DNA from: Symbiobacteriaceae bacterium
GTDB taxonomy: Bacteria; Bacillota; Sulfobacillia; Symbiobacteriales; Symbiobacteriaceae
Length of the DNA: 64,000 bases
Direction of reading: 5' to 3'
Assembly (NCBI GenBank): GCA_029239785.1
Contig: JARBUG010000006.1
Coordinates: 1-64,000, forward strand
Shown: positions 1-64,000 of the stretch, in pieces
Numbering within the stretch: the first letter of the stretch is position 1
Layout: the number at the start of each line of letters is the position of its first letter
Translations under genes and position numbers: made by a program
The notes under the pieces: generated by a model
Told to the model about the DNA's origin: nothing
What the model saw: the letters and a program-made list of their open reading frames with translations, nothing else
The model's database searches: none

Positions 1-424
1 CCATTTCGTAGTCCCGGTTTCGGCAGTATTGGGTGTATTCGGCACCGCGCCGTATGGTGATGCTCTCCAATACATCGTTCACCAGGGTCAGGTGGTGGAA
101 GGCCCATTTCCCCGGCTCCATGCCCGGGCGTACGGTGAAGGTGGCTGTGGGACCGGTGACGCCCCTGGTCACAGGAACCGTGATCATCTGTTTGCCAGAG
201 GGGCTCTCAAGCACGACCTCACCGCGAATGATCCAACTGCCTTCCGACCGGGCCGTAATCGCAATAGCAACCTTGTCGCCCACCTTTGCCACAGCAGGTG
301 TGAAGGTGAGGCCGTTGAAATTGGGCCTGGTGCTGAGGCCGGAGGCGGGAACTTGCAGAGAAAGCACTAGCAGCAGGACTAACATAGCGGCGGCGACTCG
401 GCGAAGAAGATACCGTGTGTGCAT
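1..424 (-). CDS. Secreted protein, 5' portion only (runs off the left edge)
   Basis: An open frame on the minus strand starts with ATG at 424 and is still open at base 1, giving 141 residues without a stop. The N-terminus is a clear Sec signal peptide: MHTRYLLRR, a Leu/Val-rich core, then a likely cut after VPASG. The rest reads as a beta-rich, Ig-like extracellular domain (motifs VGDKVAIAI, TFTVRPGMEPGKW). No enzyme motif is visible. A GGAAGG sits about 15 bases upstream of the ATG; GTG four codons earlier is possible. A decayed copy lies immediately upstream at 539-841, and the 5' flanks of the two are recognisably duplicated. Function unknown. Confidence 0.7.
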   Translation of the reverse strand, partial: MHTRYLLRRVAAAMLVLLLVLSLQVPASGLSTRPNFNGLTFTPAVAKVGDKVAIAITARSEGSWIIRGEVVLESPSGKQMITVPVTRGVTGPTATFTVRPGMEPGKWAFHHLTLVNDVLESITIRRGAEYTQYCRNRDYEM

Positions 425-494
425 CGTTCTGGCCACCAACCTTCCGATGATGATAACAATGTACATATTACAACAGTTCTGTGGTTTCAAAAAT

Positions 495-534
495 AGCGGC
501 GCATCATCTTCGGGTCGGAAGATGATGCGCCGCT
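495..534 (-). terminator. Rho-independent terminator after the decayed secreted-protein copy
   Basis: A perfect 17-bp stem (495-511 with 518-534) encloses a 6-base loop. On the minus strand it is followed by TATTTTTG. It starts five bases after the reconstructed stop at 539-541 of the upstream pseudogene, which fits it being that gene's original terminator. Confidence 0.8.
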
Positions 535-538
535 TTCG

Positions 539-841
539 CTACCTGGGTTGGTCGTAGGTAACTGGGAGGGTCTCGGATGCCGGATTGCCGCCCGGGGAGG
601 GTAGCGCTTACCAACGGGAATGGCAGGACTGTGACCACCACACGGGTGGGCGAGCGCTCCGGGAAGGTCGGGTATGTCCATTCCCAATTTGACCGTTTCC
701 CCTTCGTCCATTCCGCGCATGACGGTTCCTGCTGCAACACCACCCGCACGAACTGCGGCAAATAGCTGCCCGGCTTCACCGGCAGAGCAAACGTGCCCCC
801 TGCCGGAACTTCATGGCGGGTCAAGGTACCCCGTGTGATTG
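539..841 (-). pseudogene. Decayed, internally deleted copy of the neighbouring secreted protein
   Basis: Bases 827-910 repeat the flank and first codons of the intact gene (410-492). The start codon is lost (AAT where the intact gene has ATG), but codons reading HTGYL still match its HTRYL. The frame then jumps straight to a domain segment (LTRHEVPAGGTF) resembling the intact protein's VTRGVTGPTATF. So the signal peptide and N-terminal domain are deleted. A second lesion near 595-600 shifts the frame: the natural-looking tail, ending VTYDQPR, is in another frame and stops at 539-541, just before the terminator. A frame that ignores this shift runs through the hairpin, which is why I read it as broken. 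Confidence 0.55.
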
Positions 842-934
842 TTCCTGGCCAGTAACCTTCAGGTGATGATAACGATATGGATATTACAGCATTTCTTTGG
901 TTTCAGAAAGGTTCGCTTCATTGACGGCTTCCTC

Positions 935-2137
935 TCAAGAGGCTGAGGAGATGGCCGCCGCACGCCTGCGCAGCCGGGCGCCCACGAACGGCAACGGCAG
1001 CAGCAACACGAGCGTCAGCACGGCGAAGAACCGCATGCCCGGCAAAATGCCCCAGGCTGTGGCCAGCCAGCCGCCGCCCAGCATGCCGACAAAACAGGCC
1101 GTCTCCTGCCAGGCCGTTGCGGCCGCGAAGACCCGCCCGAGGGCGTGGCCCGGCGCCTCTTCCTGGACCCGGGTGTTGAACAGCACCGATGCCAGCGTAA
1201 AGACGATGCCGTCAAAAACGCTGAGCGCCAGCATCAGCGGCACGTTGTAGGCGAAGGTGTACCCCAGCCAGACCAGGGAAGCGAAACCAAAGCCCAGGAA
1301 CATGAGGCCGTTCCTGCGCAGCTTATGTCCCCAACGCTCCATGACGGGGCCGACAAGCAGACTGGCACCAAAGTAGGCCGAAATCGACCAGCCCAGCACG
1401 TCGGCCCCGCGGTGCAATACGTCCGCCACGAAGGGGTAGAAGAGGGCGTTAATTGCCCACATACCCAGTTGGAAGGCGGCGTTCCCGAGCAGCAGCAGCA
1501 GAATATCGGGCCGGGCTTTGAGAATGGCCCAGGGGCCGTCTGCCCGGGCGCCGGCCTCAGCAGCGGCAGGTTCGAGCGACTCCACCTGGTGGACGAAAGC
1601 CATGGCCAGGGCCGGTGCCAGGTAGCTCAGGGCGTTGACCAGGAAAGCCCAGCCCGGGGCCGAATGCACAAGGAATGCACCGGCGACGATGGGGCCGACC
1701 AGTTCGACCGTGCCCGTAATCGTGGATTGGCGGGCGTTGGCCTTCATGAGGTTCTCCTTGCCCACGAGCTGGCGCAGCAGGCGGGCCCGTGCCGGCGCCG
1801 CAAACGCGGCAACGCTGCTGCCCGCGAAGTTGAGCGCCAGAATGGTTGTCGGGTCGTTGGTCGGAATGTAGAGCAGTGTCAGCAGAAAGCGCAGCAGGTT
1901 GGCCAGAGCGAACAGCTTTTGATTATCAAAGCGATCAGCTGCCCGCCCCGTCCAGCGGGACCAGAGGACAAAGGGAATGCCGCCCATGGCCATCTGCAGG
2001 GCGGCGGCCATGGGCGAGCCGGTCAGGGCATAGGTCAGGGTGGTGACGGCCAGGGTCTGAAAGTGATCGCCAAACCGGGAGATGCCGGCGGCGAGGGTGA
2101 TCATCCAGAGGTTACGTTGCACGCGGTCGAACGCCAT
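935..2137 (-). CDS. MFS-type drug efflux transporter
   Basis: A 400-residue membrane protein with about 12 hydrophobic segments. It carries the MFS loop signature between TM2 and TM3 (SRWTGRAADRFDNQK) and the general look of the MFS_3 / macrolide-efflux-like group. These are proton-driven exporters of small molecules in the cytoplasmic membrane; the substrate cannot be read from sequence. The start is ATG at 2137 with AAAGGATCT about 9 bases upstream. The gene is preceded by a promoter, a 36-codon leader frame and a terminator with no other gene between, the arrangement seen for drug-inducible pumps controlled by attenuation. Confidence 0.9.
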   Translation of the reverse strand: MAFDRVQRNLWMITLAAGISRFGDHFQTLAVTTLTYALTGSPMAAALQMAMGGIPFVLWSRWTGRAADRFDNQKLFALANLLRFLLTLLYIPTNDPTTILALNFAGSSVAAFAAPARARLLRQLVGKENLMKANARQSTITGTVELVGPIVAGAFLVHSAPGWAFLVNALSYLAPALAMAFVHQVESLEPAAAEAGARADGPWAILKARPDILLLLLGNAAFQLGMWAINALFYPFVADVLHRGADVLGWSISAYFGASLLVGPVMERWGHKLRRNGLMFLGFGFASLVWLGYTFAYNVPLMLALSVFDGIVFTLASVLFNTRVQEEAPGHALGRVFAAATAWQETACFVGMLGGGWLATAWGILPGMRFFAVLTLVLLLPLPFVGARLRRRAAAISSAS

Positions 2138-2180
2138 CGGTACCAGATCCTTTCGTATCGGACTGCAGGCATAGAAAAAA

Positions 2181-2213
2181 GCCGTGGCAGAGGAAGTCCT
2201 CCTCTGCCACGGC
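2181..2213 (-). terminator. Attenuator-type terminator between leader peptide and MFS gene
   Basis: A 14-bp perfect stem (2181-2194 with 2200-2213) is followed on the minus strand by six T residues, and lies 44 bases upstream of the MFS start. CCACGG, between the leader stop and the terminator, can instead pair with CCGTGG in the terminator's 5' arm, giving a possible antiterminator. A smaller hairpin (TCTCAG/CTGAGA) surrounds the leader stop codon. Confidence 0.8.
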
Positions 2214-2239
2214 CGGGGTTGTTCACCGTGGGTCTCAGG

Positions 2240-2350
2240 CTATCGCTGAGAAAGAGGTGTGCGCGAGGCCCATAAGGGCAGACTTTCCCCCTCCCCATGC
2301 GACGCAACCATAGCCAGCGCCTGCTTCACCAGCCAGAGCGGGATGCGCAC
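2240..2350 (-). CDS. 36-residue leader peptide of the MFS efflux gene
   Basis: A GTG start at 2350 lies behind an almost ideal ribosome site, AAAGGAGGTGA (2356-2366). The frame runs 36 codons to TAG at 2240-2242, reading MRIPLWLVKQALAMV at its start. It begins close behind a good promoter and ends about 27 bases before a strong terminator upstream of the efflux gene. I infer a regulatory leader: drug-stalled ribosomes in this frame would change folding of the downstream RNA and let transcription reach the pump. It has no signal peptide or recognised domain. A stand-alone small protein is the alternative. Confidence 0.6.
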   Translation of the reverse strand: MRIPLWLVKQALAMVASHGEGESLPLWASRTPLSQR

Positions 2351-2382
2351 AACCTTCACCTCCTTTTGACAAAACCAGCGTA

Positions 2383-2411
2383 ACAATAGCACAACCATAA
2401 TTTCCTGTAAA
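2383..2411 (-). promoter_or_regulatory. Promoter of leader peptide / MFS transcript
   Basis: On the minus strand TTTACA (2406-2411) and TATTGT (2383-2388) are separated by 17 bases, close to the vegetative sigma consensus. The predicted start of transcription is near 2375, only about ten bases before the leader ribosome site. Confidence 0.55.
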
Positions 2412-2459
2412 GTGGGCAGAATACGGACAGGTCATCGCCACCGAGAGGAGCGCATCAAC

Positions 2460-2714
2460 ATGGCATACGATGAAGTGGACGAAATCGCCAATACCACGGG
2501 ATACGACGGCTCCGCGGCCGGCCTTCAGCAGCGGCAGGCGGCCCTGGTTTCCCGCTACGGCGACGGCACAGCGACCGCCAGCGCCGGCACGGCGCAGCAT
2601 ACAGTCATCAGTTCCGGCTGGGGGACGCTGTCCAGCGCCGGATCCGACGGCTCGGGCGGCACGCTTGCCAGCACCGGCAGCACCCAGGGGGACATGATCG
2701 GACAGACCATGTAG
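2460..2714 (+). CDS. Small hydrophilic protein of unknown function
   Basis: An 84-residue protein from ATG 2460 behind GAGAGGAG. It is rich in Gly, Ser, Thr and Ala (SSAGSDGSGGTLASTGST) and has no membrane segment, signal peptide or cysteine. I recognise no family. Its short, polar, probably unfolded character resembles the other orphan small protein at 12991-13266, though I see no convincing alignment. It stands alone between the divergent MFS leader and the convergent SLH gene. Confidence 0.55.
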   Translation: MAYDEVDEIANTTGYDGSAAGLQQRQAALVSRYGDGTATASAGTAQHTVISSGWGTLSSAGSDGSGGTLASTGSTQGDMIGQTM

Positions 2715-2721
2715 ATAAAAA

Positions 2722-2750
2722 AGGGCGCCTGGCAACTGCCGGGCGCCCTC
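2722..2750 (-). terminator. Terminator of the SLH gene
   Basis: A GC-rich hairpin (GGGCGCC/GGCGCCC arms) is followed on the minus strand by TTTTTT, just past the SLH stop. It probably also stops the convergent small gene. Confidence 0.75.
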
Positions 2751-2757
2751 CTACATA

Positions 2758-4899
2758 CTACCTGACCTGCAACTGTCCGTTCAGCAGGAGGCGCCCCAGC
2801 GCCAGTGCCACTTCACCCCGCTCTGCCGGCGAGTTCGGTTCCAGCCGCTTGCCATACCGTTCCGTCAGCATGTTCATTTTCATGCCGATGTATATGCTAG
2901 GCCGGGCCCACTCCTGCACATCGCGCCAGTCCACGTTGCTCAGGGTGGTGGATTTCTGGGCGGCCAGCATTTCGGGTACGTCGGCTGCCCGCAAGAGCAT
3001 GACCATCATCTCCGCCCGGGTGACCGGGGCCTCGGGATTGTAGACAAACCCGGTCTCTGTCTCGTAGCCCTTCACCAGCCCGGCGCGGTAGACCGCTTCC
3101 ACGTAGGGCGCAAACCAGTCGGTTGCCGCCACATCGCCGAAGGCACCGGCATAGGGCTTGGACACATCCAGCCCGGCCGCCAGGGCGAGCAGTTTGGCCA
3201 GTTCGGCTCGGGTCACGGTGTTGGCCGGTTTAAACGATCCATCTGCGTACCCGTTGGAAATCTGCATATCCTTCAGGAGTTCCACGGCCCAACGGGCTGC
3301 GTGGGTATCATCGACATCGGTAAAGCTCCGGTTGTTATCGACTACGAACGGGAAGTTTGACAGAACGGTAAATCCGACCGGATTGACCGCCTGAAGCGTC
3401 ATGACGTGGCGTCCGTCCGCCATGGGACGGGTGTCCACATTTACGGTGCTATCCGGGTTGAGCAGCGTGTTGCGCGCCGCGCCATCCACATACCAGGCGC
3501 CTTCGGAAGGGCGGGGGCTCTTGGGAGCGATCAGCACCGGCAGGGCGCCGACCTGGCGCATGGTCAGCGGCAGGTTGGTCGTCAGCTTCGCCAGGGGAAT
3601 GGTGTAGGCCGTGGCACCCTTCATTTCGATGGTGTACTTGCTGGCCGGCAGCGTGAAGAGCGAGCGGATGGAGATGACGTACTTCCCCGCCGGCAGGTCG
3701 AGCTGCAACGGGTTGGAGAGCGGGTGGAGCCGCTCGGAGACGAGGTTCTCCCCGTCCACCGGGCGGACCGAGACTTGATAGTAGCCCAGGGGTGTCGAGG
3801 AGAGGGTGAAGGAAGTCAGGCCGCCAGCCACGGCGATGGGGAACTGGTGCTCCTCGCCGGCCTCAATTACCTGCTGGAGGGTGGATGTTACCTTGTTGGC
3901 CACGGTGGTGGTCGTCGTGGTCTGGTAAATGTGCCGGTTCTCGTCTTCCACTTCCAGCACCACGAGGTAGGTGCCGTCGGCAGTGCCGGTGGTGACCCAG
4001 GCCACTGAGTTGGCGGCGCCGGCCTGGCCCGCAGCGATGGACGAGGTGCGGCCGGTCTCGGAGGCGACGTCGATATACTGGAGCCGCCACGCCCGGGCGA
4101 TGCCGCTGAAGTTCAGGTCGATGGGGAGGGCGCCGCTGACGATTTTCGGGAGCGTCAGCTGTGCTGTGACGGTGCCCGGCTCCGTCTGGGGCAGGCCCCA
4201 CCGGTTGTCAACCATCACGACGACATCGTAGTACTGACTGTGCCGGTTGGTGTCGAAGATCTCCAGCCGCAGGGTGAACTGGCCGTTGGCCTCCGACCGG
4301 GTATACCAGTGGTAGGTGTCCTCCCGGAGGGCGCTGCTGTACATGCGGACCCAGGTGTCAGTGCCGGCCTGGGAGGCGGGTTGCTTTAATAGGTCCCACT
4401 CGACCGCGGTGTTGTCGACGTTCACCTTCACGGCGACGGTGCCAGTGGCGACGGGGACGATACTGATGGTGCCGAAGGCGGTGCCCGGCTCTGTCAGGGG
4501 AACGCCGGGGCGATTGTCAAAGGTGATGGTGACCTGGTCGACCGTGCCCCAGGTGCTGCCGACCCGCTCCTCAAGGCTGAGCGTCCAGACCCCGTCCTTG
4601 AAGCGCTTGGTGTCAAAGTGGACGTATTGCGTGCCAAGGACCGCATCCTTGTTCAGGGTATAAATGGTCTGCTTTGTCGGGTAGTCGCCGGGGCGCCCCA
4701 GTTCAGCCACCAGACGCCAACCCTCAACGGATTGCAGAATGTCGATCCGGGCGCCGATCACGCCGGTCAGGATATTTGCCGGCAGTGTCAGCTTCATTTT
4801 CGGTGTCACCGCAAGAACCGACGCAGGCATTGGCAGCAACGTAAGCAGGACCGCAGCCGTGAGCAGCATGGCCGCAAGCCGCTTCCAGCGCAGAGACAT
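2758..4899 (-). CDS. Secreted S-layer-homology (SLH) protein with Ig-like repeats
   Basis: A 713-residue protein. The chosen ATG (4899) sits behind GGAGGAAGGTGGGG and opens a Sec signal peptide (MSLRWKRLAAMLL..., cut near VLAV). The middle holds repeated Ig-like modules of about 100 residues marked by VDNRPGVPLTEPGT and VDNRWGLPQTEPGT. The last ~190 residues are three SLH domains (start FTDVDDTHAARW; motifs GYADGSFKPANTVTRAE and NPEAPVTRAE). SLH domains anchor proteins to pyruvylated secondary wall polymer, so this is a cell-surface protein. No catalytic motif is visible. An upstream in-frame ATG would add 17 residues but has no ribosome site. Confidence 0.88.
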   Translation of the reverse strand: MSLRWKRLAAMLLTAAVLLTLLPMPASVLAVTPKMKLTLPANILTGVIGARIDILQSVEGWRLVAELGRPGDYPTKQTIYTLNKDAVLGTQYVHFDTKRFKDGVWTLSLEERVGSTWGTVDQVTITFDNRPGVPLTEPGTAFGTISIVPVATGTVAVKVNVDNTAVEWDLLKQPASQAGTDTWVRMYSSALREDTYHWYTRSEANGQFTLRLEIFDTNRHSQYYDVVVMVDNRWGLPQTEPGTVTAQLTLPKIVSGALPIDLNFSGIARAWRLQYIDVASETGRTSSIAAGQAGAANSVAWVTTGTADGTYLVVLEVEDENRHIYQTTTTTTVANKVTSTLQQVIEAGEEHQFPIAVAGGLTSFTLSSTPLGYYQVSVRPVDGENLVSERLHPLSNPLQLDLPAGKYVISIRSLFTLPASKYTIEMKGATAYTIPLAKLTTNLPLTMRQVGALPVLIAPKSPRPSEGAWYVDGAARNTLLNPDSTVNVDTRPMADGRHVMTLQAVNPVGFTVLSNFPFVVDNNRSFTDVDDTHAARWAVELLKDMQISNGYADGSFKPANTVTRAELAKLLALAAGLDVSKPYAGAFGDVAATDWFAPYVEAVYRAGLVKGYETETGFVYNPEAPVTRAEMMVMLLRAADVPEMLAAQKSTTLSNVDWRDVQEWARPSIYIGMKMNMLTERYGKRLEPNSPAERGEVALALGRLLLNGQLQVR

Positions 4900-5028
4900 G
4901 GGCGCCCCACCTTCCTCCATGGATAAGCGTATGTATGAATAGCTTAACACCTTTGGAAGATCGCCCCATGAACTGACAGGTTCATTCGCGCCTGGGACCA
5001 GCGCCTCAGGGGTCGGGACAGATGGAGA

Positions 5029-5051
5029 CCCACCCGGACGGACCGGGTGGG
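5029..5051 (-). terminator. Hairpin after the superoxide dismutase-like gene
   Basis: CCCACCCGG (5029-5037) pairs with CCGGGTGGG (5043-5051), ten bases past the stop at 5061. There is no T-run, so it may be a weak terminator or 3' end stabiliser. Confidence 0.35.
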
Positions 5052-5060
5052 CCTAGGTCC

Positions 5061-5573
5061 CTATTGCGCCTGAATGACGCCGCACGCCAGCCTGCGCCCG
5101 GCATCTCCCGAGGGCTGTGACCGGTAGTCATCGGGGTTTTCGTGGATGATGACCGCCTTCCCCACGACATCAGCCGCCGTAAAGCGATTGGTGAAGAAGC
5201 TCATCATGGCCCTGCCGCCGTTGGAGAAGAGCACCGGGAAATCGCCGGCGTGGTTGCCATGGGGCTGATTATCGGGGTTCCAGTGCTCGCCCGCCGCCTT
5301 GAACGGGTCGCTCCGGTCGCCCACGTCGCAGCTGCCGTTGATGTGCAGGTGGAAGCCGTGCGGACCTACGGGTTTGCCGCCCTCGGGCGCCGGCCGGAAA
5401 GCGGGCAAACCGCTTACAGCAACCGCCACCCAAGTCCCGCCCTGCATGGTCGTGAACTCCACGACCCCTTCGATGCCCGGCGCCAGCGGCCCGCCTGTGA
5501 TGCGGGCCGCCGCCCGCATGGGGACCGCCTGCTGCGAACCGTATGGATACATCCCGCCGCCGCTCCAATACAC
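5061..5573 (-). CDS. sodC: Cu/Zn superoxide dismutase family protein
   Basis: A roughly 170-residue SodC-fold protein. The metal-site motifs are all present in order: GFHLH (two Cu ligands), GEHWNP (bridging His), HGNHAGDF (Zn His and Asp), VIIHENPDD (last Cu His). A Cys in NGSCDVGD and another in RLACGV could form the usual disulfide. The reaction is superoxide to hydrogen peroxide and oxygen. No signal peptide is visible, unusual for a family normally exported. The GTG at 5573, behind GAAGGGAGC, is preferred; TTG at 5630 would overlap the upstream gene. It lies just downstream of the DUF116 gene on the same strand. Confidence 0.85.
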   Translation of the reverse strand: MYWSGGGMYPYGSQQAVPMRAAARITGGPLAPGIEGVVEFTTMQGGTWVAVAVSGLPAFRPAPEGGKPVGPHGFHLHINGSCDVGDRSDPFKAAGEHWNPDNQPHGNHAGDFPVLFSNGGRAMMSFFTNRFTAADVVGKAVIIHENPDDYRSQPSGDAGRRLACGVIQAQ

Positions 5574-5610
5574 CTGTACCCTGCTCCCTTCCGGAAGTGC
5601 TGGTAACAGG

Positions 5611-6744
5611 CTATGCGGTAGGGAGAGCAAGGACCCGCTTCAACTGGCCGATGTTGATCTCGGTAGGGATGCCCTCATCATCCCAGTGGTTGCGGCAGCC
5701 CGCATAGTCGAGCAGCACGCACTGGGCCGGAAGACCCAGGGCCTGGGCCTTCCAGCCCCCGGCCACCAGGTTCGTGACGCAAGCAACACCCACGATGGCT
5801 ATATCGCTGGTGGCAGTGCCGCCGCTCCCGGAGAAATCCGATTCGTGTGGGAGGATGCGCACACCAAAGCCGTACTTCTCGCCGAGTTTGGTCAGTTGGT
5901 GGACCCGGCAGCGCGGCTCGCAGGCGCCGCAACTGAGGCCCATGCCGGACGGTTCGGCCTTGCAGTCCGCCTCGGGCAGCGCCCGCATGCAGGCCGGCAC
6001 CAGCACCACCTTACGGGGCCTGGCCACGAAATCGGCCCGAAACGCCCGGTTCATGATTTCTGCACCGACCATGTTCAGGTGGTATTCGACCCGCTTGCGC
6101 CCCGTGAAAATGACGTCCTCCCGCCAGCGGTGGCAGGGGTACTCCTCGCTCAGGAAGCGGTCGACGCCCTCGGTGTAGCCGCCCAGTGCCTCCAGGCTGC
6201 GATCTTCGAACCAAATGGCGAGAGCCACCGCCGTTATGAGATGGTCTGCGGTTTCGGCGGGCGGCAGAGCGGCGAAAAAGTCCCGCCAGGGCCGCAGGTG
6301 CGCCACTTCCTGCCGGAACTCGCCGGTGGCGGCGAGCCAGTCGAGGAGCTTGTCCAGGTACTCCACCGTGAACCAACCGGCCATGGGGTCGTCCTCCGGC
6401 TCCAGGAAGAGGGTGGCGAGAATGCCCCGAGCCCAGTCGATGGTCGGCTTCAGGGCTTTGCACTCCTGCCGCCATGCGGCCAGGCGGGCAAGCACCGCCG
6501 CAGGGAGTGTGCCCAGTTCGGTCGCATCGTCGCTGTAGATGTGCCACAGCGTGCCCAGGGAGAGCAGTTCCAGCATGCGCTCTTCTCTTGACAGCGAAGG
6601 GTTGGCACGCTGGAAGTCACCGAGCAGTGGTCCGGCCAGTTCCTCGCATTGGGTGAGAAATTCGTCCGTAAAGGCCGCTGCATCTGCATAGTATTGATCG
6701 GAGTTCTGGGCGCCCGCCCGCAGCGAATAGGTGATGATCTCCAT
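5611..6744 (-). CDS. DUF116 family cysteine-rich protein
   Basis: A 377-residue protein from ATG 6744 with AAGGAGCAG upstream. The C-terminal half is a DUF116 domain: PACMRALPEADC, LSCGACEPRCRVH, GVACVTNL and DYAGCRNHW supply at least eight cysteines, suggesting an Fe-S cluster or metal site. The N-terminal half is helical and acidic with no recognised domain. No biochemical role is established that I can name; DUF116 genes are common in anaerobic Firmicutes. It precedes the sodC-like gene on the same strand by about 40 bases and may be cotranscribed. Confidence 0.75.
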   Translation of the reverse strand: MEIITYSLRAGAQNSDQYYADAAAFTDEFLTQCEELAGPLLGDFQRANPSLSREERMLELLSLGTLWHIYSDDATELGTLPAAVLARLAAWRQECKALKPTIDWARGILATLFLEPEDDPMAGWFTVEYLDKLLDWLAATGEFRQEVAHLRPWRDFFAALPPAETADHLITAVALAIWFEDRSLEALGGYTEGVDRFLSEEYPCHRWREDVIFTGRKRVEYHLNMVGAEIMNRAFRADFVARPRKVVLVPACMRALPEADCKAEPSGMGLSCGACEPRCRVHQLTKLGEKYGFGVRILPHESDFSGSGGTATSDIAIVGVACVTNLVAGGWKAQALGLPAQCVLLDYAGCRNHWDDEGIPTEINIGQLKRVLALPTA

Positions 6745-6940
6745 GGTCGGTCTGCTCCTTGTGGGCCTGTTTCGCGTCTCATGATGCGCGAGCAGGCAGA
6801 AAAGTTCAAGCCTGAATCGTTGCACTGGCATGTGGGAGGAATTCCCTAGCCTGTGAAGAAAGGAACTTGAGCACCTGGAGATGCTTCTATATGAGAAGCG
6901 CGCTGCGAGCCAGGAACCGACTGGGAAGGGGCAAATCAAC

Positions 6941-7702
6941 ATGGCATTGACGCCGATGGATATCTATAACAAGGAGTTTAAGACCGCCTGGAAGGGGTAC
7001 AACCGCGACGAGGTGGACGCGTTTCTTGACCAGATTATTATCGACTTCAAGTCATTGTTGGAGGGCGACGGCGAAGTGAAGACCTCGCCGGATGAGGTGC
7101 GCCTGAAGCGATTTGGCCGCGCCACCCGGGGCTACGAAGCGGACGATGTCGATGCGTTCCTGCTGCAGGTAGCCCAGGACTTCTCCGAGTTGCTGGGCCA
7201 GCGACGCAGGGCCGAGGAGGCTGCCCGGGCCAGGCGCGCCGGGGCGCAGCGGGTGGCGCCCGTGGCGCCGGAGCCCGCGCCCGTGGCGCCGGAGCCCGCG
7301 CCTGTAGCGCCGGAGCCCGCGCCCGTGGCGCCGGAGCCTGCGCCCGTGGCGCCGGAGCCTGCGCCCGTGGCGCCGGAGCCCGCGCCCGTGGCGCCGGAGC
7401 CCGCGCCGGTCGCACCGGCGCTCCCGCTTGATCTCACCCCCGAGCCCCAGGCGCAGCCCCTGGCCCAACCTGCCCCAGTCTCCGTCACGCAGGCTTATGC
7501 CCCGCCCGCCCGGGCCGGTGCCGGCGCGCTGCCTGTCGAAATCCCCGCTGGCGCTGGCATAATCCGGCTTAGCCTTTCGGGTGGGCGCATCTTCCTGACA
7601 GCCGAATCCCAGGACCTGACCGTACGCAAGGAACTGGATGCCGCCGCTGCCCGCCGACTCGGCGAAGCCCTGCTGCGCATGACCGACTCCCTCGAACGCT
7701 AA
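6941..7702 (+). CDS. Tandem DivIVA-domain protein with Pro/Ala repeat linker
   Basis: A 253-residue protein from ATG 6941 (GGGAAGGGG upstream). The first ~40 residues match the DivIVA N-terminal motif (LTPMDIYNKEFKTAWKGYNR, then EVDAFLDQII), and a second copy follows (RFGRATRGYEADDVDAFLLQ). Next comes an Arg/Ala-rich helix, then about seven copies of APVAPEP, then a compact ~60-residue C-terminal domain (IIRLSLSGGRIFLTAESQDL). DivIVA domains bind curved membrane and recruit division, wall or sporulation proteins. The long coiled coil of classical DivIVA is missing, so this is a divergent adaptor rather than the canonical protein. Confidence 0.8.
   Translation: MALTPMDIYNKEFKTAWKGYNRDEVDAFLDQIIIDFKSLLEGDGEVKTSPDEVRLKRFGRATRGYEADDVDAFLLQVAQDFSELLGQRRRAEEAARARRAGAQRVAPVAPEPAPVAPEPAPVAPEPAPVAPEPAPVAPEPAPVAPEPAPVAPEPAPVAPALPLDLTPEPQAQPLAQPAPVSVTQAYAPPARAGAGALPVEIPAGAGIIRLSLSGGRIFLTAESQDLTVRKELDAAAARRLGEALLRMTDSLER
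7256..7415 (+). repeat. 21-bp in-frame tandem repeat inside the DivIVA-domain gene
   Basis: Seven full copies plus a partial one of a 21-bp unit around GCGCCCGTGGCGCCGGAGCC, coding APVAPEP. Copies differ by only a few silent changes, which suggests recent expansion and likely length variation between strains. Confidence 0.85.
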
Positions 7703-7709
7703 TAGCAAG

Positions 7710-7734
7710 GCCGGGCGGCACGCCCGGCTTTTTC
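7710..7734 (+). terminator. Terminator of the DivIVA-domain gene
   Basis: GCCGGGCG (7710-7717) pairs with CGCCCGGC (7721-7728), loop GCA, followed by TTTTT. Confidence 0.85.
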
Positions 7735-7780
7735 GCGTCAATCTACTAGTACAGTCTCTTCCTGATTCCACTGGCAAACA

Positions 7781-7807
7781 AAAACCCCTGACCGTAGATG
7801 GTCAGGG
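7781..7807 (-). terminator. Terminator of the HPr gene
   Basis: CCCTGACC (7786-7793) pairs with GGTCAGGG (7800-7807). On the minus strand it is followed by a T-rich run (TTTTTG). It lies nine bases past the HPr stop. Confidence 0.8.
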
Positions 7808-7815
7808 ATTACAAG

Positions 7816-8082
7816 CTATTCACCAAAACCGCTCTCGAAAAGGCTGGCCAGGGCTGCCATCGCTTCCGTTTCCTGCGGGCCGGAACACCGAACCGAAATG
7901 TTTGTCCCCTTCGACGCCCCCAGCGACAGGACGGAGATGAGGCTTCGGGCGCTCACTTCCTTGGGTCCGTTTCTCACAAAGACATCGGTGCCCGGAAAAC
8001 GCAGCACGGTCTGCACAAAGAGCGCAGCAGGACGTGCATGCAGTCCGCTGGCATTCGCCAGGATAAAGTCACGCTCGATCAA
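7816..8082 (-). CDS. HPr-family phosphocarrier protein
   Basis: The TTG start at 8082 gives 88 residues, the standard HPr length, with the catalytic His at position 15 in GLHARPA. Ser47 in ARSLISVLSLG sits where HPr kinase phosphorylates Firmicute HPr. HPr passes phosphate from enzyme I to PTS sugar transporters and, when Ser-phosphorylated, acts in catabolite control. A longer frame from 8196 is ruled out because a strong promoter (8123-8151) lies inside it. AAAGGGGG sits about 13 bases before the TTG. No enzyme I or PTS permease is nearby, so it could be a regulatory Crh-like paralogue, although Crh usually lacks the His. Confidence 0.9.
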   Translation of the reverse strand: MIERDFILANASGLHARPAALFVQTVLRFPGTDVFVRNGPKEVSARSLISVLSLGASKGTNISVRCSGPQETEAMAALASLFESGFGE

Positions 8083-8122
8083 ATCCGGCTGTGGCCCCCT
8101 TTCGGTGGAATTCTCTGGACCG

Positions 8123-8151
8123 AGTATACCCCGTGCCTCTCGGGCGGTCAA
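8123..8151 (-). promoter_or_regulatory. Promoter of the HPr gene
   Basis: On the minus strand TTGACC (8146-8151), 17 bases and TATACT (8123-8128): a near-consensus vegetative promoter. It fixes the HPr start downstream of 8123. Confidence 0.75.
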
Positions 8152-8242
8152 GGAAAGCGACCTGTCGACAATGTCCGCAGATTTCCAGCCGAGCATGTCT
8201 GTTTATCTCGCAATGTGACGATAAGAAGGTACGTTTGTTCGC

Positions 8243-8270
8243 TTGACTCTGCCCAATAATGGAATAAAAT
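8243..8270 (+). promoter_or_regulatory. Promoter of the TPR protein gene
   Basis: TTGACT (8243-8248), 16-base spacer, TAAAAT (8265-8270), about 40 bases upstream of the TPR start. Confidence 0.6.
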
Positions 8271-8314
8271 GGGGATGTACACCGGCCACGTAGTGGGATG
8301 GAAGGGGTGTGGTT

Positions 8315-9196
8315 GTGGAGCAAAATGTTCACCTGCAGCAACTCTGGGAAGTGCGCAGGTTCAGCGATGCAGGAGCAGAATACCAGCGGCTGCTTACGAC
8401 CGGTGTGGCCGATGCAGAATCACACTTGCTCGGCGCTCTCGTATCACGATTCCAACCTGACCCCGACTACCGCCTTGCGAGGCAGGCGCTGGAACTGGCG
8501 GAAGCCGCCCAACCGACAGGTGTCACCTTAGGCAAAGTTCGCTTGGCCATGGGCAACCTCCTCCGGGAAATCGGCGAAACAACAGCCGCCATTGAGCGCT
8601 ACCAGGCCTTCATTCAAGGCGTGGGCGAGTATAAGGCGCTCCAGGCCGTCTGTATGGGCGTTGCCCACTACAACCTCGGGCTGGCTCTCCGGTGCGCCCG
8701 CCGGTTCGACGAGGCCGTAGCCGCCTACGAAAGTGCCTGCCAGGAATTCCGAGCCAACGACTTCCCCGACTACCTGCGACAGTGTCTGCAAAACATGGCC
8801 TGGCTGCACTGCCTCATGGGCAACGTCCGCGACGCCGAGTCTGCTTTGGTAGAGTCCGAGGAACTCTGCGAATCCGCCGAAGCCCGCTGGCAGCAGCAAG
8901 TTGGCTGGGCTTATCTCGAGGCCATCAGCCAGGAGCACGCCAGCGCCCTGTCACGGTGCGACCGCATCATCAAGGCGGAAGGGGAAGCCTCGCCCGAGGT
9001 AATCAGTCACGCCTACTGGGTAGCTGGGCAGGTAGCCCTTTCACTGGGGCAGGTCGACCAGGCCAGCGTATTGGCAGACCATGCAGTGACCTGGTCCATG
9101 CAGGTGAAAGGCGACATTCGCCCCATGCATGACGCCAACAACCTGCGAAGAGACATAAACCAAAGGAAGATACATAAAGATCGATCGGGGGCTTAG
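8315..9196 (+). CDS. TPR-repeat protein, candidate Rap-like peptide receptor
   Basis: A 293-residue all-helical protein with several tetratricopeptide-like repeats (for example GVAHYNLGLALRCARRFDEA and LQNMAWLHCLMGNVRDAESA). There is no N-terminal helix-turn-helix, signal peptide or membrane segment, so it is cytosolic and not an obvious DNA binder. The gene directly downstream (9251-9409) encodes a tiny Sec-exported peptide on the same strand. TPR protein plus exported peptide is the layout of Rap-Phr and other RRNPP quorum-sensing pairs, where the re-imported peptide binds the TPR groove. That role is inference. GTG 8315 is chosen for its spacing to GGAAGGGG; GTG 8309 is possible. Confidence 0.7.
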   Translation: MEQNVHLQQLWEVRRFSDAGAEYQRLLTTGVADAESHLLGALVSRFQPDPDYRLARQALELAEAAQPTGVTLGKVRLAMGNLLREIGETTAAIERYQAFIQGVGEYKALQAVCMGVAHYNLGLALRCARRFDEAVAAYESACQEFRANDFPDYLRQCLQNMAWLHCLMGNVRDAESALVESEELCESAEARWQQQVGWAYLEAISQEHASALSRCDRIIKAEGEASPEVISHAYWVAGQVALSLGQVDQASVLADHAVTWSMQVKGDIRPMHDANNLRRDINQRKIHKDRSGA

Positions 9197-9203
9197 CGCC
9201 CCC
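9187..9203 (+). terminator. Hairpin at the end of the TPR gene
   Basis: GGGGGC (9187-9192) pairs with GCCCCC (9198-9203) around the TPR stop codon. No T-run follows, so some read-through into the peptide gene is plausible. It may act as an RNA processing or stabilising element. Confidence 0.4.
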
Positions 9204-9218
9204 CTTCCATAAAAATGA

Positions 9219-9236
9219 TTTTCGCTCAGAGCGAAA
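9219..9236 (+). promoter_or_regulatory. Palindrome TTTCGC-N5-GCGAAA directly before the exported-peptide ribosome site
   Basis: TTTCGC (9220-9225), five bases, GCGAAA (9231-9236). The 3' arm touches the ribosome site GGGAGG (9237-9242). It could be a protein operator or an RNA hairpin controlling translation. Identical-type elements occur at 9423-9439, 19303-19319 and 19935-19951. Confidence 0.5.
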
Positions 9237-9250
9237 GGGAGGATTTCCTA

Positions 9251-9409
9251 ATGCGGAAGACGTTTGCTATGCTCCTGGTCACCGGTGTTCTGTTGGGAGT
9301 CGTGGGGACAGCCTTTGCCGGCGAAAACGGCACCATTTGGCCGACGGGGTCGAAAATCCAAGGCACCAAAGTGAAGCTCATGGAGAACGGAAGCATTTGG
9401 CCGTTTTAA
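9251..9409 (+). CDS. 52-residue Sec-exported peptide, candidate Phr-like signal
   Basis: ATG 9251 lies eight bases after GGGAGG. The first ~23 residues are a textbook Sec signal peptide (MRKTFAML... ending TAFAG). The short mature part carries a repeated motif, ENGTIWP then ENGSIWPF at the very C-terminus. The gene sits 54 bases after the TPR gene, is followed by its own terminator, and is bracketed by two TTTCGC-N5-GCGAAA palindromes. Size, export signal and position match precursors of Phr-type pheromones; the repeated ENGxIWP would be the obvious active segment. A bacteriocin or surface peptide is the alternative. Confidence 0.75.
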   Translation: MRKTFAMLLVTGVLLGVVGTAFAGENGTIWPTGSKIQGTKVKLMENGSIWPF

Positions 9410-9422
9410 TCAAACCGTAGGT

Positions 9423-9439
9423 TTTCGCTGCGGGCGAAA
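9423..9439 (+). promoter_or_regulatory. Palindrome TTTCGC-N5-GCGAAA after the exported-peptide gene
   Basis: TTTCGC (9423-9428), TGCGG, GCGAAA (9434-9439), 13 bases past the peptide stop and just before the terminator. Same architecture as the element upstream of the gene. Confidence 0.45.
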
Positions 9440-9440
9440 C

Positions 9441-9470
9441 AAACCCACCCTCGGTATCGAGGGCGGGTTT
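9441..9470 (+). terminator. Terminator of the exported-peptide gene
   Basis: AAACCC-A-CCCTCG pairs with CGAGGG-C-GGGTTT, loop GTAT, followed by TGTCGTCGTC. The poor T-run on the plus strand makes it moderate; it may serve both strands. Confidence 0.6.
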
Positions 9471-9487
9471 GTCGTCGTCTCGGGCAG

Positions 9488-10003
9488 TTATCGGGCTACG
9501 GCTGCCACCCCAAGGATTTCATCCATCAGTTGCGTTGCAGGCACGCCGGCGTGCATCTCTTGCTGGAGGCGGGCCACTTGCGTCGCCCGTTGTGGGTCGG
9601 TAATGACCTGCACTTCCACCAGCTGGGGGAACTGGGCGAGCACGCGCTTCCGGATGTTCTGCTGCAGTGTGGGGCTGATTGCAGGCCATACCTGCGGGTC
9701 GATGCCAACAAAGGCCACATTCCCGACAATGACCGCCGATGCGCCCATCGCCTGGGTGGCCGCCCCGCTGGCGCTTCCGGCTCCGGCCGGGCTGCCAACG
9801 GCCCCGGCCGTGTGTGTCATCCCAATGCCGCCGTCCGGGGTCCCGCCGGGCGAATGCGTAAAGCTTCCACCCTGAATCACATTCGCAGCAAACGCCGACA
9901 CACGCGTGCTAAAGTCAGGCTGGGGCTCCGGGCGCCGCATCGGGCCGGCACATCCGGCAAGCAGTACAAGCGAGGCTGCCGCACCAAGTATGCGCCGGTT
10001 CAT
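9488..10003 (-). CDS. YhcN/YlaJ-type lipoprotein
   Basis: A 171-residue protein with a signal peptide and lipobox (LLAGC, lipidated Cys18). A Gly/Ala-rich linker follows, then a domain with the YhcN/YlaJ pattern: VIVGNVAFVGIDP, then RKRVLAQFPQLVEVQVITDP. Family members in Bacillus are spore or membrane-associated lipoproteins of poorly known function. The ATG at 10003 shares its A with the stop codon of the upstream paralogue, indicating translational coupling in a two-gene operon. Confidence 0.8.
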   Translation of the reverse strand: MNRRILGAAASLVLLAGCAGPMRRPEPQPDFSTRVSAFAANVIQGGSFTHSPGGTPDGGIGMTHTAGAVGSPAGAGSASGAATQAMGASAVIVGNVAFVGIDPQVWPAISPTLQQNIRKRVLAQFPQLVEVQVITDPQRATQVARLQQEMHAGVPATQLMDEILGVAAVAR

Positions 10004-10749
10004 CAGCGGGGGCTCGACGAGGCGGGGGCCAGCCGCCGGATGATCTGTACGATATCAGCGTCGGCGCCGGTGTGTCCGGCGGTGGTCACGCGGGCGATCT
10101 GCCTGACCAACCCCGGCTCTGTAGTCACGTACACTTCCGTCACCTCAGGAAACTCCGACCGAACCCGATCCCGAAGGAATCCTTCGAGTCCGGCGCCGGC
10201 CGGGCCCCTGGCATCACCCGTTGTGCTGGCGGCATTCCCGCCCATCACTTGCCCCACTCCGATGGTCGTAGGATCGATGCCAATAAAGGCCCGGTTTCCT
10301 ACGACCATTGTCGAAACCCCGACGCCCCGCCCGATGCGGGAGGTGTCGGCGCCGGTCATGTCCGCAGCCATGTCACGGCCGGCGCCAATCTGCCCAGCGC
10401 CCGCTCCGCCACCGCCGCCGTAGCCACCGGCAAGCGGACCGATCCACACGTTGGTGCCTCCGTTAATCACATCGAGCCCGGCCACATAATTGGAAATGCG
10501 CTGGCCCAGGTCGGCGGCAGGCGCAGGCGGAGTCCGCTGTGCCGTTTCGGTCCACGGCTGCGCCTGCGTCTCTCCCGCAGCCCCGAATCCCGCCCCCAGC
10601 GATCCGTATACGCTGCCCGGGGCGGCCCCGCCACCACCCATTGGTCCCTGGCCCAGACCGCCGCGTTGGGGTGCCGGCACAGCACATCCACTCATTAACA
10701 CGGCCGAGAGGGTCGTGGCTAGCAAGCATTGCGTCAGGCGGTTGCCCAT
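10003..10749 (-). CDS. YhcN/YlaJ-type lipoprotein (longer paralogue)
   Basis: A 248-residue lipoprotein: lipobox LMSGC (Cys22), a long Gly-rich region (for example GGYGGGGGAGAG), then the YhcN-like domain (STMVVGNRAFIGIDP ... LRDRVRSEFPEVTEVYVTTEP). It is a paralogue of the next gene in the operon; the two share the VGNxAFxGIDP and V(Y/Q)V(T/I)T(E/D)P blocks. ATG 10749 lies behind AGAGGTGA; longer upstream frames lack a ribosome site and precede the signal peptide. The presence of this family supports a spore-forming host. Confidence 0.8.
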   Translation of the reverse strand: MGNRLTQCLLATTLSAVLMSGCAVPAPQRGGLGQGPMGGGGAAPGSVYGSLGAGFGAAGETQAQPWTETAQRTPPAPAADLGQRISNYVAGLDVINGGTNVWIGPLAGGYGGGGGAGAGQIGAGRDMAADMTGADTSRIGRGVGVSTMVVGNRAFIGIDPTTIGVGQVMGGNAASTTGDARGPAGAGLEGFLRDRVRSEFPEVTEVYVTTEPGLVRQIARVTTAGHTGADADIVQIIRRLAPASSSPR

Positions 10750-10926
10750 CTCGATCACCTCTTCGCTGTGGTCTACCGATGGGTAAGGTTCCCGAACAAT
10801 CTCCCACTCATCCGGCGAATGATCGAGCCGGGCGCCGTTTGATGGTTCTTTCGTGTCAAGGAACTCCCCTCCGCACAGTGGAATAAGTCTGTACTTTGCC
10901 ATTCGTCCCAGGAAGAGGTGGGGTCC

Positions 10927-12936
10927 TTGCTTCTGCGACGCTACGGTGGTCTGGCACTCGGAGCGCTGGTCCTGATTGGGTTTTGGGCCCTCAGCCTCAT
11001 CAGCTACTTGCTCTTCCATACCACGGTGGAAATTACCAGCATGGTCGTTTCGTTCTGCATTTTTACCCTGGCCTGGAACCAGCGACGAACCATGGACAAT
11101 GGGTACTTGCTCTTCGTGGGCCTGGCGTCCATATTCATCGGCATTGTGGACCTGCTCCACGCCATGACCTACAAAGGTATGGGCGTCTTCCCGTCCTTTG
11201 GGGCCGACCCGCCCACGCAACTCTGGATTGCCGGCCGGATTGTCCAGACGCTGACATTCCTCGCTGCTCCGTTCTTCCTTAACCGCAAGGTGCGCACCCT
11301 TCCCGTCATGGCAACCTACACCGTGCTGACGGCCCTGCTTTGCTGGTCAGTCTTCGCGGGCGTTTTCCCGGCCTGCTACATAGACGGCGTAGGCCTTACG
11401 CCGTTCAAAAAGGTGACGGAGTACGTGGTCTCTCTGCTTCTGGCTGTCGGACTCTACCTGTTCCGGCGGCGCAAGGAAGTCTTTGACCCGCTCATCTTTA
11501 GGCTCATGACCTGGACCATCGCCCTGACGATCGTAGGCGAACTCGCCTTTACCCTGTATAGCGGCGTCACCGACCAGTTTAACTTGCTGGGTCATCTCAT
11601 CAGATTGGTTTCGTATTGCTTGCTTTATTTAGCCACTGTGCAAACCGGGCTGACCAAGCCGTTTTCCATGCTGTTCCGCAACCTCAAGCAGAGCGAGGAA
11701 GCGCTGCAAAAAGAGCGCAACTTCGTTTCAGGCGTCCTCGATTCGGCGGGCGCCCTGATGACCGTTGCCGACGCCAACGGCCTGATCATTCGGTTCAATC
11801 GGGCCTGTGAAGAACTCTCGGGATATAAGCAGGCGGACGTAGTGGGGCGGCGCCTAGTCGATTTCCTGACGCCGCCGGAGGACCGGGCCGAAATCCGCCG
11901 GGCCATGATCCAGTTGCAGCAGGGGCGGTCTCCGGCCGCCTTTGAGGGCCGGTGGATTCTTGCCAACGGGTCGAGCAGGTGGATCTCCTGGACGATCAGC
12001 CTCATCCATGGCGAGGACGGGAAGGTCCAGTATGTGGTCGGTTCCGGGCTGGATATTACCGAGCGCCGACAGGCGGAGGCCGAGTTGAAGGAGCGCGAGG
12101 AACGGCTGCGCATGATGGTCGACTCGGTTCAGACCGGTATGCTCTTGGTGGATAAGGAGACCCACGCCATCGTCAGTGCCAACCCGGCCGCGGCGGCCCT
12201 CATTGGTCTGCCGCCCGAGGCGATTGTCAGCCGCAGTTGCTCCGTATTCATCAAGTGCGCCGGACCCGATGGCGCCTGCCCGCTGGCCACCACCGGCCAG
12301 GCCCCGCTGGATGCCGTACTCAAGACCTTTGACGGGCGGGATCTGCCCATTCACCGGACGGCAGTGGCGGTTACGACCGACGGTCGCCAGCATTTAATGG
12401 AGTCCTTCGTCGACATGAGCGCGCAGAAGCTGATGGAAGAGGAACTCCGATCCCTGTCGATGATCGACGAGCTGACGGGGCTGTACAATCGGCGCGGCTT
12501 CCTGACACTGGCGCCCAAGGAGATGGCGGCAGCCGACCGTGTCGGCGGCAGTGTGGCGCTCCTCATGGTCGATATCAGCGGTCTGAAAGAGATTAACGAT
12601 GCGCATGGGCATGCCGAGGGTGATCGCGTGCTCATCGCCATGGCGCATATTCTGCGGGAGGCGTTCAGTGAATCGAAGCTGATTGCCCGGTTCGGCAGCG
12701 ACGAGTTTGCCGTGCTGGCCCCGCAGTTTGTGGGCGCCCGCCCGTCGATGCTGGTTGACCGGCTGGAACGACTGCTGGAGGACTACAATACCACCAACAG
12801 CCGCGATTACGAAATTCGGGTCAATACGGGCGTGGCGCGGACCCAGCCGCAGAAGCCTTCGTCCGTGCACGATCTGATGAACCAGGCCGACAACGCCCTG
12901 TATGTAGAAAAACGGCGGCGGGTGATGGCGCGTTAA
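10927..12936 (+). CDS. MASE3-PAS-PAS-GGDEF signalling protein (candidate diguanylate cyclase)
   Basis: About 669 residues. The first ~230 form a seven-helix MASE3 membrane sensor; two PAS domains follow (near 260-375, ending VGSGLDITERR, and near 385-500); the last ~160 residues are GGDEF-type. The substrate/metal region DISGLKEINDAHGHAEGD is normal, but the signature reads RFGSDEF in place of RYGGDEF, and no RxxD inhibitory site is visible. Some cyclases tolerate such changes, so activity is uncertain. If active it makes cyclic di-GMP from GTP. TTG 10927 is preferred to GTG 10918 because GAGGTG then has proper spacing. Divergent from the lipoprotein operon. Confidence 0.85.
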   Translation: MLLRRYGGLALGALVLIGFWALSLISYLLFHTTVEITSMVVSFCIFTLAWNQRRTMDNGYLLFVGLASIFIGIVDLLHAMTYKGMGVFPSFGADPPTQLWIAGRIVQTLTFLAAPFFLNRKVRTLPVMATYTVLTALLCWSVFAGVFPACYIDGVGLTPFKKVTEYVVSLLLAVGLYLFRRRKEVFDPLIFRLMTWTIALTIVGELAFTLYSGVTDQFNLLGHLIRLVSYCLLYLATVQTGLTKPFSMLFRNLKQSEEALQKERNFVSGVLDSAGALMTVADANGLIIRFNRACEELSGYKQADVVGRRLVDFLTPPEDRAEIRRAMIQLQQGRSPAAFEGRWILANGSSRWISWTISLIHGEDGKVQYVVGSGLDITERRQAEAELKEREERLRMMVDSVQTGMLLVDKETHAIVSANPAAAALIGLPPEAIVSRSCSVFIKCAGPDGACPLATTGQAPLDAVLKTFDGRDLPIHRTAVAVTTDGRQHLMESFVDMSAQKLMEEELRSLSMIDELTGLYNRRGFLTLAPKEMAAADRVGGSVALLMVDISGLKEINDAHGHAEGDRVLIAMAHILREAFSESKLIARFGSDEFAVLAPQFVGARPSMLVDRLERLLEDYNTTNSRDYEIRVNTGVARTQPQKPSSVHDLMNQADNALYVEKRRRVMAR

Positions 12937-12990
12937 CCCTGTTGTGGCGATGCGAGTTCGAGGGAACGCTACGCGGGGAGGGATGTGCAA

Positions 12991-13266
12991 ATGGCAGCCA
13001 AAGGCGCCGACCACCGCGTGCCGGGGCGCAATGAGCCCGATCCCGAGAACATCCGCCAGCGTTCATTCCAGGGTGGCGACGATGGCCTGACCTCGCCGGC
13101 AACCATGGAACTGGACTACGGTGACATGAAGTACAAGGACGGCGACGGCCCGTACGCCGAGTTTACAGCCCGGGGCGCCGGGTCAGGCCTGTCGGGCACC
13201 AAGGAAGCCGATTCCGGCGCATCGCCAGCCCTCTTCAGCGAGCCAGATCTGCGCTACGGCAAATAA
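12991..13266 (+). CDS. Small acidic hydrophilic protein of unknown function
   Basis: A 91-residue protein from ATG 12991 behind GGGGAGGG. It has many charged residues and glycines, motifs NEPDPENIRQRSF and ELDYGDMKYKDGDGPYAEF, and no cysteine, signal peptide or hydrophobic segment. I do not recognise the family. It follows the GGDEF gene by 55 bases, may be cotranscribed with it, and is closed by its own terminator. Confidence 0.6.
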   Translation: MAAKGADHRVPGRNEPDPENIRQRSFQGGDDGLTSPATMELDYGDMKYKDGDGPYAEFTARGAGSGLSGTKEADSGASPALFSEPDLRYGK

Positions 13267-13276
13267 CCGACGGACG

Positions 13277-13305
13277 AGGGCGACTGCGCATGTGGCAGTC
13301 GCCCT
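13277..13305 (+). terminator. Terminator of the small acidic protein gene
   Basis: AGGGCGACTGC (13277-13287) pairs with GCAGTCGCCCT (13295-13305), followed by TGCAATTTC; the T-tract is poor. Confidence 0.65.
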
Positions 13306-13388
13306 TGCAATTTCACATCTCTCAGGAAGGGGCCGCCCGTGGGGTGTGTAACTACTAATCGTATGGGTTGTTGAAAGGTGGATGTTTC

Positions 13389-14306
13389 ATGGCGGTGCAT
13401 CATCTTGAGTCGGATCTCCGCACCTTGCGCGGACACTGGTCTCACGAGTTCGAGCCGGTTCTGACCATCGACCCCGGTGATACCGTTCGTTTTCGCACGC
13501 TGGACGCTCGCTGGTATGTGTCGTCGGATGGGCGGCAGTTTGAGCCCCGCCCGCAGGGTGCCGGTCACGCCCTGACCGGGCCGGTAGCCATTCGGGGCGC
13601 CGAACCGGGCATGGCCCTGGCCGTTCGTGTTGATAAGTTGCGCACGGGAGGCTGGGGCTGGAACGTCGCGGGCGGCGGGGCGTTCGGGGTCAACCAGTTT
13701 CTCGGGATGACCGAGCCGCCGGGGCTCGTCGTAAAGTGGACGCTGGACCCGGATGCGGGCACCGGCACCACGCAGTTCGGCCGCACCGTGCGGCTGCGCC
13801 CCTTCCTGGGCGTAATGGGCGTTGCGCCCGCGCAGCCCGGCCAGCACTCCACGACGCCACCGAGTGTCATTGGGGGCAACGTGGACTGTAAGGAATTGGT
13901 AGAAGGCTCCACGCTCTACCTGCCGGTGCAGGTGGCGGGTGCCCTGTTCAGTTGTGGCGACGGCCACGCCGCCCAGGGCGATGGCGAGGTCTCCGGCACG
14001 GCCATCGAATGCGGCATGGATGTTGCAGAGTTGACCTTCGATCTGGTGCGGCATTCGCGCTTGACGATGCCCCGGGCACACACACCGGCGGGCTGGGTAA
14101 CGTTCGGATTCTCGGAGGATCTGAACGTGGCCATGGTCCAAGCGCTGAGCGGTATGCTCGACCTCATGGAAGAGCTGCATGGCCTGGAGCGGAAGGAAGC
14201 GCTGTCGCTGGCTTCGGTGGTGGTCGACCTGCGGGTTACTCAGGTGGTGAACCAGGTGCGCGGGGTCCATGCGGTGCTGCCCCACGGGGCGATCATGGGG
14301 GTGTAA
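13389..14306 (+). CDS. Acetamidase/formamidase family hydrolase
   Basis: A 305-residue FmdA/AmdA-family protein. Supporting blocks are TGPVAIRGAEPGMALAV, a central GGNVDCKELVEGSTLYLPV and DGHAAQGDGEVSGTAIE, the conserved metal/active-site region of these amidases. They hydrolyse short amides (formamide, acetamide) to ammonia and the acid in the cytoplasm. ATG 13389 lies behind GAAAGGTGG. The next gene starts five bases after the stop, so the two form an operon with a D-threonine aldolase-like enzyme. The true substrate may be another amide. Confidence 0.88.
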   Translation: MAVHHLESDLRTLRGHWSHEFEPVLTIDPGDTVRFRTLDARWYVSSDGRQFEPRPQGAGHALTGPVAIRGAEPGMALAVRVDKLRTGGWGWNVAGGGAFGVNQFLGMTEPPGLVVKWTLDPDAGTGTTQFGRTVRLRPFLGVMGVAPAQPGQHSTTPPSVIGGNVDCKELVEGSTLYLPVQVAGALFSCGDGHAAQGDGEVSGTAIECGMDVAELTFDLVRHSRLTMPRAHTPAGWVTFGFSEDLNVAMVQALSGMLDLMEELHGLERKEALSLASVVVDLRVTQVVNQVRGVHAVLPHGAIMGV

Positions 14307-14310
14307 GGCT

Positions 14311-15393
14311 GTGCTGTATCCTGCGTTGGACACGCCTTGTGTGATTGTGGACCTGGACGTGGTGGAGCGTAATGTGCGTCGGATTCAGGCCCTGGCCGAT
14401 GCTGCCGGGGTGAAGCTGCGGCCCCATACCAAGACCCACAAGTCGGCCTTCTTCGCCCGGATGCAGTTGGAGGCGGGGGCCGCGGGTATTACCTGCGCCA
14501 AGCTTGGCGAGGCCGAGGCAATGGCCGCTGCCGGGTTTGACGATATTCTGATCGCCTACCCGTTGATCGGGCCCCTGAAGATGGCCCGGCTGGAGGCGCT
14601 GGCCCGCCGGGTAAAGCGGCTCCTGGTCAGCCTGGACAGTTATGAGGTGGCTGAGGTCCTGTCGGGTGTGGGCCAGCGCCTGGGGCGGCAACTCGAGGTC
14701 TACGCCGAGGTTGACACCGGCCTGCACCGGGTGGGCCGGGCGCCGGGCGAGGATGCCCTGGCCTTCTGCCGGGGGCTGGAGCGGTTCCCGGGCATTCGTC
14801 TGGCGGGTTTGATGAGCCACGCCGGCCCGACCTGGAAGGCCGGGTCGCATGAGGATTTGCTAGCCTTTGCCAGGGCTGAAGTGGCGGCCATGCTCGCCGT
14901 CAAGGAGGGCCTGGGGCGTCCTGACCTGGAGATCAGCGTTGGCGCCACGCCCATTGCGCACCTAGTTGGCGAGACGCCCGGCGTGACCGAAAGCCGGCCC
15001 GGCACCTACATTTTCGGGGACCGGAGCCTGATGGGGCTGGGTCTGGCGGCCGAGGCCGACTGCGCGGCCCGGGTGCTGACCACGGTAGTGAGCCATCCGG
15101 TGCTTGACCGGGCAGTGGTGGACGCCGGCTCGAAGTCGCTGGCCATGGATTCCCACCGGGACGGCGGGCACGGCCACGTGGTGGGTATGCCCGAAGTTCG
15201 GGTGGCGCGGCTGAGCGAGGAGCACGGGGTGCTGGAGTTCGGGCCTGGCACGGCCCTGCAGGTCGGCGCCCGCCTGGAGATCATTCCGAACCACGTCTGC
15301 CCGGCCGTCAACCTGTTTGACCGGGTATACGGCGTTCGGGACGGGCAGGTTGTCACTGAGATTGTCGTTGAGGGGCGGGGGAAGAACACCTAG
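14311..15393 (+). CDS. D-threonine aldolase / D-serine dehydratase-like PLP enzyme
   Basis: A 360-residue fold-type III PLP enzyme of the alanine racemase N-terminal superfamily. The PLP-lysine region is LRPHTKTHKS; further marks are LLVSLDSYEV, YAEVDTGLHRVG and the C-terminal metal-site pattern PNHVCPAVNLFD. These enzymes cleave D-threonine to glycine and acetaldehyde or deaminate D-serine, using PLP and a divalent metal. GTG 14311 is chosen, overlapping the ribosome-site region GGGGGTGTAAGG at the end of the formamidase gene. Which D-amino acid is used cannot be told from sequence. Confidence 0.88.
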   Translation: MLYPALDTPCVIVDLDVVERNVRRIQALADAAGVKLRPHTKTHKSAFFARMQLEAGAAGITCAKLGEAEAMAAAGFDDILIAYPLIGPLKMARLEALARRVKRLLVSLDSYEVAEVLSGVGQRLGRQLEVYAEVDTGLHRVGRAPGEDALAFCRGLERFPGIRLAGLMSHAGPTWKAGSHEDLLAFARAEVAAMLAVKEGLGRPDLEISVGATPIAHLVGETPGVTESRPGTYIFGDRSLMGLGLAAEADCAARVLTTVVSHPVLDRAVVDAGSKSLAMDSHRDGGHGHVVGMPEVRVARLSEEHGVLEFGPGTALQVGARLEIIPNHVCPAVNLFDRVYGVRDGQVVTEIVVEGRGKNT

Positions 15394-15416
15394 TGCGACC
15401 CGCAGCCCTGGCAGCA

Positions 15417-15444
15417 AAAAACGACCGCCTGGGCGGTCGTTTTC
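15417..15444 (+). terminator. Terminator of the formamidase/aldolase operon
   Basis: AAACGACCGCC pairs with GGCGGTCGTTT, followed by TCGC and preceded by an A-run, so it can work in both directions (the YkgJ-like gene converges from the other side). Confidence 0.75.
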
Positions 15445-15449
15445 GCTGC

Positions 15450-15704
15450 CTAAGGTGAAGTCTCCGCTTCCAGCCAGGTCAGCCAGCGAAGGGCATCCGC
15501 CGCCGATTCGCCGCACATTTCCGGGGTCGGGCGCAGAGAACGGCAGACTTCGGGCCGCTCGGGCTGCCCGAAGATGCGACAGCGGCCGTCGTCGGTCAGT
15601 TGGACGCACCGGACGCCGGCGGGTTTGCCGCCTGGCATACCCGGGATGGGCGTGGAGATCGACGGGGCGATACAGCAGGCGGCGCAGCCGACACGGCATT
15701 CCAT
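15450..15704 (-). CDS. YkgJ-type cysteine-cluster protein
   Basis: An 84-residue protein of the UPF0153/YkgJ zinc- or iron-binding group: VGCAACC near the start, then RCVQLTDDGRCRIFG and PEVCRSLRPTPEMCG, eight cysteines in all. The family presumably holds a metal cluster; its function is not established. ATG 15704 has GGAGGTCACC upstream. The PrcB-like lipoprotein gene ends 13 bases before it on the same strand, suggesting an operon. Confidence 0.85.
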   Translation of the reverse strand: MECRVGCAACCIAPSISTPIPGMPGGKPAGVRCVQLTDDGRCRIFGQPERPEVCRSLRPTPEMCGESAADALRWLTWLEAETSP

Positions 15705-15717
15705 GGGGTGACCTCCG

Positions 15718-16398
15718 TTACCAGTTCACCTCGACCGCGGTTCCCGCGGGCACCTTGGGGATTTGGACCATATGGTAGGGCTGCGTAAGCGCCTGGGTGA
15801 CCATGGCGCCGGGGCCGGGGGTTGTCTGCTGAACGGTCACCTTCAGCTTGCCGCCCGACACTTCGACGCCGGTGATTTCGATGCTGTGGCCGCCGGTGTT
15901 CTTCTCGCCCATGTACACGGCCAGGACGGAGTGCTGGGTGAAGTCCATGGCGGGCGCAGCGGGCGCCGGGACCTGGTGGGCGCTGAGCTGCTGCCAGTTT
16001 GAGCGCCAGGCTGCCTCGTCGGAGATGAGGACTGCCTTGCGTTCCCTAATGCCCGAGTAGGCGCCGCGCTGGAGCGAGGTAAAGGCGAGGGCCTGGCCCT
16101 GGGTGGGCGCAGCCACGACCGGGGCGGTGGGGGCCGGGGTTGTCGCACCCGGCGCCGGCGCTGTGGCGGGCAGTCCCGCATTGGCGGTGCCAGACGCCGA
16201 TGTGCCCGGCCGCTCCGGGGGCTTCGGGGCCGTCGGCGGCTGCACGGAGACCTGGGGAGGCGTCGGGCTCGGCTGCGGGGCCACTGTGGGGGCCGAAACG
16301 GGCGCATTGTTGGGCTCCGACCCCGGCAGAGCGGCGCCGCAGCCTGTCAGCAGCAGGACCGCCACCAGGGCGCCTGCCAAGCGGAAGCGCAGCATCAT
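15718..16398 (-). CDS. Lipoprotein with PrcB-like C-terminal domain
   Basis: A 226-residue lipoprotein: lipobox LLLTGC (Cys20), a Pro/Ala/Thr-rich low-complexity linker (about 25-105), then a ~110-residue PrcB_C-type domain (VLAVYMGEKNTGGHSIEITG, VPAGTAVEVNW). In spirochaetes PrcB belongs to a protease complex, but the isolated domain is widespread and its role here is unknown. It is anchored on the outer face of the membrane. ATG 16398 lies behind GACGAGGTGATG. Confidence 0.8.
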   Translation of the reverse strand: MMLRFRLAGALVAVLLLTGCGAALPGSEPNNAPVSAPTVAPQPSPTPPQVSVQPPTAPKPPERPGTSASGTANAGLPATAPAPGATTPAPTAPVVAAPTQGQALAFTSLQRGAYSGIRERKAVLISDEAAWRSNWQQLSAHQVPAPAAPAMDFTQHSVLAVYMGEKNTGGHSIEITGVEVSGGKLKVTVQQTTPGPGAMVTQALTQPYHMVQIPKVPAGTAVEVNW

Positions 16399-16509
16399 CG
16401 CACATCACCTCGTCCCTTTCGACGGATTGGTCTGCCTCTTTCGTTTCAGGATAACACACCCTGCGTGTATAATGGACGCGGTACATACTGGATGGGAAGT
16501 GAGCCTTGC

Positions 16510-17208
16510 TTGATCATCTTGCCACCGCGGCTGGCTGCGGCCGCGGCCTTTGTTCCCCCCGGCCAGCCTATGGCCGACATTGGGACCGACCATGCCTACC
16601 TGCCGGCGCACCTGGTTGATGCGGGCATCGTGCCCCGGGCCATCGCCGCTGACGTGCTGCCGGGGCCCCTGGAAGCGGCCAGGACGACGGTCCGGGAAAC
16701 GGGACTTACCGAGAAAATTGAGCTTCGCCTGGGCAACGGGCTGAAGGTCCTGACCCCCGGTGAAGTGGCCGCAGTCACCATCTGCGGCATGGGCGGCCCG
16801 CTGATCGCTGAGATCCTGGAAGCCGGACCGCTCGCGGGCGTGCAGCGGCTGGCGCTCCAGCCCATGGGCGGCGAGGAGACGCTGCGCCGCTGGCTGATGG
16901 AGCACGGCTGGTACATCACCGATGAAACGCTCGTGGAAGATGCCGGCCGCATTTACGTGGTAATGGCAGCCGAACCCGGCCACATGGACCTGACCTGGGC
17001 CGATGCCTTCCTGGGACCGCATCTGCTGCGAAAGGGCGGCCCCCTGCTGGCCCGGTACGCGGCCATTTTCCTGGAGCAGGCCAGGCGGGCTTACACCGGG
17101 GCCAGCCGCTCCGACCGCCCCGAGGCGCAGGTGCGGCGACAGGAACTGCAGATTCGCATCAACCTGCTGGAGGAGGTCATACGCGATGCCGAACGGCACG
17201 ATCGGTAA
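16510..17208 (+). CDS. trmK: tRNA (adenine(22)-N(1))-methyltransferase
   Basis: About 232 residues. PPRLAAAAAFVP then ADIGTDHAYLPAHLV is the TrmK start plus the SAM-binding motif. TICGMGGPLIAEIL and LQPMGGEETLRRWL continue the family pattern, and a helical C-terminal tail completes it. The enzyme methylates A22 of some tRNAs. TTG 16510 is chosen behind GGGAAGTGAGCC. Its end overlaps the start of the NIF3-family gene by 23 bases. The trmK-NIF3 pairing is common in Firmicutes and supports both calls. Confidence 0.9.
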   Translation: MIILPPRLAAAAAFVPPGQPMADIGTDHAYLPAHLVDAGIVPRAIAADVLPGPLEAARTTVRETGLTEKIELRLGNGLKVLTPGEVAAVTICGMGGPLIAEILEAGPLAGVQRLALQPMGGEETLRRWLMEHGWYITDETLVEDAGRIYVVMAAEPGHMDLTWADAFLGPHLLRKGGPLLARYAAIFLEQARRAYTGASRSDRPEAQVRRQELQIRINLLEEVIRDAERHDR

Positions 17209-18307
17209 AATCGCCGGCTATATCGAAGAGCTTGCCCCGCTGGCCTGGGCCGAATCCTGGGACAACGTTGGCCTGCAAGTTGGCGACCCGGCCCGCCCGG
17301 CCAGCCGCATCCTCGTCGCCCTGGAACTGACCGGGGGTGTGGTGGAGGAGGCGATTGCCGCCCGCGCGGACCTGATCGTCGTCCATCATCCTGCCATATT
17401 CAAGCCGTGGAAGGCGATTCGCTTCGACACCCCGGGCGGCCAGCGGGTCGAGCGGCTCGTGAAGGCGGGCATCGGGCTGTATGCGGCTCATACCAACCTC
17501 GACCAGGCGCTGGGCGGCACCAACGACACATTGGCGGCCCTGGCCGGGCTGAGCCATCACGAAGTGCTGATGCCCCTTGGCGAGGAGAAGTACGTCAAGT
17601 TGGTCGTCTTTGTGCCAAAGGGCCACGAGGATGCGGTGCGGGCGGCCCTCGCCAGGGCGGGCGCCGGCCACATCGGGAACTACAGCCACTGCACCTTCCA
17701 GACGCCGGGGACCGGTACGTTCCTGCCCCTGGATGGCACCAGGCCTTTCATCGGGCAGCAGGGGCGGCTGGAGTACGCGGAGGAATTGCGCCTGGAGACG
17801 ATCATCCCCGAAAGCGGCGTGAGGAAGGCCGTGCAGGCCATGATCGGCGCCCACCCCTATGAGGAAGTGGCGTACGACCTGTACCCGCTGGCCAACCCGG
17901 GGCGAAGCCGGGGGCACGGACGGATTGGGCGGCTGGCGGCGCCGGTGACGCTTGAGGAGCTGGTCGGTCGGCTGAAGCACGCCCTGGGCATCCCGCATCT
18001 GCGGGTGGTGGGTGACCTGGGGCGCCAGGTACAGCAGATAGCGGTGGGCGCCGGTTCCGGCGGGATGCTGATTCCCGTGGCCGCCGGGCGTGGCGCCGAC
18101 GTGCTGATTACGGGCGACGTCGATTACCACGACGCCCAGGACGCGGCCGATGCCGGCCTGGCCGTGATCGACGTGGGACATTACAACTCGGAAGTGATTG
18201 TGGTGCCGCCCCTGGCCCGGTATCTCCGGGAGAAGCTTGCGCAGGACGGTCTGGAGGCCGAAGTCCTGGAAGCCCAGGCCGGTCGGGATCCCTTCCTGTT
18301 CGTCTAA
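17186..18307 (+). CDS. NIF3 / GTP cyclohydrolase I type 2-like protein
   Basis: A 373-residue NIF3 (YqfO-type) protein. Metal-site motifs VVHHPAIFK, YAAHTNLDQALGGTND and DVGHYNSEV are present, and the PII-like insert carries GAHPYEEVAYDLYPL. It is annotated in many genomes as Nif3-like dinuclear metal centre hexameric protein; cyclohydrolase activity has been shown only for some members. ATG 17186 follows GGAGGAGGT inside the end of trmK. Confidence 0.9.
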   Translation: MPNGTIGKIAGYIEELAPLAWAESWDNVGLQVGDPARPASRILVALELTGGVVEEAIAARADLIVVHHPAIFKPWKAIRFDTPGGQRVERLVKAGIGLYAAHTNLDQALGGTNDTLAALAGLSHHEVLMPLGEEKYVKLVVFVPKGHEDAVRAALARAGAGHIGNYSHCTFQTPGTGTFLPLDGTRPFIGQQGRLEYAEELRLETIIPESGVRKAVQAMIGAHPYEEVAYDLYPLANPGRSRGHGRIGRLAAPVTLEELVGRLKHALGIPHLRVVGDLGRQVQQIAVGAGSGGMLIPVAAGRGADVLITGDVDYHDAQDAADAGLAVIDVGHYNSEVIVVPPLARYLREKLAQDGLEAEVLEAQAGRDPFLFV

Positions 18308-18329
18308 ACTCATACCTGGGAGGATCACC

Positions 18330-19262
18330 GTGACCGAAGCATTACTCGAACTACAAAACCTGGTCGTACTGCGGCACACGGACCCGACGGGATTCTTCGG
18401 ACTGTGGGGCGCCCGCCCCGTGCGGGCCCTGGACGGCGTCAGCCTGACGCTGCGCCGGGGCGAAACACTGGGCATTATGGGGGGCGCCGGCGGCGGAAAG
18501 ACGACGCTGGCCGAGGCGGCGACCCTGCGCCGGGCGCCGGACCGGGGGCGCATCCTCTTTGAGGGCCGCGACGTCACCTCTATTCGCGGCGGCGAGAAGG
18601 ATAAGCTGCAGCGCCGTCTGCAGATGATCCGGCAGGATGCCCGGGAGAGCCTGGAGATGGATCAGCCCGTGGGCAAGCAGTTTCGTGACCGCATGAAGCA
18701 GTATGGGCTGAACGATCCCGACAGCCGCATCCGGCGGGCGCTGGAACAGGTGGAGTTGGGGGCCGAGTTTGCCGACCGGACGCCCTTGCAAATGTCGGGC
18801 GGGCAGCAGCAGCGGGTGGCCATTGCCCGGGCGCTGGCGCTCAACCCGATCATGGTGGCGGCAGACGAGCCCGTCAGCGGCGTCGACCCACACTTGCAGC
18901 GGGATATGCTGACCATGCTGGAGCGGGTCCAGAAGCAGCAGAACCTGACGTACCTGCTGATTTCCCAGGAGCGGAAGACGATTGCACGCCTGGCCCACCG
19001 GGTGGCCGTGCTAGACTCGGGTCGGCTCTACGAAACGGGGCTGGCGGAGAAGGTCCTGACGGAGGCGAAGCATCCCTACAGCCGGCTCTTCCTGGGCCTG
19101 GAGCCGGGGGAGATCCCCTTTGAAGAAGACCGGGTTGGCAAGGTGATTTCCGGCTGCCCGTTTGCCGGGACATGCCCGGCTGTCACCGCACGGTGCCGGA
19201 CGGAAATGCCCGCCGCCCGGGAAGTGGGCGCTGGCCACCAGGTAGCATGCCACGCCATATGA
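18330..19262 (+). CDS. Orphan ABC ATPase of the oligopeptide (OppF/DppF) type
   Basis: A 310-residue ATP-binding subunit: Walker A GGAGGGKTT, signature MSGGQQQRVAIARAL, Walker B/D-loop VAADEPVSGVD. The C-terminal extension (HPYSRLFLGLEPGE... GCPFAGTCP...CRTEMP) is the oligo_HPY-type tail of peptide importers, with several cysteines. No permease or binding protein is near, so its partners must be encoded elsewhere or it is a relic. GTG 18330 has GGGAGGATCACC upstream. It lies 22 bases after the NIF3-family gene and is closed by a terminator. Confidence 0.85.
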   Translation: MTEALLELQNLVVLRHTDPTGFFGLWGARPVRALDGVSLTLRRGETLGIMGGAGGGKTTLAEAATLRRAPDRGRILFEGRDVTSIRGGEKDKLQRRLQMIRQDARESLEMDQPVGKQFRDRMKQYGLNDPDSRIRRALEQVELGAEFADRTPLQMSGGQQQRVAIARALALNPIMVAADEPVSGVDPHLQRDMLTMLERVQKQQNLTYLLISQERKTIARLAHRVAVLDSGRLYETGLAEKVLTEAKHPYSRLFLGLEPGEIPFEEDRVGKVISGCPFAGTCPAVTARCRTEMPAAREVGAGHQVACHAI

Positions 19263-19269
19263 AAGCGTC

Positions 19270-19305
19270 GCCCCCGGGGACCCGAATGGTTCCGGGGGCG
19301 TTTTT
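19270..19305 (+). terminator. Terminator of the trmK-NIF3-ABC operon
   Basis: CGCCCCCGG pairs with CCGGGGGCG across a 13-14 base loop, followed by TTTTT. The T-run merges into the palindrome at 19303. Confidence 0.8.
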
Positions 19306-19319
19306 CGCTCACGGCGAAA
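19303..19319 (+). promoter_or_regulatory. Palindrome TTTCGC-N5-GCGAAA upstream of the radical-SAM-like gene
   Basis: TTTCGC (19303-19308), TCACG, GCGAAA (19314-19319). It lies just before a possible promoter (TTGCCA near 19329, TACGCT 17 bases later), a good position for an operator. Same element as at 9220 and 9423. Confidence 0.45.
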
Positions 19320-19390
19320 CTCTGTGTTGCCAATACTGGTAAAATATGGTACGCTGGTAGCGAAAAGAGACGCAAACGGGGGGCTGTCGC

Positions 19391-20191
19391 ATGAATGCCG
19401 AAACACTGTTGCTGGTATTGCCCAGTGTTCAGGATTCCGCGGGCGGGGGACTGACCCTCAATCAGTGGGGTAACATGCTCGACCAGTTTGCCGGGCAAGG
19501 CGGGCGTGAACTGCTGCTCGGCGGCGCTGAGCCGCTAGCGTTCCCCGGCTTTTGGGTGCTGGTCCGCCGGGGCATCAAGGCCAAACTCCCCCGGGTCACG
19601 GCCTACCTGAGCGGCGCCCTTTTGGAGCCGTGGGTCATGCGTACGCTGGTGGAAAGCGGTATTCATCTGCTGGTCGCGCTGGACGGTCTCCAGCCTGAAA
19701 AGCACGACGCCATGCACGGCCCCGGCAGCCATGCGCGGGCCATGGCCGCAATCGAAACCTTCCTGAACCAGGGGCTTTCCGCACGCCTGGGCATTCTTGC
19801 CACCGCAACGGAACTGAACCGGGCAGACCTGCCTGTGCTGGCAGCCTGGGCGGCCGGCCGCGGCCTCTCCCGGGTCGTTTGGACCTGCGTGCCCGACGGC
19901 GGCTGGCCATCCGAGCAACTCAAGGCGCTGCGCCTTTCGCCCCAGGCGAAAATGGAGCTGGCCGAACAAATGCATGCCGTAGCCCGGGGCGTGGCTGCCA
20001 CTACCTACGTGGGCCCCCTGGACATGCTGGAAGATGCGGCCCTCTTCCCCGGCTGCTCGCCGTTGCTGCGCGTCGCAAACCATGGCGAGGCGTCGTGGGG
20101 CTTCTCGGGCGATGGTGGGTACGCCGGCAACCTCAAGTGGACCGGCCTTGCCGACCTGCTCAGCCGGAACGCCCAGGCCGCAGGCGATTGA
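19391..20191 (+). CDS. Radical-SAM-like protein lacking the CxxxCxxC cluster motif
   Basis: A 266-residue protein. The stretch LLLGGAEPLAFPGFWVLVRR, then LVALDGLQPEKHDAMHGPGS and RLGILATATELNRADLPVLA, follows the MoaA/PqqE radical-SAM barrel order (GGEPL; SLDG...HD..RG.GS; N...L). The N-terminal CxxxCxxC that binds the 4Fe-4S cluster is absent; only two Cys occur in the whole protein (VWTCVPDG and PGCSPLL). It is probably catalytically dead or repurposed. It starts a run with a GNAT and a small exported peptide. I chose ATG 19391; a GGGGGG-rich ribosome site precedes it. Confidence 0.6.
   Translation: MNAETLLLVLPSVQDSAGGGLTLNQWGNMLDQFAGQGGRELLLGGAEPLAFPGFWVLVRRGIKAKLPRVTAYLSGALLEPWVMRTLVESGIHLLVALDGLQPEKHDAMHGPGSHARAMAAIETFLNQGLSARLGILATATELNRADLPVLAAWAAGRGLSRVVWTCVPDGGWPSEQLKALRLSPQAKMELAEQMHAVARGVAATTYVGPLDMLEDAALFPGCSPLLRVANHGEASWGFSGDGGYAGNLKWTGLADLLSRNAQAAGD
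19935..19951 (+). promoter_or_regulatory. Fourth TTTCGC-N5-GCGAAA palindrome, inside the radical-SAM-like gene
   Basis: TTTCGC (19935-19940), CCCAG, GCGAAA (19946-19951), within codons for LSPQAK. Being coding, it may be coincidental, but it matches the other three copies exactly in arms and spacing. Confidence 0.3.
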
Positions 20192-20250
20192 CCCTCCGCC
20201 CGCCCTGCGCTACGCTGGCAATAGCCCAGCAGCAAGGGAGACGGCACTAC

Positions 20251-21066
20251 ATGGAGCAACATCTACGCCTGGAGAATCACTGGCTTGCCTGCATGGCGGC
20301 GGCCGGGGGCGGCGCCCGGGTCACCCGCATCGTCGGAGGTATGACGGTCGCCAACCCGCACATTGCCGGCCTGGCATTTAACTTTATCGCTCTGCGTGGG
20401 GGTCAGCCGGCCAGGCTGCCCGCAGTGCTTGAAATCGGTGGGACGCTGCTCGCAGCTTGTGGGCGGCCTCCCGCCGTTTTCCTTTCGCCAGCCTCCGGCG
20501 ATATGGTCCAGTTGGGCGCCGCCCTCACCGACCTGGGCTGGCGAAGGCTGGTGCAACAGTCGGTGCTCGTGCGGCCATTGAGTCCGGCTGACCGGCTTGA
20601 GGTGAGCGGGGGCGCCATATCAGTTGAGTCCGTGACGCCCGACCTGGTTCCCCTGTGGTCACGGACGCTGGTTGAGGCCTACGGCGTGGACCCCATTACT
20701 GCGGAAGCGCTGACAGAGGCGTGGGAATCGGTTCTGCGGTCGCCTGGCGAAGGCGCCCGGTCGTTGGGCTGTTTGGCCAGGCTGGACGGGCGCCCCGCCG
20801 GCACCGGACTGCTCTGGATGCAAAGCGGCACTGCGGGGCTCTATTGCGGAGCCGTTATGCCGGAGCACCGGCGGCAGGGCATTCATCGCGCCACTGTCCA
20901 CTACCGGCTGTCAGCTGCCGCTGCCGCCGGCTGTACTGCTGCCACCCTCCAGACTGAAGCCGGATCACCGGTCGAGCGGCTCTGTACAGGCGAACTGGGT
21001 TTCTCGGTGGCCTACCGGCGGGAACTCTGGGCCCCGTCGCACCCCGGTAATCTCGCGGCATTGTGA
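20251..21066 (+). CDS. GNAT-family N-acetyltransferase
   Basis: A 271-residue protein. The C-terminal half shows the acetyl-CoA-binding pattern of GNATs: GLYCGAVMPEHRRQGIHRAT followed by an Ala-rich helix and LQTEAGSPVERLCTGELGFSV. The N-terminal half is a diverged domain typical of two-domain GNATs. The acceptor is unknown. ATG 20251 has AAGGGAGACGG upstream, 59 bases after the radical-SAM-like gene, so the two are probably cotranscribed. Its stop codon overlaps the first DnaA-like box of the cluster downstream. Confidence 0.8.
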   Translation: MEQHLRLENHWLACMAAAGGGARVTRIVGGMTVANPHIAGLAFNFIALRGGQPARLPAVLEIGGTLLAACGRPPAVFLSPASGDMVQLGAALTDLGWRRLVQQSVLVRPLSPADRLEVSGGAISVESVTPDLVPLWSRTLVEAYGVDPITAEALTEAWESVLRSPGEGARSLGCLARLDGRPAGTGLLWMQSGTAGLYCGAVMPEHRRQGIHRATVHYRLSAAAAAGCTAATLQTEAGSPVERLCTGELGFSVAYRRELWAPSHPGNLAAL

Positions 21067-21156
21067 ATAAGTTGTTCACATCCTGTGGGTAGCGTTGTGG
21101 ATTGCTGGCCAACCATGGGGGTAGCTTCGGGTCGTCTGTGGATATCTTGTGGGTAC
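21062..21156 (+). other. Cluster of DnaA-box-like sequences
   Basis: Within 95 bases there are six 9-mers close to the DnaA box (TTATNCACA, or TGTGNATAA on the other strand): TGTGAATAA (21062, exact), TTGTTCACA (21072, one mismatch, opposite orientation), TGTGGGTAG (21084), TGTGGATTG (21096), TGTGGATAT (21137, one mismatch) and TGTGGGTAC (21148). Five point the same way. DnaA-box clusters away from oriC are known in Bacillus, where they bind DnaA and influence initiation or transcription. No dnaA or dnaN is nearby, so this is not obviously the origin. Confidence 0.5.
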
Positions 21157-21279
21157 TTTTTCAGGAGGTATTTTCCATTTTATGTAGAACAACATATACA
21201 GGAGGTGAATTCCATAACTGGCTTAGTTTGCTGCTCCTGGTGGGGAATCTCATAATCGATATTGAGGAGGAAACATGGT

Positions 21280-21429
21280 ATGGGTAAGGTCTCCAAGGCA
21301 CTGATCGTATTGGTGCTGGCCAGTCTGTTGGTCGCAGTAATGACCGGACCCGCCCTCGCCCTGGACAACAGCGCGCTGGCCTGCTGGAACAACTGCGGCG
21401 TCGGTGGGGGCGGCACAAAACTCGATTAA
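21280..21429 (+). CDS. 49-residue Sec-exported peptide with a CWNNC motif
   Basis: ATG 21280 lies nine bases after GAGGAGG (an ATG at 21275 opens only a nine-codon frame). A clear signal peptide (MGKVSKALIVLV... ending GPALA) is followed by about 22 residues: LDNSALACWNNCGVGGGG and a short tail, TKLD. The two Cys could form a small disulfide ring. Its size and architecture match the exported peptide at 9251-9409 though the mature parts differ. It lies downstream of the GNAT gene and the DnaA-like boxes and has its own terminator. Signal peptide, bacteriocin or surface peptide are all possible. Confidence 0.65.
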   Translation: MGKVSKALIVLVLASLLVAVMTGPALALDNSALACWNNCGVGGGGTKLD

Positions 21430-21446
21430 GTGATGCGAGGAGCAGA

Positions 21447-21475
21447 AGTGGGCCGTCCACGCAGGGCGGTCCACT
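21447..21475 (+). terminator. Terminator of the CWNNC peptide gene
   Basis: AGTGG...CCACT (21447-21451 with 21471-21475) plus an inner CCG/CGG pairing, followed by a pyrimidine-rich tail, CTATTTCTTTC. Confidence 0.6.
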
Positions 21476-21493
21476 CTATTTCTTTCTATTTCC

Positions 21494-21521
21494 TTTTGGC
21501 CTTGTTGAAATTCCGGGTATG
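21494..21521 (+). promoter_or_regulatory. Promoter of the ROK kinase gene
   Basis: TTGGCC (21494-21499), 16-base spacer, TATGAT (21516-21521), about 60 bases before the start codon. Confidence 0.5.
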
Positions 21522-21583
21522 ATATGGGGAAGGGAGTAACGATGCCTGTGGCGAACAAGCGAGGGAGGAGGAGGTGACCGGCT

Positions 21584-22588
21584 GTGGTTTACCTCGGGAT
21601 TGATATTGGCGGAACCGGCATTAAGGCAGCTCTCGTAGATGAGAAGGGGCATATTCTGCAGCATGCGGAGACACCCACTCGGGCGTCAGAAGGCGCTTCC
21701 GCTGTTCTGAACCGGGTTGAGCACCTCGCCACCTCGCTGATGACCCGGGCACATACGCCTGTCACGGCGTGCGGCGTTGGCTCTGCGGGGCGCATCGATC
21801 ATCGGCGCGGTTATGTGGTGTTTGCCAGCGGCAACCTGCCTGGGTGGACAGGACAGCCGCTCGGAGCGGAACTTCAGCTCCGGCTGGGCATGCCCACGGT
21901 CGTTGATAACGACGTGAATGTGGCAGCAATTGCCGAGGGATGGGTTGGGTCAGCCCGGGGCACAGGCAATTACCTGATGCTGACCCTGGGCACGGGCGTA
22001 GGCGGTGCGGTTGTCCTTGGCGGCAGACTGTGGCGCGGCGCCCGCTCGGGAGCGGGCGAGGTCGGGCATATGGCCCTGTTTCCGGGCGGGCAGGAGTGCA
22101 ACTGCGGCGGCAAGGGGTGCGCGGAACAGTACGTATCAGCCAAAGCGCTGACCCGGCGTGCTAACGAACACCTGGACAAGGTCCACCCGTTCCGGGGCAT
22201 CCGCGAAGTGCTCAGCGCAGCCGAAAAGGGTAATCCCATGCGGCGGGAAGCGGCCCGGAAGGGCGTTGAACGATTCACGGCCGATCTGGCTCTGTTTCTG
22301 ATGAATCTGCAGCAGGCCTTTGACCCTCAGATTCTGGTGGTTGGGGGCGGCATTGTTCGGCTGGGATATTGGTGGGACCGTTTGCTTGAGCAGGTGGCAC
22401 GGGAATGCCGGCCGCGGTCGCTTACGATTCGGCTGAAGCGGGCCCACTGCGGCCCCCTGGCCGGGGTTGTTGGCGCCGCCCGCCTCGCCATGCTATCGCG
22501 GGGCAGGGTGGAAAAGAGCGCCGGTCCGTTGGTTATTGAGGCGGCGTTGGAAGAGAATATGCCTGCATATGAGGACATGGAAGTATGA
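21584..22588 (+). CDS. ROK-family sugar kinase (glucokinase-like)
   Basis: A 334-residue ROK protein: ATP-binding start LGIDIGGTGIKAALVD, catalytic Asp in VVDNDVNVAAIAE, GTGVGGAVV, and the zinc signature CNCGGKGCAEQYVS. No DNA-binding N-terminus, so a kinase rather than a repressor. It phosphorylates a hexose such as glucose or an N-acylated amino sugar. GTG 21584 lies behind GGAGGAGGAGGTGA. Its position just upstream of amino-sugar recycling genes makes ManNAc or GlcNAc a possible substrate, but this is not decided by sequence. Confidence 0.88.
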   Translation: MVYLGIDIGGTGIKAALVDEKGHILQHAETPTRASEGASAVLNRVEHLATSLMTRAHTPVTACGVGSAGRIDHRRGYVVFASGNLPGWTGQPLGAELQLRLGMPTVVDNDVNVAAIAEGWVGSARGTGNYLMLTLGTGVGGAVVLGGRLWRGARSGAGEVGHMALFPGGQECNCGGKGCAEQYVSAKALTRRANEHLDKVHPFRGIREVLSAAEKGNPMRREAARKGVERFTADLALFLMNLQQAFDPQILVVGGGIVRLGYWWDRLLEQVARECRPRSLTIRLKRAHCGPLAGVVGAARLAMLSRGRVEKSAGPLVIEAALEENMPAYEDMEV

Positions 22589-22593
22589 GAAGA

Positions 22594-22624
22594 GCAGGGG
22601 GCGCAATTGCGGCCCCCTGCTTTT
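22594..22624 (+). terminator. Terminator of the ROK kinase gene
   Basis: GCAGGGGGC (22594-22602) pairs with GCCCCCTGC (22612-22620), followed by TTTTG. Confidence 0.85.
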
Positions 22625-22643
22625 GTTGACGTATGGTTTTAGC

Positions 22644-23000
22644 TTAGCGGGTCGTGCCCGTACGCTTGCGGGCGGCGGCGTTTGGGTCCGACCGGTGGTT
22701 CAGGAAGTCGCGCATGTTGCGGTGGAGCTCCTCCGTTTCGGAAATAGGCCGAACGGTGATGCCCTTGTCGCGCTTGGCAGTGCGCACCAGCTGCTGGACT
22801 TCGGCCCAGCCGGCGAGCAGGGCGGAACGCCCGAGGTCAAGCTCCTCCAAGGAGGTGGCCTCCTGGATTTGCAGTTCCGCCATGCGGATGCGGGTGAGTG
22901 CATCGCGCATCATTTGGTGGTAGTCGGGTCGGTCTCTCGGGACAACGCCCGTTTCCTTGCTGAACCCCAGCGCCCCCAGCGCTCGACGGAATACCGACAC
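22644..23000 (-). CDS. Conserved-looking protein of unknown function
   Basis: A 118-residue, mainly helical protein from GTG 23000 (GGGGGGG about six bases upstream). Motifs are RPDYHQMMRDALTRIRMAE and EELDLGRSALLAGWAEVQQL. It has no cysteine and no membrane segment; the C-terminus is basic (NAAARKRTGTTR). I recognise no family; the helix pattern suggests a small coiled coil. It stands alone, converging on the ROK terminator. Confidence 0.6.
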   Translation of the reverse strand: MSVFRRALGALGFSKETGVVPRDRPDYHQMMRDALTRIRMAELQIQEATSLEELDLGRSALLAGWAEVQQLVRTAKRDKGITVRPISETEELHRNMRDFLNHRSDPNAAARKRTGTTR

Positions 23001-23101
23001 TTGAACCCCCCCGTTTCGTGTCGCACCTGCATCTTCTAATACGTACTCCCCCCGGTTTTGGTTCTAGGGTGAAACGCAACTCTTTTGATCAACCTTTTGC
23101 C

Positions 23102-23175
23102 TTGCCTGGGGGCGCAGTTTCTGTTATAAGAGTGGTATAGACAACTTTACCACCAGACCACTGGTCTCGATCAGG
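23102..23175 (+). promoter_or_regulatory. Promoter and NagR-like operators of the amino-sugar recycling operon
   Basis: Promoter: TTGCCT (23102-23107), 17 bases, TATAAG (23125-23130). Two 16-base sites resemble the DasR/NagR consensus A[CG]TGGTCTAGACCA[CG]T: AGTGGTATAGACAACT (23131-23146, 14 matches), over the expected transcription start, and ACTGGTCTCGATCAGG (23160-23175, 13 matches), just before the first gene. The operon's own GntR-family regulator is the likely ligand. Confidence 0.6.
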
Positions 23176-23186
23176 GAGGGCTTCGT

Positions 23187-24305
23187 TTGCCAACGTTTGA
23201 TCACGGGCGCCTGGAGCGCGCCTTTTCGGTGGTGGCTGGCGGCGTTGGGCGGGGCGCCTTTGCCGGGGCCGTGGCCGCCGTGGGCGGGGCCGACGGAGCG
23301 ACCGCCATACGCACTTATGGTCACGCAGTCAGCGAACCCGCCGTGATTCCCATGATGGCGGAAACGCTGTTTGACCTCGCATCTTTGACCAAGGTGGTAG
23401 CCACAACTCCAGCCATTCTGCGCTTGCTTGAGGACGGTGCCTTCGTCCTGGAGACGCCGGTACAGCATATCCTGCCCGCCTTTCGGGATCCACGGGTAAC
23501 CGTGCGGCATTTGCTGACCCACACCAGCGGGCTGCCTGCCTGGCGTCCCCTTTACCTGGACCATACCGGCTGGGACGCCTACACGGAGGCGATTTGCGCG
23601 ACTGCACTCGTCCGAGACCCGGGTACTCAAGTGGAGTACAGCGACCTGGGCTTCATTCTGCTCGGCGCCATCATTACGCAAGTGACGGGCATGAGCCTGC
23701 CTGAGTATTGCCGTACGGCCATTTTCAATCCGCTGGGCATGTCACATACCACCTGGCTCCCCGCCGTAGAACGTGAGCGCATTGCCGCCACCGAACGGGG
23801 TAACCAGGTGGAATTCGGTATGTGCAAGGAACGTGCCCCCGAGTTTTCGCGGTGGCGCCGGGAAGTGATTTGGGGCGAGGCGAACGACGGCAACTGCTTC
23901 TACGGTCTGCAGGGCGTTTCCAGCCACGCAGGGCTGTTCAGCACCATGTCAGACCTGGTGAAGTATGCGCAGGCCTGGCTCCGCCGGGGCGACCCGATTC
24001 TGGGTCCGCACACCGTGGCGTTGTCGGCCCGGAGCCACACGCCGGGCATTCCGGGGCAGAATCGCGGCCTGGGCTGGTACAAGCCGCCGGTCGTCCCGTT
24101 CCCAAACGGGCGCTTTGGCGGCGGCGATATGATGTCGTCGGCGGGCTTCGGCCACACTGGGTTTACCGGTACCTCGCTCTGGATTGACCCGGAAAAAGAT
24201 CTATTTATGATATTATTGACGAATCGTCTCCATCCAACTGCATCAGATGGGTTGTACGCGGTCAGTCCTGCGTTCCATAATGCTGTTATCGCCAGTCTGC
24301 GATAA
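23187..24305 (+). CDS. Beta-lactamase-fold serine hydrolase
   Basis: A 372-residue protein of the class C beta-lactamase/DD-peptidase-like family. Active-site marks: SxxK in LASLTKVV, YSD in VEYSDLGFILLG, and HTG in GFGHTGFTG. No signal peptide is seen, so it appears cytosolic. As first gene of an operon with a NagR-type repressor, MurQ, AnmK and NagA, it may act on muropeptides or wall-derived esters/amides; this is inference from context. TTG 23187 follows GGGAGGGC at suitable spacing. True beta-lactamase activity is possible but less likely. Confidence 0.82.
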   Translation: MPTFDHGRLERAFSVVAGGVGRGAFAGAVAAVGGADGATAIRTYGHAVSEPAVIPMMAETLFDLASLTKVVATTPAILRLLEDGAFVLETPVQHILPAFRDPRVTVRHLLTHTSGLPAWRPLYLDHTGWDAYTEAICATALVRDPGTQVEYSDLGFILLGAIITQVTGMSLPEYCRTAIFNPLGMSHTTWLPAVERERIAATERGNQVEFGMCKERAPEFSRWRREVIWGEANDGNCFYGLQGVSSHAGLFSTMSDLVKYAQAWLRRGDPILGPHTVALSARSHTPGIPGQNRGLGWYKPPVVPFPNGRFGGGDMMSSAGFGHTGFTGTSLWIDPEKDLFMILLTNRLHPTASDGLYAVSPAFHNAVIASLR

Positions 24306-24325
24306 CGAAACAGGGGGTGGCTACA

Positions 24326-25072
24326 GTGAATAACCTGGGCAAGGACGTGCCAATTCCGCTTTACTACCAGATCAAGGCTCGCCTGCTGGAAGCGATTGAG
24401 AATGGCCAGTTAAAGCCCGGTGATCGAGTGATGTCCGAGCGGGAGCTGACCACCCAGTTCGGCGTGAGCCGCATGACTGCGCGCCAGGCGCTGACCGAAA
24501 TGGAGAGCCAGGGATTCCTTTTTCGGGTTCAGGGGAAGGGTACATTTGTGGCCACCCCCAAGTTGGAGCAACCCCTGGCAGGTCTTACGAGCTTTACCGA
24601 AGACATGCGCCGCCGCGGGCTGGAACCTGCCGCCCGGGTGATTTCGGCCGAAGAGACTGTGGCGGGCCGGAAAGTGGCGCGGGCGCTCGGCGTTGGCGAA
24701 ACGGCCTCCATCTACCGGTTGGAGCGCCTCCGTCTGGCTGGCGGCGAGCCCATGGCGCTGGAGGTATCGCATATACCGTCCAGTTTCGTGCCAGGTCTTC
24801 TGGACCGGGGGCCGGTGGAACACTCGCTGTATCGCGTGCTTGATGAGCGTTACGGCCTGCAGTTGATTCGAGCGAATCAGAGCCTGGAGGCCGTGGCCGC
24901 CAACCCATACGAGGCTGAAGTCCTGAAGGTGCGTGAGGGCACGCCGCTCCTGCTGTTGGAGCGCGTCTCACGCGATGCGCAGGACCGCAATATAGAGTTC
25001 GTGCGCTCGCTCTATCGGGGCGACCGCTACCGCTTCACCACCGAGTTGATCCGACGGGAGGACACTCTTTGA
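24326..25072 (+). CDS. nagR: GntR/HutC-family repressor, NagR (YvoA)-like
   Basis: About 248 residues: N-terminal winged helix of the GntR type (PIPLYYQIKARLLEAIENGQ ... MSERELTTQFGVSRMTARQA) and a C-terminal UTRA effector domain (ARALGVGETASIYRLERLRL ... RYRFTTELIRR). NagR/DasR proteins repress GlcNAc genes and are released by amino-sugar phosphates. The genomic context and operator-like sites at 23131, 32600 and 32718 fit this. GTG 24326 is preferred over GTG 24317 for its distance to AGGGGGTGG. Its stop overlaps the murQ start (TGATG). Confidence 0.85.
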   Translation: MNNLGKDVPIPLYYQIKARLLEAIENGQLKPGDRVMSERELTTQFGVSRMTARQALTEMESQGFLFRVQGKGTFVATPKLEQPLAGLTSFTEDMRRRGLEPAARVISAEETVAGRKVARALGVGETASIYRLERLRLAGGEPMALEVSHIPSSFVPGLLDRGPVEHSLYRVLDERYGLQLIRANQSLEAVAANPYEAEVLKVREGTPLLLLERVSRDAQDRNIEFVRSLYRGDRYRFTTELIRREDTL

Positions 25073-25986
25073 TGGCCATCGATTTAAGTAAACTGGTGAC
25101 CGAGAGCCGGCTTCCGGAGTCAATGGAGATTGATCAGGCAGATGCCTTGACCATTGCCCGTGTGATTAATGATCAAGATAAGCGGGTTGCCCTTGCGGTT
25201 GAGCAGGAACTGCCGAATATCGCCCGGGCGATTGATCTGATTGCCGAACGGCTTCAGGCCGGCGGCCGCCTCTTTTACGTTGGGGCGGGTACCAGTGGCC
25301 GGCTGGGCGTGCTGGACGCCTCGGAGATTCCGCCGACCTACGGCGCCAACCCAGATTTGATCCAGGGCGTAATCGCGGGCGGCTGGCGGGCCGTATTCGA
25401 AACGCAGGAAGGCGCCGAAGACAGCGAGGAGCTGGGCATTGGCGATGTGACCGGCCGGATTCAGCCGCAGGACGCGGTGGTCGGCATCGCTGCCAGCGGC
25501 CGGACTCCGTATACGATTGCCGCCGTGGTGGAGGCGCGCCGCCGCGGTTGCGTTACCATCGCCGTAACGAATAACCCGAGCTCCCCGCTGGCCGCCGCGG
25601 CTGATGTGGCGATTTCGCCGGTCGTTGGCCCCGAGGTAGTCATGGGCTCGACGCGTATGAAGTCAGGCACCGCACAGAAAATGGTGCTGAATATGCTCAG
25701 TACCGGAGCCATGATCAAAATGGGTAAGGTTTATACCAATTTGATGGTAGACATGCAGGCATCGAACGAGAAGCTGCGCCAGCGGGCGCTGCGCATGGTG
25801 TCGCTGGCCACCGGGGTTGATGAGGAGGCCGCCGCCGCCGCCATGGAGCGCTGCGGTTCTAATACGAAGATGACCATCGTCAGCCTGATGGCGGACGTTG
25901 AGGCAGATGTGGCCGCGCAGGCCCTAATCGCCGCCAACGGGTTTGTGCATAAGGCGATTGAGATCGCCAAGGAGCAGAAGGCATGA
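25072..25986 (+). CDS. murQ: N-acetylmuramic acid 6-phosphate etherase
   Basis: A 304-residue SIS-domain protein: YVGAGTSGRLGVLDASEIPPT and GWRAVFETQEGAEDSEE carry the two conserved Glu-containing segments, and GIAASGRTPYTIAAV and MGSTRMKSGTAQKMVLNM complete the MurQ pattern. It cleaves the lactyl ether of MurNAc-6-phosphate to GlcNAc-6-phosphate and D-lactate in the cytoplasm. ATG 25072 overlaps the preceding stop; GGGAGGA is upstream. The next gene, anmK, overlaps by four bases (ATGA), so translation is coupled. Confidence 0.95.
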   Translation: MAIDLSKLVTESRLPESMEIDQADALTIARVINDQDKRVALAVEQELPNIARAIDLIAERLQAGGRLFYVGAGTSGRLGVLDASEIPPTYGANPDLIQGVIAGGWRAVFETQEGAEDSEELGIGDVTGRIQPQDAVVGIAASGRTPYTIAAVVEARRRGCVTIAVTNNPSSPLAAAADVAISPVVGPEVVMGSTRMKSGTAQKMVLNMLSTGAMIKMGKVYTNLMVDMQASNEKLRQRALRMVSLATGVDEEAAAAAMERCGSNTKMTIVSLMADVEADVAAQALIAANGFVHKAIEIAKEQKA

Positions 25987-27140
25987 ATCGAGTCACTGCC
26001 ATTGCCGCAAAGCCCGAGCGGCTCGTGATCGGGCTGATGTCCGGAACCTCTGTGGATGGGATTGACGCTGCGCTGGTGCGGATTCAGGGCGGCGGGCCGG
26101 GCGTTTCGCTGCGCTGCGAGCACTTTGCGACCTATCCGTTCGCACCTGTTATGCGGGAGGCGATTTTCCGGCTGTTTCGGCCGGAGACGTCGAACGTGGT
26201 CGATCTTTGCCGCATGAACTTTGCCTTGGGCGAGGTTTTTGCGTCGGCCGCCCTGCAGTTGATGAAGGATGCCGGGGTGACGCCGGAGCAGGTTGACCTG
26301 ATCGGCTCTCACGGCCAGACGGTCTGGCACGAGCCCCTGCCGGTAGAGACGGCGGGCGTGACGGGCCGCTCGACGCTGCAAGTAGGTGAGCCGGCGGTGA
26401 TTGCCGAGCGGACCGGCGTGGTGACGGTGGCCGACTTCCGCGTGCGCGATGTGGCTGCCGGCGGGCAGGGCGCCCCCCTGGTCCCTTACCTCGATTACTG
26501 TCTGCTGCGCCACGACCGGCTCCACCGGGCGACGCAGAATATCGGCGGCATTGGCAATGTGACCTATCTGCCGGCGGGCTGCTCCGGGGCGGAGATTCGG
26601 GCCTTTGATACGGGTCCCGGGAATATGATTATCGATGCGCTTTGCGCCGAGTATTTCGGGCAGCCGTTCGATAAGGACGGCGCCATTGCGGCGACGGGGC
26701 GGGTTGACGAGGCGCTGGTGGCCGAGTTACTGGCCCACCCGTACTTCGCCCAGCAGCCGCCCAAAACGACGGGGCGCGAGCTGTTTGGCGTGCAGTTTGC
26801 CCGGGGGTTGATGGGCCGGGCAGAGCCTTCTGACCTGGTGGCAACGGCCACGGCGTTTACCGCCAGGTCGATCGCTGATTCCTACCGGCGGTTCCTGGGG
26901 CCGGTGGATGAGGTCTTTGTGGGCGGCGGCGGGGCGCGTAACCCGGTGCTGATGCGGATGCTGCGCGATGCCCTGCCGGGCGCCCGGGTGGAGACGCATG
27001 AGGCTGTTGGCATCAATTCGGATGCCAAGGAGGCGATCGCCTTCGCGCTGCTGGCCAACGACTCCATCCTCGGGCTGCCGACGAACGTGGCGGGGGCCAC
27101 CGGAGGACGTCCCGTTGTGATGGGGAAGGTGATGGCATGA
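25983..27140 (+). CDS. anmK: Anhydro-N-acetylmuramic acid kinase
   Basis: A 385-residue AnmK: N-terminal LMSGTSVDGIDAALVRI, ADFRVRDVAAGGQGAPLVP, FDTGPGNMIID, and C-terminal EVFVGGGGARNPVLM. It opens the 1,6-anhydro ring and phosphorylates the sugar, giving MurNAc-6-phosphate, the MurQ substrate. An anhydro-sugar kinase in a Gram-positive points to use of anhydro-muropeptides released by lytic transglycosylases, from self or neighbours. Start and stop overlap the flanking genes by ATGA. Confidence 0.95.
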   Translation: MNRVTAIAAKPERLVIGLMSGTSVDGIDAALVRIQGGGPGVSLRCEHFATYPFAPVMREAIFRLFRPETSNVVDLCRMNFALGEVFASAALQLMKDAGVTPEQVDLIGSHGQTVWHEPLPVETAGVTGRSTLQVGEPAVIAERTGVVTVADFRVRDVAAGGQGAPLVPYLDYCLLRHDRLHRATQNIGGIGNVTYLPAGCSGAEIRAFDTGPGNMIIDALCAEYFGQPFDKDGAIAATGRVDEALVAELLAHPYFAQQPPKTTGRELFGVQFARGLMGRAEPSDLVATATAFTARSIADSYRRFLGPVDEVFVGGGGARNPVLMRMLRDALPGARVETHEAVGINSDAKEAIAFALLANDSILGLPTNVAGATGGRPVVMGKVMA

Positions 27141-28303
27141 CCACCCGCTGGCTCGAAGGCGCTGTCGTGCTGCCCGATCGCGTGGTTCCGCACGGTCTGG
27201 TGGCCCTGAATGGCACGCATATCATAGGTGTGTGGGACCTGGAGGCCGCCCCGCGGCCCGAAGGGCAGGATGATCGCAACACGACGAAGCTGGAGAAGGG
27301 CTACATCGCCCCCGGTTTCATCGACCAGCATGTGCATGGCGGTGGCGGCGCCGATTTCGCAGAAGGCGACCCCGAAGGCGTAGCGGTGATTACTGAAACG
27401 CATGCCAGGCACGGTACTACCGGCCTTTTGGCCACCACGCTCACCCTGCCCGAGGACCGGATCATCCGGGCGATCCGGGCGGCTAAGGCGGCGCCCCGGC
27501 GCGGCGCCCGGGTGCTGGGGTTCCATATTGAGGGGCCGTTCATCAATGCGAAGATGAAGGGCGCGCAGGACGAGCGCTACGTGCGTCCTGCGTCTATGGC
27601 CGAGGTTGACCGCCTGCTCGCCGAGGGCGAGGAGGAGCATGCCTGGCACTTCACCATCGCACCAGAAGTGGCCGATAATCTTGCGGCCATTCGGTACCTG
27701 GCGCAGCGCGGGGCCGTGGTGAGCGCGGGGCATACCGAGTGCACGTATGCGCAGTTGGCGCAGGGCATTGAGGCCGGCGTCAGCCATGTGACGCATCTGT
27801 TTAATGCGATGCGGGGGCTGCATCATCGGGAGCCGGGTACCGTGGGCGGAGCGCTGACGCTGCCCGGCATTACGGTCGAACTGATCGCCGATGGCATTCA
27901 TGTGCATCCCGCGTCGATGCGGGTGGCCGTGAACGCCCGGGGCGCCGACCAGGTCCTGCTGGTGACTGACGCCATGGCGGCGACCGGCATGCCTGAGGGC
28001 GAGTACCGGTTGGGCGAACTGGCAGTGATCGTGAAGGACGGTGCGGCCCGGCTGGTTTCAGACGGGGCGCTGGCGGGGTCGGTCCTGACGATGGATGCGG
28101 CGGTGCGGAACATGGTGAATCTGGTGGGCGTGAGCCTGCCGGAGGCCGTGGCGATGGCATCGCTGAACGTCGCCCGCAAGCAGCGGCTGGATCATCGGAA
28201 GGGAGCGATTGCTCCGGGGAAGGATGCCGATGTGGTGCTGCTGGACCAGAACCTGCGGGTGATGGAGACGATTGTGGAAGGGACCACGGTCTACAGCCGG
28301 TAG
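27137..28303 (+). CDS. nagA: N-acetylglucosamine-6-phosphate deacetylase
   Basis: A 388-residue amidohydrolase: GFIDQHVHGGGGADFAEG, GFHIEGPFINAKMKGAQ, SAGHTECTYAQL, VTHLFNAMRGLHHREPG and LVTDAMAATGMPEGEY are the NagA metal and substrate motifs. It converts GlcNAc-6-phosphate to GlcN-6-phosphate, which NagB (33699-34427) would deaminate to fructose-6-phosphate. Last gene of the operon, closed by a terminator. Confidence 0.95.
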   Translation: MTTRWLEGAVVLPDRVVPHGLVALNGTHIIGVWDLEAAPRPEGQDDRNTTKLEKGYIAPGFIDQHVHGGGGADFAEGDPEGVAVITETHARHGTTGLLATTLTLPEDRIIRAIRAAKAAPRRGARVLGFHIEGPFINAKMKGAQDERYVRPASMAEVDRLLAEGEEEHAWHFTIAPEVADNLAAIRYLAQRGAVVSAGHTECTYAQLAQGIEAGVSHVTHLFNAMRGLHHREPGTVGGALTLPGITVELIADGIHVHPASMRVAVNARGADQVLLVTDAMAATGMPEGEYRLGELAVIVKDGAARLVSDGALAGSVLTMDAAVRNMVNLVGVSLPEAVAMASLNVARKQRLDHRKGAIAPGKDADVVLLDQNLRVMETIVEGTTVYSR

Positions 28304-28327
28304 GCGGTTGGGGCGGAGTATGAGGCA

Positions 28328-28356
28328 GGGAGGGCTGTGGGCCCTCCCTTTTTTGC
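28328..28356 (+). terminator. Terminator of the murQ-anmK-nagA operon
   Basis: GGGAGGGC pairs with GCCCTCCC, followed by TTTTTT. Confidence 0.85.
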
Positions 28357-28458
28357 ATGGTCAGGTGCCGGTCGCCGGCACTTTGATCGCAAGAATCGGA
28401 TGGCGTCACCCCGCCCGATGCGGTAACGTGGAGGCAGATCAAGTCAGGAGGGGTTTTC

Positions 28459-29358
28459 TTGTCGCCCAGGCAGCTTTCGGCGTTGCTCGTCCTGTCCGCG
28501 TTGTGGGGTGGCTCTTTTCTGTTCATGCGCATCGCGGCCCCGGCGCTGGGGCCGGTGGTGCTGATTTGGCTGCGGGTAGGCATTGCGGGTTTGGCACTGC
28601 TGGGGTATGGCGCCTTCGCAGGGAGGCTTCACCGCCCGGGCCGGCTTTGGAAGGAATATCTGGTGATTGGTGCGATCAATTCGGCGCTGCCGTTTTCGCT
28701 GATCGCTGCCGCTTCGCTGGTACTGCCGGCGTCGATGACGGCGACGCTGAATGCTACGACTCCGTTATTCGGGGCGGCTGTGGCCGCCGTGTGGCTTGGG
28801 GAGAAGCTGACGGTGCGAAAGGTGCTGGGTCTGCTGCTGGGTGTGGCGGGCGTGGGCGTGTTGATGGGCCTCGGACCGGTTCCGTGGTCTGGCACGACGT
28901 TGCTGGCGGCGGGCGCATCGCTGTTGGCTGCGGTTTCCTATGGGTTTGCGGCCGTGTACACGAAGTCGCGGGTGAAGGACGGGGATGCACGGGTTCTGTC
29001 GACGTACAGTCAGCTCTTTGCTGCCTTGCTGCTGACCCCGCTGGTGCCGTTTGTGTGGCCGCAGGGGGTGCCGTCTGGCGAGGTGGTGGTGAGCGTGGCG
29101 GCCCTTGCGATCTTGTGCACGGCAGTGGGGTACTTGCTGTATTTCTACCTGATTGTGAGTGCCGGGCCGACCCGCGCGACGATGGTGACCTACCTTGCGC
29201 CTGCGTTTGGGATGTTGTGGGGCGCCGCACTTCTGGATGAGTCGTTGGGGCTGGCCAACTTTTTGGGCTTTGGGCTGATTCTGGCGAGCGTGGGGCTGGT
29301 GACGGGGGCCGGGCGGCCCCATGAGGGGAGGGGCGGGCTTGGAAAGCAGGCGGGATGA
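28459..29358 (+). CDS. EamA/DMT-family transporter
   Basis: A 299-residue membrane protein with ten predicted helices in two EamA halves (ALWGGSFLFMRIAAPALGP in the first; TKSRVKDGDARVLSTYSQL then GYLLYFYLIVSAGPTRATMV in the second). DMT carriers usually export amino acids or other metabolites; the substrate is unknown. TTG 28459 follows AGGAGGGG. Its end overlaps the ada-like gene by 20 bases, so the two are translated from one transcript. Confidence 0.88.
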   Translation: MSPRQLSALLVLSALWGGSFLFMRIAAPALGPVVLIWLRVGIAGLALLGYGAFAGRLHRPGRLWKEYLVIGAINSALPFSLIAAASLVLPASMTATLNATTPLFGAAVAAVWLGEKLTVRKVLGLLLGVAGVGVLMGLGPVPWSGTTLLAAGASLLAAVSYGFAAVYTKSRVKDGDARVLSTYSQLFAALLLTPLVPFVWPQGVPSGEVVVSVAALAILCTAVGYLLYFYLIVSAGPTRATMVTYLAPAFGMLWGAALLDESLGLANFLGFGLILASVGLVTGAGRPHEGRGGLGKQAG

Positions 29359-30391
29359 CGAGCGTTGGCAGGCGGTCCAGCAGCGGGATGCTGGGGCTGA
29401 TGGGCTTTTTGTCTATGCGGTGATCTCTACGGGCATCTATTGCCGGCCGACCTGCCCGTCTCGGCGGCCCAGGCGTGAGAATGTCCGGTTCTTTGACGGG
29501 CCAGAGGCGGCCGAGGCGGCGGGGTTTCGGGCTTGCCGGCGGTGCGAACCCGCGGCCGTGAGCACCGGGCAGCGCGTGGTGGCCGAAGTTGCCCGGGTGC
29601 TGCAGGCGGCCGAGAGGGCGCCGTCCCTGGCCCAACTGGGTCAGGCCGTGGGCATGAGCCCCTACCATCTGCAGCGGCTGTTCAAGCGGGCGACCGGGCT
29701 CAGCCCCAGGCAGTTTGCGGCGCAGGTGGCTGCCGAGCGCCTGAAGGCGGAATTGAAGCAGGGCGCCACGGTCACGGGCGCCCTGTACGAGGCAGGCTAT
29801 GGGTCGGCGCGGGCGGCCTATGAGCACGCTGACCGCCACCTGGGCATGACGCCCGGGGCGTACCGGGCCGGGGGCGAGGGGCAGCGGATCGCGTACGTGT
29901 GCGTGGAGAGTCCGCTGGGTTGTCTGCTTGTGGCGGCCACTGAGCGGGGCTTGTGTGCGGTTCGGCTGGGGGAGGAGGCGCAACTGGTGGCCGAGCTGGC
30001 GGCCGAGTTTCCCAGGGCGGACCTGGTACAGGACTTGGAGTGGGTGCGGCCCTACGTGGACGGCATTCTGGCGTTGCTCGGCGGGCGGGGCTCGGGGGCG
30101 GTGGAGCCGGCCGGGGGCGCCCTGCCTCTTGACGTGCGAGGCACAGAGTTCCAACGCCGGGTCTGGGAGGCGCTGCGGGCCATTCCGTACGGTCAGGTCC
30201 GCTCGTACCGCGAGGTGGCCGAGATGATCGGGGAGCCGTCCGCCGTGCGGGCTGTCGCCCGGGCCTGCGCCACGAATCCGGTGGCGCTGGTGGTTCCCTG
30301 CCACCGGGTGGTGAGGGCAAACGGGGAACTGAGCGGCTACCGCTGGGGCGTGGAGCGCAAGCGGGAGTTGCTCCGCCGGGAGCGGTCCTGA
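29339..30391 (+). CDS. ada: Ada-type methyltransferase/regulator (metal-binding, AraC HTH, MGMT fusion)
   Basis: A 350-residue fusion close to the length of E. coli Ada. Domain order: Ada metal-binding (FVYAVISTGIYCRPTCPSR ... CRRCEP, four zinc Cys, the first being the methylphosphotriester acceptor), AraC-type HTH (LGQAVGMSPYHLQRLFKRAT), then MGMT (GTEFQRRVWEALRAIPYGQV, active Cys in VVPCHRVV). It repairs O6-methylguanine and phosphotriesters by suicidal methyl transfer; the N-terminal methylated form activates genes of the adaptive response. TTG 29339 follows GAGGGGCGGGC inside the end of the transporter gene. Confidence 0.92.
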   Translation: MESRRDDERWQAVQQRDAGADGLFVYAVISTGIYCRPTCPSRRPRRENVRFFDGPEAAEAAGFRACRRCEPAAVSTGQRVVAEVARVLQAAERAPSLAQLGQAVGMSPYHLQRLFKRATGLSPRQFAAQVAAERLKAELKQGATVTGALYEAGYGSARAAYEHADRHLGMTPGAYRAGGEGQRIAYVCVESPLGCLLVAATERGLCAVRLGEEAQLVAELAAEFPRADLVQDLEWVRPYVDGILALLGGRGSGAVEPAGGALPLDVRGTEFQRRVWEALRAIPYGQVRSYREVAEMIGEPSAVRAVARACATNPVALVVPCHRVVRANGELSGYRWGVERKRELLRRERS

Positions 30392-30393
30392 CC

Positions 30394-30975
30394 CTATGCG
30401 GCTTTGTTTCGGCCGAGTCGGCGAAATCCGACATAGACCAAGACCACGCAGATGAGCAGCCCCAGCGACGCCGGCACCAGCATGGCCCAGCCGCTTTCGC
30501 CACCGAACGCCACGCCCCAGGTCATCTTGCCTACGGCGATGGCCACCAGGACTGACAGCCCAAACCAGAGGCTGCGCTGCCAGAAGGCGGCGGCCAGGGC
30601 GTAGAGCGAGGCCGGGACCAGCAGCGTCATCCACACTTTTGACCAGCCCCATGTACCGAAAAGGTACTGCCGCTCCACCTCCAGGAACTGGTCGACTTGA
30701 GGACTTACGGCCTCCGGTGCGGGAAACCAGGCCATGCTGGTGATCAGGGCGAAGACGGTGCCCAAAACACCGGCCAGGCTCCGCCGGTAAGCGAAGTAGC
30801 AGAACGGAATCAGGAAGAGCGGCCGGACATACCAGCTCAGCGTGTTGTGGTGCCGGGCCCAAATCCAGGTGTAGAAGCCTTCGTTGGTGGCTGCCAGTAG
30901 GATGAATGCTACTGTAAGCAGACCGAAGGTGGCGGCGAGAGACCAATCGAGCCGATGTGAAGCACGGGGATTCAT
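30394..30975 (-). CDS. Integral membrane protein of unknown function
   Basis: A 193-residue protein with about five to six hydrophobic helices (for example LLTVAFILLAATNEGFYTWI and AMLVPASLGLLICVVLVYVG). It has no recognised family motif; the C-terminus is basic (FRRLGRNKAA). ATG 30975 follows AAAGGAGTT. It lies 81 bases downstream of the TetR gene on the same strand and is therefore its likely target, as small transporters and membrane proteins often are. Confidence 0.7.
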   Translation of the reverse strand: MNPRASHRLDWSLAATFGLLTVAFILLAATNEGFYTWIWARHHNTLSWYVRPLFLIPFCYFAYRRSLAGVLGTVFALITSMAWFPAPEAVSPQVDQFLEVERQYLFGTWGWSKVWMTLLVPASLYALAAAFWQRSLWFGLSVLVAIAVGKMTWGVAFGGESGWAMLVPASLGLLICVVLVYVGFRRLGRNKAA

Positions 30976-31056
30976 GTCAGCAACTCCTTTTTCGTACAAA
31001 ACAGTGGGATGTGACTGGGCAGTCACACAAGCAGCAAAAAGTAGGGAGCAGGGCGC

Positions 31057-31704
31057 TCAGCGTGGGCGCAGGCCATGCTCCAGCAAGCGGATCAACTCGC
31101 AAAAGAGAGGGGCGGCTTCGGCGGTGTACCGTTCGGCGTGCGGGGGGTCATTCGGGGACCGGGCGCCGGCCCGGGCGAGTGCGTACCAGCCCAACTCGTT
31201 GCTGAGCACCGTAAAGACCCAGGCGACCAGGCCGGTGTCGTAACTGGGGTCCACGTCGCCCCTTTCAACGCCCAGTTGGACCAGTTGGCGCCAGTACGCC
31301 TCCGACTGTTCTTTGAGGCGCCGGCCCAGGTCGGTGCGCAGGCCCTGGTCGGGCGTCAGCGCTTGGGCGGCGACTCGCTCCAATTTGGGCTGGGCGAAGC
31401 GGAAGTGAGTGCCAACTTCCAGCAGCCACCGCAGGTAGGGGAAGAGGCCCATTTCCGGGGAGGGTGGCTTCTGCCCGCTGAGGAATTTCTGCTTCTCCTG
31501 CCAGGCGAGGTCGATCAGGTACAGGTAGAGATCTTCCTTGTCGGCAAAGTACTGGTAGATACTGCCCTTCGCGATACCCGCTTTCGCGACAATGCGGGAG
31601 ATCGATGCGGTCCGGAAATTGTGCTCGGCAAACTCGTCGATCGCAATGGCGGTTAACGCCTCCCGCTTGGCATCGGGCAGGTTGAAGAAGGTTTGTGTGG
31701 GAAT
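31057..31704 (-). CDS. TetR-family regulator with an apparent ATT start codon
   Basis: A 215-residue TetR protein if read from ATT 31704. The HTH is intact (ALTAIAIDEFAEHNF, ISRIVAKAGIAKGSIYQYFA, then DKEDLYLYLI). The N-terminus PTQTFFNLP is the usual start of this subgroup, with Met in place of the ATT residue. No ATG, GTG or TTG occurs in frame between the upstream stop (TGA) and the HTH; the first ATG comes only after the HTH, at 31452. AAGGAG lies 11 bases before ATT. So either ATT initiates, as in infC, or a G-to-T change destroyed the start. A long inverted repeat upstream is its probable operator. Confidence 0.8.
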   Translation of the reverse strand: MPTQTFFNLPDAKREALTAIAIDEFAEHNFRTASISRIVAKAGIAKGSIYQYFADKEDLYLYLIDLAWQEKQKFLSGQKPPSPEMGLFPYLRWLLEVGTHFRFAQPKLERVAAQALTPDQGLRTDLGRRLKEQSEAYWRQLVQLGVERGDVDPSYDTGLVAWVFTVLSNELGWYALARAGARSPNDPPHAERYTAEAAPLFCELIRLLEHGLRPR

Positions 31705-31726
31705 GAGGGGTCGTCTCCTTCCTTTG

Positions 31727-31762
31727 ATGTGACCGACCGGTCATATGACGAATCGGTCACAT
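31727..31762 (-). promoter_or_regulatory. Inverted-repeat operator of the TetR gene
   Basis: ATGTGACCGA (31727-31736) and TCGGTCACAT (31753-31762) are perfect 10-bp inverted arms, and a further GACCGGTC palindrome lies between them. The pair spans the region just upstream of the TetR ribosome site, typical of autoregulation by a TetR dimer pair. Confidence 0.65.
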
Positions 31763-31792
31763 CTTCGCGCATCTCCGAGGCGGTGTCAAGGG

Positions 31793-31830
31793 AAAAAGTA
31801 GAGCCGCCGCCCCGGTTGGGGCAGCGGCTC
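31793..31830 (-). terminator. Terminator of the HAD phosphatase gene
   Basis: GAGCCGC (31801-31807) pairs with GCGGCTC (31824-31830), with inner GCCCC/GGGGC. On the minus strand it is followed by ACTTTTTCCC, seven bases past the stop. Confidence 0.8.
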
Positions 31831-31837
31831 TTTGCCA

Positions 31838-32584
31838 TCACTGACCAGCTTGTACCTCTGCCAGGAGTTCCTCCAGGAACTCGGCCACGCCATCTTCCTC
31901 GACACCGGGCACAATCCGGGTAGCTTCAGCTTTCAGCCCGGACCGGGCGTTGGCGACTGCGACTCGGTGGCCGGCTACGAGAAACATGGGCAAGTCGTTC
32001 AGTTCATCGCCGAAACAGGCAACCTCGTGGGGCGCCAGGCCCAGGCGATCCATGAGCGCCTGCAGGGCCGTGCCCTTGTCGGCCGCTCCAGCTCGCAGGT
32101 AGGTCCAGGCGCCGTCGTGCTCCAGGTGGAGGTCGGGGAAGTCGGCGGCGAGGTCTTCGGGGGCGCAGCGCAGCCGGGCCAGGGGCACTTCGCAATCCGG
32201 CTGCCCGCCCGGGGCGGCGCCCAGGAAGTGCTCCAGTGCGGCGGACGATTCGTCGGCGAAGTTCGCGAACCAGCGGTTATCGGCAAAGAAGACGGCCTGC
32301 ACGTTGTGCGCAGCCGCCCAGTGCCAGGCCCGTGCGGCCTGTTCACGGGTCATGGACAGGCGGTGCAGGATTTCGTTCCCTTGCATGACCACGGTGCCGC
32401 CGTGGCAGATTGTAAACTCCTGACCTACCCCGGTGACGGACATCTTGACCCGTCCGGTCGCCACACAGAGGTGAATGCCGGCGGCCTGGCAGGCGGCAAA
32501 CGCCCGCCGGACGCGGTCGGAAATGGTGCCATCCCGGCGGACAATGGTGCCGTCGAGATCGGTGACGAGCAACTTAATCATCAT
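31838..32584 (-). CDS. HAD-superfamily (Cof-type) phosphatase
   Basis: A 248-residue HAD hydrolase: motif I LLVTDLDGTIVRRDG (nucleophile Asp), motif II in CVATGR, motif III/IV around DKGTALQALMDRLGL and CFGDELNDLPMF. The Cof group dephosphorylates sugar phosphates and related small molecules. ATG 32584 follows AAAGGAGTGGG. It is divergent from the GlcNAc kinase-like gene, with a 14-bp perfect palindrome (32600-32613) in front, so it is probably controlled with the amino-sugar genes and may act on an amino-sugar phosphate. Confidence 0.88.
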   Translation of the reverse strand: MMIKLLVTDLDGTIVRRDGTISDRVRRAFAACQAAGIHLCVATGRVKMSVTGVGQEFTICHGGTVVMQGNEILHRLSMTREQAARAWHWAAAHNVQAVFFADNRWFANFADESSAALEHFLGAAPGGQPDCEVPLARLRCAPEDLAADFPDLHLEHDGAWTYLRAGAADKGTALQALMDRLGLAPHEVACFGDELNDLPMFLVAGHRVAVANARSGLKAEATRIVPGVEEDGVAEFLEELLAEVQAGQ

Positions 32585-32599
32585 CCCACTCCTTTTCGG

Positions 32600-32613
32600 G
32601 TGGTATATACCAC
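32600..32613. promoter_or_regulatory. Palindromic operator GTGGTATATACCAC
   Basis: A 14-bp perfect palindrome 16 bases before the HAD gene. Its core TGGTATATACCA recurs at 32718-32729 on the other side of the divergent region. GntR/HutC-type sites have this form, and it shares TGGTATA with the site at 23131. Confidence 0.65.
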
Positions 32614-32699
32614 GACCGAAAGGATGGTTCCTTTGTCCTACCGATTAAATGTAGTACACAAATAATGTTATGGACGGTGCAGGCGGCGTTAGGCTATTG

Positions 32700-32729
32700 T
32701 ATAATCGAAAACGAGAATGGTATATACCA
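32700..32729 (+). promoter_or_regulatory. Promoter -10 and operator of the GlcNAc kinase-nagB operon
   Basis: TATAAT (32700-32705) is a perfect -10; the -35 is weak. Thirteen bases downstream lies the perfect palindrome TGGTATATACCA (32718-32729), placed to block early transcription. Confidence 0.6.
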
Positions 32730-32753
32730 CTTCAACGAAGGCGGCTGAATGAG

Positions 32754-33674
32754 ATGCAAGTCGTACTGGGCCTTGACGGCGGCGGAACCAAGACCCGTTG
32801 CCTCGCAGCAGATGCCTCCGGACGGGTGTTGGGCGAAGGGCTCTCCGGCCCTTCCAATTATCAGGTTGTAGGACTGGATGCGGCGGCAGCCGCCGTGCGC
32901 GCCGCCGCTGAAGAAGCGCTGGCAGCAGCCGGCGCCAGCATGGGCGATGTGGTCGCCGTTTGCGCCGGCCTGGCCGGCGTGGGGCGGCCTGAAGATCAGG
33001 CGGCCATGCGAGAGGCGCTGGCCTTCTTTGGCCAGGCCCGGCTTGAGGTTGTACCCGATGCCCGGGTGGCCCTGGCCGGCGCCCTGGCGGGGCAGCCGGG
33101 CGTGGTGGTCATCTCCGGGACGGGGTCGATTGCCTATGGCCTGGACAGCCAGGGCGAGACGCACCGGGCCGGGGGCTGGGGCTGGATTCTCGGCGATGAG
33201 GGCAGCGGCTACCAGATTGGCCGGCAGGCCCTGGTGGCAGCCCTGGCTGAGCGGGACGGCACCGGGCCGGCGACCTTGTTGACCAGTCGCATCTGCGAAG
33301 CGTGGCAGCTGGAGCGGCTGGACCAGGCGATCCGGCGGGTCTACGCCGACCTGCCCCAGGCGAAGGCCGATATGGCGGCCCTGGCGCCCCTGGTAATGGC
33401 TGCCGCCGCCGAGGGCGATGGCGTTGCGGCCGGCATTCTCGCCCGGGCCGGGCACGACCTGGGCACGGTGGCCGCCGCCGTCCTCCGGCGCCTGGCCCTG
33501 CCCGCCGGGACGCCCGAGCTGGTCACGATCATCGGCGGGGTGGGGAATGGTTCGGCCGCGGTGCGCGGCGCCCTGGCCGAGCGGCTGGCTGAACTGGCCC
33601 CGGGCGCCCGGCTGATTGAAGCCCAGGAAGGCCCCGACCGGGGCGCCGTCCGCATGGCGATCGCGTTGCTGTAA
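32754..33674 (+). CDS. BadF/BadG-type N-acetylglucosamine kinase-like protein
   Basis: A 306-residue ASKHA-fold kinase: LGLDGGGTKTRCLAADASG (phosphate 1), VCAGLAGVGRPED, VVISGTGSIAYG (phosphate 2), GGWGWILGDEGSGYQIG, and LVTIIGGVGNG (adenosine). This matches GlcNAc/MurNAc kinases of the BadF/BadG group. It would make GlcNAc-6-phosphate, feeding NagA and then NagB, the next gene. ATG 32754 follows GAAGGCGG. Confidence 0.85.
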   Translation: MQVVLGLDGGGTKTRCLAADASGRVLGEGLSGPSNYQVVGLDAAAAAVRAAAEEALAAAGASMGDVVAVCAGLAGVGRPEDQAAMREALAFFGQARLEVVPDARVALAGALAGQPGVVVISGTGSIAYGLDSQGETHRAGGWGWILGDEGSGYQIGRQALVAALAERDGTGPATLLTSRICEAWQLERLDQAIRRVYADLPQAKADMAALAPLVMAAAAEGDGVAAGILARAGHDLGTVAAAVLRRLALPAGTPELVTIIGGVGNGSAAVRGALAERLAELAPGARLIEAQEGPDRGAVRMAIALL

Positions 33675-33698
33675 TTACGGCTGGAGGTGCCTTACGAT

Positions 33699-34427
33699 AT
33701 GCGAGTCGAGGTATTTGAAACTTACACTGATCTTTCCCAGCGCACCGCCGATATTGTGGCAGACCTGGTTCGCCGGCGCCCTGACGCCGTGCTCGGCCTG
33801 CCCACCGGGTCGACCCCCGAAGGCTTTTACCGGGCGCTTGTCAAGGCAGACGCCAGCTTCCGGCAGGTCAGGACCTTCAACCTGGATGAGTACGTGGGCC
33901 TGCCCCAAGCTCATCCGCAGAGCTACTTCAGCTTCATGAACAGCCACTTGTACAGCCATGTGGATTTGGTACCGGCGAACTGCCACATTCCCAACGGGAT
34001 GGCGGTGGACCCGGACGCCGAGTGCCGCCGGTACGAGGACCTGATTCGCCAGGCCGGCGGGCTGGATGTGGTGGTGCTGGGCATCGGGCTGAACGGCCAC
34101 ATTGGCTTCAACGAGCCCGGCTCGCCCTGGGACGCCCGCACCCGCCGGGTGCCGCTGGCGGAAAACACCCGCCAGGCGAATGCCCGGTTCTTTGGGGGCA
34201 GCGTTGACGGGGTGCCCAGCGAGGCCCTGACCATGGGCATCGGGACCATTTTGGAGGCCCGGCAGATTCTGCTGCTGGCCAGCGGCGAGGCGAAGGCGGA
34301 GATCATCCGGCGGACGCTGGAAGGCGAGTCGGACATTTCGGTGCCGGCGACGGCGCTGCAGCAGCATCCGAACGTGACCGTGCTGCTCGACCGGGCAGCG
34401 GCCCGGGTGCTGGAGCGGACGGCGTAG
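33699..34427 (+). CDS. nagB: Glucosamine-6-phosphate deaminase
   Basis: A 242-residue NagB: VLGLPTGSTPEGFYRALV, FNLDEYVGL, VVLGIGLNGHIGFNEPGSPW and the C-terminal QILLLASGEAKAEII. It converts GlcN-6-phosphate to fructose-6-phosphate and ammonia, the last step of the pathway that begins with MurQ/AnmK/NagA and the kinase next door. ATG 33699 follows GGAGGTG. It carries no added regulatory domain; the short length matches the Gram-positive form. Confidence 0.94.
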   Translation: MRVEVFETYTDLSQRTADIVADLVRRRPDAVLGLPTGSTPEGFYRALVKADASFRQVRTFNLDEYVGLPQAHPQSYFSFMNSHLYSHVDLVPANCHIPNGMAVDPDAECRRYEDLIRQAGGLDVVVLGIGLNGHIGFNEPGSPWDARTRRVPLAENTRQANARFFGGSVDGVPSEALTMGIGTILEARQILLLASGEAKAEIIRRTLEGESDISVPATALQQHPNVTVLLDRAAARVLERTA

Positions 34428-34444
34428 GTTCAGGTGAAAAACGT

Positions 34445-34475
34445 AAGGCCAGGCGGACTACCGCCTGGCCTTCTT
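34445..34475 (+). terminator. Bidirectional terminator between nagB and the GNAT gene
   Basis: AAGGCCAGGCGG (34445-34456) pairs with CCGCCTGGCCTT (34461-34472), loop ACTA, followed by CTTC. The convergent GNAT gene ends at 34478. Confidence 0.75.
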
Positions 34476-34477
34476 CA

Positions 34478-35302
34478 TTACCTGGTCCAGAGCATTTCCC
34501 ACTGGGACCTTGCCTCGGCAACACCGGCGGCGACCAGGGCCCGGTAAATGGGGCCCTCTTCGGGCTCGTTGACGGACGAGACGCTCTTGCCCGGGTAGCG
34601 GGCCGCCAGCATGGCGACGAGGTCGGCCGCATCGGCGTCCGTGAGGGCCGCGGCGTCGGCGATGCGGATGGACTCGCCGGCCGGGGCCACGATCAGGTAG
34701 CCAGTGGGGGATTCGATGGTGCCCGTGTAGATGCCCTCGGCCGCGGCCGGCAGGGTCTTTTCGAGCCAGGAGATTTCACGCTGCCAGACCGCCCGGCAGG
34801 CCTCGTGCAGCCGGTAGTGGTGGGCGAGGAGCGCCAGGGGCGGGGCGACCTTGGGACGGGCATCGCCGGCCCCCGACCGGGGCGCCCCCGACAGCACCCC
34901 GAGGCGGCGCACCACTGCAAAGCCGGCCCGCTCGTAGACCTTGCGGGCCCAGTTCTCGGTCAGCACTTCCAACTGCACCATGCCCAGGTCGGTCTGCTCC
35001 TGTATCAGCGCCAAGTGCTCAGCAAAGAGTCGGTAGGCCAGCCCCTGGCCCCGGTAATCCGGCGAAACGCCGAACCCGCCAATCCAACCCCGGCGCCCCC
35101 GCACGCCAAGCAATGAGAGGCCCATGGGGTTTTCCCCGTCCATCGCCACCACCGAATGGGCCAGGTCGAAGTCGCCGTTGCGCAGCCAGCCGGCCAACAT
35201 CTCCTCGGTGAAGGTGATGGACACGAAGTAACCAGTGTAGCCAAGGTTCCAAATCCGGGTCAGTTCGGCGAGTGAGAACATACTTGCAGCGCGCAGTTCC
35301 AT
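34478..35302 (-). CDS. Two-domain GNAT acetyltransferase
   Basis: A 274-residue protein. The N-terminal half is a complete GNAT domain with the acetyl-CoA loop in GFGVSPDYRGQGLAYRLFAE and LEVLTENWARKVYERAGF; the C-terminal ~110 residues form a second, diverged domain. Substrate unknown. ATG 35302 (MELRAASMF) is chosen; ATG 35281 is also possible. AAGGATG lies somewhat far upstream. It diverges from the ABC permease gene and is unlikely to be functionally linked to nagB. Confidence 0.8.
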   Translation of the reverse strand: MELRAASMFSLAELTRIWNLGYTGYFVSITFTEEMLAGWLRNGDFDLAHSVVAMDGENPMGLSLLGVRGRRGWIGGFGVSPDYRGQGLAYRLFAEHLALIQEQTDLGMVQLEVLTENWARKVYERAGFAVVRRLGVLSGAPRSGAGDARPKVAPPLALLAHHYRLHEACRAVWQREISWLEKTLPAAAEGIYTGTIESPTGYLIVAPAGESIRIADAAALTDADAADLVAMLAARYPGKSVSSVNEPEEGPIYRALVAAGVAEARSQWEMLWTR

Positions 35303-35391
35303 TTCCCGAAAAACATCCTTCCTATACGCATGTCGTGAGCAAATGAGGGGCAGGCTACCCCTGTAAATTCTGTCAGGGGGGCTGCCGCACT

Positions 35392-36555
35392 TTGGAAATC
35401 CTCCGCAACCTGTACCGCCGCCGGACACGGGCGGGACTGACGATTCTGGGCATCGCCGTCGGCATTCTCGCCTTCACAGTGATGGGCGGCATGGCGGAGA
35501 AGATCAACCTGATCATTCGGGGCAGCGAGGCCTACTTCTCACGCCGCATCGCGGTCCGCTCCATGGGCGGAACCCTGCGGCTGAATCTGTTGATGGGCGA
35601 TGATATTGCCGCGCTGGCCAAGGTTCCGGGCGTCCAGTGGGTCGAGACGCACATCATGCTCCCCATGGATGAGACGGCCGGTTTTGAACTGGCGCCACGC
35701 TTTTTGGTGGGCGTCGACCTGGCAAACTTCTTGAAAGCCCAGTCGATGGCGGGCAACGGCGGGCGCCTTTCCCTGAGGCGGGGCGCCTGGTGGAGCCCGG
35801 GCGCAAAGAACGTGGCGGTCCTGGGCGCGGCCGTCGCACGGAAAATGAAGCTGAACGTGGGTGACACGCTGACCGCCCGGGATACCTCGTTCAAGGTGGT
35901 TGGCATTCTCGACGAGACGCTCACGATGCCGGACGGCTGGGCCTTTGTGCCCCAGGACGATGCCCGCCGCCTCATGATGGCAGACAGCAAAATTCTCAAG
36001 GAACTGAACATCAGCTCGTTTGTCACCAACGCCTACGCGCTGGTGGCGCCCGAGGAGGGTGACACCGTGACCGACCGCATCGCCAGCAGCATGCGGCGGG
36101 GCTTTTTGCTCTACTCGCCCCAGCAGCTGAGCAAGGCCGCCGGGCAGGCCAGCACCCTGCTGACCACGGCGATTATGGGGGCGGGGGCCGTGGCGGTCAT
36201 CGTGGGGGCGCTGTCGGTGATCAATACCATGTTGATTGCTGTGGCCGAGCGCACCCGGGAGATCGGCATCAAAAAGGCGATCGGGGCGACCCGGGGCGAT
36301 ATTCTGCGGGAGTTTCTGGCCGAAGCAACGGTGATGGGGCTGTTTGGCGGCCTGCTGGGCGTGGGGCTCGGGGCCGTGGTCATCTATGTAATAAACTGGT
36401 ACACGGCGGACCAGGGGACGCCCGTCTTTGTGCTGACGGCGCGGCTGGCGCTGTGGGCCATCGGGTTTTCGGGGTTTCTGGGCGCCGCCGCGGGCCTGCT
36501 GCCGGCGTGGCGGGCGGCGGGCCTTGATCCGGTAGATGCCCTGCGTGAACTGTGA
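35392..36555 (+). CDS. MacB/FtsX-type ABC transporter permease
   Basis: A 387-residue permease: one N-terminal TM (RAGLTILGIAVGILAFTVMG), a large extracellular MacB_PCD-like domain, then three C-terminal TMs of the FtsX domain (IVGALSVINTMLIAVAERTR, EIGIKKAIGATRGDIL). Such permeases with a LolD/MacB-type ATPase act as mechanotransmission machines for lipoprotein, peptide or antibiotic handling. TTG 35392 follows AGGGGGG. The ATPase gene starts 14 bases after the stop. Confidence 0.88.
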   Translation: MEILRNLYRRRTRAGLTILGIAVGILAFTVMGGMAEKINLIIRGSEAYFSRRIAVRSMGGTLRLNLLMGDDIAALAKVPGVQWVETHIMLPMDETAGFELAPRFLVGVDLANFLKAQSMAGNGGRLSLRRGAWWSPGAKNVAVLGAAVARKMKLNVGDTLTARDTSFKVVGILDETLTMPDGWAFVPQDDARRLMMADSKILKELNISSFVTNAYALVAPEEGDTVTDRIASSMRRGFLLYSPQQLSKAAGQASTLLTTAIMGAGAVAVIVGALSVINTMLIAVAERTREIGIKKAIGATRGDILREFLAEATVMGLFGGLLGVGLGAVVIYVINWYTADQGTPVFVLTARLALWAIGFSGFLGAAAGLLPAWRAAGLDPVDALREL

Positions 36556-36569
36556 GGTGCAAAGACCAG

Positions 36570-37238
36570 ATGCTGGTGGAAGCGAGGGGCCTGACGAAGG
36601 TCTATCCGATGGGCGTTACGGCGCTGGACGGCGTTGATTTGACGGTGGAGCGGGGCGAGATTCTGGGCATTATGGGGCGGTCGGGGAGCGGCAAGTCGAC
36701 CCTGCTGCATCTGTTGGGCTGCCTGGACCGGCCGACATCGGGCTCCGTCGCGATTGAGGGGGTGGATGTGACCCGCCTGCCCGCCGGCGCCCTGCCGGCC
36801 CTGCGGCTGAAGCGGGTCGGGTTTGTGTTTCAGGCGCACAACCTGGTGCGGACGCTGACCGCCCTGGAGAATGTGGCGCTGCCTCTGCGGTACCGGCGGC
36901 CCCGCCCCGGCGATGCCATGGAAAAAGCCCGGGCGGCCCTGGAAGCCGTCGGGCTGGCGGACCGGATGCATCATCTGCCGTCGCAGTTGTCGGGGGGGCA
37001 GCAGCAGCGGGTGGCGATTGCCCGGGCGTTGGTCAACGAGCCTTCGCTGGTGCTGGCCGACGAGCCGACGGGCGCCCTCGATTCGCAGACGGCCCGGGAG
37101 TTGCTGGCGCTGCTGCGCCGCCTTTGCACCGAACGGGGCCAGACCTTTGTCATCGTCACGCACGATGCGCTGGTTGCGCAGGCCTGCGACCGGGTGATTA
37201 CGATGGCGGACGGGCGGGTGGCCGGGGTCCGAATGTAA
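36570..37238 (+). CDS. MacB/LolD-type ABC transporter ATPase
   Basis: A 222-residue ATPase: Walker A MGRSGSGKSTLLHLLG, Q-loop VFQAHNLVRTLTALEN, signature LSGGQQQRVAIARAL, Walker B LVLADEPTGALDS, H-loop VIVTHD. It pairs with the preceding permease. ATG 36570 (MLVEARGLTKVYPMG) is preferred, with GAGGTG upstream; GTG 36552 would overlap the permease. Its last 41 bases overlap a convergent membrane-protein gene. Confidence 0.92.
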   Translation: MLVEARGLTKVYPMGVTALDGVDLTVERGEILGIMGRSGSGKSTLLHLLGCLDRPTSGSVAIEGVDVTRLPAGALPALRLKRVGFVFQAHNLVRTLTALENVALPLRYRRPRPGDAMEKARAALEAVGLADRMHHLPSQLSGGQQQRVAIARALVNEPSLVLADEPTGALDSQTARELLALLRRLCTERGQTFVIVTHDALVAQACDRVITMADGRVAGVRM

Positions 37239-37533
37239 AGCGGATGAAGCCGAAGGCGGCGCCGAAACCCAGGGCAGTCCAGAGCGATTCGGGGTAGAGC
37301 CAGCGCATGGCCAGCCAGTCCCAGGCCGGCATGAAGGCCATAACCATGGTGCCCGAGAAGAGCGCTTGAACCAGGCGGGTGGGGCGCAGCAGGCTGAAGA
37401 GCGTGGCGATCATCTGGACCAGCGCGACCGAGCCGATGGCGGCGACCAGCATCATCGTGCCGGTGCGCTGGCCGTCAAAGCAACTCCAGATGGAGACGCC
37501 GACCCAGGTCAGGGCCATGACCCAGTTGGACAT
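37198..37533 (-). CDS. Small membrane protein of unknown function
   Basis: A 111-residue protein with about three hydrophobic helices (TWVGVSIWSCFDG..., MMLVAAIGSVALVQMIATLF, and TALGFGAAFGFIRFTFG), ending in PRPPARPPS. Its C-terminal codons overlap the end of the ABC ATPase gene on the other strand by 41 bases. I recognise no family. ATG 37533 is preceded by GGGAGGAAGTGAATG. Confidence 0.6.
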   Translation of the reverse strand: MSNWVMALTWVGVSIWSCFDGQRTGTMMLVAAIGSVALVQMIATLFSLLRPTRLVQALFSGTMVMAFMPAWDWLAMRWLYPESLWTALGFGAAFGFIRFTFGPRPPARPPS

Positions 37534-37599
37534 GAGGCATTCACTTCCTCCCTGTTTGAGACGTATGCCGGTGTAGAAAGGTTCAGGGATGTTTAAACC

Positions 37600-38232
37600 T
37601 TAGCCAATCACTTTCGCCCCATGGGCCCTGGCAATGGCGATCGCCTGGTCTGTGTCGATGGTGACGCCCTTCCAGCCCAGGGTAAGCAGGTCGATGCCGT
37701 CAAGTTTGGCGCCGCGCAGGTCGGCCCCGGTCAGCTTTGCGCCACTAAAGTTGGCGCCGGTCAGGTCGGCCTCCCGGAGGTCGGCCTTTTCCAGGTTGGC
37801 GCCTTCGAAGTCGGCGTGGGCGAGTTTGACTCGCCGGAGGTTCATGGCCTTAAACGGGGCCTTGGGGAGGAGGGTGTAGGACCAGTCGCCGCCGTGCAGT
37901 TCGGCGCCGCCCAGGTCGGCGTCCGGGAAAGAGGCGCCGGTCATTTTGCATTCACGGAAGACGGCGCTGAAGAGGCGGGCACCCTGGAACTTGCAGTTGG
38001 TGAAACTGGAGGATTCGTGTATGGAGCCGCCGAGGAGGGCGCCGGAGAAGTCGCAGCTGTCAAAGTGGCAGCCGGTGGTCATCAGATCGCTGAGGCGGGC
38101 GTCGCGGAAGGTGCAGTTGGTGAAGTGGCAGTTCTTCATGGCGGCTGAGTCGAAGGATGAGCGGTCAAGGTTGGCGCCTTCTACGGTTAGGTCTTGCAGG
38201 GTTTCATTGTCGTGGGTCTTTCCGTTCAGCAT
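37600..38232 (-). CDS. Pentapeptide-repeat protein
   Basis: A 210-residue protein from ATG 38232 behind GAGGAGGTCCC. It consists mostly of A(D/N)LXX-type pentapeptides (for example ADFEGANLEKADLREADLTG and ANFSGAKLTGADLRGAKLDG), which fold into a right-handed beta helix. Some members (Qnr, MfpA) mimic DNA and protect gyrase from quinolones; most have no known role. The N-terminal repeats are Cys- and Phe-rich (NCHFTNCTF, GCHFDSCDF). A longer frame from 38358 has no ribosome site. Confidence 0.88.
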   Translation of the reverse strand: MLNGKTHDNETLQDLTVEGANLDRSSFDSAAMKNCHFTNCTFRDARLSDLMTTGCHFDSCDFSGALLGGSIHESSSFTNCKFQGARLFSAVFRECKMTGASFPDADLGGAELHGGDWSYTLLPKAPFKAMNLRRVKLAHADFEGANLEKADLREADLTGANFSGAKLTGADLRGAKLDGIDLLTLGWKGVTIDTDQAIAIARAHGAKVIG

Positions 38233-38479
38233 GGAGGGACCTCCTCGTAGGTACGTGCAGGTGATGGAGCTATGCAGCCAAGTCTTCGGGTTAGTGCGAG
38301 GTGTGCAACCAGGTATTCTGATTAGCGTCAGGTGTGATCTCCGGTGATCTGGAGTCACTTCGGATGACCTGGCTATGCCTGGTCCTGCGATGAAAACAGA
38401 CCCGGTTCATGAGTCATGCTTTCGTTTCGTGCCGCAGATACCGCAGATGACCGGGCACGATATTCCGGGCCGTATATTA

Positions 38480-38507
38480 GACCACAGATGTCACAGAGGA
38501 CACAGAT
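38480..38507 (+). repeat. Dispersed-type repeat GACCACAGATGTCACAGAGG..., first copy
   Basis: Bases 38480-38507 (ACCACAGATG, TCACAGAGGA, CACAGAT) are repeated in inverse orientation at 38578-38606 with two blocks swapped. Sequences built from CCACAGAGGACACAGA occur as intergenic repeats in many unrelated bacteria; their nature is unresolved. Confidence 0.6.
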
Positions 38508-38577
38508 ATACCGGGTACGTTCTTCTCGGTCACAAATAAGTGATCATGACCCGGCAACCTGACCTGGAATCCAGGTC

Positions 38578-38606
38578 ATCTGTGCACATCTGTGTCCTCT
38601 GTGGTC
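38578..38606 (-). repeat. Second, inverted copy of the CACAGAGGACACAGAT repeat
   Basis: Read on the minus strand it gives GACCACAGAGGACACAGATG followed by TGCACAGAT. It could pair with the copy at 38480 to form a long hairpin upstream of the helicase gene. Confidence 0.6.
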
Positions 38607-38772
38607 GAAAAATGCCCCGAACAACCCAGTGACCATCACGTGGGAATTCGGTCCGGCGCGAGGAAAACCTGTCTCCGAAAGCGAACACTTATCTCGAAGG
38701 GCTCGTCCTCCCGACCGGGTGGGCGAGACTTACGCGTTATACGACAATGCAGGAGGTGTGGACCCTCCGCCT

Positions 38773-40956
38773 ATGCTCATGATCGAACCTTCGACTTTCT
38801 GGGCCGGAGTTCCGGCGACGCTGACCGCTGAACAGCGCAAAGCCATCGCCCACGTCGACGGGCCCCTGCTGGTAGTGGCCGGCCCCGGGTCGGGCAAGAC
38901 CACCGTTATCACCTATCGTGCAGCCTATCTCACGCAAGTGGCGGGTATCGATCCCGCTGCTTTGCTGGTCGTTACCTTTACCAAGGCCGCCGCCGACTCC
39001 ATGAAGGCCCGCACCGCCAAGGTCGCCGGCCCCATGGTCGCCGCCCGGGCCACCTTTGGCACCTTCCATGCCCTGGCCTTCCGCATGCTGACCCAGGCCA
39101 ACCCGGGCCAGCGCCCGCAAATCATCGACGAGAGCGAGCAGCTTGGCCTCGTCCGCCAACTCATGCGCCACATCGGCCTGAACACGGACGACGACACAGT
39201 CATGGAAGCGGTGGCCGAAATCTCCCGCATGCGGGCAACTACCCAGAGCCCTGCCGAGTTTAAGCCCCACGCCATGACCAAAACCGACTTCAAGCGGCTG
39301 TTTGAAGGCTACCAGGAAGCCAAGGCCAACCGGGGCGCCATGGACTTTGACGACCTGCTGCATGAGGCGCTTACCCTGCTCAAAACCAGGCCCCAGTTGC
39401 TTACTGCTTATCGCAAGCGTTACACGCATATCATGGTCGATGAGTTCCAGGACACCAACCCCGTCCAGTGGGAGCTGGTACAGCTTCTGGCCAACCCGCT
39501 GCATAACCTGTGTGTCGTGGGCGACGACGACCAGTCGATTTACGGCTGGCGCGGCGCATCGCCTACGTTCCTGCTGGGTTTTCCCATGCAGTACCCCGGG
39601 TGCACCCGGGTGACGCTGGACCTGAACCACCGCTGCCCGCCCCCGGTGGTGGAGGCATCCAACCGGCTGGCGGCGTTCAACAAGAACCGCTTTGGCAAGG
39701 TGATCAAGTCTGGCAAGCCGAAGGGGATTCCGGTGCAGCTGCTGGCCCCGGCCGACAGTCTCCTGGAAGCCGAAGAGATCGTCCAACTCTTGAGACGCTC
39801 CCAGGCGCCGCTGAGCGACTGGGCCGTCATCTACCGGACGAACCAGCAGGCGCACGCCATCGCACAGGTGCTGGCGCGGGAAGATATCCCCTACCGGGCC
39901 CTGGGCGGTCTGCCCAACCTGTTCAAGCGCTGGCCCGTGCAGGATGTGCTCAGCTATCTGCGGGCGGCAACCGGCCATATTGATGCGCTCGAAGGCGTCA
40001 TCAACCGGCCGAACCGGTATATTTCGCGGCAGGTCATGCAAGAGGCCAAACGGCTGACCGCCCGCGGCGATACCGACCTGCTGACCGCGATCGGGCAGAC
40101 CGGCCTGCTGCGGTCCTGGCAGCTGCGGCCCATTGAGGAACTCATGGACCACCTGCGGCGGGTCTCTGTGCTGGCCGCCCCCGATGCGATCAACTACGTC
40201 AGGCGCTTCATCGGGTACGACGAGTATATTCAGGAATACTGTGCCCGCGAAGGCGGTTCCGCCGACGAAATGCTGGGCCTGCTCTCCGAAGTGGAGCGTA
40301 CCAGCGCCAAGGTGCCGCTGGCAGCCTTTCTCGCACAGGTCGATTCGTTCTCCACCCGAGGCGCTGCGTCAAACGCCGGCGATGATGCGGTCACGCTGGT
40401 CACCTGCCACAAAGCGAAAGGCCTGGAGTACCCCCGGGTGATCGTGGTGGGCGCCATCGACAAGTTAATGCCCCACCGCGGGGCGGATGATGTCGAAGAA
40501 GAGCGCCGCCTGATGTACGTGGCCATGACCCGGGCGGTGGACCGGCTCTGGATAAGCAGTCCCGGCGCTTACGAGGGCCGGGAGTCGAAGCCGTCGCCGT
40601 TTATTGGCGAGGCGCTGGGGGCAGAGGCAGAGGCCTGGCTGCAGGCGCAGCACAAAGGGACTGCCGAGCCGCCGCAGCCGGCGGCGCCCGACTCGGTCCT
40701 GCGGGCGGTGCCCAAGCCGGCCCCGCGCAAGCGCTCCCCGAAGCGGGTCACTGCCGAAACTGCCCCCGAGCCCGAGCTGGATGTCTCGGCGCTGGTGCCC
40801 GGCGCCACGGTTTATCACGACCGGCACGGGCAGGGCGTCATTGAGTCCGTCGATATGACATTGCGACGGATCATTATCGACTTCAGCGGCAAGCGGATGT
40901 CGCTGGACCTGGCCTGGTGCCTGGGTATGCCCCAGTACTTTCGCGTGATGTCTTAG
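38773..40956 (+). CDS. UvrD/PcrA-type DNA helicase
   Basis: A 727-residue superfamily 1 helicase: Q-motif LTAEQRKAIAHVDGPLLVVA, Walker A GPGSGKTTVI, Walker B HIMVDEFQDTN, GDDDQSIYGWRGA (motif III), VTCHKAKGLEYPRVIVV (motif V) and MYVAMTRAVDRLWI (motif VI). The C-terminal ~60 residues (PGATVYHDRHGQGVIESVD) are the Tudor-like RNA-polymerase-binding tail of PcrA. It unwinds DNA 3' to 5' in repair and in removal of bound proteins. ATG 38773 is chosen: AGGAGGTG lies ~15 bases upstream; the longer frame from 38629 lacks a ribosome site. Confidence 0.92.
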   Translation: MLMIEPSTFWAGVPATLTAEQRKAIAHVDGPLLVVAGPGSGKTTVITYRAAYLTQVAGIDPAALLVVTFTKAAADSMKARTAKVAGPMVAARATFGTFHALAFRMLTQANPGQRPQIIDESEQLGLVRQLMRHIGLNTDDDTVMEAVAEISRMRATTQSPAEFKPHAMTKTDFKRLFEGYQEAKANRGAMDFDDLLHEALTLLKTRPQLLTAYRKRYTHIMVDEFQDTNPVQWELVQLLANPLHNLCVVGDDDQSIYGWRGASPTFLLGFPMQYPGCTRVTLDLNHRCPPPVVEASNRLAAFNKNRFGKVIKSGKPKGIPVQLLAPADSLLEAEEIVQLLRRSQAPLSDWAVIYRTNQQAHAIAQVLAREDIPYRALGGLPNLFKRWPVQDVLSYLRAATGHIDALEGVINRPNRYISRQVMQEAKRLTARGDTDLLTAIGQTGLLRSWQLRPIEELMDHLRRVSVLAAPDAINYVRRFIGYDEYIQEYCAREGGSADEMLGLLSEVERTSAKVPLAAFLAQVDSFSTRGAASNAGDDAVTLVTCHKAKGLEYPRVIVVGAIDKLMPHRGADDVEEERRLMYVAMTRAVDRLWISSPGAYEGRESKPSPFIGEALGAEAEAWLQAQHKGTAEPPQPAAPDSVLRAVPKPAPRKRSPKRVTAETAPEPELDVSALVPGATVYHDRHGQGVIESVDMTLRRIIIDFSGKRMSLDLAWCLGMPQYFRVMS

Positions 40957-40969
40957 GAGGAGCAGACCC

Positions 40970-41371
40970 ATGCCAAAGCCCCGTCAGGAGATGTACCCGG
41001 AGCCCCAGGCGCCCCGGGAGCAGTTCATGGAGATCCTCGCCGACCTGTGCGAAACCATTCCCGGCGTGGCCAAGCGGCGGGAGATGCTTCTGCTGATTCC
41101 CGACCTGATGGACAAGGTCGCGGAAGGGCTGATTATGGACGCGGTCATCAGTGGCAAGGGCGTGCTGAACACCATCACCGATGTGGGCTCCGACTCGATC
41201 GCTTTGGTTTACAACAACGGGTGGGCGCTGGGCTTCGAAGGCGATGGCGGTGAGTTGGTCATTCTGATCGACTACATCGACCGAATCGCCCCACGCAAAA
41301 CCGGCCTCGAAATCGACCTCGAAACGGGCGAGACTGTCTACCTGCGCTTCCACGGGCGCACAGTGGAATAA
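40970..41371 (+). CDS. Conserved-looking cytosolic protein of unknown function
   Basis: A 133-residue protein starting 13 bases after the helicase stop, with AGGAGGAGC before the ATG. Acidic; a helical first half (FMEILADLCETIPGVAKRRE) and a beta-rich second half (GWALGFEGDGGELVILIDY) ending in FHGRTVE. One Cys, no membrane segment. I do not recognise the family. Tight coupling to pcrA suggests cotranscription but does not prove a repair role. Confidence 0.7.
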   Translation: MPKPRQEMYPEPQAPREQFMEILADLCETIPGVAKRREMLLLIPDLMDKVAEGLIMDAVISGKGVLNTITDVGSDSIALVYNNGWALGFEGDGGELVILIDYIDRIAPRKTGLEIDLETGETVYLRFHGRTVE

Positions 41372-41375
41372 ACGA

Positions 41376-41411
41376 AAGCGGCAGGGCGCCACACCGGCGC
41401 ACCTGCCGCTT
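41376..41411. terminator. Bidirectional terminator
   Basis: A long stem AAGCGGCAGGGCGCC / GGCGC-A-CCTGCCGCTT with loop ACACC sits between convergent genes ending at 41371 and 41413. Confidence 0.75.
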
Positions 41412-41412
41412 C

Positions 41413-42168
41413 CTACTTCAGACCGTTCCGCAGATACTTCCGCATCCGCCAGCGAAACGCATCATCCCCAATCCGATTCTGCTCAACCGCATCGGCGTAG
41501 GCGTCTGCGACGCCGAACGCATAGACCGACGGCCAGAAGAGCAACCACTGGAAGTCCAACGCCGGCATCACCAGATGGAACTCGCCGCGCATGGTGTGAA
41601 AGGCAGCCAGCCCCAGCCCGGACTTGAAGAGCACCAAAAAATACCAGATCATCAACGTGAACGCCCGCATGACATGTTCGTTGTACAACTGTCCGAAGCC
41701 GGGCACAAAGGCCGACCACAAAGCCGCCAACGTCGGACTCCGCCGGTTCAGCGACCTGATTCCCAGCCAGTTTACGCACAGCCCGTCAAACCTGCGTTGT
41801 GGCTGAAGGCGTTCCTGGGTAGCCAGTCCGTTTAGTTCAATGCATTTTCGGTAAGCATCAAACATCGCGAAGATGTAAAACACGGGGTAGACGAGCAACC
41901 AGTCATAGTTGACAACCGACGCCGCCAGGTCGCCCCGGCCCGTAATGGTGTAATAAATCGCCACATTGAGGTGGGCCTGGTGGTTGACAAGGATCTCCCA
42001 AGACATGTAGATCAGGCCCTTCAGATGCTGGCCCATGTATATGTGGCCGAAGCCCGGCAGGGCGACCGTCCACCAGACGGCCACCCAGGGGTTGCGGTGC
42101 GTTACATAGGCCGTACAGAGCGTCTGAATTTGGACCCGTGGAATGATTTGGCGGTCGATGGAAAGCAC
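41413..42168 (-). CDS. Membrane protein with duplicated PGFGxxY module
   Basis: About 251 residues with six or so hydrophobic segments. Two related halves start with NPWVAVWWTVALPGFGHIYM and SPTLAALWSAFVPGFGQLYN; the PGFG(H/Q)(I/L)Y motif recalls TM2/DUF5683-like domains. Between them lies a polar loop with an LNGLATQERLQPQRRFDG stretch. Function unknown. The start is uncertain: GTG 42168 is chosen, and a GTG at 42219 would overlap the ribosome site of the divergent gene. Confidence 0.7.
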   Translation of the reverse strand: MLSIDRQIIPRVQIQTLCTAYVTHRNPWVAVWWTVALPGFGHIYMGQHLKGLIYMSWEILVNHQAHLNVAIYYTITGRGDLAASVVNYDWLLVYPVFYIFAMFDAYRKCIELNGLATQERLQPQRRFDGLCVNWLGIRSLNRRSPTLAALWSAFVPGFGQLYNEHVMRAFTLMIWYFLVLFKSGLGLAAFHTMRGEFHLVMPALDFQWLLFWPSVYAFGVADAYADAVEQNRIGDDAFRWRMRKYLRNGLK

Positions 42169-42232
42169 CCCCGAAAGCAGGAATGAGTAGGCGCCTTGAT
42201 TGCGAAAGATAGAAATCACGGAGGTGCCTCAG

Positions 42233-42769
42233 GTGCCCACTGTGATGGCCATTTTTCAGTTGCCCGAACACGCCGAAGCGGCGGTGGCAGAACTCAGTCT
42301 GAACGGATTCACGGAAAAACATGTAGCGATGGTGCTCTTCTCTGCGATCGCGCCACCACCGTCGGGCAAGGCGGGGCTTATTGGCTGGTTGTCGAGCGGG
42401 GGCGCCCTGGGTGACACCATTGACCGCTCGGACGGCGTTGGGGTGATGGATGGCATAGGCCTGGGGGCGGTCATCGCCGGGCTGGTAGGCATGGTCTGGG
42501 GGAGCAGACTCCGCTACGGGCCCATTGCCATAGGAACCCTGGCCATGCTGTTCGGCGGCCTGGTTGGCTATTTCGTTGACCGGCTGATTCCCGAGCGGCG
42601 GCGCGGCCAATATGAGATGAATCGCATTCCGGGCGTCGTGATGCTGCAAATTACTGCCCCGCAGGCCGAGCGGGCCCAACTGGTCAAACATGTATTGAAG
42701 GCAAATGGCGTAAAGCAGGTGGCCGAGATACCGGATTTTGGGTTGCCACCGCCAGACTGGACTCGTTAA
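42233..42769 (+). CDS. Membrane protein with glycine-zipper segment
   Basis: A 178-residue protein from GTG 42233 (GGAGGTG six bases upstream). The N-terminal ~45 residues look like a ferredoxin-like sensor or binding fold (VMAIFQLPEHAEAAVAELSL), the middle is a Gly-rich pair of TMs (GIGLGAVIAGLVGMVWGSRL, IAIGTLAMLFGGLVGYFVDR), and the C-terminus repeats an alpha/beta half (VVMLQITAPQAERAQLVKHV). This resembles general-stress DUF1269/glycine-zipper proteins, without a confirmed function. Confidence 0.7.
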   Translation: MPTVMAIFQLPEHAEAAVAELSLNGFTEKHVAMVLFSAIAPPPSGKAGLIGWLSSGGALGDTIDRSDGVGVMDGIGLGAVIAGLVGMVWGSRLRYGPIAIGTLAMLFGGLVGYFVDRLIPERRRGQYEMNRIPGVVMLQITAPQAERAQLVKHVLKANGVKQVAEIPDFGLPPPDWTR

Positions 42770-42785
42770 CCAGGGCGGGCAAACG

Positions 42786-42822
42786 AAAGGCGGGCGCCAC
42801 TGTGGTGTTGGCGCCCGCCTTT
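42786..42822. terminator. Bidirectional terminator
   Basis: AAAGGCGGGCGCCA (42786-42799) pairs perfectly with TGGCGCCCGCCTTT (42809-42822), between convergent genes ending at 42769 and 42826. Confidence 0.85.
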
Positions 42823-42825
42823 GTA

Positions 42826-43383
42826 TCAGCTCTTTTTCCACTCCACCTTGATGTCGTCTCGCCCCTCAAGCCGGTTGGCGGCCCGGGCGGCCACGAACAG
42901 GAAATCGGAGAGGCGATTCAGGTATTGGAGGAGCACCTCGTCCGCCGGTTCGGTGGCCATCAGGGTGACGAGCCGCCGCTCGGCCCGGCGGGCCACGGTG
43001 CGTGCGGTGTGCAGGGCGGCTGCGGCCGGGGTGCCACCGGGCAGAATGAAGGTGCGGAGCGGGTCGAGCCCCGCTTCCAGTTGGTCAATGTTCTGCTCCA
43101 GGGCGGTGACCATCTCTGCCGTCACCTTGGGTTGCTCGCCCTTGTCCTTGTTGGGTGGGACGGCCAGGTCGGCGCCTACATCAAACATCTCGCGCTGAAT
43201 GCGGGTCAGCATGGCCGTCAGATCTGGTGCCGAGTGCGGCAGCACTGCCAGGGCGCTCCCGATGAATGCGTTCGCTTCATCGACCGTTCCGTAGGCTTCA
43301 ACCCGGAGCGCATCTTTCGAGACCCGTTCACCCCACCGCAGACTGGTCTGGCCGGCATCGCCGGTCCGTGTGTAAATCTTCAT
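42826..43383 (-). CDS. Cob(I)alamin adenosyltransferase, PduO type
   Basis: A 185-residue PduO-type ATR: N-terminal KIYTRTGDAGQTSL (ATP-binding TRTGDxGxT), VEAYGTVDEANAFIG, and C-terminal ARTVARRAERRLV ... LLQYLNRLSDFLFVAARAAN. It makes adenosylcobalamin from cob(I)alamin and ATP. ATG 43383 follows GCAGAGGTGAGGGG. No cobalamin riboswitch or B12-dependent enzyme is visible next to it. Confidence 0.93.
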   Translation of the reverse strand: MKIYTRTGDAGQTSLRWGERVSKDALRVEAYGTVDEANAFIGSALAVLPHSAPDLTAMLTRIQREMFDVGADLAVPPNKDKGEQPKVTAEMVTALEQNIDQLEAGLDPLRTFILPGGTPAAAALHTARTVARRAERRLVTLMATEPADEVLLQYLNRLSDFLFVAARAANRLEGRDDIKVEWKKS

Positions 43384-43494
43384 TCCCCTCACCTCTGCCA
43401 ATAGTGTAGCATGGCGACGGCAGGATTTGGCCGACGCACTGGCAAACTCAACGATGATTATACAGACCCTATACATGTAGAGGAGGGACCCTTC

Positions 43495-44070
43495 TTGCAG
43501 CGAGCGGACGCCTGGAATCTGGTAAGCGAGTATACAACGAACCCCCGGCTGATCAACCACATGCTCTGCGTGGAGGTGGCCATGCGGGCTTACGCCGTCA
43601 AGTATGGTGAGGATCAGGAGACCTGGGGTGTAATCGGCCTGCTCCACGACTTTGACTATGAACGGTGGCCCGAGCCGCCCGACCATCCGCTGCAGGGGGA
43701 GCGGATTCTGGCCGAGCGGGGCGTGTCGGCGGAGATTCGCTACACGATCTGCTCCCATGCTGACTACTTGCAGGACCAGTATCCCCGGCGCCGGCTGGTG
43801 GACAAGGTCCTTTATGCCGTCGATGAACTCTCGGGTCTGATTGTGGCGACGGCACTGGTCAAGCCGTCGAAGTCGATTTTCGAAGTGGATGCGGATTCGG
43901 TGCTCAAAAAGATGAAGGATAAGCGGTTCGCGGCCGGCGTCAATCGGGAAGATGTGGTGAAGGGCGCCCAGGAGCTGGGCGTCGAGTTGAAGGAGCACAT
44001 CGCCTTTTTGATTGAGGCATTCAAGGAGTCGTGCGATATTCTGGGCCTGCGGGGCAGTTACCAGGGATGA
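43495..44070 (+). CDS. HD-domain phosphohydrolase
   Basis: About 191 residues from TTG 43495, behind GAGGAGGGACCC. HD-domain metal motifs: NHMLCVEVAMRAYA (first His), LLHDFDYERWP (HD pair), SHADYL and a distal Asp in VDELSGLIVA. It is of the small HDIG-type group annotated as hydrolases of unknown specificity. The longer frame from 43411 precedes the ribosome site. Its stop overlaps the THEP1 gene by four bases, so the two are translationally coupled. Confidence 0.85.
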   Translation: MQRADAWNLVSEYTTNPRLINHMLCVEVAMRAYAVKYGEDQETWGVIGLLHDFDYERWPEPPDHPLQGERILAERGVSAEIRYTICSHADYLQDQYPRRRLVDKVLYAVDELSGLIVATALVKPSKSIFEVDADSVLKKMKDKRFAAGVNREDVVKGAQELGVELKEHIAFLIEAFKESCDILGLRGSYQG

Positions 44071-44717
44071 AGCTGCTGCTGACCGGGGCGCCCCGGAGCG
44101 GGAAGTCAACCCTGGTGCGGCGCCTGTTGGAGGGTTTCGCGGGAAACGCCGGCGGTATGATGGCCACCGAACTGCTGGGTAGCGATGGGCGGCGCTGCGG
44201 GTTTGAGGTGCAGGTGGTCTGGCGGCCGGCTGGCGGGGCGCTCCAGGTGATGGAGCGGGCTGTGCTGGCGGAGGCGGCGGCCGACGGGGCGGCCGCCGGC
44301 CCCAGGGTCGGGCGGTACATCCTCCGCCCCGAGGCCCTCACCCTCGCCGTTAAGGCGCTGGACGCCGCCATGCACGAAGGCGGCCTGGTGATCATCGACG
44401 AAATCGGCTCCCTGCAGCTCGCCTCGCCGGCCTTCCGCGACGCAGTCATGCGTTGTCTTGATGGCCCGTGCGACTTGCTCGCGACCGTCGCGCAGACGCA
44501 GGACCCGTTCGTGGGAGCCATGAAGGGCCGGCCGGGCGTGCGGGTCGTGGAAGTGACCCGACAGAACCGGGAACACCTCGCTGCCGGGCTGCGGGCCTGG
44601 GTCAGTGGAGAACATCGCATCTCACAGGCATGTCAGGCACGTCCGGGCGTATGCTTTCGCAGACAAGTTTTGCGGAGGAGGATACGCCTTTGCGGCACGC
44701 GATTGCCCTTGGCCTGA
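44067..44717 (+). CDS. THEP1-type nucleoside-triphosphatase
   Basis: A 216-residue P-loop NTPase: Walker A LLLTGAPRSGKSTLVRRLLE, GGMMATELLGSDGRRCGFEV, Walker B GLVIIDEIGSLQL. THEP1 hydrolyses ATP/GTP slowly; the physiological target is unknown. ATG 44067 overlaps the HD gene stop. The last ~35 residues are Cys/Arg-rich and overlap the next gene by 28 bases, so the tail may be non-conserved. Confidence 0.85.
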   Translation: MKLLLTGAPRSGKSTLVRRLLEGFAGNAGGMMATELLGSDGRRCGFEVQVVWRPAGGALQVMERAVLAEAAADGAAAGPRVGRYILRPEALTLAVKALDAAMHEGGLVIIDEIGSLQLASPAFRDAVMRCLDGPCDLLATVAQTQDPFVGAMKGRPGVRVVEVTRQNREHLAAGLRAWVSGEHRISQACQARPGVCFRRQVLRRRIRLCGTRLPLA

Positions 44718-45028
44718 AACTTGCGGTGTACCTTGTGATTTTTGTGCTGACCCGTCCCATGGTCGGTACCGGTCTGCCTCAGTGGATGATTCTCGCGGCG
44801 GTCCATACCTTGCTGCTCTGGTTTGCGGACCTGGTGGTTCTGCCCAGGCTCGGCAACCTGGTGGCGCTTTTTGGCGACATAGTCACCCTGTTTGTTGGAA
44901 CCAGCCTGGTGGCGGCCGCTTTTTGGACCTACCCGTCCCCGAGCGCACTGCTCATTGCCGTGGTTGCCGGCGCCGCTTTCGAGTGGTGGTTCCACAACTG
45001 GCTGCTCTCTACCGCAACGGTTGAATAA
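44690..45028 (+). CDS. DUF2512 (YndM-like) membrane protein
   Basis: About 112 residues from TTG 44690, behind GGAGGAGGA inside the end of the THEP1 gene. Four hydrophobic helices (LGLKLAVYLVIFVLTRPMVG, MILAAVHTLLLWFADLVVLP, LVALFGDIVTLFVGTSLVAA, and a last one ending FEWWFHNWLL) fit the DUF2512 family found in spore-forming Firmicutes. Function unknown. Confidence 0.8.
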   Translation: MRHAIALGLKLAVYLVIFVLTRPMVGTGLPQWMILAAVHTLLLWFADLVVLPRLGNLVALFGDIVTLFVGTSLVAAAFWTYPSPSALLIAVVAGAAFEWWFHNWLLSTATVE

Positions 45029-45034
45029 CCATGC

Positions 45035-45079
45035 AAAGACCGTACCGGGCCGGATTTTCCAGCCTCGGTACGGTCTTTT
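45035..45079 (+). terminator. Terminator of the HD-THEP1-DUF2512 operon
   Basis: AAAGACCGTACCG pairs with CGGTACGGTCTTT across a loop of about 18 bases, ending in TTTTC. Confidence 0.8.
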
Positions 45080-45162
45080 CGCGTCCTGCGCGCGGCGAGA
45101 GCGATCAGTATGGGCAACCTAGTTCTGTGCAGCAACAACATCTGACGAAGGGCGGCTGGCAC

Positions 45163-45918
45163 ATGCACAGACGCGGAGCCCCGATCCTGCCATGGGTCAT
45201 CGCTGCCGGGGCCGTTACGGCGGCCTGGACGGTCTGGCGCCGCACCCATCAACCGTACTACCCTGATGTGGCACTCCATGCCGGCATCGAACTGCTCAGC
45301 AGACAGCGCCGCGTGCTGGCCATCGGGCCGCACCCGGGCGATTTGGAGACGTTCGCCGGCGGCACCCTCCGGTTGCTGGCGCAGAATGGCAGCGCTGTGA
45401 CCCTTGCTGTCCTCTCCCGGGGAGAGCGGGCCACGCGGCGGGCCAATATCGCAGAAATTCGCACGCGCGAGACCGAACACGGCGCGGCCATCATCGGTGG
45501 CAACCTGATCCAACTGTCGCTGCCCGACGGGCAGATACGTACCGGGCCGGACCTGGACCGGACCCTGGACGAGCTTTGGCAGCGGGTGGACCCGGACGTC
45601 GTCATCACCGTTGACCCCAAGGGACCGCTGCCCTTTTGCAACAACCCCGACCACCTGGCAGTCGGTGCGGCGGTACTCAGCCGGGTACGGAAAGGTATCG
45701 GCTGTGGTGAGCGGGTCTACTTTTACGGCACGCCCCAACCGAACGTGCTGATTGATATCACCGAAGTGATTCAGGAGAAGACGAACTGCTTCAGGGCGCA
45801 CCGGAGCCACCTGATCGGGCCGGACTCGGTGGTTCGGTGCTGGTCCCACGGGATCAGCCGCCTGCACAGTCGCAGAACGCCGGCCTTTTACACCGAGGCC
45901 TTCTATCGTTTGACTTGA
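45163..45918 (+). CDS. PIG-L family protein with altered catalytic motif, membrane-anchored
   Basis: A 251-residue LmbE/PIG-L-type protein. The N-terminal helix (LPWVIAAGAVTAAWTVW) is a likely membrane anchor. The usual PHPDD(x)E motif reads PHPGDLE: the zinc-ligand His and second Asp remain, but the first Asp, the general base in MshB-type deacetylases, is Gly. The second metal His region NPDHLAVG is intact. It is probably impaired as an N-acetylglucosaminyl deacetylase and could be a binding or regulatory paralogue of the next gene. ATG 45163 follows GAAGGGCGG; the downstream paralogue starts 14 bases after its stop. Confidence 0.8.
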   Translation: MHRRGAPILPWVIAAGAVTAAWTVWRRTHQPYYPDVALHAGIELLSRQRRVLAIGPHPGDLETFAGGTLRLLAQNGSAVTLAVLSRGERATRRANIAEIRTRETEHGAAIIGGNLIQLSLPDGQIRTGPDLDRTLDELWQRVDPDVVITVDPKGPLPFCNNPDHLAVGAAVLSRVRKGIGCGERVYFYGTPQPNVLIDITEVIQEKTNCFRAHRSHLIGPDSVVRCWSHGISRLHSRRTPAFYTEAFYRLT

Positions 45919-45932
45919 AAGGGGCGAGGCAG

Positions 45933-46727
45933 ATGCCTGGCAGGGTGGAAGCCAATCCTGACCGGACGCTGAGCGCCAAGCGCTCGATTTTCGGCGCACT
46001 GGCCTACATGACGAGCCGGCCAGGCGCCGAGGCGTTCGTTGCCAGCCAGATGGCGCCAGATGAACCCGCTCTGGCCCTGGCGCTGGGAGAGGGCCTGGTA
46101 CGAAGCCCGCGGCGGGTGCTGGCGCTCACCGCGCATCCCGACGACCTGGAGTTCTTTGCCGGGGGCACGCTGCGCCGCATGGCGCTGGCCGGCAGTCAGA
46201 TCTTTGCCGTGGTGATGACAGATGGCGAGAAGCGGGGCAACTGGACCGACCTCGGCGGGCAGCGCCGCAGCGAGCAGGAAGCGGCGGCCCGGTTCCAGGG
46301 GTATGCGTCGGTCAAGTTCATGGGGCTGCCCGACTTTGGGTTGCCCGAAGATCCACGTCTGGAGCATCTGGTGGCCCGCACCTGGGATGAGATCGCACCG
46401 GAGGTCGTTTTTGCCTTTGACCCCAAAGAGCTTCTGCCCCAGACCGCAAACCGGGACCACAAGGCCCTGGGGCGGACCGTGATGGACCTGGCGCGAGCCA
46501 GAATGCAGACTGGGGCGCAGGTGTACTTCTATGGCACACACCATCCGAGCGTACTGGTCGATATCACCCCGGTGATCGCGGACAAGCTGCAGGCGGTAAA
46601 AGCCCATCAGAGCCAGATGGTCTTCCTGGACGAAGCCGAAACCGACAGGACGATTCAGTCCATGGCACGCATGGCGGCGGGTGCCAGCGGCTGCGCATAT
46701 GCCGAGCCGCTTTACCGTCTGATGTAG
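45933..46727 (+). CDS. PIG-L family deacetylase
   Basis: A 264-residue LmbE/PIG-L protein with the complete motif TAHPDDLEFFAGG and NRDHKALG, so the zinc site and general base are intact. It likely removes an acetyl group from an N-acetylglucosaminyl compound; members make mycothiol/bacillithiol or modify antibiotics and lipids. It has no signal peptide; the first ~60 residues are an additional helical segment. ATG 45933 follows GGGGCGAGG. It forms an operon with the upstream paralogue. Confidence 0.85.
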   Translation: MPGRVEANPDRTLSAKRSIFGALAYMTSRPGAEAFVASQMAPDEPALALALGEGLVRSPRRVLALTAHPDDLEFFAGGTLRRMALAGSQIFAVVMTDGEKRGNWTDLGGQRRSEQEAAARFQGYASVKFMGLPDFGLPEDPRLEHLVARTWDEIAPEVVFAFDPKELLPQTANRDHKALGRTVMDLARARMQTGAQVYFYGTHHPSVLVDITPVIADKLQAVKAHQSQMVFLDEAETDRTIQSMARMAAGASGCAYAEPLYRLM

Positions 46728-46821
46728 CCCCTGCCCCGGCCGATGCCGGGCCCGCTCCCGGGAGTACCCTGCACACGCGTGGGTGAAACTACCCGGAGAA
46801 CAAAAATCCGGGGGAATGGAC

Positions 46822-47193
46822 ATGCGGATGCGGTTTGCCAGCATTTTCGTAACGGATGAGGACAAGGCCATCGATTTCTATGTAAACAAGCTGGGCTTCG
46901 AACTCCTCATGGATAACCCGACCCCGTTCGGGGGGCGGTTCCTTGCCTTCCAGCCCTCGGGCGGGGGCACGTGGCTTGTTGCGAGCCGCCCGATACCAGG
47001 CATACTGGGGCAGGCCGGCGATCGGACGAATATCTCCTGGGAGACCGACGACCTGGACGGCACCTACGAGCGCCTGAAAGCGAAGGGTGTCGAGTTCACC
47101 GAGCCGCCGCGCAAGCAGCCCTGGGGCGGGGCGGAGGCGAGGTTTATCGACCAGGACGGCAATTCGTTCCTGCTTCAGCAAGGCGGGTATTAG
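46822..47193 (+). CDS. VOC-superfamily (glyoxalase-like) protein
   Basis: A 123-residue VOC fold: FASIFVTDEDKAIDFYVNKL then GFELLMDNPTPFGGRF and the second half NISWETDDLDGTYERLKAKG, ending IDQDGNSFLLQQ. It is the small single-module dimer type that binds a metal or a hydrophobic compound; the substrate is unknown. ATG 46822 is chosen after GGGGGA; ATG 46816 is possible. Confidence 0.85.
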   Translation: MRMRFASIFVTDEDKAIDFYVNKLGFELLMDNPTPFGGRFLAFQPSGGGTWLVASRPIPGILGQAGDRTNISWETDDLDGTYERLKAKGVEFTEPPRKQPWGGAEARFIDQDGNSFLLQQGGY

Positions 47194-47271
47194 TTCCCCC
47201 CACCAGGATTGAACGGATCATCTGTCTTCTTCGTCTGATGAGACAATGACGAAGAGACGGGGGAAGCAGAG

Positions 47272-48111
47272 ATGGACAAGGCGCTCTGGCGATCGATTAG
47301 CGAGCGTGACTTCGCCGTTCCCGAGGGGCACACCGCCGCGGAATACCTGCCGGCACTGTTCGAGGGGCTCGGCGCCCTTGACCCGGAGCTCCGCGACCAC
47401 CTCTGTCTGGAAGTGCTGTGGTCGTGGATCGATGCCGGGCGGTTCAGTACCGCCAAACTGCGGCAAATCGCACACCAGATGGTGACCAACCTTACGGTGG
47501 GGATCGGGGAGACGCAGGGGTCAGCGGTTTTCCTGCGTACCTTCTCGGTGCTGATTCTGGGCGCCGTGGTTGCCTACGACACCAGTCACCGGGTCCTGTC
47601 CGGGGCCGAGGTGCGGCACATTCTGGGCGAGGGCCTGGCCTACCTGGCTGCCGAGCATGACCTGCGCGGCTACGTGCCTGTCATGGGCTGGGCCCATTCC
47701 GTGGCACATACAGCGGACCTGCTGACGGCCTTGGCCGGCCACCCCGAACTGGGCGCCGCCGACCTGGAAGAGCTCCTCTATGCCATGTCGGACAAGGTGC
47801 TGTCGCCCACCCGGCAGGCGCTGGTTGAGAACGAAGGGTTCCGCCTGGCCCGGGCGGTGGTAGCCATTTTGAAGCGCAACCTGTTGCCCGTGGAGCGGGT
47901 TGTTGCCTGGCTGGATCGCATAGCGGGTACAGAGCCACGCCGCAAGACCTTTGTGGTGGGACAAGATAACGCCCGGTACCACAACACAGAGCAGTTTCTG
48001 GCCTCCCTGCACCTGATGCTTACATACAAGGAGATACCCGCGGGTGTGCCGGAGGCCGTGCTGCCTGCCATTCACCGAGCGCTGAAATCCTTTGTACCTA
48101 ACTTCCTATAG
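47272..48111 (+). CDS. DUF2785-family protein
   Basis: A 279-residue all-helical protein: LCLEVLWSWIDAGRFSTAKL, FLRTFSVLILGAVVAYDTSH and VPVMGWAHSVAHTADLLTAL are typical of DUF2785, a family of unknown function. No signal peptide. ATG 47272 follows GGGGGAAGCAGAG. It stands alone between two small VOC genes. Confidence 0.75.
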   Translation: MDKALWRSISERDFAVPEGHTAAEYLPALFEGLGALDPELRDHLCLEVLWSWIDAGRFSTAKLRQIAHQMVTNLTVGIGETQGSAVFLRTFSVLILGAVVAYDTSHRVLSGAEVRHILGEGLAYLAAEHDLRGYVPVMGWAHSVAHTADLLTALAGHPELGAADLEELLYAMSDKVLSPTRQALVENEGFRLARAVVAILKRNLLPVERVVAWLDRIAGTEPRRKTFVVGQDNARYHNTEQFLASLHLMLTYKEIPAGVPEAVLPAIHRALKSFVPNFL

Positions 48112-48216
48112 ATACCATTTGATGGCAATTCATCCAAATTCGCTGACAGTGAACCTCCACAATTCGACCTTCGACTGGCAATTTTTGCTGTAAGATAGAA
48201 AGTGGAGGTGGAGCGT

Positions 48217-48567
48217 ATGCGGATCAATTCCATGTGGTATCCGATCGCTCAGTGGCTGGCTGCCAAACGGTTTTATGGTGAGCTGTTGGGCCTTACGCAG
48301 ACGCACTGCAGTGATGAAATGGGCTGGGCTGCATACGACACCGGAACCGGTGTGCCACTCTTTTTGGTGCGCAAGCCAAACCGGGCGGGGGTACCGGGCG
48401 GGGCCGTCGTCACCTTTGAGTGCGAGAATGTCGACGAGGTAATCGCACGGCTGAAGCAGGCAGGGGTCAAGGTGGAATCGTCCGGTGCCGAGGGGGACTC
48501 GGTCCGCACCTTCTCCATCTACGATCCGGATGGGAATCTACTTGAACTTTCCGACCCGGTGAAATAG
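48217..48567 (+). CDS. VOC-superfamily protein
   Basis: A 116-residue VOC protein: MRINSMWYPIAQWLAAKRFY ... VVTFECENVDEVIARLKQAG ... FSIYDPDGNLLELSDPVK, a single-module glyoxalase/bleomycin-resistance-like fold. ATG 48217 follows GGAGGTGGAG. No specific substrate is indicated. Confidence 0.85.
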   Translation: MRINSMWYPIAQWLAAKRFYGELLGLTQTHCSDEMGWAAYDTGTGVPLFLVRKPNRAGVPGGAVVTFECENVDEVIARLKQAGVKVESSGAEGDSVRTFSIYDPDGNLLELSDPVK

Positions 48568-48628
48568 GAGATCGGCCTTCGGGGGGCGAAGCCAAAGGGC
48601 ACCAAGCCACCGGGGGAGGCAATCATTC

Positions 48629-48864
48629 ATGCAGGAACGATGGATTCAGAGCAGCGGCGGAGTCAGGCTGCAGGTGCTGGAGCACGGCGACTGGGGAGTG
48701 CCGTTGCTCTTTGTACCGGGCACACCTGGCCCCGCCGCTGATTTTGCGTCAAATATGGTTACCCGCCTGATGTGATCGAAGGCGCCTGGCGGGCCGCCGA
48801 TGAATTGATCGCGCTTGTGAAGGCGCGCCAATATCCATTCGATGGAGGGGTCTTATTACGTTGA
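48629..48864 (+). pseudogene. Remnant of an alpha/beta-hydrolase-like gene with internal deletion
   Basis: ATG 48629 has a good site (GGGGGAGG) and starts like an alpha/beta hydrolase (LQVLEHGDWGVPLLFVPGTP) but stops after 48 codons at 48773-48775. A second frame continues to the next gene (YGYPPDVIEGAWRAADELIA), looking like the C-terminal end of a protein. The pieces are joined near 48750 with most of the middle missing. A genuine 48-residue protein is unlikely. Confidence 0.5.
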
Positions 48865-50240
48865 ACTTGCAGCAATACCTGTCAGAACATCAGCAGGAGC
48901 ATCTGGAGATGGCCTGCCGCCTGATGGCCCAGAAGTCGGTTTCGCCCACCGGCGAGGGAATGGCCGAATGCGCCGCCCTGCTGCGCGGCATGATGGAGGA
49001 CGCCGGCCTGCGCACGGAGGTGCTCAAGACCCCCGGCCATCCGATTCTGTTCGGCGAGATGAATGTGGGCGCCCCCTTCACGGTGCTTATTTACGGTCAC
49101 TACGATGTGCAGCCGCCCGAGCCGCTGGAAGCCTGGGTCTCGCCGCCCTTTGAGCCGACCATTCGGAACGGGCGCATTTACTGCCGGGGCGCCGGCGATA
49201 ACAAGGGCCAGCTTATGGCGAACTTGCTGGCCGTGCGGGCTTTCCACAAGACCGGAGAGAGGCTCCCGGTCAATGTGAAGTTCTGCCTGGAAGGCGAGGA
49301 GGAGTCCTCCAGCGCCAACCTGGCCTGGGCGGTGGAGCAGTACAAGGAAAAGCTCGCCTGCGACATGGTCTACACGGCGGATGGACCGCAGCACGCCTCG
49401 GGGCGCCCCACCGTGCTGCTCGGCGTGCGGGGAATTCAGTATGTCCAGGTCGACTGCGAGGGCGCCGACCGTGACCATCACTCTGGCAACAAGGGCGGGG
49501 CGACGCCGAACCCGGCCTGGTACCTGATGCAGGCGCTCGCCCGGTTCTGGGGCGACTCACCGCATGAGGTGGCGGTTCCCGGGTTTTACGACTCGGTGCG
49601 CCCCGTGACGCCGCTGGAGCAGGCGTTGCTAGACCGGCTCCCCTGGGACCCGGTCGAAACCGCCCGGGGCCTCGGCCTCGCCGATGATCACTTCGCCTCA
49701 ACCACGGCCGCGGAGTTCTATCGGCGAACGCTGATGCGCCCGACCCTGAACATCTGTGGGTTTACGTCAGGCTATGGCGGGCCGGGCTCCAAGACGATCA
49801 TTCCCGCCAGGGCCTCGGCCAAGCTGGACATGCGCCTGGTGGCTGACCAGGACCCGCTCGATATCTACGAAAAGTTCGTCGCCCACCTACAGGCAGTAAC
49901 GGCGGATATGACGGAAGTGCGGTTCACGGTGACCGACCTGGGCAGCATGGCGCCCAGCCGCACGTCGCCGGACCGGCCCGAAGCGCAGGCGGTGGTGCGT
50001 GCCGTGCGCCGGGCATACGGAGAGGAACCGGTAGTCATGCCTTCCCTGGGCGGCTCTCTGCCCGATTACGTTTGGACGCGCATTCTCGGCGTACCAAGCG
50101 TGGTGGTGCCGTACGCCAATCCCGATGAGGACAATCACGCCCCGAATGAGAATATCGCACTAGACTGCTTTTTCAACGGCATCCGGTGCGCGACCGAAGT
50201 CTTTGTCGAACTGGGTAGTATTCGTAGCCCAAAATTGTAG
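48861..50240 (+). CDS. M20-family dipeptidase
   Basis: A 459-residue zinc peptidase: YGHYDVQPPEPLEAWVSPPF (metal His/Asp), GAGDNKGQLMANLLA, CLEGEEESSSANL (catalytic Glu pair), ADGPQHASGRP, and the final metal His in DEDNHAPNENIAL. It matches the CNDP/DapE-like M20 group that cleaves dipeptides. Cytosolic. TTG 48861 follows GGAGGGG; it overlaps the tail of the pseudogene. Confidence 0.93.
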   Translation: MNLQQYLSEHQQEHLEMACRLMAQKSVSPTGEGMAECAALLRGMMEDAGLRTEVLKTPGHPILFGEMNVGAPFTVLIYGHYDVQPPEPLEAWVSPPFEPTIRNGRIYCRGAGDNKGQLMANLLAVRAFHKTGERLPVNVKFCLEGEEESSSANLAWAVEQYKEKLACDMVYTADGPQHASGRPTVLLGVRGIQYVQVDCEGADRDHHSGNKGGATPNPAWYLMQALARFWGDSPHEVAVPGFYDSVRPVTPLEQALLDRLPWDPVETARGLGLADDHFASTTAAEFYRRTLMRPTLNICGFTSGYGGPGSKTIIPARASAKLDMRLVADQDPLDIYEKFVAHLQAVTADMTEVRFTVTDLGSMAPSRTSPDRPEAQAVVRAVRRAYGEEPVVMPSLGGSLPDYVWTRILGVPSVVVPYANPDEDNHAPNENIALDCFFNGIRCATEVFVELGSIRSPKL

Positions 50241-50325
50241 GGTTTTCAGGGCTGGTGTGCATTGTGATCAGCCGCTATGATAGGAAGGTCCCCGGAAGGC
50301 TAATTTCGAGGAGGCTTCTATTACA

Positions 50326-51201
50326 GTGGCTGATAACATTATGCATAACGATTCCTACTCCCCGGTGGAGATCGCCAAGAAGGTGGAGCAGTACGGCATT
50401 ACCAAGGCCAACCTGCCTTTCGCAAAAATGGCCATGCTCGCCGTCATGGCAGGTACCTTTGTTTCCATGGGCGGCATGTTCTACATGACCGTGACCGCCG
50501 ATTGGAAGGGCGGCTTTGGCCTCATGCAGCTGGTTGGCGGCCTCTGCTTTACCCTGGGCCTGCTGCTTTGTGTTGTCGCCGGTGCCGAACTCTTCACAGG
50601 CAACAACCTGCTCTCCATCGCCGCGGCCAATAAGAAGATCACCATCGGACAACTGGTGCGGAACCTGACGATTGTGTGGATCTTTAACTTCGTGGGTTCG
50701 CTGATTATGGTTGGTATGCTGTACTACACCGAGCAGTACGCGCAGGGCGGCGGCGCGGTCGGCGCCCGGGCCCTGTACGTGGGCGCATCCAAGGCTTCGC
50801 TCGCCCCGGGCACCATCTTCATGAAGGGCATTATCGCCAACTTCATGGTTTGCCTGGCGTCGTGGATGGCCTACGCCGGCCGCACGATCGTCGATAAGTT
50901 CTTCGGCATGCTGCTGCCCATCGCTGCGTTCGTGGCGGGCGGTTACGAGCACTCCATCGCCAACATGTTCTTCATTCCCTACGCCATGGTGATCAAGGGC
51001 CATGCTGCGATTGCGGCCATGCCCGGCGTGCCGGTCGAGAAGCTGAAGTACCTGACCCCCGGCTACCTGACCCAGAACCTGATCTTCTCCACCGCCGGCA
51101 ACCTGGTGGGCGGTGCGATTATGGTCGGCCTGGCTTACTGGTTCATCTACTACAAGGCTGATCAGACCACCGATGCCAAGAAGGGCAAGGCGGTCGCCTA
51201 G
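50326..51201 (+). CDS. Formate/nitrite transporter (FocA/NirC family)
   Basis: A 291-residue FNT channel with six TMs; signatures AGAELFTGNNLLS and GYEHSIANMFFIPYA. FNT proteins are pentameric channels for formate, nitrite or hydrosulfide. GTG 50326 follows GAGGAGG. A three-subunit formate dehydrogenase lies ~6 kb downstream on the same strand, so formate import or export is the likely role; intervening genes are unrelated, so they are not one operon. Confidence 0.92.
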   Translation: MADNIMHNDSYSPVEIAKKVEQYGITKANLPFAKMAMLAVMAGTFVSMGGMFYMTVTADWKGGFGLMQLVGGLCFTLGLLLCVVAGAELFTGNNLLSIAAANKKITIGQLVRNLTIVWIFNFVGSLIMVGMLYYTEQYAQGGGAVGARALYVGASKASLAPGTIFMKGIIANFMVCLASWMAYAGRTIVDKFFGMLLPIAAFVAGGYEHSIANMFFIPYAMVIKGHAAIAAMPGVPVEKLKYLTPGYLTQNLIFSTAGNLVGGAIMVGLAYWFIYYKADQTTDAKKGKAVA

Positions 51202-51214
51202 GGTCGGTGTAAAT

Positions 51215-51252
51215 GGGGGCCGGTCTTCGTAACAAGCGAAGGCCGGCCCTTT
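51215..51252 (+). terminator. Terminator of the formate channel gene
   Basis: GGGGCCGGTCTTCG pairs with CGAAGGCCGGCCC (small mismatches), followed by TTTCTC. Confidence 0.75.
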
Positions 51253-51339
51253 CTCATTGCCAACATCTGCGTGATGATGCAGCATCCCGGCGTTCTGTAA
51301 ACTGTAGACAAACCGTATTGCCGGGAGGCTGCTATTTAC

Positions 51340-52557
51340 ATGAAGAAGGCTCTGACCTGCCTCTTGCTGACCGCTTCCCTGTCGCTCCCTGCGCTGCCTG
51401 CCACTGCGGCGGGAGAACCCGGTACCGCCCCGGTGCGCAGCGCTGTCACGATTCGTACGGCGATGGCCGAGCACGGCGTGATGCAGTCGGAGATTTATGC
51501 GTTTACGGCTGCCGCCGGTGACCTGATCATTACCCTGAGCCCCTTGGTACAGGCCCAGCCCGTGCTGCTCATGCTGGAAGACGCCGCCACCGGCGAGGTG
51601 CTGCTGAACCAGGAGTTCAGCCCGGCGTTCCCCCGTGGCACCGTGCGGCTGCCCCGGTCGGGCGCCTATCGGCTGTTGGTGGCCCCGAACCAGGTCGCCG
51701 CGGTCACCCTGAATGCGCTGGACCTGGTGGCGTCGGCCGAGGTGCCGGCGATCGCCATGCCGCCGATCACGCCGTTCGAGGTACGCAACGAGCGCTTCAG
51801 CGTGACACCGCAGCTGCCGAACCCGGACGTGGTCGAGTCGGTGGCGATCGGGCTGAATGGTGAGACGCTGTCGGAAGGCGCCGTGAAGACGGTGGAGATC
51901 GATCCGGCCGCGCTCGGCGACGGGCTCTACACCCTGACGGGGGCCGTTATGGGGACGGCGGGCAATATGGGGCTGACGGCGTCGAAGTTTGTGGTCGACC
52001 GGGTAGACAGCTTCAGCGATGTGGCGCCGACCCACTGGGCCCGCCCGTACGTAGAGGTGATGCATCATGTCGGGGTGGTCAACGGCCGGGGCGCCGGCAC
52101 CTTTGCGCCGGACCAGTCCGTGACCCGGGCCGAGTTTGCCAAAATGCTGGCGCTCACTTTGGGCCGGGAACCGTCCGGCGCATCGGCGGCGCCCGCGTTT
52201 GCGGATGTGCCGGCGGATTTCTGGGGCAAGGCGTATATTGAGGCGCTGGCGGAGTCTGGCCTGATTCGGGGCGAGGAGGTGGACGGCAAGGTCTACTTCC
52301 GGCCGGACCGGACGATTACCCGGGCCGAGGCGGCCACGATTTTGGGCCGGGTGCTGGGCGCCTACGATACGGGGGACAGCGGTGTGATGCCCTTCGCTGA
52401 TGCGAAGGAGGTGCCGGCCTGGGCGGCGCCGGCGGTGGCCATGATGGCCGAGATGGGCTGGATCAAGGGCTTCCCGGACGGCAAGTATTACCCGGGCAGT
52501 ACGTTGAAGCGGGACCAGGCGGCCCGGGTGCTGGCCAACTTCCTGGGCATGCAATAG
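51340..52557 (+). CDS. Secreted SLH-domain protein
   Basis: A 405-residue surface protein: signal peptide (MKKALTCLLLTASLSLPALP, cut after ATAA), a ~200-residue N-terminal region of two beta domains (PPC-like QSEIYAFTAAAGDLIITLSP), then three SLH domains (FSDVAPTHWARPYVEVMHHV, FADVPADFWGKAYIEALAES, FADAKEVPAWAAPAVAMMAE) ending at the C-terminus. Anchors to the wall polymer; no enzyme motif. It is unrelated in its N-terminal part to the SLH protein at 2758-4899. ATG 51340 follows CGGGAGGC. Confidence 0.88.
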   Translation: MKKALTCLLLTASLSLPALPATAAGEPGTAPVRSAVTIRTAMAEHGVMQSEIYAFTAAAGDLIITLSPLVQAQPVLLMLEDAATGEVLLNQEFSPAFPRGTVRLPRSGAYRLLVAPNQVAAVTLNALDLVASAEVPAIAMPPITPFEVRNERFSVTPQLPNPDVVESVAIGLNGETLSEGAVKTVEIDPAALGDGLYTLTGAVMGTAGNMGLTASKFVVDRVDSFSDVAPTHWARPYVEVMHHVGVVNGRGAGTFAPDQSVTRAEFAKMLALTLGREPSGASAAPAFADVPADFWGKAYIEALAESGLIRGEEVDGKVYFRPDRTITRAEAATILGRVLGAYDTGDSGVMPFADAKEVPAWAAPAVAMMAEMGWIKGFPDGKYYPGSTLKRDQAARVLANFLGMQ

Positions 52558-52579
52558 AAAAGGTGGGGGCCGGGGAGAT

Positions 52580-52942
52580 TCACTTCCCCGGCCCCTTGCT
52601 CTTTGCCGTTTTCTTGGCGGTCATGGATTGGTAGCTCTCGGCGATCATGTCCTTGGCCATGTCCAGGCTCGCCTGGTCGGTGATTTGGGCGGTGAGCCAG
52701 CCGAAGCGGCCCACATAGGCCGCGACGCTGACCCCGGGCAGTTGCAGGAACATCTGCCGGTTGTCGGGCAGTGGCTTCGCGGAAATGGTGATGGTGGGCC
52801 GGTCGCCTGACGTGAAGACGAAGGTCTTGCCCTTGATCCGGAAGTCGGTGTGGTCGGCCCAGGGGTGGGCTACTTCCACCTTGTCGAAGGAGAGGCAAAA
52901 CGCCTCAAGCTCGGCCCAGAAGGGTGATTCGGCCATGTCCAT
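52580..52942 (-). CDS. MmcQ/YjbR-family protein
   Basis: A 120-residue CyaY-like-fold protein of the MmcQ/YjbR group: EAFCLSFDKVEVAHPWAD, DFRIKGKTFVFTSGDRPTIT, PGVSVAAYVGRFGWLTAQI. Family members may bind DNA; function is unproven. ATG 52942 behind AGAGAGCGGGG is preferred. It follows the VWA lipoprotein gene on the same strand, ~70 bases after its stop. Confidence 0.8.
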   Translation of the reverse strand: MDMAESPFWAELEAFCLSFDKVEVAHPWADHTDFRIKGKTFVFTSGDRPTITISAKPLPDNRQMFLQLPGVSVAAYVGRFGWLTAQITDQASLDMAKDMIAESYQSMTAKKTAKSKGPGK

Positions 52943-53009
52943 CCCCGCTCTCTGCGTGTCGTTTGAGTACAAATTCTGCTCGAAAGTGAATTTGCCTGCG
53001 GGGGGACCA

Positions 53010-53714
53010 TCAAAGGCTGTGGAATTCGGGACCGTATTCGACCAGTTGGGCGCCCGCCTCGGCAAAGAAGGTCTCCCAGAAGCGGCGGATGGTCAGCACC
53101 TGAGCGGGCTCAATGTGGCCGCCGGCCGCGCTGAGTCCGGCCACGTGGACACGGGTGCCCGCGGGATAGGTGGGCCTGCGGGTGCCGAGGCTTTCCATCA
53201 GCGTCGGAATCTCGTTGTCGGCGAGGGTTTCGAACCGGGCCAGGTCGGAGTCCTCCACCATATCGCTGATGATGCAGATGGTGCCGGGCTGTCCGCCCAG
53301 GAGGTCACGCGCCTGAAGCAGTCCGTCGATGATGGCGGTGCCGAGGGCGGCTTCGGTGCGGGGGGCGGTGAGCAGTGCGTCGACCTTGGTCAGGGCTTCG
53401 TCGCGGGCCTTTTTCATGGCCCGGCCGTGGGTGAACTCGTTGGTGGTGAAGCGGCGGAAGGCCGGGAAGTGAACGTCGACTGCGGCGGTGGCCGTGAGGG
53501 ACGTACTGGAGATTGGCAGCACCATGAGGTGCTCGCCGCCCTTCAGCGAGTCGATGACGGTTTGGACGTACTGGCGGTAGGTGGACGCGACGGCCTCGGT
53601 GCTGCCGGAGAGGTCGACCAGGACGATGACGGGGCGCCCGGCCGGCTGGGCCGCCGGGCTGGCGGTGCAGCCGGTGAGGAGGACGATGGTGATGAGGAGG
53701 AGGAGTTTACGCAT
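53010..53714 (-). CDS. VWA-domain lipoprotein
   Basis: A 234-residue lipoprotein: lipobox VLLTGC (Cys16), then a von Willebrand A fold with the metal-dependent adhesion motif DLSGS in VIVLVDLSGSTEAV, a conserved Thr in AALGTAIIDGLL and an Asp in IISDMVEDSD. It would sit on the outer face of the membrane and bind a metal and a partner. Third gene of a compact operon: its ATG overlaps the end of the upstream gene by eight bases. Partners are unknown, and the genes around are not a known VWA system such as MoxR. Confidence 0.82.
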   Translation of the reverse strand: MRKLLLLITIVLLTGCTASPAAQPAGRPVIVLVDLSGSTEAVASTYRQYVQTVIDSLKGGEHLMVLPISSTSLTATAAVDVHFPAFRRFTTNEFTHGRAMKKARDEALTKVDALLTAPRTEAALGTAIIDGLLQARDLLGGQPGTICIISDMVEDSDLARFETLADNEIPTLMESLGTRRPTYPAGTRVHVAGLSAAGGHIEPAQVLTIRRFWETFFAEAGAQLVEYGPEFHSL

Positions 53715-54312
53715 GCGGCGCCTCCGGGTCGTTCCAGGCGAGGCGCTGGAGTGACTCGGGCACCTCGGGGCGGGGGCGGTTGGCGTCGAGCAGGCCCAGC
53801 GGTGTCCGCCCGTCTTCCCGGGCGCCGACGTTGGCCGTGATGTAGCGCTGCATGTGGGTGTCCGTTTCGTGGCAGATGGCGCTGAGGCGGGCCTGGTAGA
53901 TGCCCCACCGGGCCTGGCGCCTCGCCGCGGCCTGGGCGAGGGCGTCGTGGGCCCGGTTGACCCGGGCCCGGGCCTTTGCCACGGCCCGCTTGGCTTTGGC
54001 GAGGCCGGTTGTGTGCCTGGCCGTGGGTGAGGCGTCTCGCCGGGCCGTCGCAGCCGCAGCCTCCTGCTCGGCCCGGGCCAGCGCCCCGCAGGCCTGCTCG
54101 TAGCGCACCTTGCGCCGGACCCAGGCCGGGAAGAGCGCCTTGTCCTTCCATTTCCAGCTGAGTGCGAGCCGGCGGAGCCGGTTCTGGCCGGCATCGCGCA
54201 GGTAGAGCAGGTAGGGCGGGGGCGTGGGGTCATCGGGCAGGGGAATGGCGTTGCGCCCGTCCCGGCGCCCGTTGCGCTCGGCGCTCCAGCCGAGCAGCCA
54301 ATGGATGATCAT
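53707..54312 (-). CDS. Coiled-coil protein of unknown function (paralogous C-terminus to upstream gene)
   Basis: About 201 residues: an Arg/Lys-rich domain (RRLALSWKWKDKALFPAWVR), a long Ala/Arg helix (about residues 70-150), and a C-terminal block QRYITANVGAREDGRTPLGLLD. The same block, as AYIAANVRARDDNRLPEGLRD, ends the next-upstream protein. No signal peptide; a short hydrophobic start (MIIHWLLGW) is visible. Start uncertain (GTG 54324, TTG 54315 or ATG 54312). Middle gene of the VWA operon. I recognise no family. Confidence 0.65.
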   Translation of the reverse strand: MIIHWLLGWSAERNGRRDGRNAIPLPDDPTPPPYLLYLRDAGQNRLRRLALSWKWKDKALFPAWVRRKVRYEQACGALARAEQEAAAATARRDASPTARHTTGLAKAKRAVAKARARVNRAHDALAQAAARRQARWGIYQARLSAICHETDTHMQRYITANVGAREDGRTPLGLLDANRPRPEVPESLQRLAWNDPEAPHA

Positions 54313-54320
54313 CAAGCTTG

Positions 54321-55340
54321 TCACTCCTTCTCGTCGGGAGGCTGGTGCCAGGGCATTCGCTCATCACGCAGCCCTTCGGGCAGGCGGTTATCGTCGCGGG
54401 CGCGCACGTTGGCGGCAATGTAGGCGTGTACCAGCGTCTTGGTGCGCTGGAGGTGGGCCTCGGCCCGGTGCTGGGCCAGTTCCTGCACCTCTTTGATGCG
54501 CTGGACCGCCGCCAGTTCGAGCCGGCTGATGCGGAGCAGGCGCCAGCGGGCCTTGCCGCTCTGCCGGCGGGCCCGGGCCAGGGCACGGGTCGCCACGCCG
54601 ATTTGATGCGCCAGCGGCTCCACCCGGTGGTGCCAGGCGAGCAGGGCAGCGGCGACCAGGGTCGCACAGCTGACGGCGAAGAGCGCCCAGGTTGCGGCGA
54701 CCGGATTGACCGTAAGCGTGTCGGAGGTCAGGGCGGCCATGGCCGACTCCCGCAGGTAGGCGAGGCTCGCCACGAAGGCGACGCTGCCCAGGAGCAGGAG
54801 CCAGAGAATCGGCTTGACGCTGATGCGCAGGTTGCGGGAGAGGGTGCCGGCGGCGTGGCCGAGGAAGCCCGTGAGTGCGGCGCAAAGGGCGGCCAGCAGG
54901 AACGTGTATGCGGGCGCGAGCCCAAAGGTCGTGAAACTCAGGTAGACGAGGGGGAACTCGAGCGAGCAGAGGCCGGTGACCGCGAGGAGGTAGCCCCAGG
55001 TGGGCAGTCCTTCGCCCATGGGGTTTCCCTGGGCCCGGCGGAGTTCTTCGGCCTGCATGAGGAGGGTCTCACGGCGCTCGACAACCCGGGCCTCGGCGGC
55101 CTCGGCCTTGTGCAGGAGGTCGCTGGCCTGGGCGCCCGCCAGGCGCAGCGCCTCGCGCCGTGCGGCCAGACGGCTCTCGGCGCGGGTGCGGGCCATGGCG
55201 ATGCGCTGGGCCCGGGCCCGGGCGCCGGCCCAGCAGCTCAGGACCCAGGGCGAGGGGTCGGGTCCCCGGGGAATCAGCAGGCTGCCGTCCCGGGCGCCGG
55301 CCCGGGCAGCCTGTAGTTGGAGAAGCCAAAAAGGCATCAC
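54321..55340 (-). CDS. Membrane protein with coiled-coil flanks, unknown function
   Basis: A 339-residue protein: an N-terminal ~100-residue Arg/Ala coiled coil, about four TMs between ~115 and 230 (GYLLAVTGLCSLEFPLVYLS, YTFLLAALCAALTGFLGHAA, PILWLLLLGSVAFVASLAYL, TWALFAVSCATLVAAALLAW), then another helix and the block YIAANVRARDDNRLPEGLRD shared with the next gene. First gene of the operon whose last member is the VWA lipoprotein; GAGGTGA precedes the GTG. No matching family is recognised. Confidence 0.65.
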   Translation of the reverse strand: MMPFWLLQLQAARAGARDGSLLIPRGPDPSPWVLSCWAGARARAQRIAMARTRAESRLAARREALRLAGAQASDLLHKAEAAEARVVERRETLLMQAEELRRAQGNPMGEGLPTWGYLLAVTGLCSLEFPLVYLSFTTFGLAPAYTFLLAALCAALTGFLGHAAGTLSRNLRISVKPILWLLLLGSVAFVASLAYLRESAMAALTSDTLTVNPVAATWALFAVSCATLVAAALLAWHHRVEPLAHQIGVATRALARARRQSGKARWRLLRISRLELAAVQRIKEVQELAQHRAEAHLQRTKTLVHAYIAANVRARDDNRLPEGLRDERMPWHQPPDEKE

Positions 55341-55393
55341 GGTTGGGTATTCACCTCTACCGTAATGCTTGCCGTTATGTCGGCAAGTTAAAC

Positions 55394-56593
55394 CTACTCT
55401 ACGTCCCTGAGCCCGGGACCGGTCAGCCCCCAGACCGCCAGCGCCACCACGATGGACCCGGCCACAGCCGCCCCGAGGAAGGGCGAGACCTGGTCAGCCA
55501 GCAGACCTGCCAGAGCGGCGCCCACGGGCTGGAGCGCCTGGTTAACCGACCCTAGCATCCCGAAGAAGCGCCCCTGCTGCTCCTGCGGAACCAGCACCCG
55601 GTAGAGCGCGGCGAACATGACGTTGGACAGGCCGAAGGTCAGGCCGCCCAGGAAGAGGAGCACCGTGAAGGGCCAGAACCCGCTGCCCCAGGCCATGGCC
55701 AGGTTCGTTACGCCCATGCCCAGCAGGGCCAGCAGCATGAAGCGCCCGCGAAACCGAATGCGGTTGGCAACGGCTGTGACCAGGGTCAACCCCAGCATGA
55801 TGCCGGCCGGGCTGGCCGTGCCCCACAGGCCATACTGCTGGGCAGACAGGTGCCACTCCTGTCTGGCGATGACCGGCAGGAGCACCCCGAACATGGCACC
55901 GGCGGCGTTGACCCCGCAGGTCAGCACGACTGTGCGGCGCAGGACCGGATGATCGGCGATGGTGGAGATCCCAGTCCGGAAGTCGGCCCAAAACGGGCGC
56001 CGCTCCCGGGGCGGGCGGGGCGCCCACCGGAGCCGCGCCAGGGCGATCGCGACCGCTGAGATGCCGAAGGTGGCGGCGTCCAGACCGAGGGCGGGCCCGG
56101 CTCCGACCCCGGCAACCACGACGCCCGCCAGCGATGGGCCGGCCATGGCCACGATCTGCCGCATCATCTGGAAGAGGGAGAGGGAGCGGGTCAGGTCTTC
56201 CGGGTGGACCAGGCCTGATTGCGATGCCGCGTAGGCCGGCGTGAAGAAGACGCTCGCCCCCGACAGCAGTGCCCCGACCGCCAGCACGTGGCCGAAACTG
56301 GCCCGGCCCGTGAGCATGAAGATGGCGGCGGCGCCCACGGCCAGGGCCCGCACCAGGTCGGCGGCAATCATGATGTGCCGACGGTCGGTGCGGTCGGCGA
56401 TGGTGCCGGCCAGGGGAGCCAGGAGCAGGCTGGTGACGCTGCCCAGCCCGTTCAGCAGTGCGACGGCCCCGGCGGAGCCGGTGGCGTCCAGGACCCAGAG
56501 GGGCAGGGTGAGGGCGTAGAGTGCGTCGCCGAGCAGCGAGACAGCCATACCTGTGAAGACCAGCAAGAACGAACGGTTGCGCATGAGCCCCAT
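55394..56593 (-). CDS. MFS-family efflux transporter
   Basis: A 399-residue MFS protein with about 12 TMs; loop motif GTIADRTDRRHIMIAADLVR, and TMs RNRSFLLVFTGMAVSLLGDA to ~GLTGPG. Similar in kind to the MFS gene at 935-2137 (same broad MFS_3 group) but with no leader peptide in front. ATG 56593 follows GGGGGTGC. Substrate unknown. A palindrome CGGTTC-CT-GAACCG lies in its upstream region near 56627. Confidence 0.88.
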   Translation of the reverse strand: MGLMRNRSFLLVFTGMAVSLLGDALYALTLPLWVLDATGSAGAVALLNGLGSVTSLLLAPLAGTIADRTDRRHIMIAADLVRALAVGAAAIFMLTGRASFGHVLAVGALLSGASVFFTPAYAASQSGLVHPEDLTRSLSLFQMMRQIVAMAGPSLAGVVVAGVGAGPALGLDAATFGISAVAIALARLRWAPRPPRERRPFWADFRTGISTIADHPVLRRTVVLTCGVNAAGAMFGVLLPVIARQEWHLSAQQYGLWGTASPAGIMLGLTLVTAVANRIRFRGRFMLLALLGMGVTNLAMAWGSGFWPFTVLLFLGGLTFGLSNVMFAALYRVLVPQEQQGRFFGMLGSVNQALQPVGAALAGLLADQVSPFLGAAVAGSIVVALAVWGLTGPGLRDVE

Positions 56594-56651
56594 GCATGAA
56601 GCACCCCCTACGTCCCGATAGCGTAACGGTTCCTGAACCGAAAGAGTAGAC

Positions 56652-56766
56652 TGTTAATTATGGCTGTGCTAGACTAATATCATGGAGCAGGGCCCCTGAG
56701 GGGCTCAGCTTCGCTAATGGAGCGGAAAACAGGGCAGGGGGATCGTCATCCCCCTGCCCATTTTTT
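56652..56766 (+). ncRNA. Candidate short terminated transcript (sRNA or leader)
   Basis: TGTTAA (56652-56657), 17 bases, TAATAT (56675-56680) is a moderate promoter. About 80 bases after the predicted start lies a strong terminator (56732-56766: 11-bp stem GGGCAGGGGGA/TCCCCCTGCCC, six T). An internal GC-rich hairpin (GGGCCCCT/AGGGGCTC) is present, and only a five-codon frame. So the segment could be a small RNA, or an attenuated leader for the repeat array behind it. Confidence 0.35.
56732..56766 (+). terminator. Strong terminator before the 21-bp repeat array
   Basis: GGGCAGGGGGA (56732-56742) pairs with TCCCCCTGCCC (56749-56759), followed by ATTTTTT. Confidence 0.85.
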
Positions 56767-56829
56767 GTGTGGCAACTGCTTCTTCTAGCGTTTTCCAGAC
56801 CACTCCGGAGGTCGTCTAGTAGTTTCCAG

Positions 56830-57160
56830 CGACCCGTTAGTTCTTGCCGGAGACCCGTTAGCTCTTCCCGGAGACCCGTTGGCTCTTCCCGGAGACCTGT
56901 TGGCTCTTCCCGGAGACCCGTTGGCTTTTCCCGGAGACCCGTTGGCTCTTCCCGGCGACCCGTCGGCTCTTGCCGGAGACCCGTTGGCTCTTCCCGGCGA
57001 CCCGTTAGCTCTTGCCGGAGACCCGTTGGCTCTTGCCGGAGACCCGTTAGCTCTTCTCGGCGACCCGTTGGCTCTTGCCGGAGACCCGTTGGCTCTTGCC
57101 GGAGACCCGTTAGCTCTTGCCGGAGACCCGTTGGCTCTTGCCGGAGACCCGTTAGCTCTC
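56830..57160. repeat. 21-bp tandem repeat array, about 16 copies
   Basis: A unit of about GTTGGCTCTTGCCGGAGACC-C is repeated 16 times with point variants (TTGG/TTAG; TGCCGG/TCCCGG; GGAG/GGCG). Because 21 is a multiple of three, all frames stay open: plus frames give SSRRPVG or ALPGDPL repeats, the minus frame TGLRQEP heptads. No frame has a ribosome site or the GC-rich third position of neighbouring genes, so I treat it as a non-coding or doubtful array. Terminators flank it on both sides, both oriented for plus-strand transcription. Confidence 0.8.
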
Positions 57161-57190
57161 CCTCATCCAATCGAAGGAGCCCAGATCGGG

Positions 57191-57221
57191 GGGGCGGCAC
57201 TACGCCGCCCCTCGTCTTTTT
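57191..57221 (+). terminator. Terminator after the repeat array
   Basis: GGGGCGGC (57191-57198) pairs with GCCGCCCC (57204-57211), loop ACTAC, followed by TCGTCTTTTT. Confidence 0.85.
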
Positions 57222-57319
57222 ACCTACCCAACCCCGGAAATAAGCACTTCGGACCATGGCCCGGTCAGAATCGCCCGTTTACCATAAAAGGGCATCATTT
57301 CAGCGAGGAGGGCTAACGC

Positions 57320-59107
57320 ATGGCGGAACGGCGGGGCCGCATCCTGATCGGCGCCGGCACCTGCGGCCTGGCTGCGGGCGCGGGCGCCGTATGGGCTGCG
57401 GCTGAGCGGGCGCTGACCGACCTGGGCCTGCCTGACACCCCCGTCATCGGCGTGGGCTGCATTGGCTACTGCCAAGAAGAGCCCCTGCTTGACGTGGAAC
57501 TGGACGGCCAGCGCTTCACCTACCGGCGGGTCAAGCCCGACCAGGTCAAACGCATCATCGAAAAGCACCTGGCCGGCGGGCAACCGGTAACCGAACTGCT
57601 CCTGGGCGAATGCGTCGATGCACCCAACCCCTACCCGACCCTGCCCTTCTACGCACCGCAGAACCGGGTCGCCACCCGGAACTGCGGCTTCATCGACCCG
57701 ACAAGCCTTTCGGACTACGAGGCCCGGGGGGGCTACATGGCCCTCCGAAACGCACTCGCAAAACCACCGCACGACATCGTAGAAGCGGTCAAGGCCTCCG
57801 GCCTCCGAGGCCGGGGCGGCGCTGGCTTCCCCACCGGCCGCAAATGGGAGCTGGCCGCCAAGTCGCCTGGCCCGCACAAGTTCCTCATCTGCAACGCCGA
57901 CGAGGGCGACCCCGGCGCGTTCATGGACCGATCCATCCTCGAAGGCGACCCGCACGCGGTCATCGAGGGCATGGTGATCGGCGCGTACGCCATCGGTGCG
58001 GACGAAGGCTACATATACTGCCGCGCCGAGTACCCGCTGGCCCTTGAACGCCTGCGGGACGCGATCGAGCAAGCGCGCCAAAAAGGCTACCTCGGCAACA
58101 ACATCCTTGGCACCGCCCACAGCTTCCACCTGCACCTGAAGGAAGGCGCCGGCGCCTTCGTCTGCGGCGAGGAGACGGCGCTGATGGCCTCCATCGAAGG
58201 GCGCCGCGGCATGCCCCGGCCCCGTCCGCCCTACCCGGCCCAGGCCGGCCTCTTCGCCTTGCCGTCTAACATCAACAACGTCGAGACCCTGGCCGCCATC
58301 GCCCCCATCATTCGGAACGGGGCCGACTGGTACGCCGCCATGGGCACGGCGGGCTCCAAGGGCACCAAGGTCTTCGCCCTGACCGGCCAGGTCAACCGGA
58401 CCGGTCTGGCCGAGGTCCCCATGGGCATCTCCATTCGTGAGATCGTCTACGACATCGGCGGCGGCATTCCGAACGACCGGGAGCTCAAGGCGGTCCAGAT
58501 CGGCGGCCCCTCGGGCGGCTGCCTGCCTGCGAGCCTCCTCGACCTCCCCGTCGACTACGAGTCGCTCCAGCGGGAGGGCGCCATTATGGGCTCCGGCGGC
58601 ATGGTCGTCGTCGATGAAACGACCTGCATGGTCGACTTCGCCCGCTTCTTCATGGCCTTCTGCGCCCGGGAATCCTGCGGCAAGTGCACCCCCTGCCGGG
58701 AAGGCACCACCCGCATGCTCGAGATTCTCACCCGCATCTGCGACGGCAACGGCACCATGGCCGACCTGGACCGCCTGGAGCGGCTGGCCGGGAACGTCAA
58801 GATCACGTCGCTCTGCGGCCTGGGCCAGTCGGCGCCCAACCCGGTCCTCTCCAGCCTGAAGCACTTCCGGCACGAGTTCGAAGCGCACATCCGCGATCGC
58901 CGCTGCCCCGCCGGCGTCTGCAAAAACCTGATCAGCTATCGGATCGAGGCCGACAAATGCACGGGCTGCGTCCTCTGCGCCCGGAACTGCCCGGTGGAGG
59001 CCATTACCGGCGAAAAGCGGAAGGCCCACGTCATCGATCCGGAAATCTGCATCAAATGCGGCGCCTGTTTCGACGTCTGCAAATTTGACGCCGTCATTCG
59101 GGGGTGA
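57320..59107 (+). CDS. NuoF-like NAD-binding diaphorase subunit of formate dehydrogenase
   Basis: A 595-residue protein. N-terminal thioredoxin-like [2Fe-2S] domain (GAGTCGLAAGAGAV; GVGCIGYCQEEPLLDV, three Cys, as in HydB-type proteins). Flavin/NAD domain: GLRGRGGAGFPTGRKWE (FMN) and CNADEGDPGAFMDRSIL (NADH). [4Fe-4S] motif ESCGKCTPCREGT with a distant Cys in SLCGLGQSAP (about 450-505). C-terminal ferredoxin with two [4Fe-4S] sites, CTGCVLCARNCP and CIKCGACFDVC. It passes electrons between NAD and the formate dehydrogenase. ATG 57320 follows GAGGAGGGC; it overlaps the alpha-subunit ribosome site region. Confidence 0.93.
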   Translation: MAERRGRILIGAGTCGLAAGAGAVWAAAERALTDLGLPDTPVIGVGCIGYCQEEPLLDVELDGQRFTYRRVKPDQVKRIIEKHLAGGQPVTELLLGECVDAPNPYPTLPFYAPQNRVATRNCGFIDPTSLSDYEARGGYMALRNALAKPPHDIVEAVKASGLRGRGGAGFPTGRKWELAAKSPGPHKFLICNADEGDPGAFMDRSILEGDPHAVIEGMVIGAYAIGADEGYIYCRAEYPLALERLRDAIEQARQKGYLGNNILGTAHSFHLHLKEGAGAFVCGEETALMASIEGRRGMPRPRPPYPAQAGLFALPSNINNVETLAAIAPIIRNGADWYAAMGTAGSKGTKVFALTGQVNRTGLAEVPMGISIREIVYDIGGGIPNDRELKAVQIGGPSGGCLPASLLDLPVDYESLQREGAIMGSGGMVVVDETTCMVDFARFFMAFCARESCGKCTPCREGTTRMLEILTRICDGNGTMADLDRLERLAGNVKITSLCGLGQSAPNPVLSSLKHFRHEFEAHIRDRRCPAGVCKNLISYRIEADKCTGCVLCARNCPVEAITGEKRKAHVIDPEICIKCGACFDVCKFDAVIRG

Positions 59108-59115
59108 GACTGCAC

Positions 59116-61824
59116 ATGGAGATTCTGCTCAACGGTACCCGGGTGGCGGTCCAGCCCGGTCAGACGATCATGCAGGCGGCAGATAGCGCCGGCGTTCATG
59201 TCCCCCGGCTCTGCAATTACCCGCAGCTCAAGCCCAGCGGTGCCTGCCGTCTTTGCGTGGTCCAGGTCAAGGGCGCCCGGGGCCTGGTGGCCGCGTGCAC
59301 GACGCCCGTGGCCGAGGGCATGGAGATCGAAACCGACTCCCCAACCGTAGCGGACGCCCGGCGTGATGTACTCGACTTACTCGTGAGCAACCATCCGCTG
59401 GACTGCTTCCACTGCGAAGCCTGCGGCGACTGCGCCCTCCAGGATTACGCCTACCAGTACGGCATCAAGGAAGGCTCGTATGATGGCGCCCGGCGCCAGG
59501 TGGAGGTCGACGACCGGAACCCCTTCTTCCGCATCGACTACGAGAAGTGCGTGCTCTGCGGCATCTGCGTCCGCATGTGCGATGAGGTGATGGGCTACGG
59601 CGCCATCGACTTTGCCGGCCGCGGCTTTACGACGCTCGTTTCCACGCCCTACGGCGTGTCGCTGGATGACTCGGCCTGCGTCTTCTGCGGCAACTGCGTG
59701 CAGGGCTGCCCGGTGGGCGCCCTGGTGCCCAAGTCGCAGGTGGGCGCCGCCCGCGCCTGGGAGATGAAGAAGGTGCGGTCGGTCTGCCCGTACTGCGGCG
59801 TGGGCTGCGCCATCGACGTGCACGTAAAGGGCAACCGCATCATCAAGATCGAAGGCGCCGAATCGCCGGCCAACCACACAATGACCTGCGTGAAAGGCCG
59901 CTTCGGGTGGGAGTTCGTCCATCATGAAGACCGGTTGCTGAAACCGCTGGTCCGCCGGGCCGATGCGCCCCGGGGCGCCGTGGGGCGGGAATGGTTCGAA
60001 GAAGCCACCTGGGATGAGGCCCTGGCCGCAGCTGCCGCCGGCATCGCCCGGGTGCGGGACGGCGTCGGGCCGGATGCGGTGGCGGGTCTCAGCTCCGCCA
60101 AGGCATCGAACGAAGAGAACTACCTCTTCCAGAAGTTGCTGCGCGCAGCGGTCGGCACGAATAATGTCGATCACTGCGCCCGCCTCTGACACTCTCCGAC
60201 AGTCGCCGGTCTGGCGACGGTATTCGGGAGTGGCGCCATGACCAACTCCCTGGACGAGATTGCAGACGCCAACACGATCCTGATCATCGGCTCCAACACG
60301 ACGGAGAGCCATCCCGTGGCGAGTCTGCGGGTGAAGGAGGCCGTGCGGCGGGGCGCCAACCTGATCGTCATTGACCCCCGTCCGATCGAAGTCGCCGAGG
60401 CGGCGACACACTGGCTCCAGCCCTTGCCCGGCACCAACGTGGCGGTGCTTCAGGGGATGATGAACCACATCCTGACCACAGACCTGTGGAATATGGAGTT
60501 CGTCGACAGCCGGACCGAGGGCTTTGCCGAGTTCGTCGCTTCGCTGGATGGGCGGACGCCCGAGTGGGCGGCATCCGTCAGCGGCGTTGACGCCGGCCTG
60601 ATTCGGGCCGCGGCCGAGGCCTACGCCACCGCCGAGCGGTCGACGATTCTCTACGCCATGGGTGTGACGCAGCATTCGACGGGAACCGACGGCGTTCTTA
60701 CCCTGGCCAACCTGGCCATGCTGACCGGGCAGATCGGGCGCCCCGGTACCGGGGTCAACCCGCTGCGGGGCCAGAACAACGTGCAGGGCTCGTCCGACAT
60801 GGGGGCGCTGTACGACACGCTCCCGGGGTATCGAAAAGTGAACGATGCGGCCGCTCGTACGGCCCTGGCGCAAGCGTGGGGCGTAGCCGACCTGCCCGCC
60901 CAGCCCGGCGCCGCTGCCTCGGAGCTGCCCGACCGCATCATGGCAGGCGAAATTCGGGCGCTCTACCTGATGGGCGAGAACATCGCCCTGACGGATCCTG
61001 ACGCCAACCATACCCGCAAGGCGCTGACCAGGCTGGAGTTCCTGGTTGTCCAGGACCTTTTCCTGACCGAAACCGCCGCCTTTGCCGACGTCATCCTCCC
61101 CGCCTGCTCCTGGGCGGAGAAGGAGGGGACCTTCACCAACACCGAACGCCGGGTACAGCGCTTCTACCAGGCGCTGGAGCCCCTGGGCGAGTCTCGCCCC
61201 GACTGGCAGATTATCGTCGAGTTGTCTGCCCGCCTCGGCTATCCCATGCCGTGCGCCTCCCCGCAGGCGATCATGGCGGAGATCGCCGCCACGGTCCCGC
61301 AGTATGGCGGCATCGCCTACGAGCGGCTCGGCGAGGCGGGCCTCCAGTGGCCCTGCCCGACCCCGGACCACCCCGGCACCCCGATTCTGCACCGGGAGAA
61401 GTTCGCCCGGGGCCTGGGGCGCTTCTCAGCGGTTACGTTCAGGCCGAGCGCCGAACTGCCCGACGCCGAGTTCCCCTTCGTCTTTACCACGGGCCGCAGC
61501 CTGTACCACTACCACTCCGGCTCGATGACCCGGCGGGCCCGCCCCCTGGCCGAGCATCGGCCTGACGCCTACGCCGAAATGGACCCGGCGACCGGCTCCG
61601 CCATGGGCCTGCAAGATGGAGACCTCATTCGTGTGACCTCCCGGCGCGGCGAAGTAACCGTACCGGTCCGGCTGGTCCCCGGCACGGGCAGCAAGGTGAT
61701 CTTCATGCCCTTCCACTTCCGGGAAGCCTCAGCCAACCTGCTGACCAACACGGTGCTCGACCCCGTCGCCCGGATTCCCGAACTCAAAGTCTGCGCAGTC
61801 CGAGTGGAGGTGGCCCAGGCATGA
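59116..61824 (+). CDS. fdhA: Formate dehydrogenase catalytic subunit, selenoprotein (in-frame UGA = Sec358)
   Basis: Read through TGA 60187-60189, one 902-residue protein. N-terminal [2Fe-2S] domain with NuoG-like HxxxCxxC clusters (CNYPQLKPSGACRLC, DCFHCEACGDCALQ), two [4Fe-4S] (CVLCGICVRMC, CVFCGNCVQGC), then the molybdo/tungsto-pterin catalytic part beginning CPYCGVGC. The stop falls in CARL-UGA-HSPTVAGL, precisely where family members have Sec or Cys (CHSPTVAGL). Both flanking frames are the same frame, and a hairpin typical of bacterial SECIS follows. It oxidises formate to CO2 (or the reverse). ATG 59116 follows GGGGGTGAG. Without Sec decoding it would be a truncated, inactive 357-residue protein. 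Confidence 0.92.
60187..60232 (+). promoter_or_regulatory. Selenocysteine UGA codon and SECIS-like hairpin
   Basis: UGA at 60187-60189. Twelve bases later GTCGCC (60202-60207) pairs with GGCGAC (60213-60218), apical loop GGTCT, the same loop word as in E. coli fdhF. A lower stem forms from CTCCGA (60194-60199) with TCGGGAG (60224-60230), one bulge. Position, size and GG-U loop match SelB-binding SECIS elements. Confidence 0.85.
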
Positions 61825-62351
61825 GCGTCTTGATGCGAAAGCGGACCGGGCCCATCGGGGCGCCCGACTCCTGCTGCGCCGACCTGGTGCCGGTGAAGGT
61901 GGCGCAGTTGAACGACTTCCTCACCCAGCACGCTGGCAAGTCAGCCATGGTGATTCCCGCCCTCCAGCACGCCCAGGCGCTCTTCGGCTACGTGCCCCCC
62001 GAGGCGATGCAGATGATCGCCGAGGCGCTGCGCACGCCCTACGCCCGGGTCTACGGCGTGGCGACCTTCTATGCCCAGTTCCGGCTCCAGCCCGCCGGGC
62101 GCCGCACGGTGCGGGTCTGTATGGGCACGGCGTGCCACGTGCGGGGCGCCGGCAGCGTGCTTTCGGCCTGGTCCGAGGCGCTGGGCGTCAAACCCGGCGG
62201 CACCACCGCCGACGGCGAGATCACGCTGGAGCAGGTCTCCTGCCTGGGCGCCTGCGGGCTGGCGCCGACCGTCATGGTCGATTCCACCACGCACGGCCGG
62301 CTCACGCCGGGCAAGGTGAAGCAGGTCGTCTCGTCTCTGCGTAAAGCGTAA
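61821..62351 (+). CDS. NuoE-like [2Fe-2S] subunit of formate dehydrogenase
   Basis: A 176-residue thioredoxin-fold protein: helical N-terminus, then CMGTACHVRGA and SCLGACGLAPTVMVD, giving the NuoE C-x4-C ... C-x3-C cluster. It completes an NADH-linked FDH of three subunits with the NuoF-like and FdhA proteins. ATG overlaps the fdhA stop (ATGA), so translation is coupled. The operon ends with a strong hairpin. Confidence 0.93.
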   Translation: MSVLMRKRTGPIGAPDSCCADLVPVKVAQLNDFLTQHAGKSAMVIPALQHAQALFGYVPPEAMQMIAEALRTPYARVYGVATFYAQFRLQPAGRRTVRVCMGTACHVRGAGSVLSAWSEALGVKPGGTTADGEITLEQVSCLGACGLAPTVMVDSTTHGRLTPGKVKQVVSSLRKA

Positions 62352-62360
62352 CGAAGGAAA

Positions 62361-62393
62361 CGGCCGCCAGGACATGCGAAGTCCTGGCGGCCG
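62361..62393 (+). terminator. Terminator of the formate dehydrogenase operon
   Basis: CGGCCGCCAGGAC (62361-62373) pairs perfectly with GTCCTGGCGGCCG (62381-62393), followed by CTCTTCTG. Confidence 0.75.
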
Positions 62394-62483
62394 CTCTTCT
62401 GCTGTGGGGCGTTTGTGCGGCATAATGAAAAGGGGGAAGTGGAGACTAGCCTTACAAGCAAAGAGAAGGGGCCAACGAAAGAG

Positions 62484-63941
62484 ATGCCAAACGGAGCGAT
62501 GGGGTGGAACTTTGACAACAGCTATTCCCGCCTGCCAAAGCTGTTTTACGCCAGCCAGGGCCCGGTCCCGGTACGTGCACCGCAGCTGACCGTTTTGAAT
62601 GAGTCGCTGGCCCAGTCGCTGGGCTTGCACGCAGAAGCGTTACGAAGCGTAGACGGTGTGGCTGTCTTGGCGGGCAACCAAGTTCCCGAAGGTGCCTCGC
62701 CCCTGGCGCAAGCGTACGCAGGCCATCAATTCGGGCACTTCACTATGCTGGGAGATGGACGGGCCGTGCTGCTGGGCGAGCAGGTCACCGCCGCCGGCGA
62801 ACGGGTTGATATCCAACTGAAGGGCTCAGGCCGAACGCCCTACTCCCGCCGGGGCGACGGGCGTGCGGCACTGGGACCCATGCTGCGCGAGTATATCATC
62901 AGCGAAGCCATGCACGCACTCGGCATTCCTACCACACGCAGTCTGGCGGTCGTAACAACCGGAGAGCCGGTCTTTCGCGAAACCGTCCTGCCTGGTGCGG
63001 TGCTAACCCGTGTGGCGGCCAGCCATATCCGTGTGGGCACGTTCCAGTACGCCGCCCGCTTCGGCACGGTCGATGATCTGCGGGCCCTTGCCGACTACAC
63101 ATTACATAGGCACTTCCCGGACGCAGCGACCGATGCGGACCGGTATCGCCTCCTGCTTCAGGGGGTCATCCAGCGCCAGGCCGAACTGATCGCAAGGTGG
63201 CAGCTCGTCGGCTTCATTCACGGCGTGATGAATACCGACAACATGGCCATCAGCGGCGAAACGATCGATTACGGCCCCTGCGCCTTCATGGACGCCTACG
63301 ACCCGGCGACGGTCTTCAGTTCCATAGACAGGCAGGGACGGTATGCCTATGGCAATCAGCCGCCGATTGCGGCGTGGAATCTGGCCAGGTTTGCGGAGAC
63401 CCTGCTGCCGCTGCTGCACGACACCCAGGAGCAGGCTTTGAAGCTGGCGCAGGATGCGATTGCGGGCTTCGCCCTACTCTTTGAGGGGCACTGGCTCGCG
63501 GGAATGCGGGCGAAGTTGGGCCTCTTCGGCGAAGAACCAGAGGACAAATCACTGGTCGAGGGCCTCCTGACGCTGATGCAGCGACATCGTGCGGACTTCA
63601 CCAACACGTTCCGTGCGTTAACTGTTGACGAGGAGATACCTCTGCTCCATTCGGTTGAGTTTGTGCAATGGCGACAGCAGTGGGATGCGAGGCGTAGCCG
63701 GCAGGCCGAACCGCGCACCGCCTCGCAGCAGCTGATGCAGCAGAGCAACCCGGCCGTGATTCCCCGCAACCACCGGGTAGAAGAGGCCCTGGAAGCCGCC
63801 GTGGAGCACGGCGATCTCAGCGTCATGAAGCGGCTGCTGGATGTGTTGTCAACCCCCTACGCTGATGCGCCCAACTTGGCCGAGTTCTGCACCCTGCCTG
63901 CAGACCCGGCCCAGCCTTACCGAACCTTCTGCGGGACATAA
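62484..63941 (+). CDS. selO: SelO/YdiU-type protein adenylyltransferase
   Basis: A 485-residue SelO-family pseudokinase: [80 protein letters not shown]. It transfers AMP from ATP to proteins. Two cysteines that form a regulatory disulfide in E. coli are present: Cys in DYGPCAFMD and Cys at the C-terminal FCGT. There is no Sec; the bacterial form has Cys. ATG 62484 is chosen for length and alignment; a better-spaced ribosome site is not obvious. Complete at its 3' end, followed by a terminator at the window edge. Confidence 0.9.
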
Positions 63942-63945
63942 AACG

Positions 63946-63977
63946 AAGGAGCCAGCCCTGCGGGGACTGGCTCCTTG
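63946..63977 (+). terminator. Terminator of selO
   Basis: AAGGAGCCAG (63946-63955) pairs with CTGGCTCCTT (63967-63976), with inner CCC/GGGG. Confidence 0.8.
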
Positions 63978-64000
63978 ACATTCCCGCCCCTGGTCCGTAG

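Follow-up and report, generated by a model that had tools for sequence, protein, structure and literature searches.

A TPR protein and an adjoining predicted exported peptide with a duplicated ENGxIWP core form a candidate Rap-Phr-like signalling pair in Symbiobacteriales

What is known of RRNPP signalling comes mainly from Bacillales, Lactobacillales and some Clostridia. In the Rap-Phr systems of Bacillus, its phages and plasmids, a TPR protein without HTH is encoded next to a short downstream propeptide exported by Sec, and one genome can hold many paralogous pairs. The N-terminal 3-helix bundle is the effector domain of Rap, and the signal of a typical Phr is C-terminal. Some of these propeptides, among them Phr105 and Phr3T, carry a functional duplicated signal, and the pheromone is anchored by Asn220 of Rap105 (PMC11343458). 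RRNPPA receptors in general (Rgg, NprR, PlcR, PrgX, AimR, TprA, QssR) have an HTH; besides Rap, "Subfamily 17" of Anoxybacter fermentans is said to have lost it (PMC12700828). Candidate pairs can be recognised by propeptide size, Sec signal, receptor length, TPRs and adjacency, and the gaps of the reference pairs range from -50 to +191 bases (PMC10075063).

We analysed a 64,000-nucleotide stretch (the window) of a Symbiobacteriaceae genome, a 5.5-Mb draft of 302 contigs (GCA_029239785.1). A sequence-only reading of the window had proposed a Rap-Phr-like pair, whose features are collected in Table 1. The upstream gene starts with GTG, stops at 9194-9196 and encodes 293 residues. Pfam found TPR_12 (E=7.8e-11) and TPR_2 (3.2e-7) in this protein and neither an HTH nor the Rap N-terminal domain, so by Pfam it has no recognised output domain. 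This agreed with the HTH-less TPR protein of the sequence-only reading, and it sets the protein apart from RRNPPA receptors in general. AlphaFold2, run on the protein aligned with one relative, gave a confident model (pLDDT 88.5, pTM 0.81) of seven helical hairpins followed by a long capping helix at the C-terminus, with the TPR-like hairpins beginning at residue 2. Foldseek matched this model to generic peptide-binding TPR superhelices, and no RRNPP protein was among the top 50 matches. The best matches, LGN/Pins and consensus TPRs, have peptide-binding TPR grooves, but they are eukaryotic or designed and have no exported partner peptide. We regard the 293-aa protein as a candidate intracellular peptide receptor. 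Two promoter-like sites were found in 2.1 kb, versus 0.7 expected in shuffles.

Table 1. Features of the TPR-peptide pair and their coordinates in the window
Feature	Position	Strand	Basis
Sigma-70-like promoter match TTGACT-16-TAAAAT, 5' of the TPR gene	8243..8270	+	Consensus match only
TPR protein, candidate intracellular peptide receptor	8315..9196	+	ORF, Pfam, model, family searches
Perfect hairpin TTTCGCT CAG AGCGAAA, directly 5' of the ribosome-binding site of the peptide	9220..9236	.	Sequence
Ribosome-binding site GGGAGG, 8 bases 5' of the peptide ATG	9237..9242	+	Read from sequence
52-aa exported propeptide gene (export predicted)	9251..9409	+	ORF, fixed filter; paralogue adjoins the C37 TPR gene
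Predicted Sec signal peptide, residues 1-23, AFA/G cleavage site	9251..9319	+	Rule-based
First candidate signal core copy, ENGTIWP	9323..9343	+	Motif
Second candidate signal core copy, ENGSIWPF, C-terminal	9383..9406	+	Motif
Strong hairpin 3' of the peptide stop (CAAACCCACCCTCG-GTAT-CGAGGGCGGGTTTG)	9440..9471	.	Read directly from sequence

The downstream gene starts with ATG 54 bases after the TPR gene and encodes the 52-residue product MRKTFAMLLVTGVLLGVVGTAFA/GENGTIWPTGSKIQGTKVKLMENGSIWPF, where the slash marks the predicted cleavage. The n-, h- and c-regions of a Sec signal were all recognised by rule, and cleavage at AFA/G would leave a mature part of 29 aa. The spacing and the Sec-type signal were thus as the sequence-only reading had described them. 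Within the mature part ENGxIWP occurs twice, at residues 25-31 and 45-51. The duplication claimed by that reading is real, but its second copy is not strictly at the C-terminus, where F52 follows (...ENGSIWPF). When the mature part was shuffled 20,000 times, no shuffle reached this repeat. At the DNA level the two copies are two synonymous changes and one T-to-S change apart, so the protein sequence of ENGxIWP seems to be what is kept. Like Phr105 and Phr3T, this propeptide holds a duplicated core, here a candidate signal.

Two hairpins flank the peptide gene. The one before the ribosome-binding site could modulate translation of the peptide; a similar TTTTCGCT..GGGCGAAA sequence was seen just 3' of the ORF (about 9421-9440). 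The hairpin behind the stop codon is likely the terminator of the two-gene unit; the terminator scan did not call it, probably due to its weak T run. No RNA families or tRNAs were found in the window.

The immediate neighbours of the pair encode DivIVA, HPr, two YhcN/YlaJ-like spore lipoproteins and a MASE3-PAS-GGDEF protein, and none of these is found beside the related C37 and C296 pairs. The two lipoprotein genes are adjacent, lie on the minus strand (9488-10743) and converge on the pair; the second scores below the Pfam cut-off. These genes give the pair a possible sporulation context. The DivIVA-domain protein (6881-7702) has a near-identical Ala-Pro-Val-Ala-Pro-Glu-Pro repeat run between its N-terminal domain and its C-terminus. 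Farther away, a lone ABC ATPase (18330-19262) is followed by a radical SAM protein (19391-20191), and no permease adjoins it in the ORF list. This ATPase had been suggested as part of the peptide importer. Its oligo_HPY match is weak (24.8 bits versus a cut-off of 27.1) and nothing ties it to the pair.

Homologues were listed by TPR similarity alone, with the peptide gene ignored. Profile A1, searched over 41 genomes at E<=1e-8, gave 20 places, one of which is a contig-edge fragment, leaving 19 complete genes. A short exported ORF lies at the 3' end of 18 of these 19 genes, between -62 and +188 bases of the stop codon. A fixed filter (an ORF of 25-60 aa with a hydrophobic core and a ribosome-binding site, located within -80 to +200 bases) found it behind 17 of the 19 homologues and, in 464 kb, behind none of 277 further genes (Fisher 9e-26). 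In those 464 kb the TPR gene of the window was the single positive among 278 genes. The pair missed by the filter (G005:C57) reads VRRWLALLLAALVLGLLAGTAIA/YPNGPIWPEETVHTVGYDR, and its G006 orthologue passes. As a control, the same filter, applied to Bacillus phage phi105, recovered Phr105 behind Rap105; this propeptide is known to contain ERPVGT twice. Homologues lacking the peptide gene everywhere would have spoken against the proposed pairing; the outcome was the opposite.

When more distant members were included, at least 24 TPR-peptide pairs were found in seven Symbiobacteriales genomes. The source genome holds eight and G002 six, of which one is truncated by a contig end; G006 has three, G003 has one, and G001, G004 and G005 have two apiece. 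The gaps of these pairs range from -77 to +188 bases, close to those of the reference RRNPP pairs. The TPR paralogues in the source genome, searched with the TPR protein, share 26-35% identity, and the closest ones each have their own short exported ORF 3' of the gene. In a class-wide search, all full-length, high-scoring TPR members fell in two families of Symbiobacteriales; elsewhere in the class (154 genomes of other families), matches were weaker and lay mostly inside longer generic TPR proteins. A scan of named genomes with the TPR alignment gave a sole match, a contig of one relative (MAG "Bacillota bacterium isolate RYN_353"). The TPR protein of the window had no match in plasmids or phages and none in PHROGs, and a mobile-element or phage origin was rejected on this ground. 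The pair belongs to an order-wide Symbiobacteriales family, expanded and diversified like Rap-Phr in Bacillus, where many paralogous pairs per genome are likewise found.

Some related TPR genes stand alone. One close family member (G003:C26, L107) has no exported ORF 3' of it and would be an orphan receptor. A supported sister clade of nine TPRs (313-375 aa, often about 327 aa) also has no peptide gene (L098, L102, L103, L091, L089, L092, L016). Because this clade is kept across genera, its members may have another job or use a peptide encoded elsewhere.

The rule-based mature parts across the family are 7-29 aa long and near-neutral (charge -2 to +2). Many start with a core that follows the pattern xNGxIxP or xPNGxxxxD, such as GENGTIWPT, SNGNGTIWPT, HPNGPIWPD, YPNGPIWPE and SPNGTVGLD, with GPKWPVVLD as a looser variant. 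The peptide of the C37 paralogue (MRKAIALLFVLTVLGIVTGVASA/SNGNGTIWPTEVVR) has the NGTIWPT core in common with the window peptide, and the peptides of the two C296 pairs share DNIGGVGVKS and GDIGGVGVKS. The IWP core adjoins four diverged TPR lineages (counting RPIWP of C22) in two bacterial families. In eight genomes, short exported ORFs with NGxIWP were found exclusively beside TPR genes of this family; five further DNA matches coding for NGxIWP were all outside exported short ORFs. An occurrence of the peptide beside unrelated genes, which would have spoken against the proposal, was not seen in these genomes. The sequence-only reading had also suggested a survey of the homologues for conserved small exported ORFs ending in xIWPF. 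Small exported ORFs are conserved there. In most members the NGxIWP-like core directly follows the signal-peptidase cleavage, unlike the C-terminal signal of a typical Phr.

Comparison of orthologues showed that the family peptides evolve as coding sequence. Orthologous peptide genes have dN/dS of 0.21-0.59 and change most at third positions. In sister species PNGPIWP and PNGTVGLD are invariant, and the flanks and tail drift. The G001 and G003 orthologues have mature parts of just 10 residues (EPRSGGPSSF versus EPRTAGPTIW); judged from these sequences, the conserved head and altered tail look like a change of signal type. At G004:C25 (L101) the mature part is 7 residues, and the ORF MKRRSLVVAAVLILVMALGACLSKPVL looks truncated relative to its G001 relative. 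A second class of exported peptides adjoins distant TPR relatives (L097, G001, about 1,131,500-1,136,000; L100, G004:C72; L016, G000:C2). These peptides (ACNGGSGGPPPPPTGSKC, ACNGGNGNGGPPPSESGC, GSCGPAYPGDAPC, GGTCTGAAYPGDVPC) have a Cys-bounded, Gly/Pro-rich C-terminal stretch and are possibly disulfide-closed. In the G000:C2 cluster, two such peptides accompany three TPR genes in tandem.

The receptor was compared with Rap in more than one way. RapH and RapF do match the family profile (4e-11 and 4e-10), but they rank below many unrelated TPRs, and the match therefore does not establish descent from Rap. Fold and sequence comparison together gave no preference for RRNPP proteins over other TPRs. 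RapH_N (PF18801), the 3-helix bundle, was found neither in the 17 family members scanned nor in any of eight searched genomes of the order, while the control found it in B. subtilis. Filing the protein as a Rap was rejected for this absence, and filing it as an HTH-type RRNPP receptor was rejected since Pfam found no HTH. The protein thus differs from Rap in the missing N-terminal effector bundle. In the TPR domain the widest profile, A2, is colinear with Rap105 over residues 128-378, which comprise its seven TPRs and exclude the N-terminal bundle.

Profiles A1, A2 and A3 all put the Asn120 column of the family on the pheromone-anchoring Asn220 of Rap105 (annotated residue 239); alignments of the single protein with Rap105 were too weak, with no significant similarity. 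Asn120 is kept in 11 of 17 peptide-paired lineages versus none of nine in the peptide-less sister clade (p 0.002, ignoring shared ancestry), and Asn160 in 12 of 17 versus one of nine (p 0.01, likewise ignoring shared ancestry). By sequence, these two groove residues appear to be linked to the presence of a peptide; Asn is also frequent at the Asn120 TPR position in TPRs generally. A few receptor columns are candidates for tracking the IWP peptides, from too few independent cases to support such a link.

With the pairing, the rule-based signal peptides, the coding constraint, the shared core and the confident TPR superhelix model as observations, we infer that the two genes probably form a peptide-signalling unit working like Rap-Phr, through export, processing, re-import, groove binding and regulation by protein contact. 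Sec would export the 52-aa propeptide, and signal peptidase would cleave it at AFA/G. Extracellular trimming of the 29-aa product would then yield one or two short Trp-Pro peptides, centred on ENGTIWP(T) and ENGSIWPF, which may be taken up via one of the oligopeptide permeases of the cell; the source genome has about 17 matches to OppA/DppA-type binding proteins. Inside, they would bind the concave groove of the TPR protein, anchored by asparagines of the groove such as Asn120 and Asn160, and binding would alter which target protein the TPR protein binds. The earlier claim of a Rap-Phr-like pair is well supported in the sense of "works like", because 18 of 19 homologues are paired and NGxIWP exported ORFs occur solely beside the TPR genes. 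It needs qualifying in three respects: the protein is not a Rap, as there is no RapH_N; the core is mostly N-terminal in the mature peptide; and nothing ties the ATPase at 18330 to the pair.

The peptide might instead act outside the cell, on a membrane sensor, the envelope or other cells, without re-import. The TPR protein would then assist it from the cytosol, perhaps by chaperoning its export or regulating its synthesis; TPR proteins often are adaptors or chaperones. The pairing and the export signal fit this explanation equally well. Some mature parts are 20-29 aa, which is long for an Opp substrate, and some peptides end in Cys pairs, which would suit a closed extracellular peptide. However, a precursor of 40-50 aa needs no dedicated Sec chaperone, two orthologues have mature parts of 10 aa that suit uptake and TPR binding, and the pheromone-anchoring groove Asn of Rap is kept in most peptide-paired lineages but not in the peptide-less clade. 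We consider extracellular action unlikely. A bacteriocin-like or self-toxic peptide, for which the TPR protein would provide immunity or regulation, would account for the two-gene layout and the multiplied paralogues. Bacteriocins are cationic or amphipathic, whereas the mature parts here are short and near-neutral; the TPR protein is cytosolic, and no transporter or membrane immunity gene adjoins the pair in the window. The window TPR protein matches no PADLOC family, and the few family members with matches there hit generic TPR models. A toxin is a quite improbable explanation.

Any DNA contains many short ORFs, and the one here could have arisen by chance after a housekeeping TPR gene. This is already very unlikely given the controls. 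The fixed filter separates the homologues from the control genes, paralogues and orthologues keep the signal peptide and core with synonymous change, and the ENGxIWP repeat lies beyond the shuffles. A chance ORF was rejected by these three results. Signalling by a re-imported peptide is the explanation we prefer.

The pair at 8315-9409 falls within all five computational RRNPP criteria of PMC10075063. The receptor of 293 aa lies in the range of 250-500 aa and has TPRs, the 52-aa propeptide lies in the range of 10-100 aa and has a rule-based Sec signal, and the gap of 54 bp lies between -60 and +400 bp; pairing is also kept among homologues (18/19; control 0/277). Compared with the 21 candidate subfamilies of RRNPP_detector (PMC10075063), our family is confined to Symbiobacteriales in the searches made. 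"Subfamily 17" is set apart by its description, which groups it with nine-TPR folds, whereas our model has seven hairpins. No published description of the family, and no paper treating Symbiobacterium together with Rap-Phr, was found in the open-access literature, and Symbiobacterium is unnamed in the main texts of the RRNPP surveys. The TPR-peptide family in Symbiobacteriales is apparently so far undescribed.

A broader proposal, to which we give about an even chance, is that Symbiobacteriales own a large lineage-specific pheromone repertoire, in which a bare TPR superhelix, lacking both a DNA-binding and a phosphatase domain, is the receptor and an N-terminally placed NG-x-IWP-type signal switches the protein contacts of its groove. 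This would be a third RRNPP-like output mode, possibly with an origin independent of Rap. The family would also bear on the form of the ancestral receptor, an open question in PMC12700828. With at least 24 receptor-peptide pairs in the high-GC Symbiobacteriales, it would widen the range of RRNPP signalling. If true, there would be a large set of peptide "quorum" signals and in-cell receptors without a known output domain. The peptide gene adjoining the G001 candidate receptor is predicted to give a ready-made signal of 10 residues, EPRSGGPSSF, which is directly testable. Symbiobacterium is known for its dependence on partner bacteria, and exported signals would be of interest in this respect.
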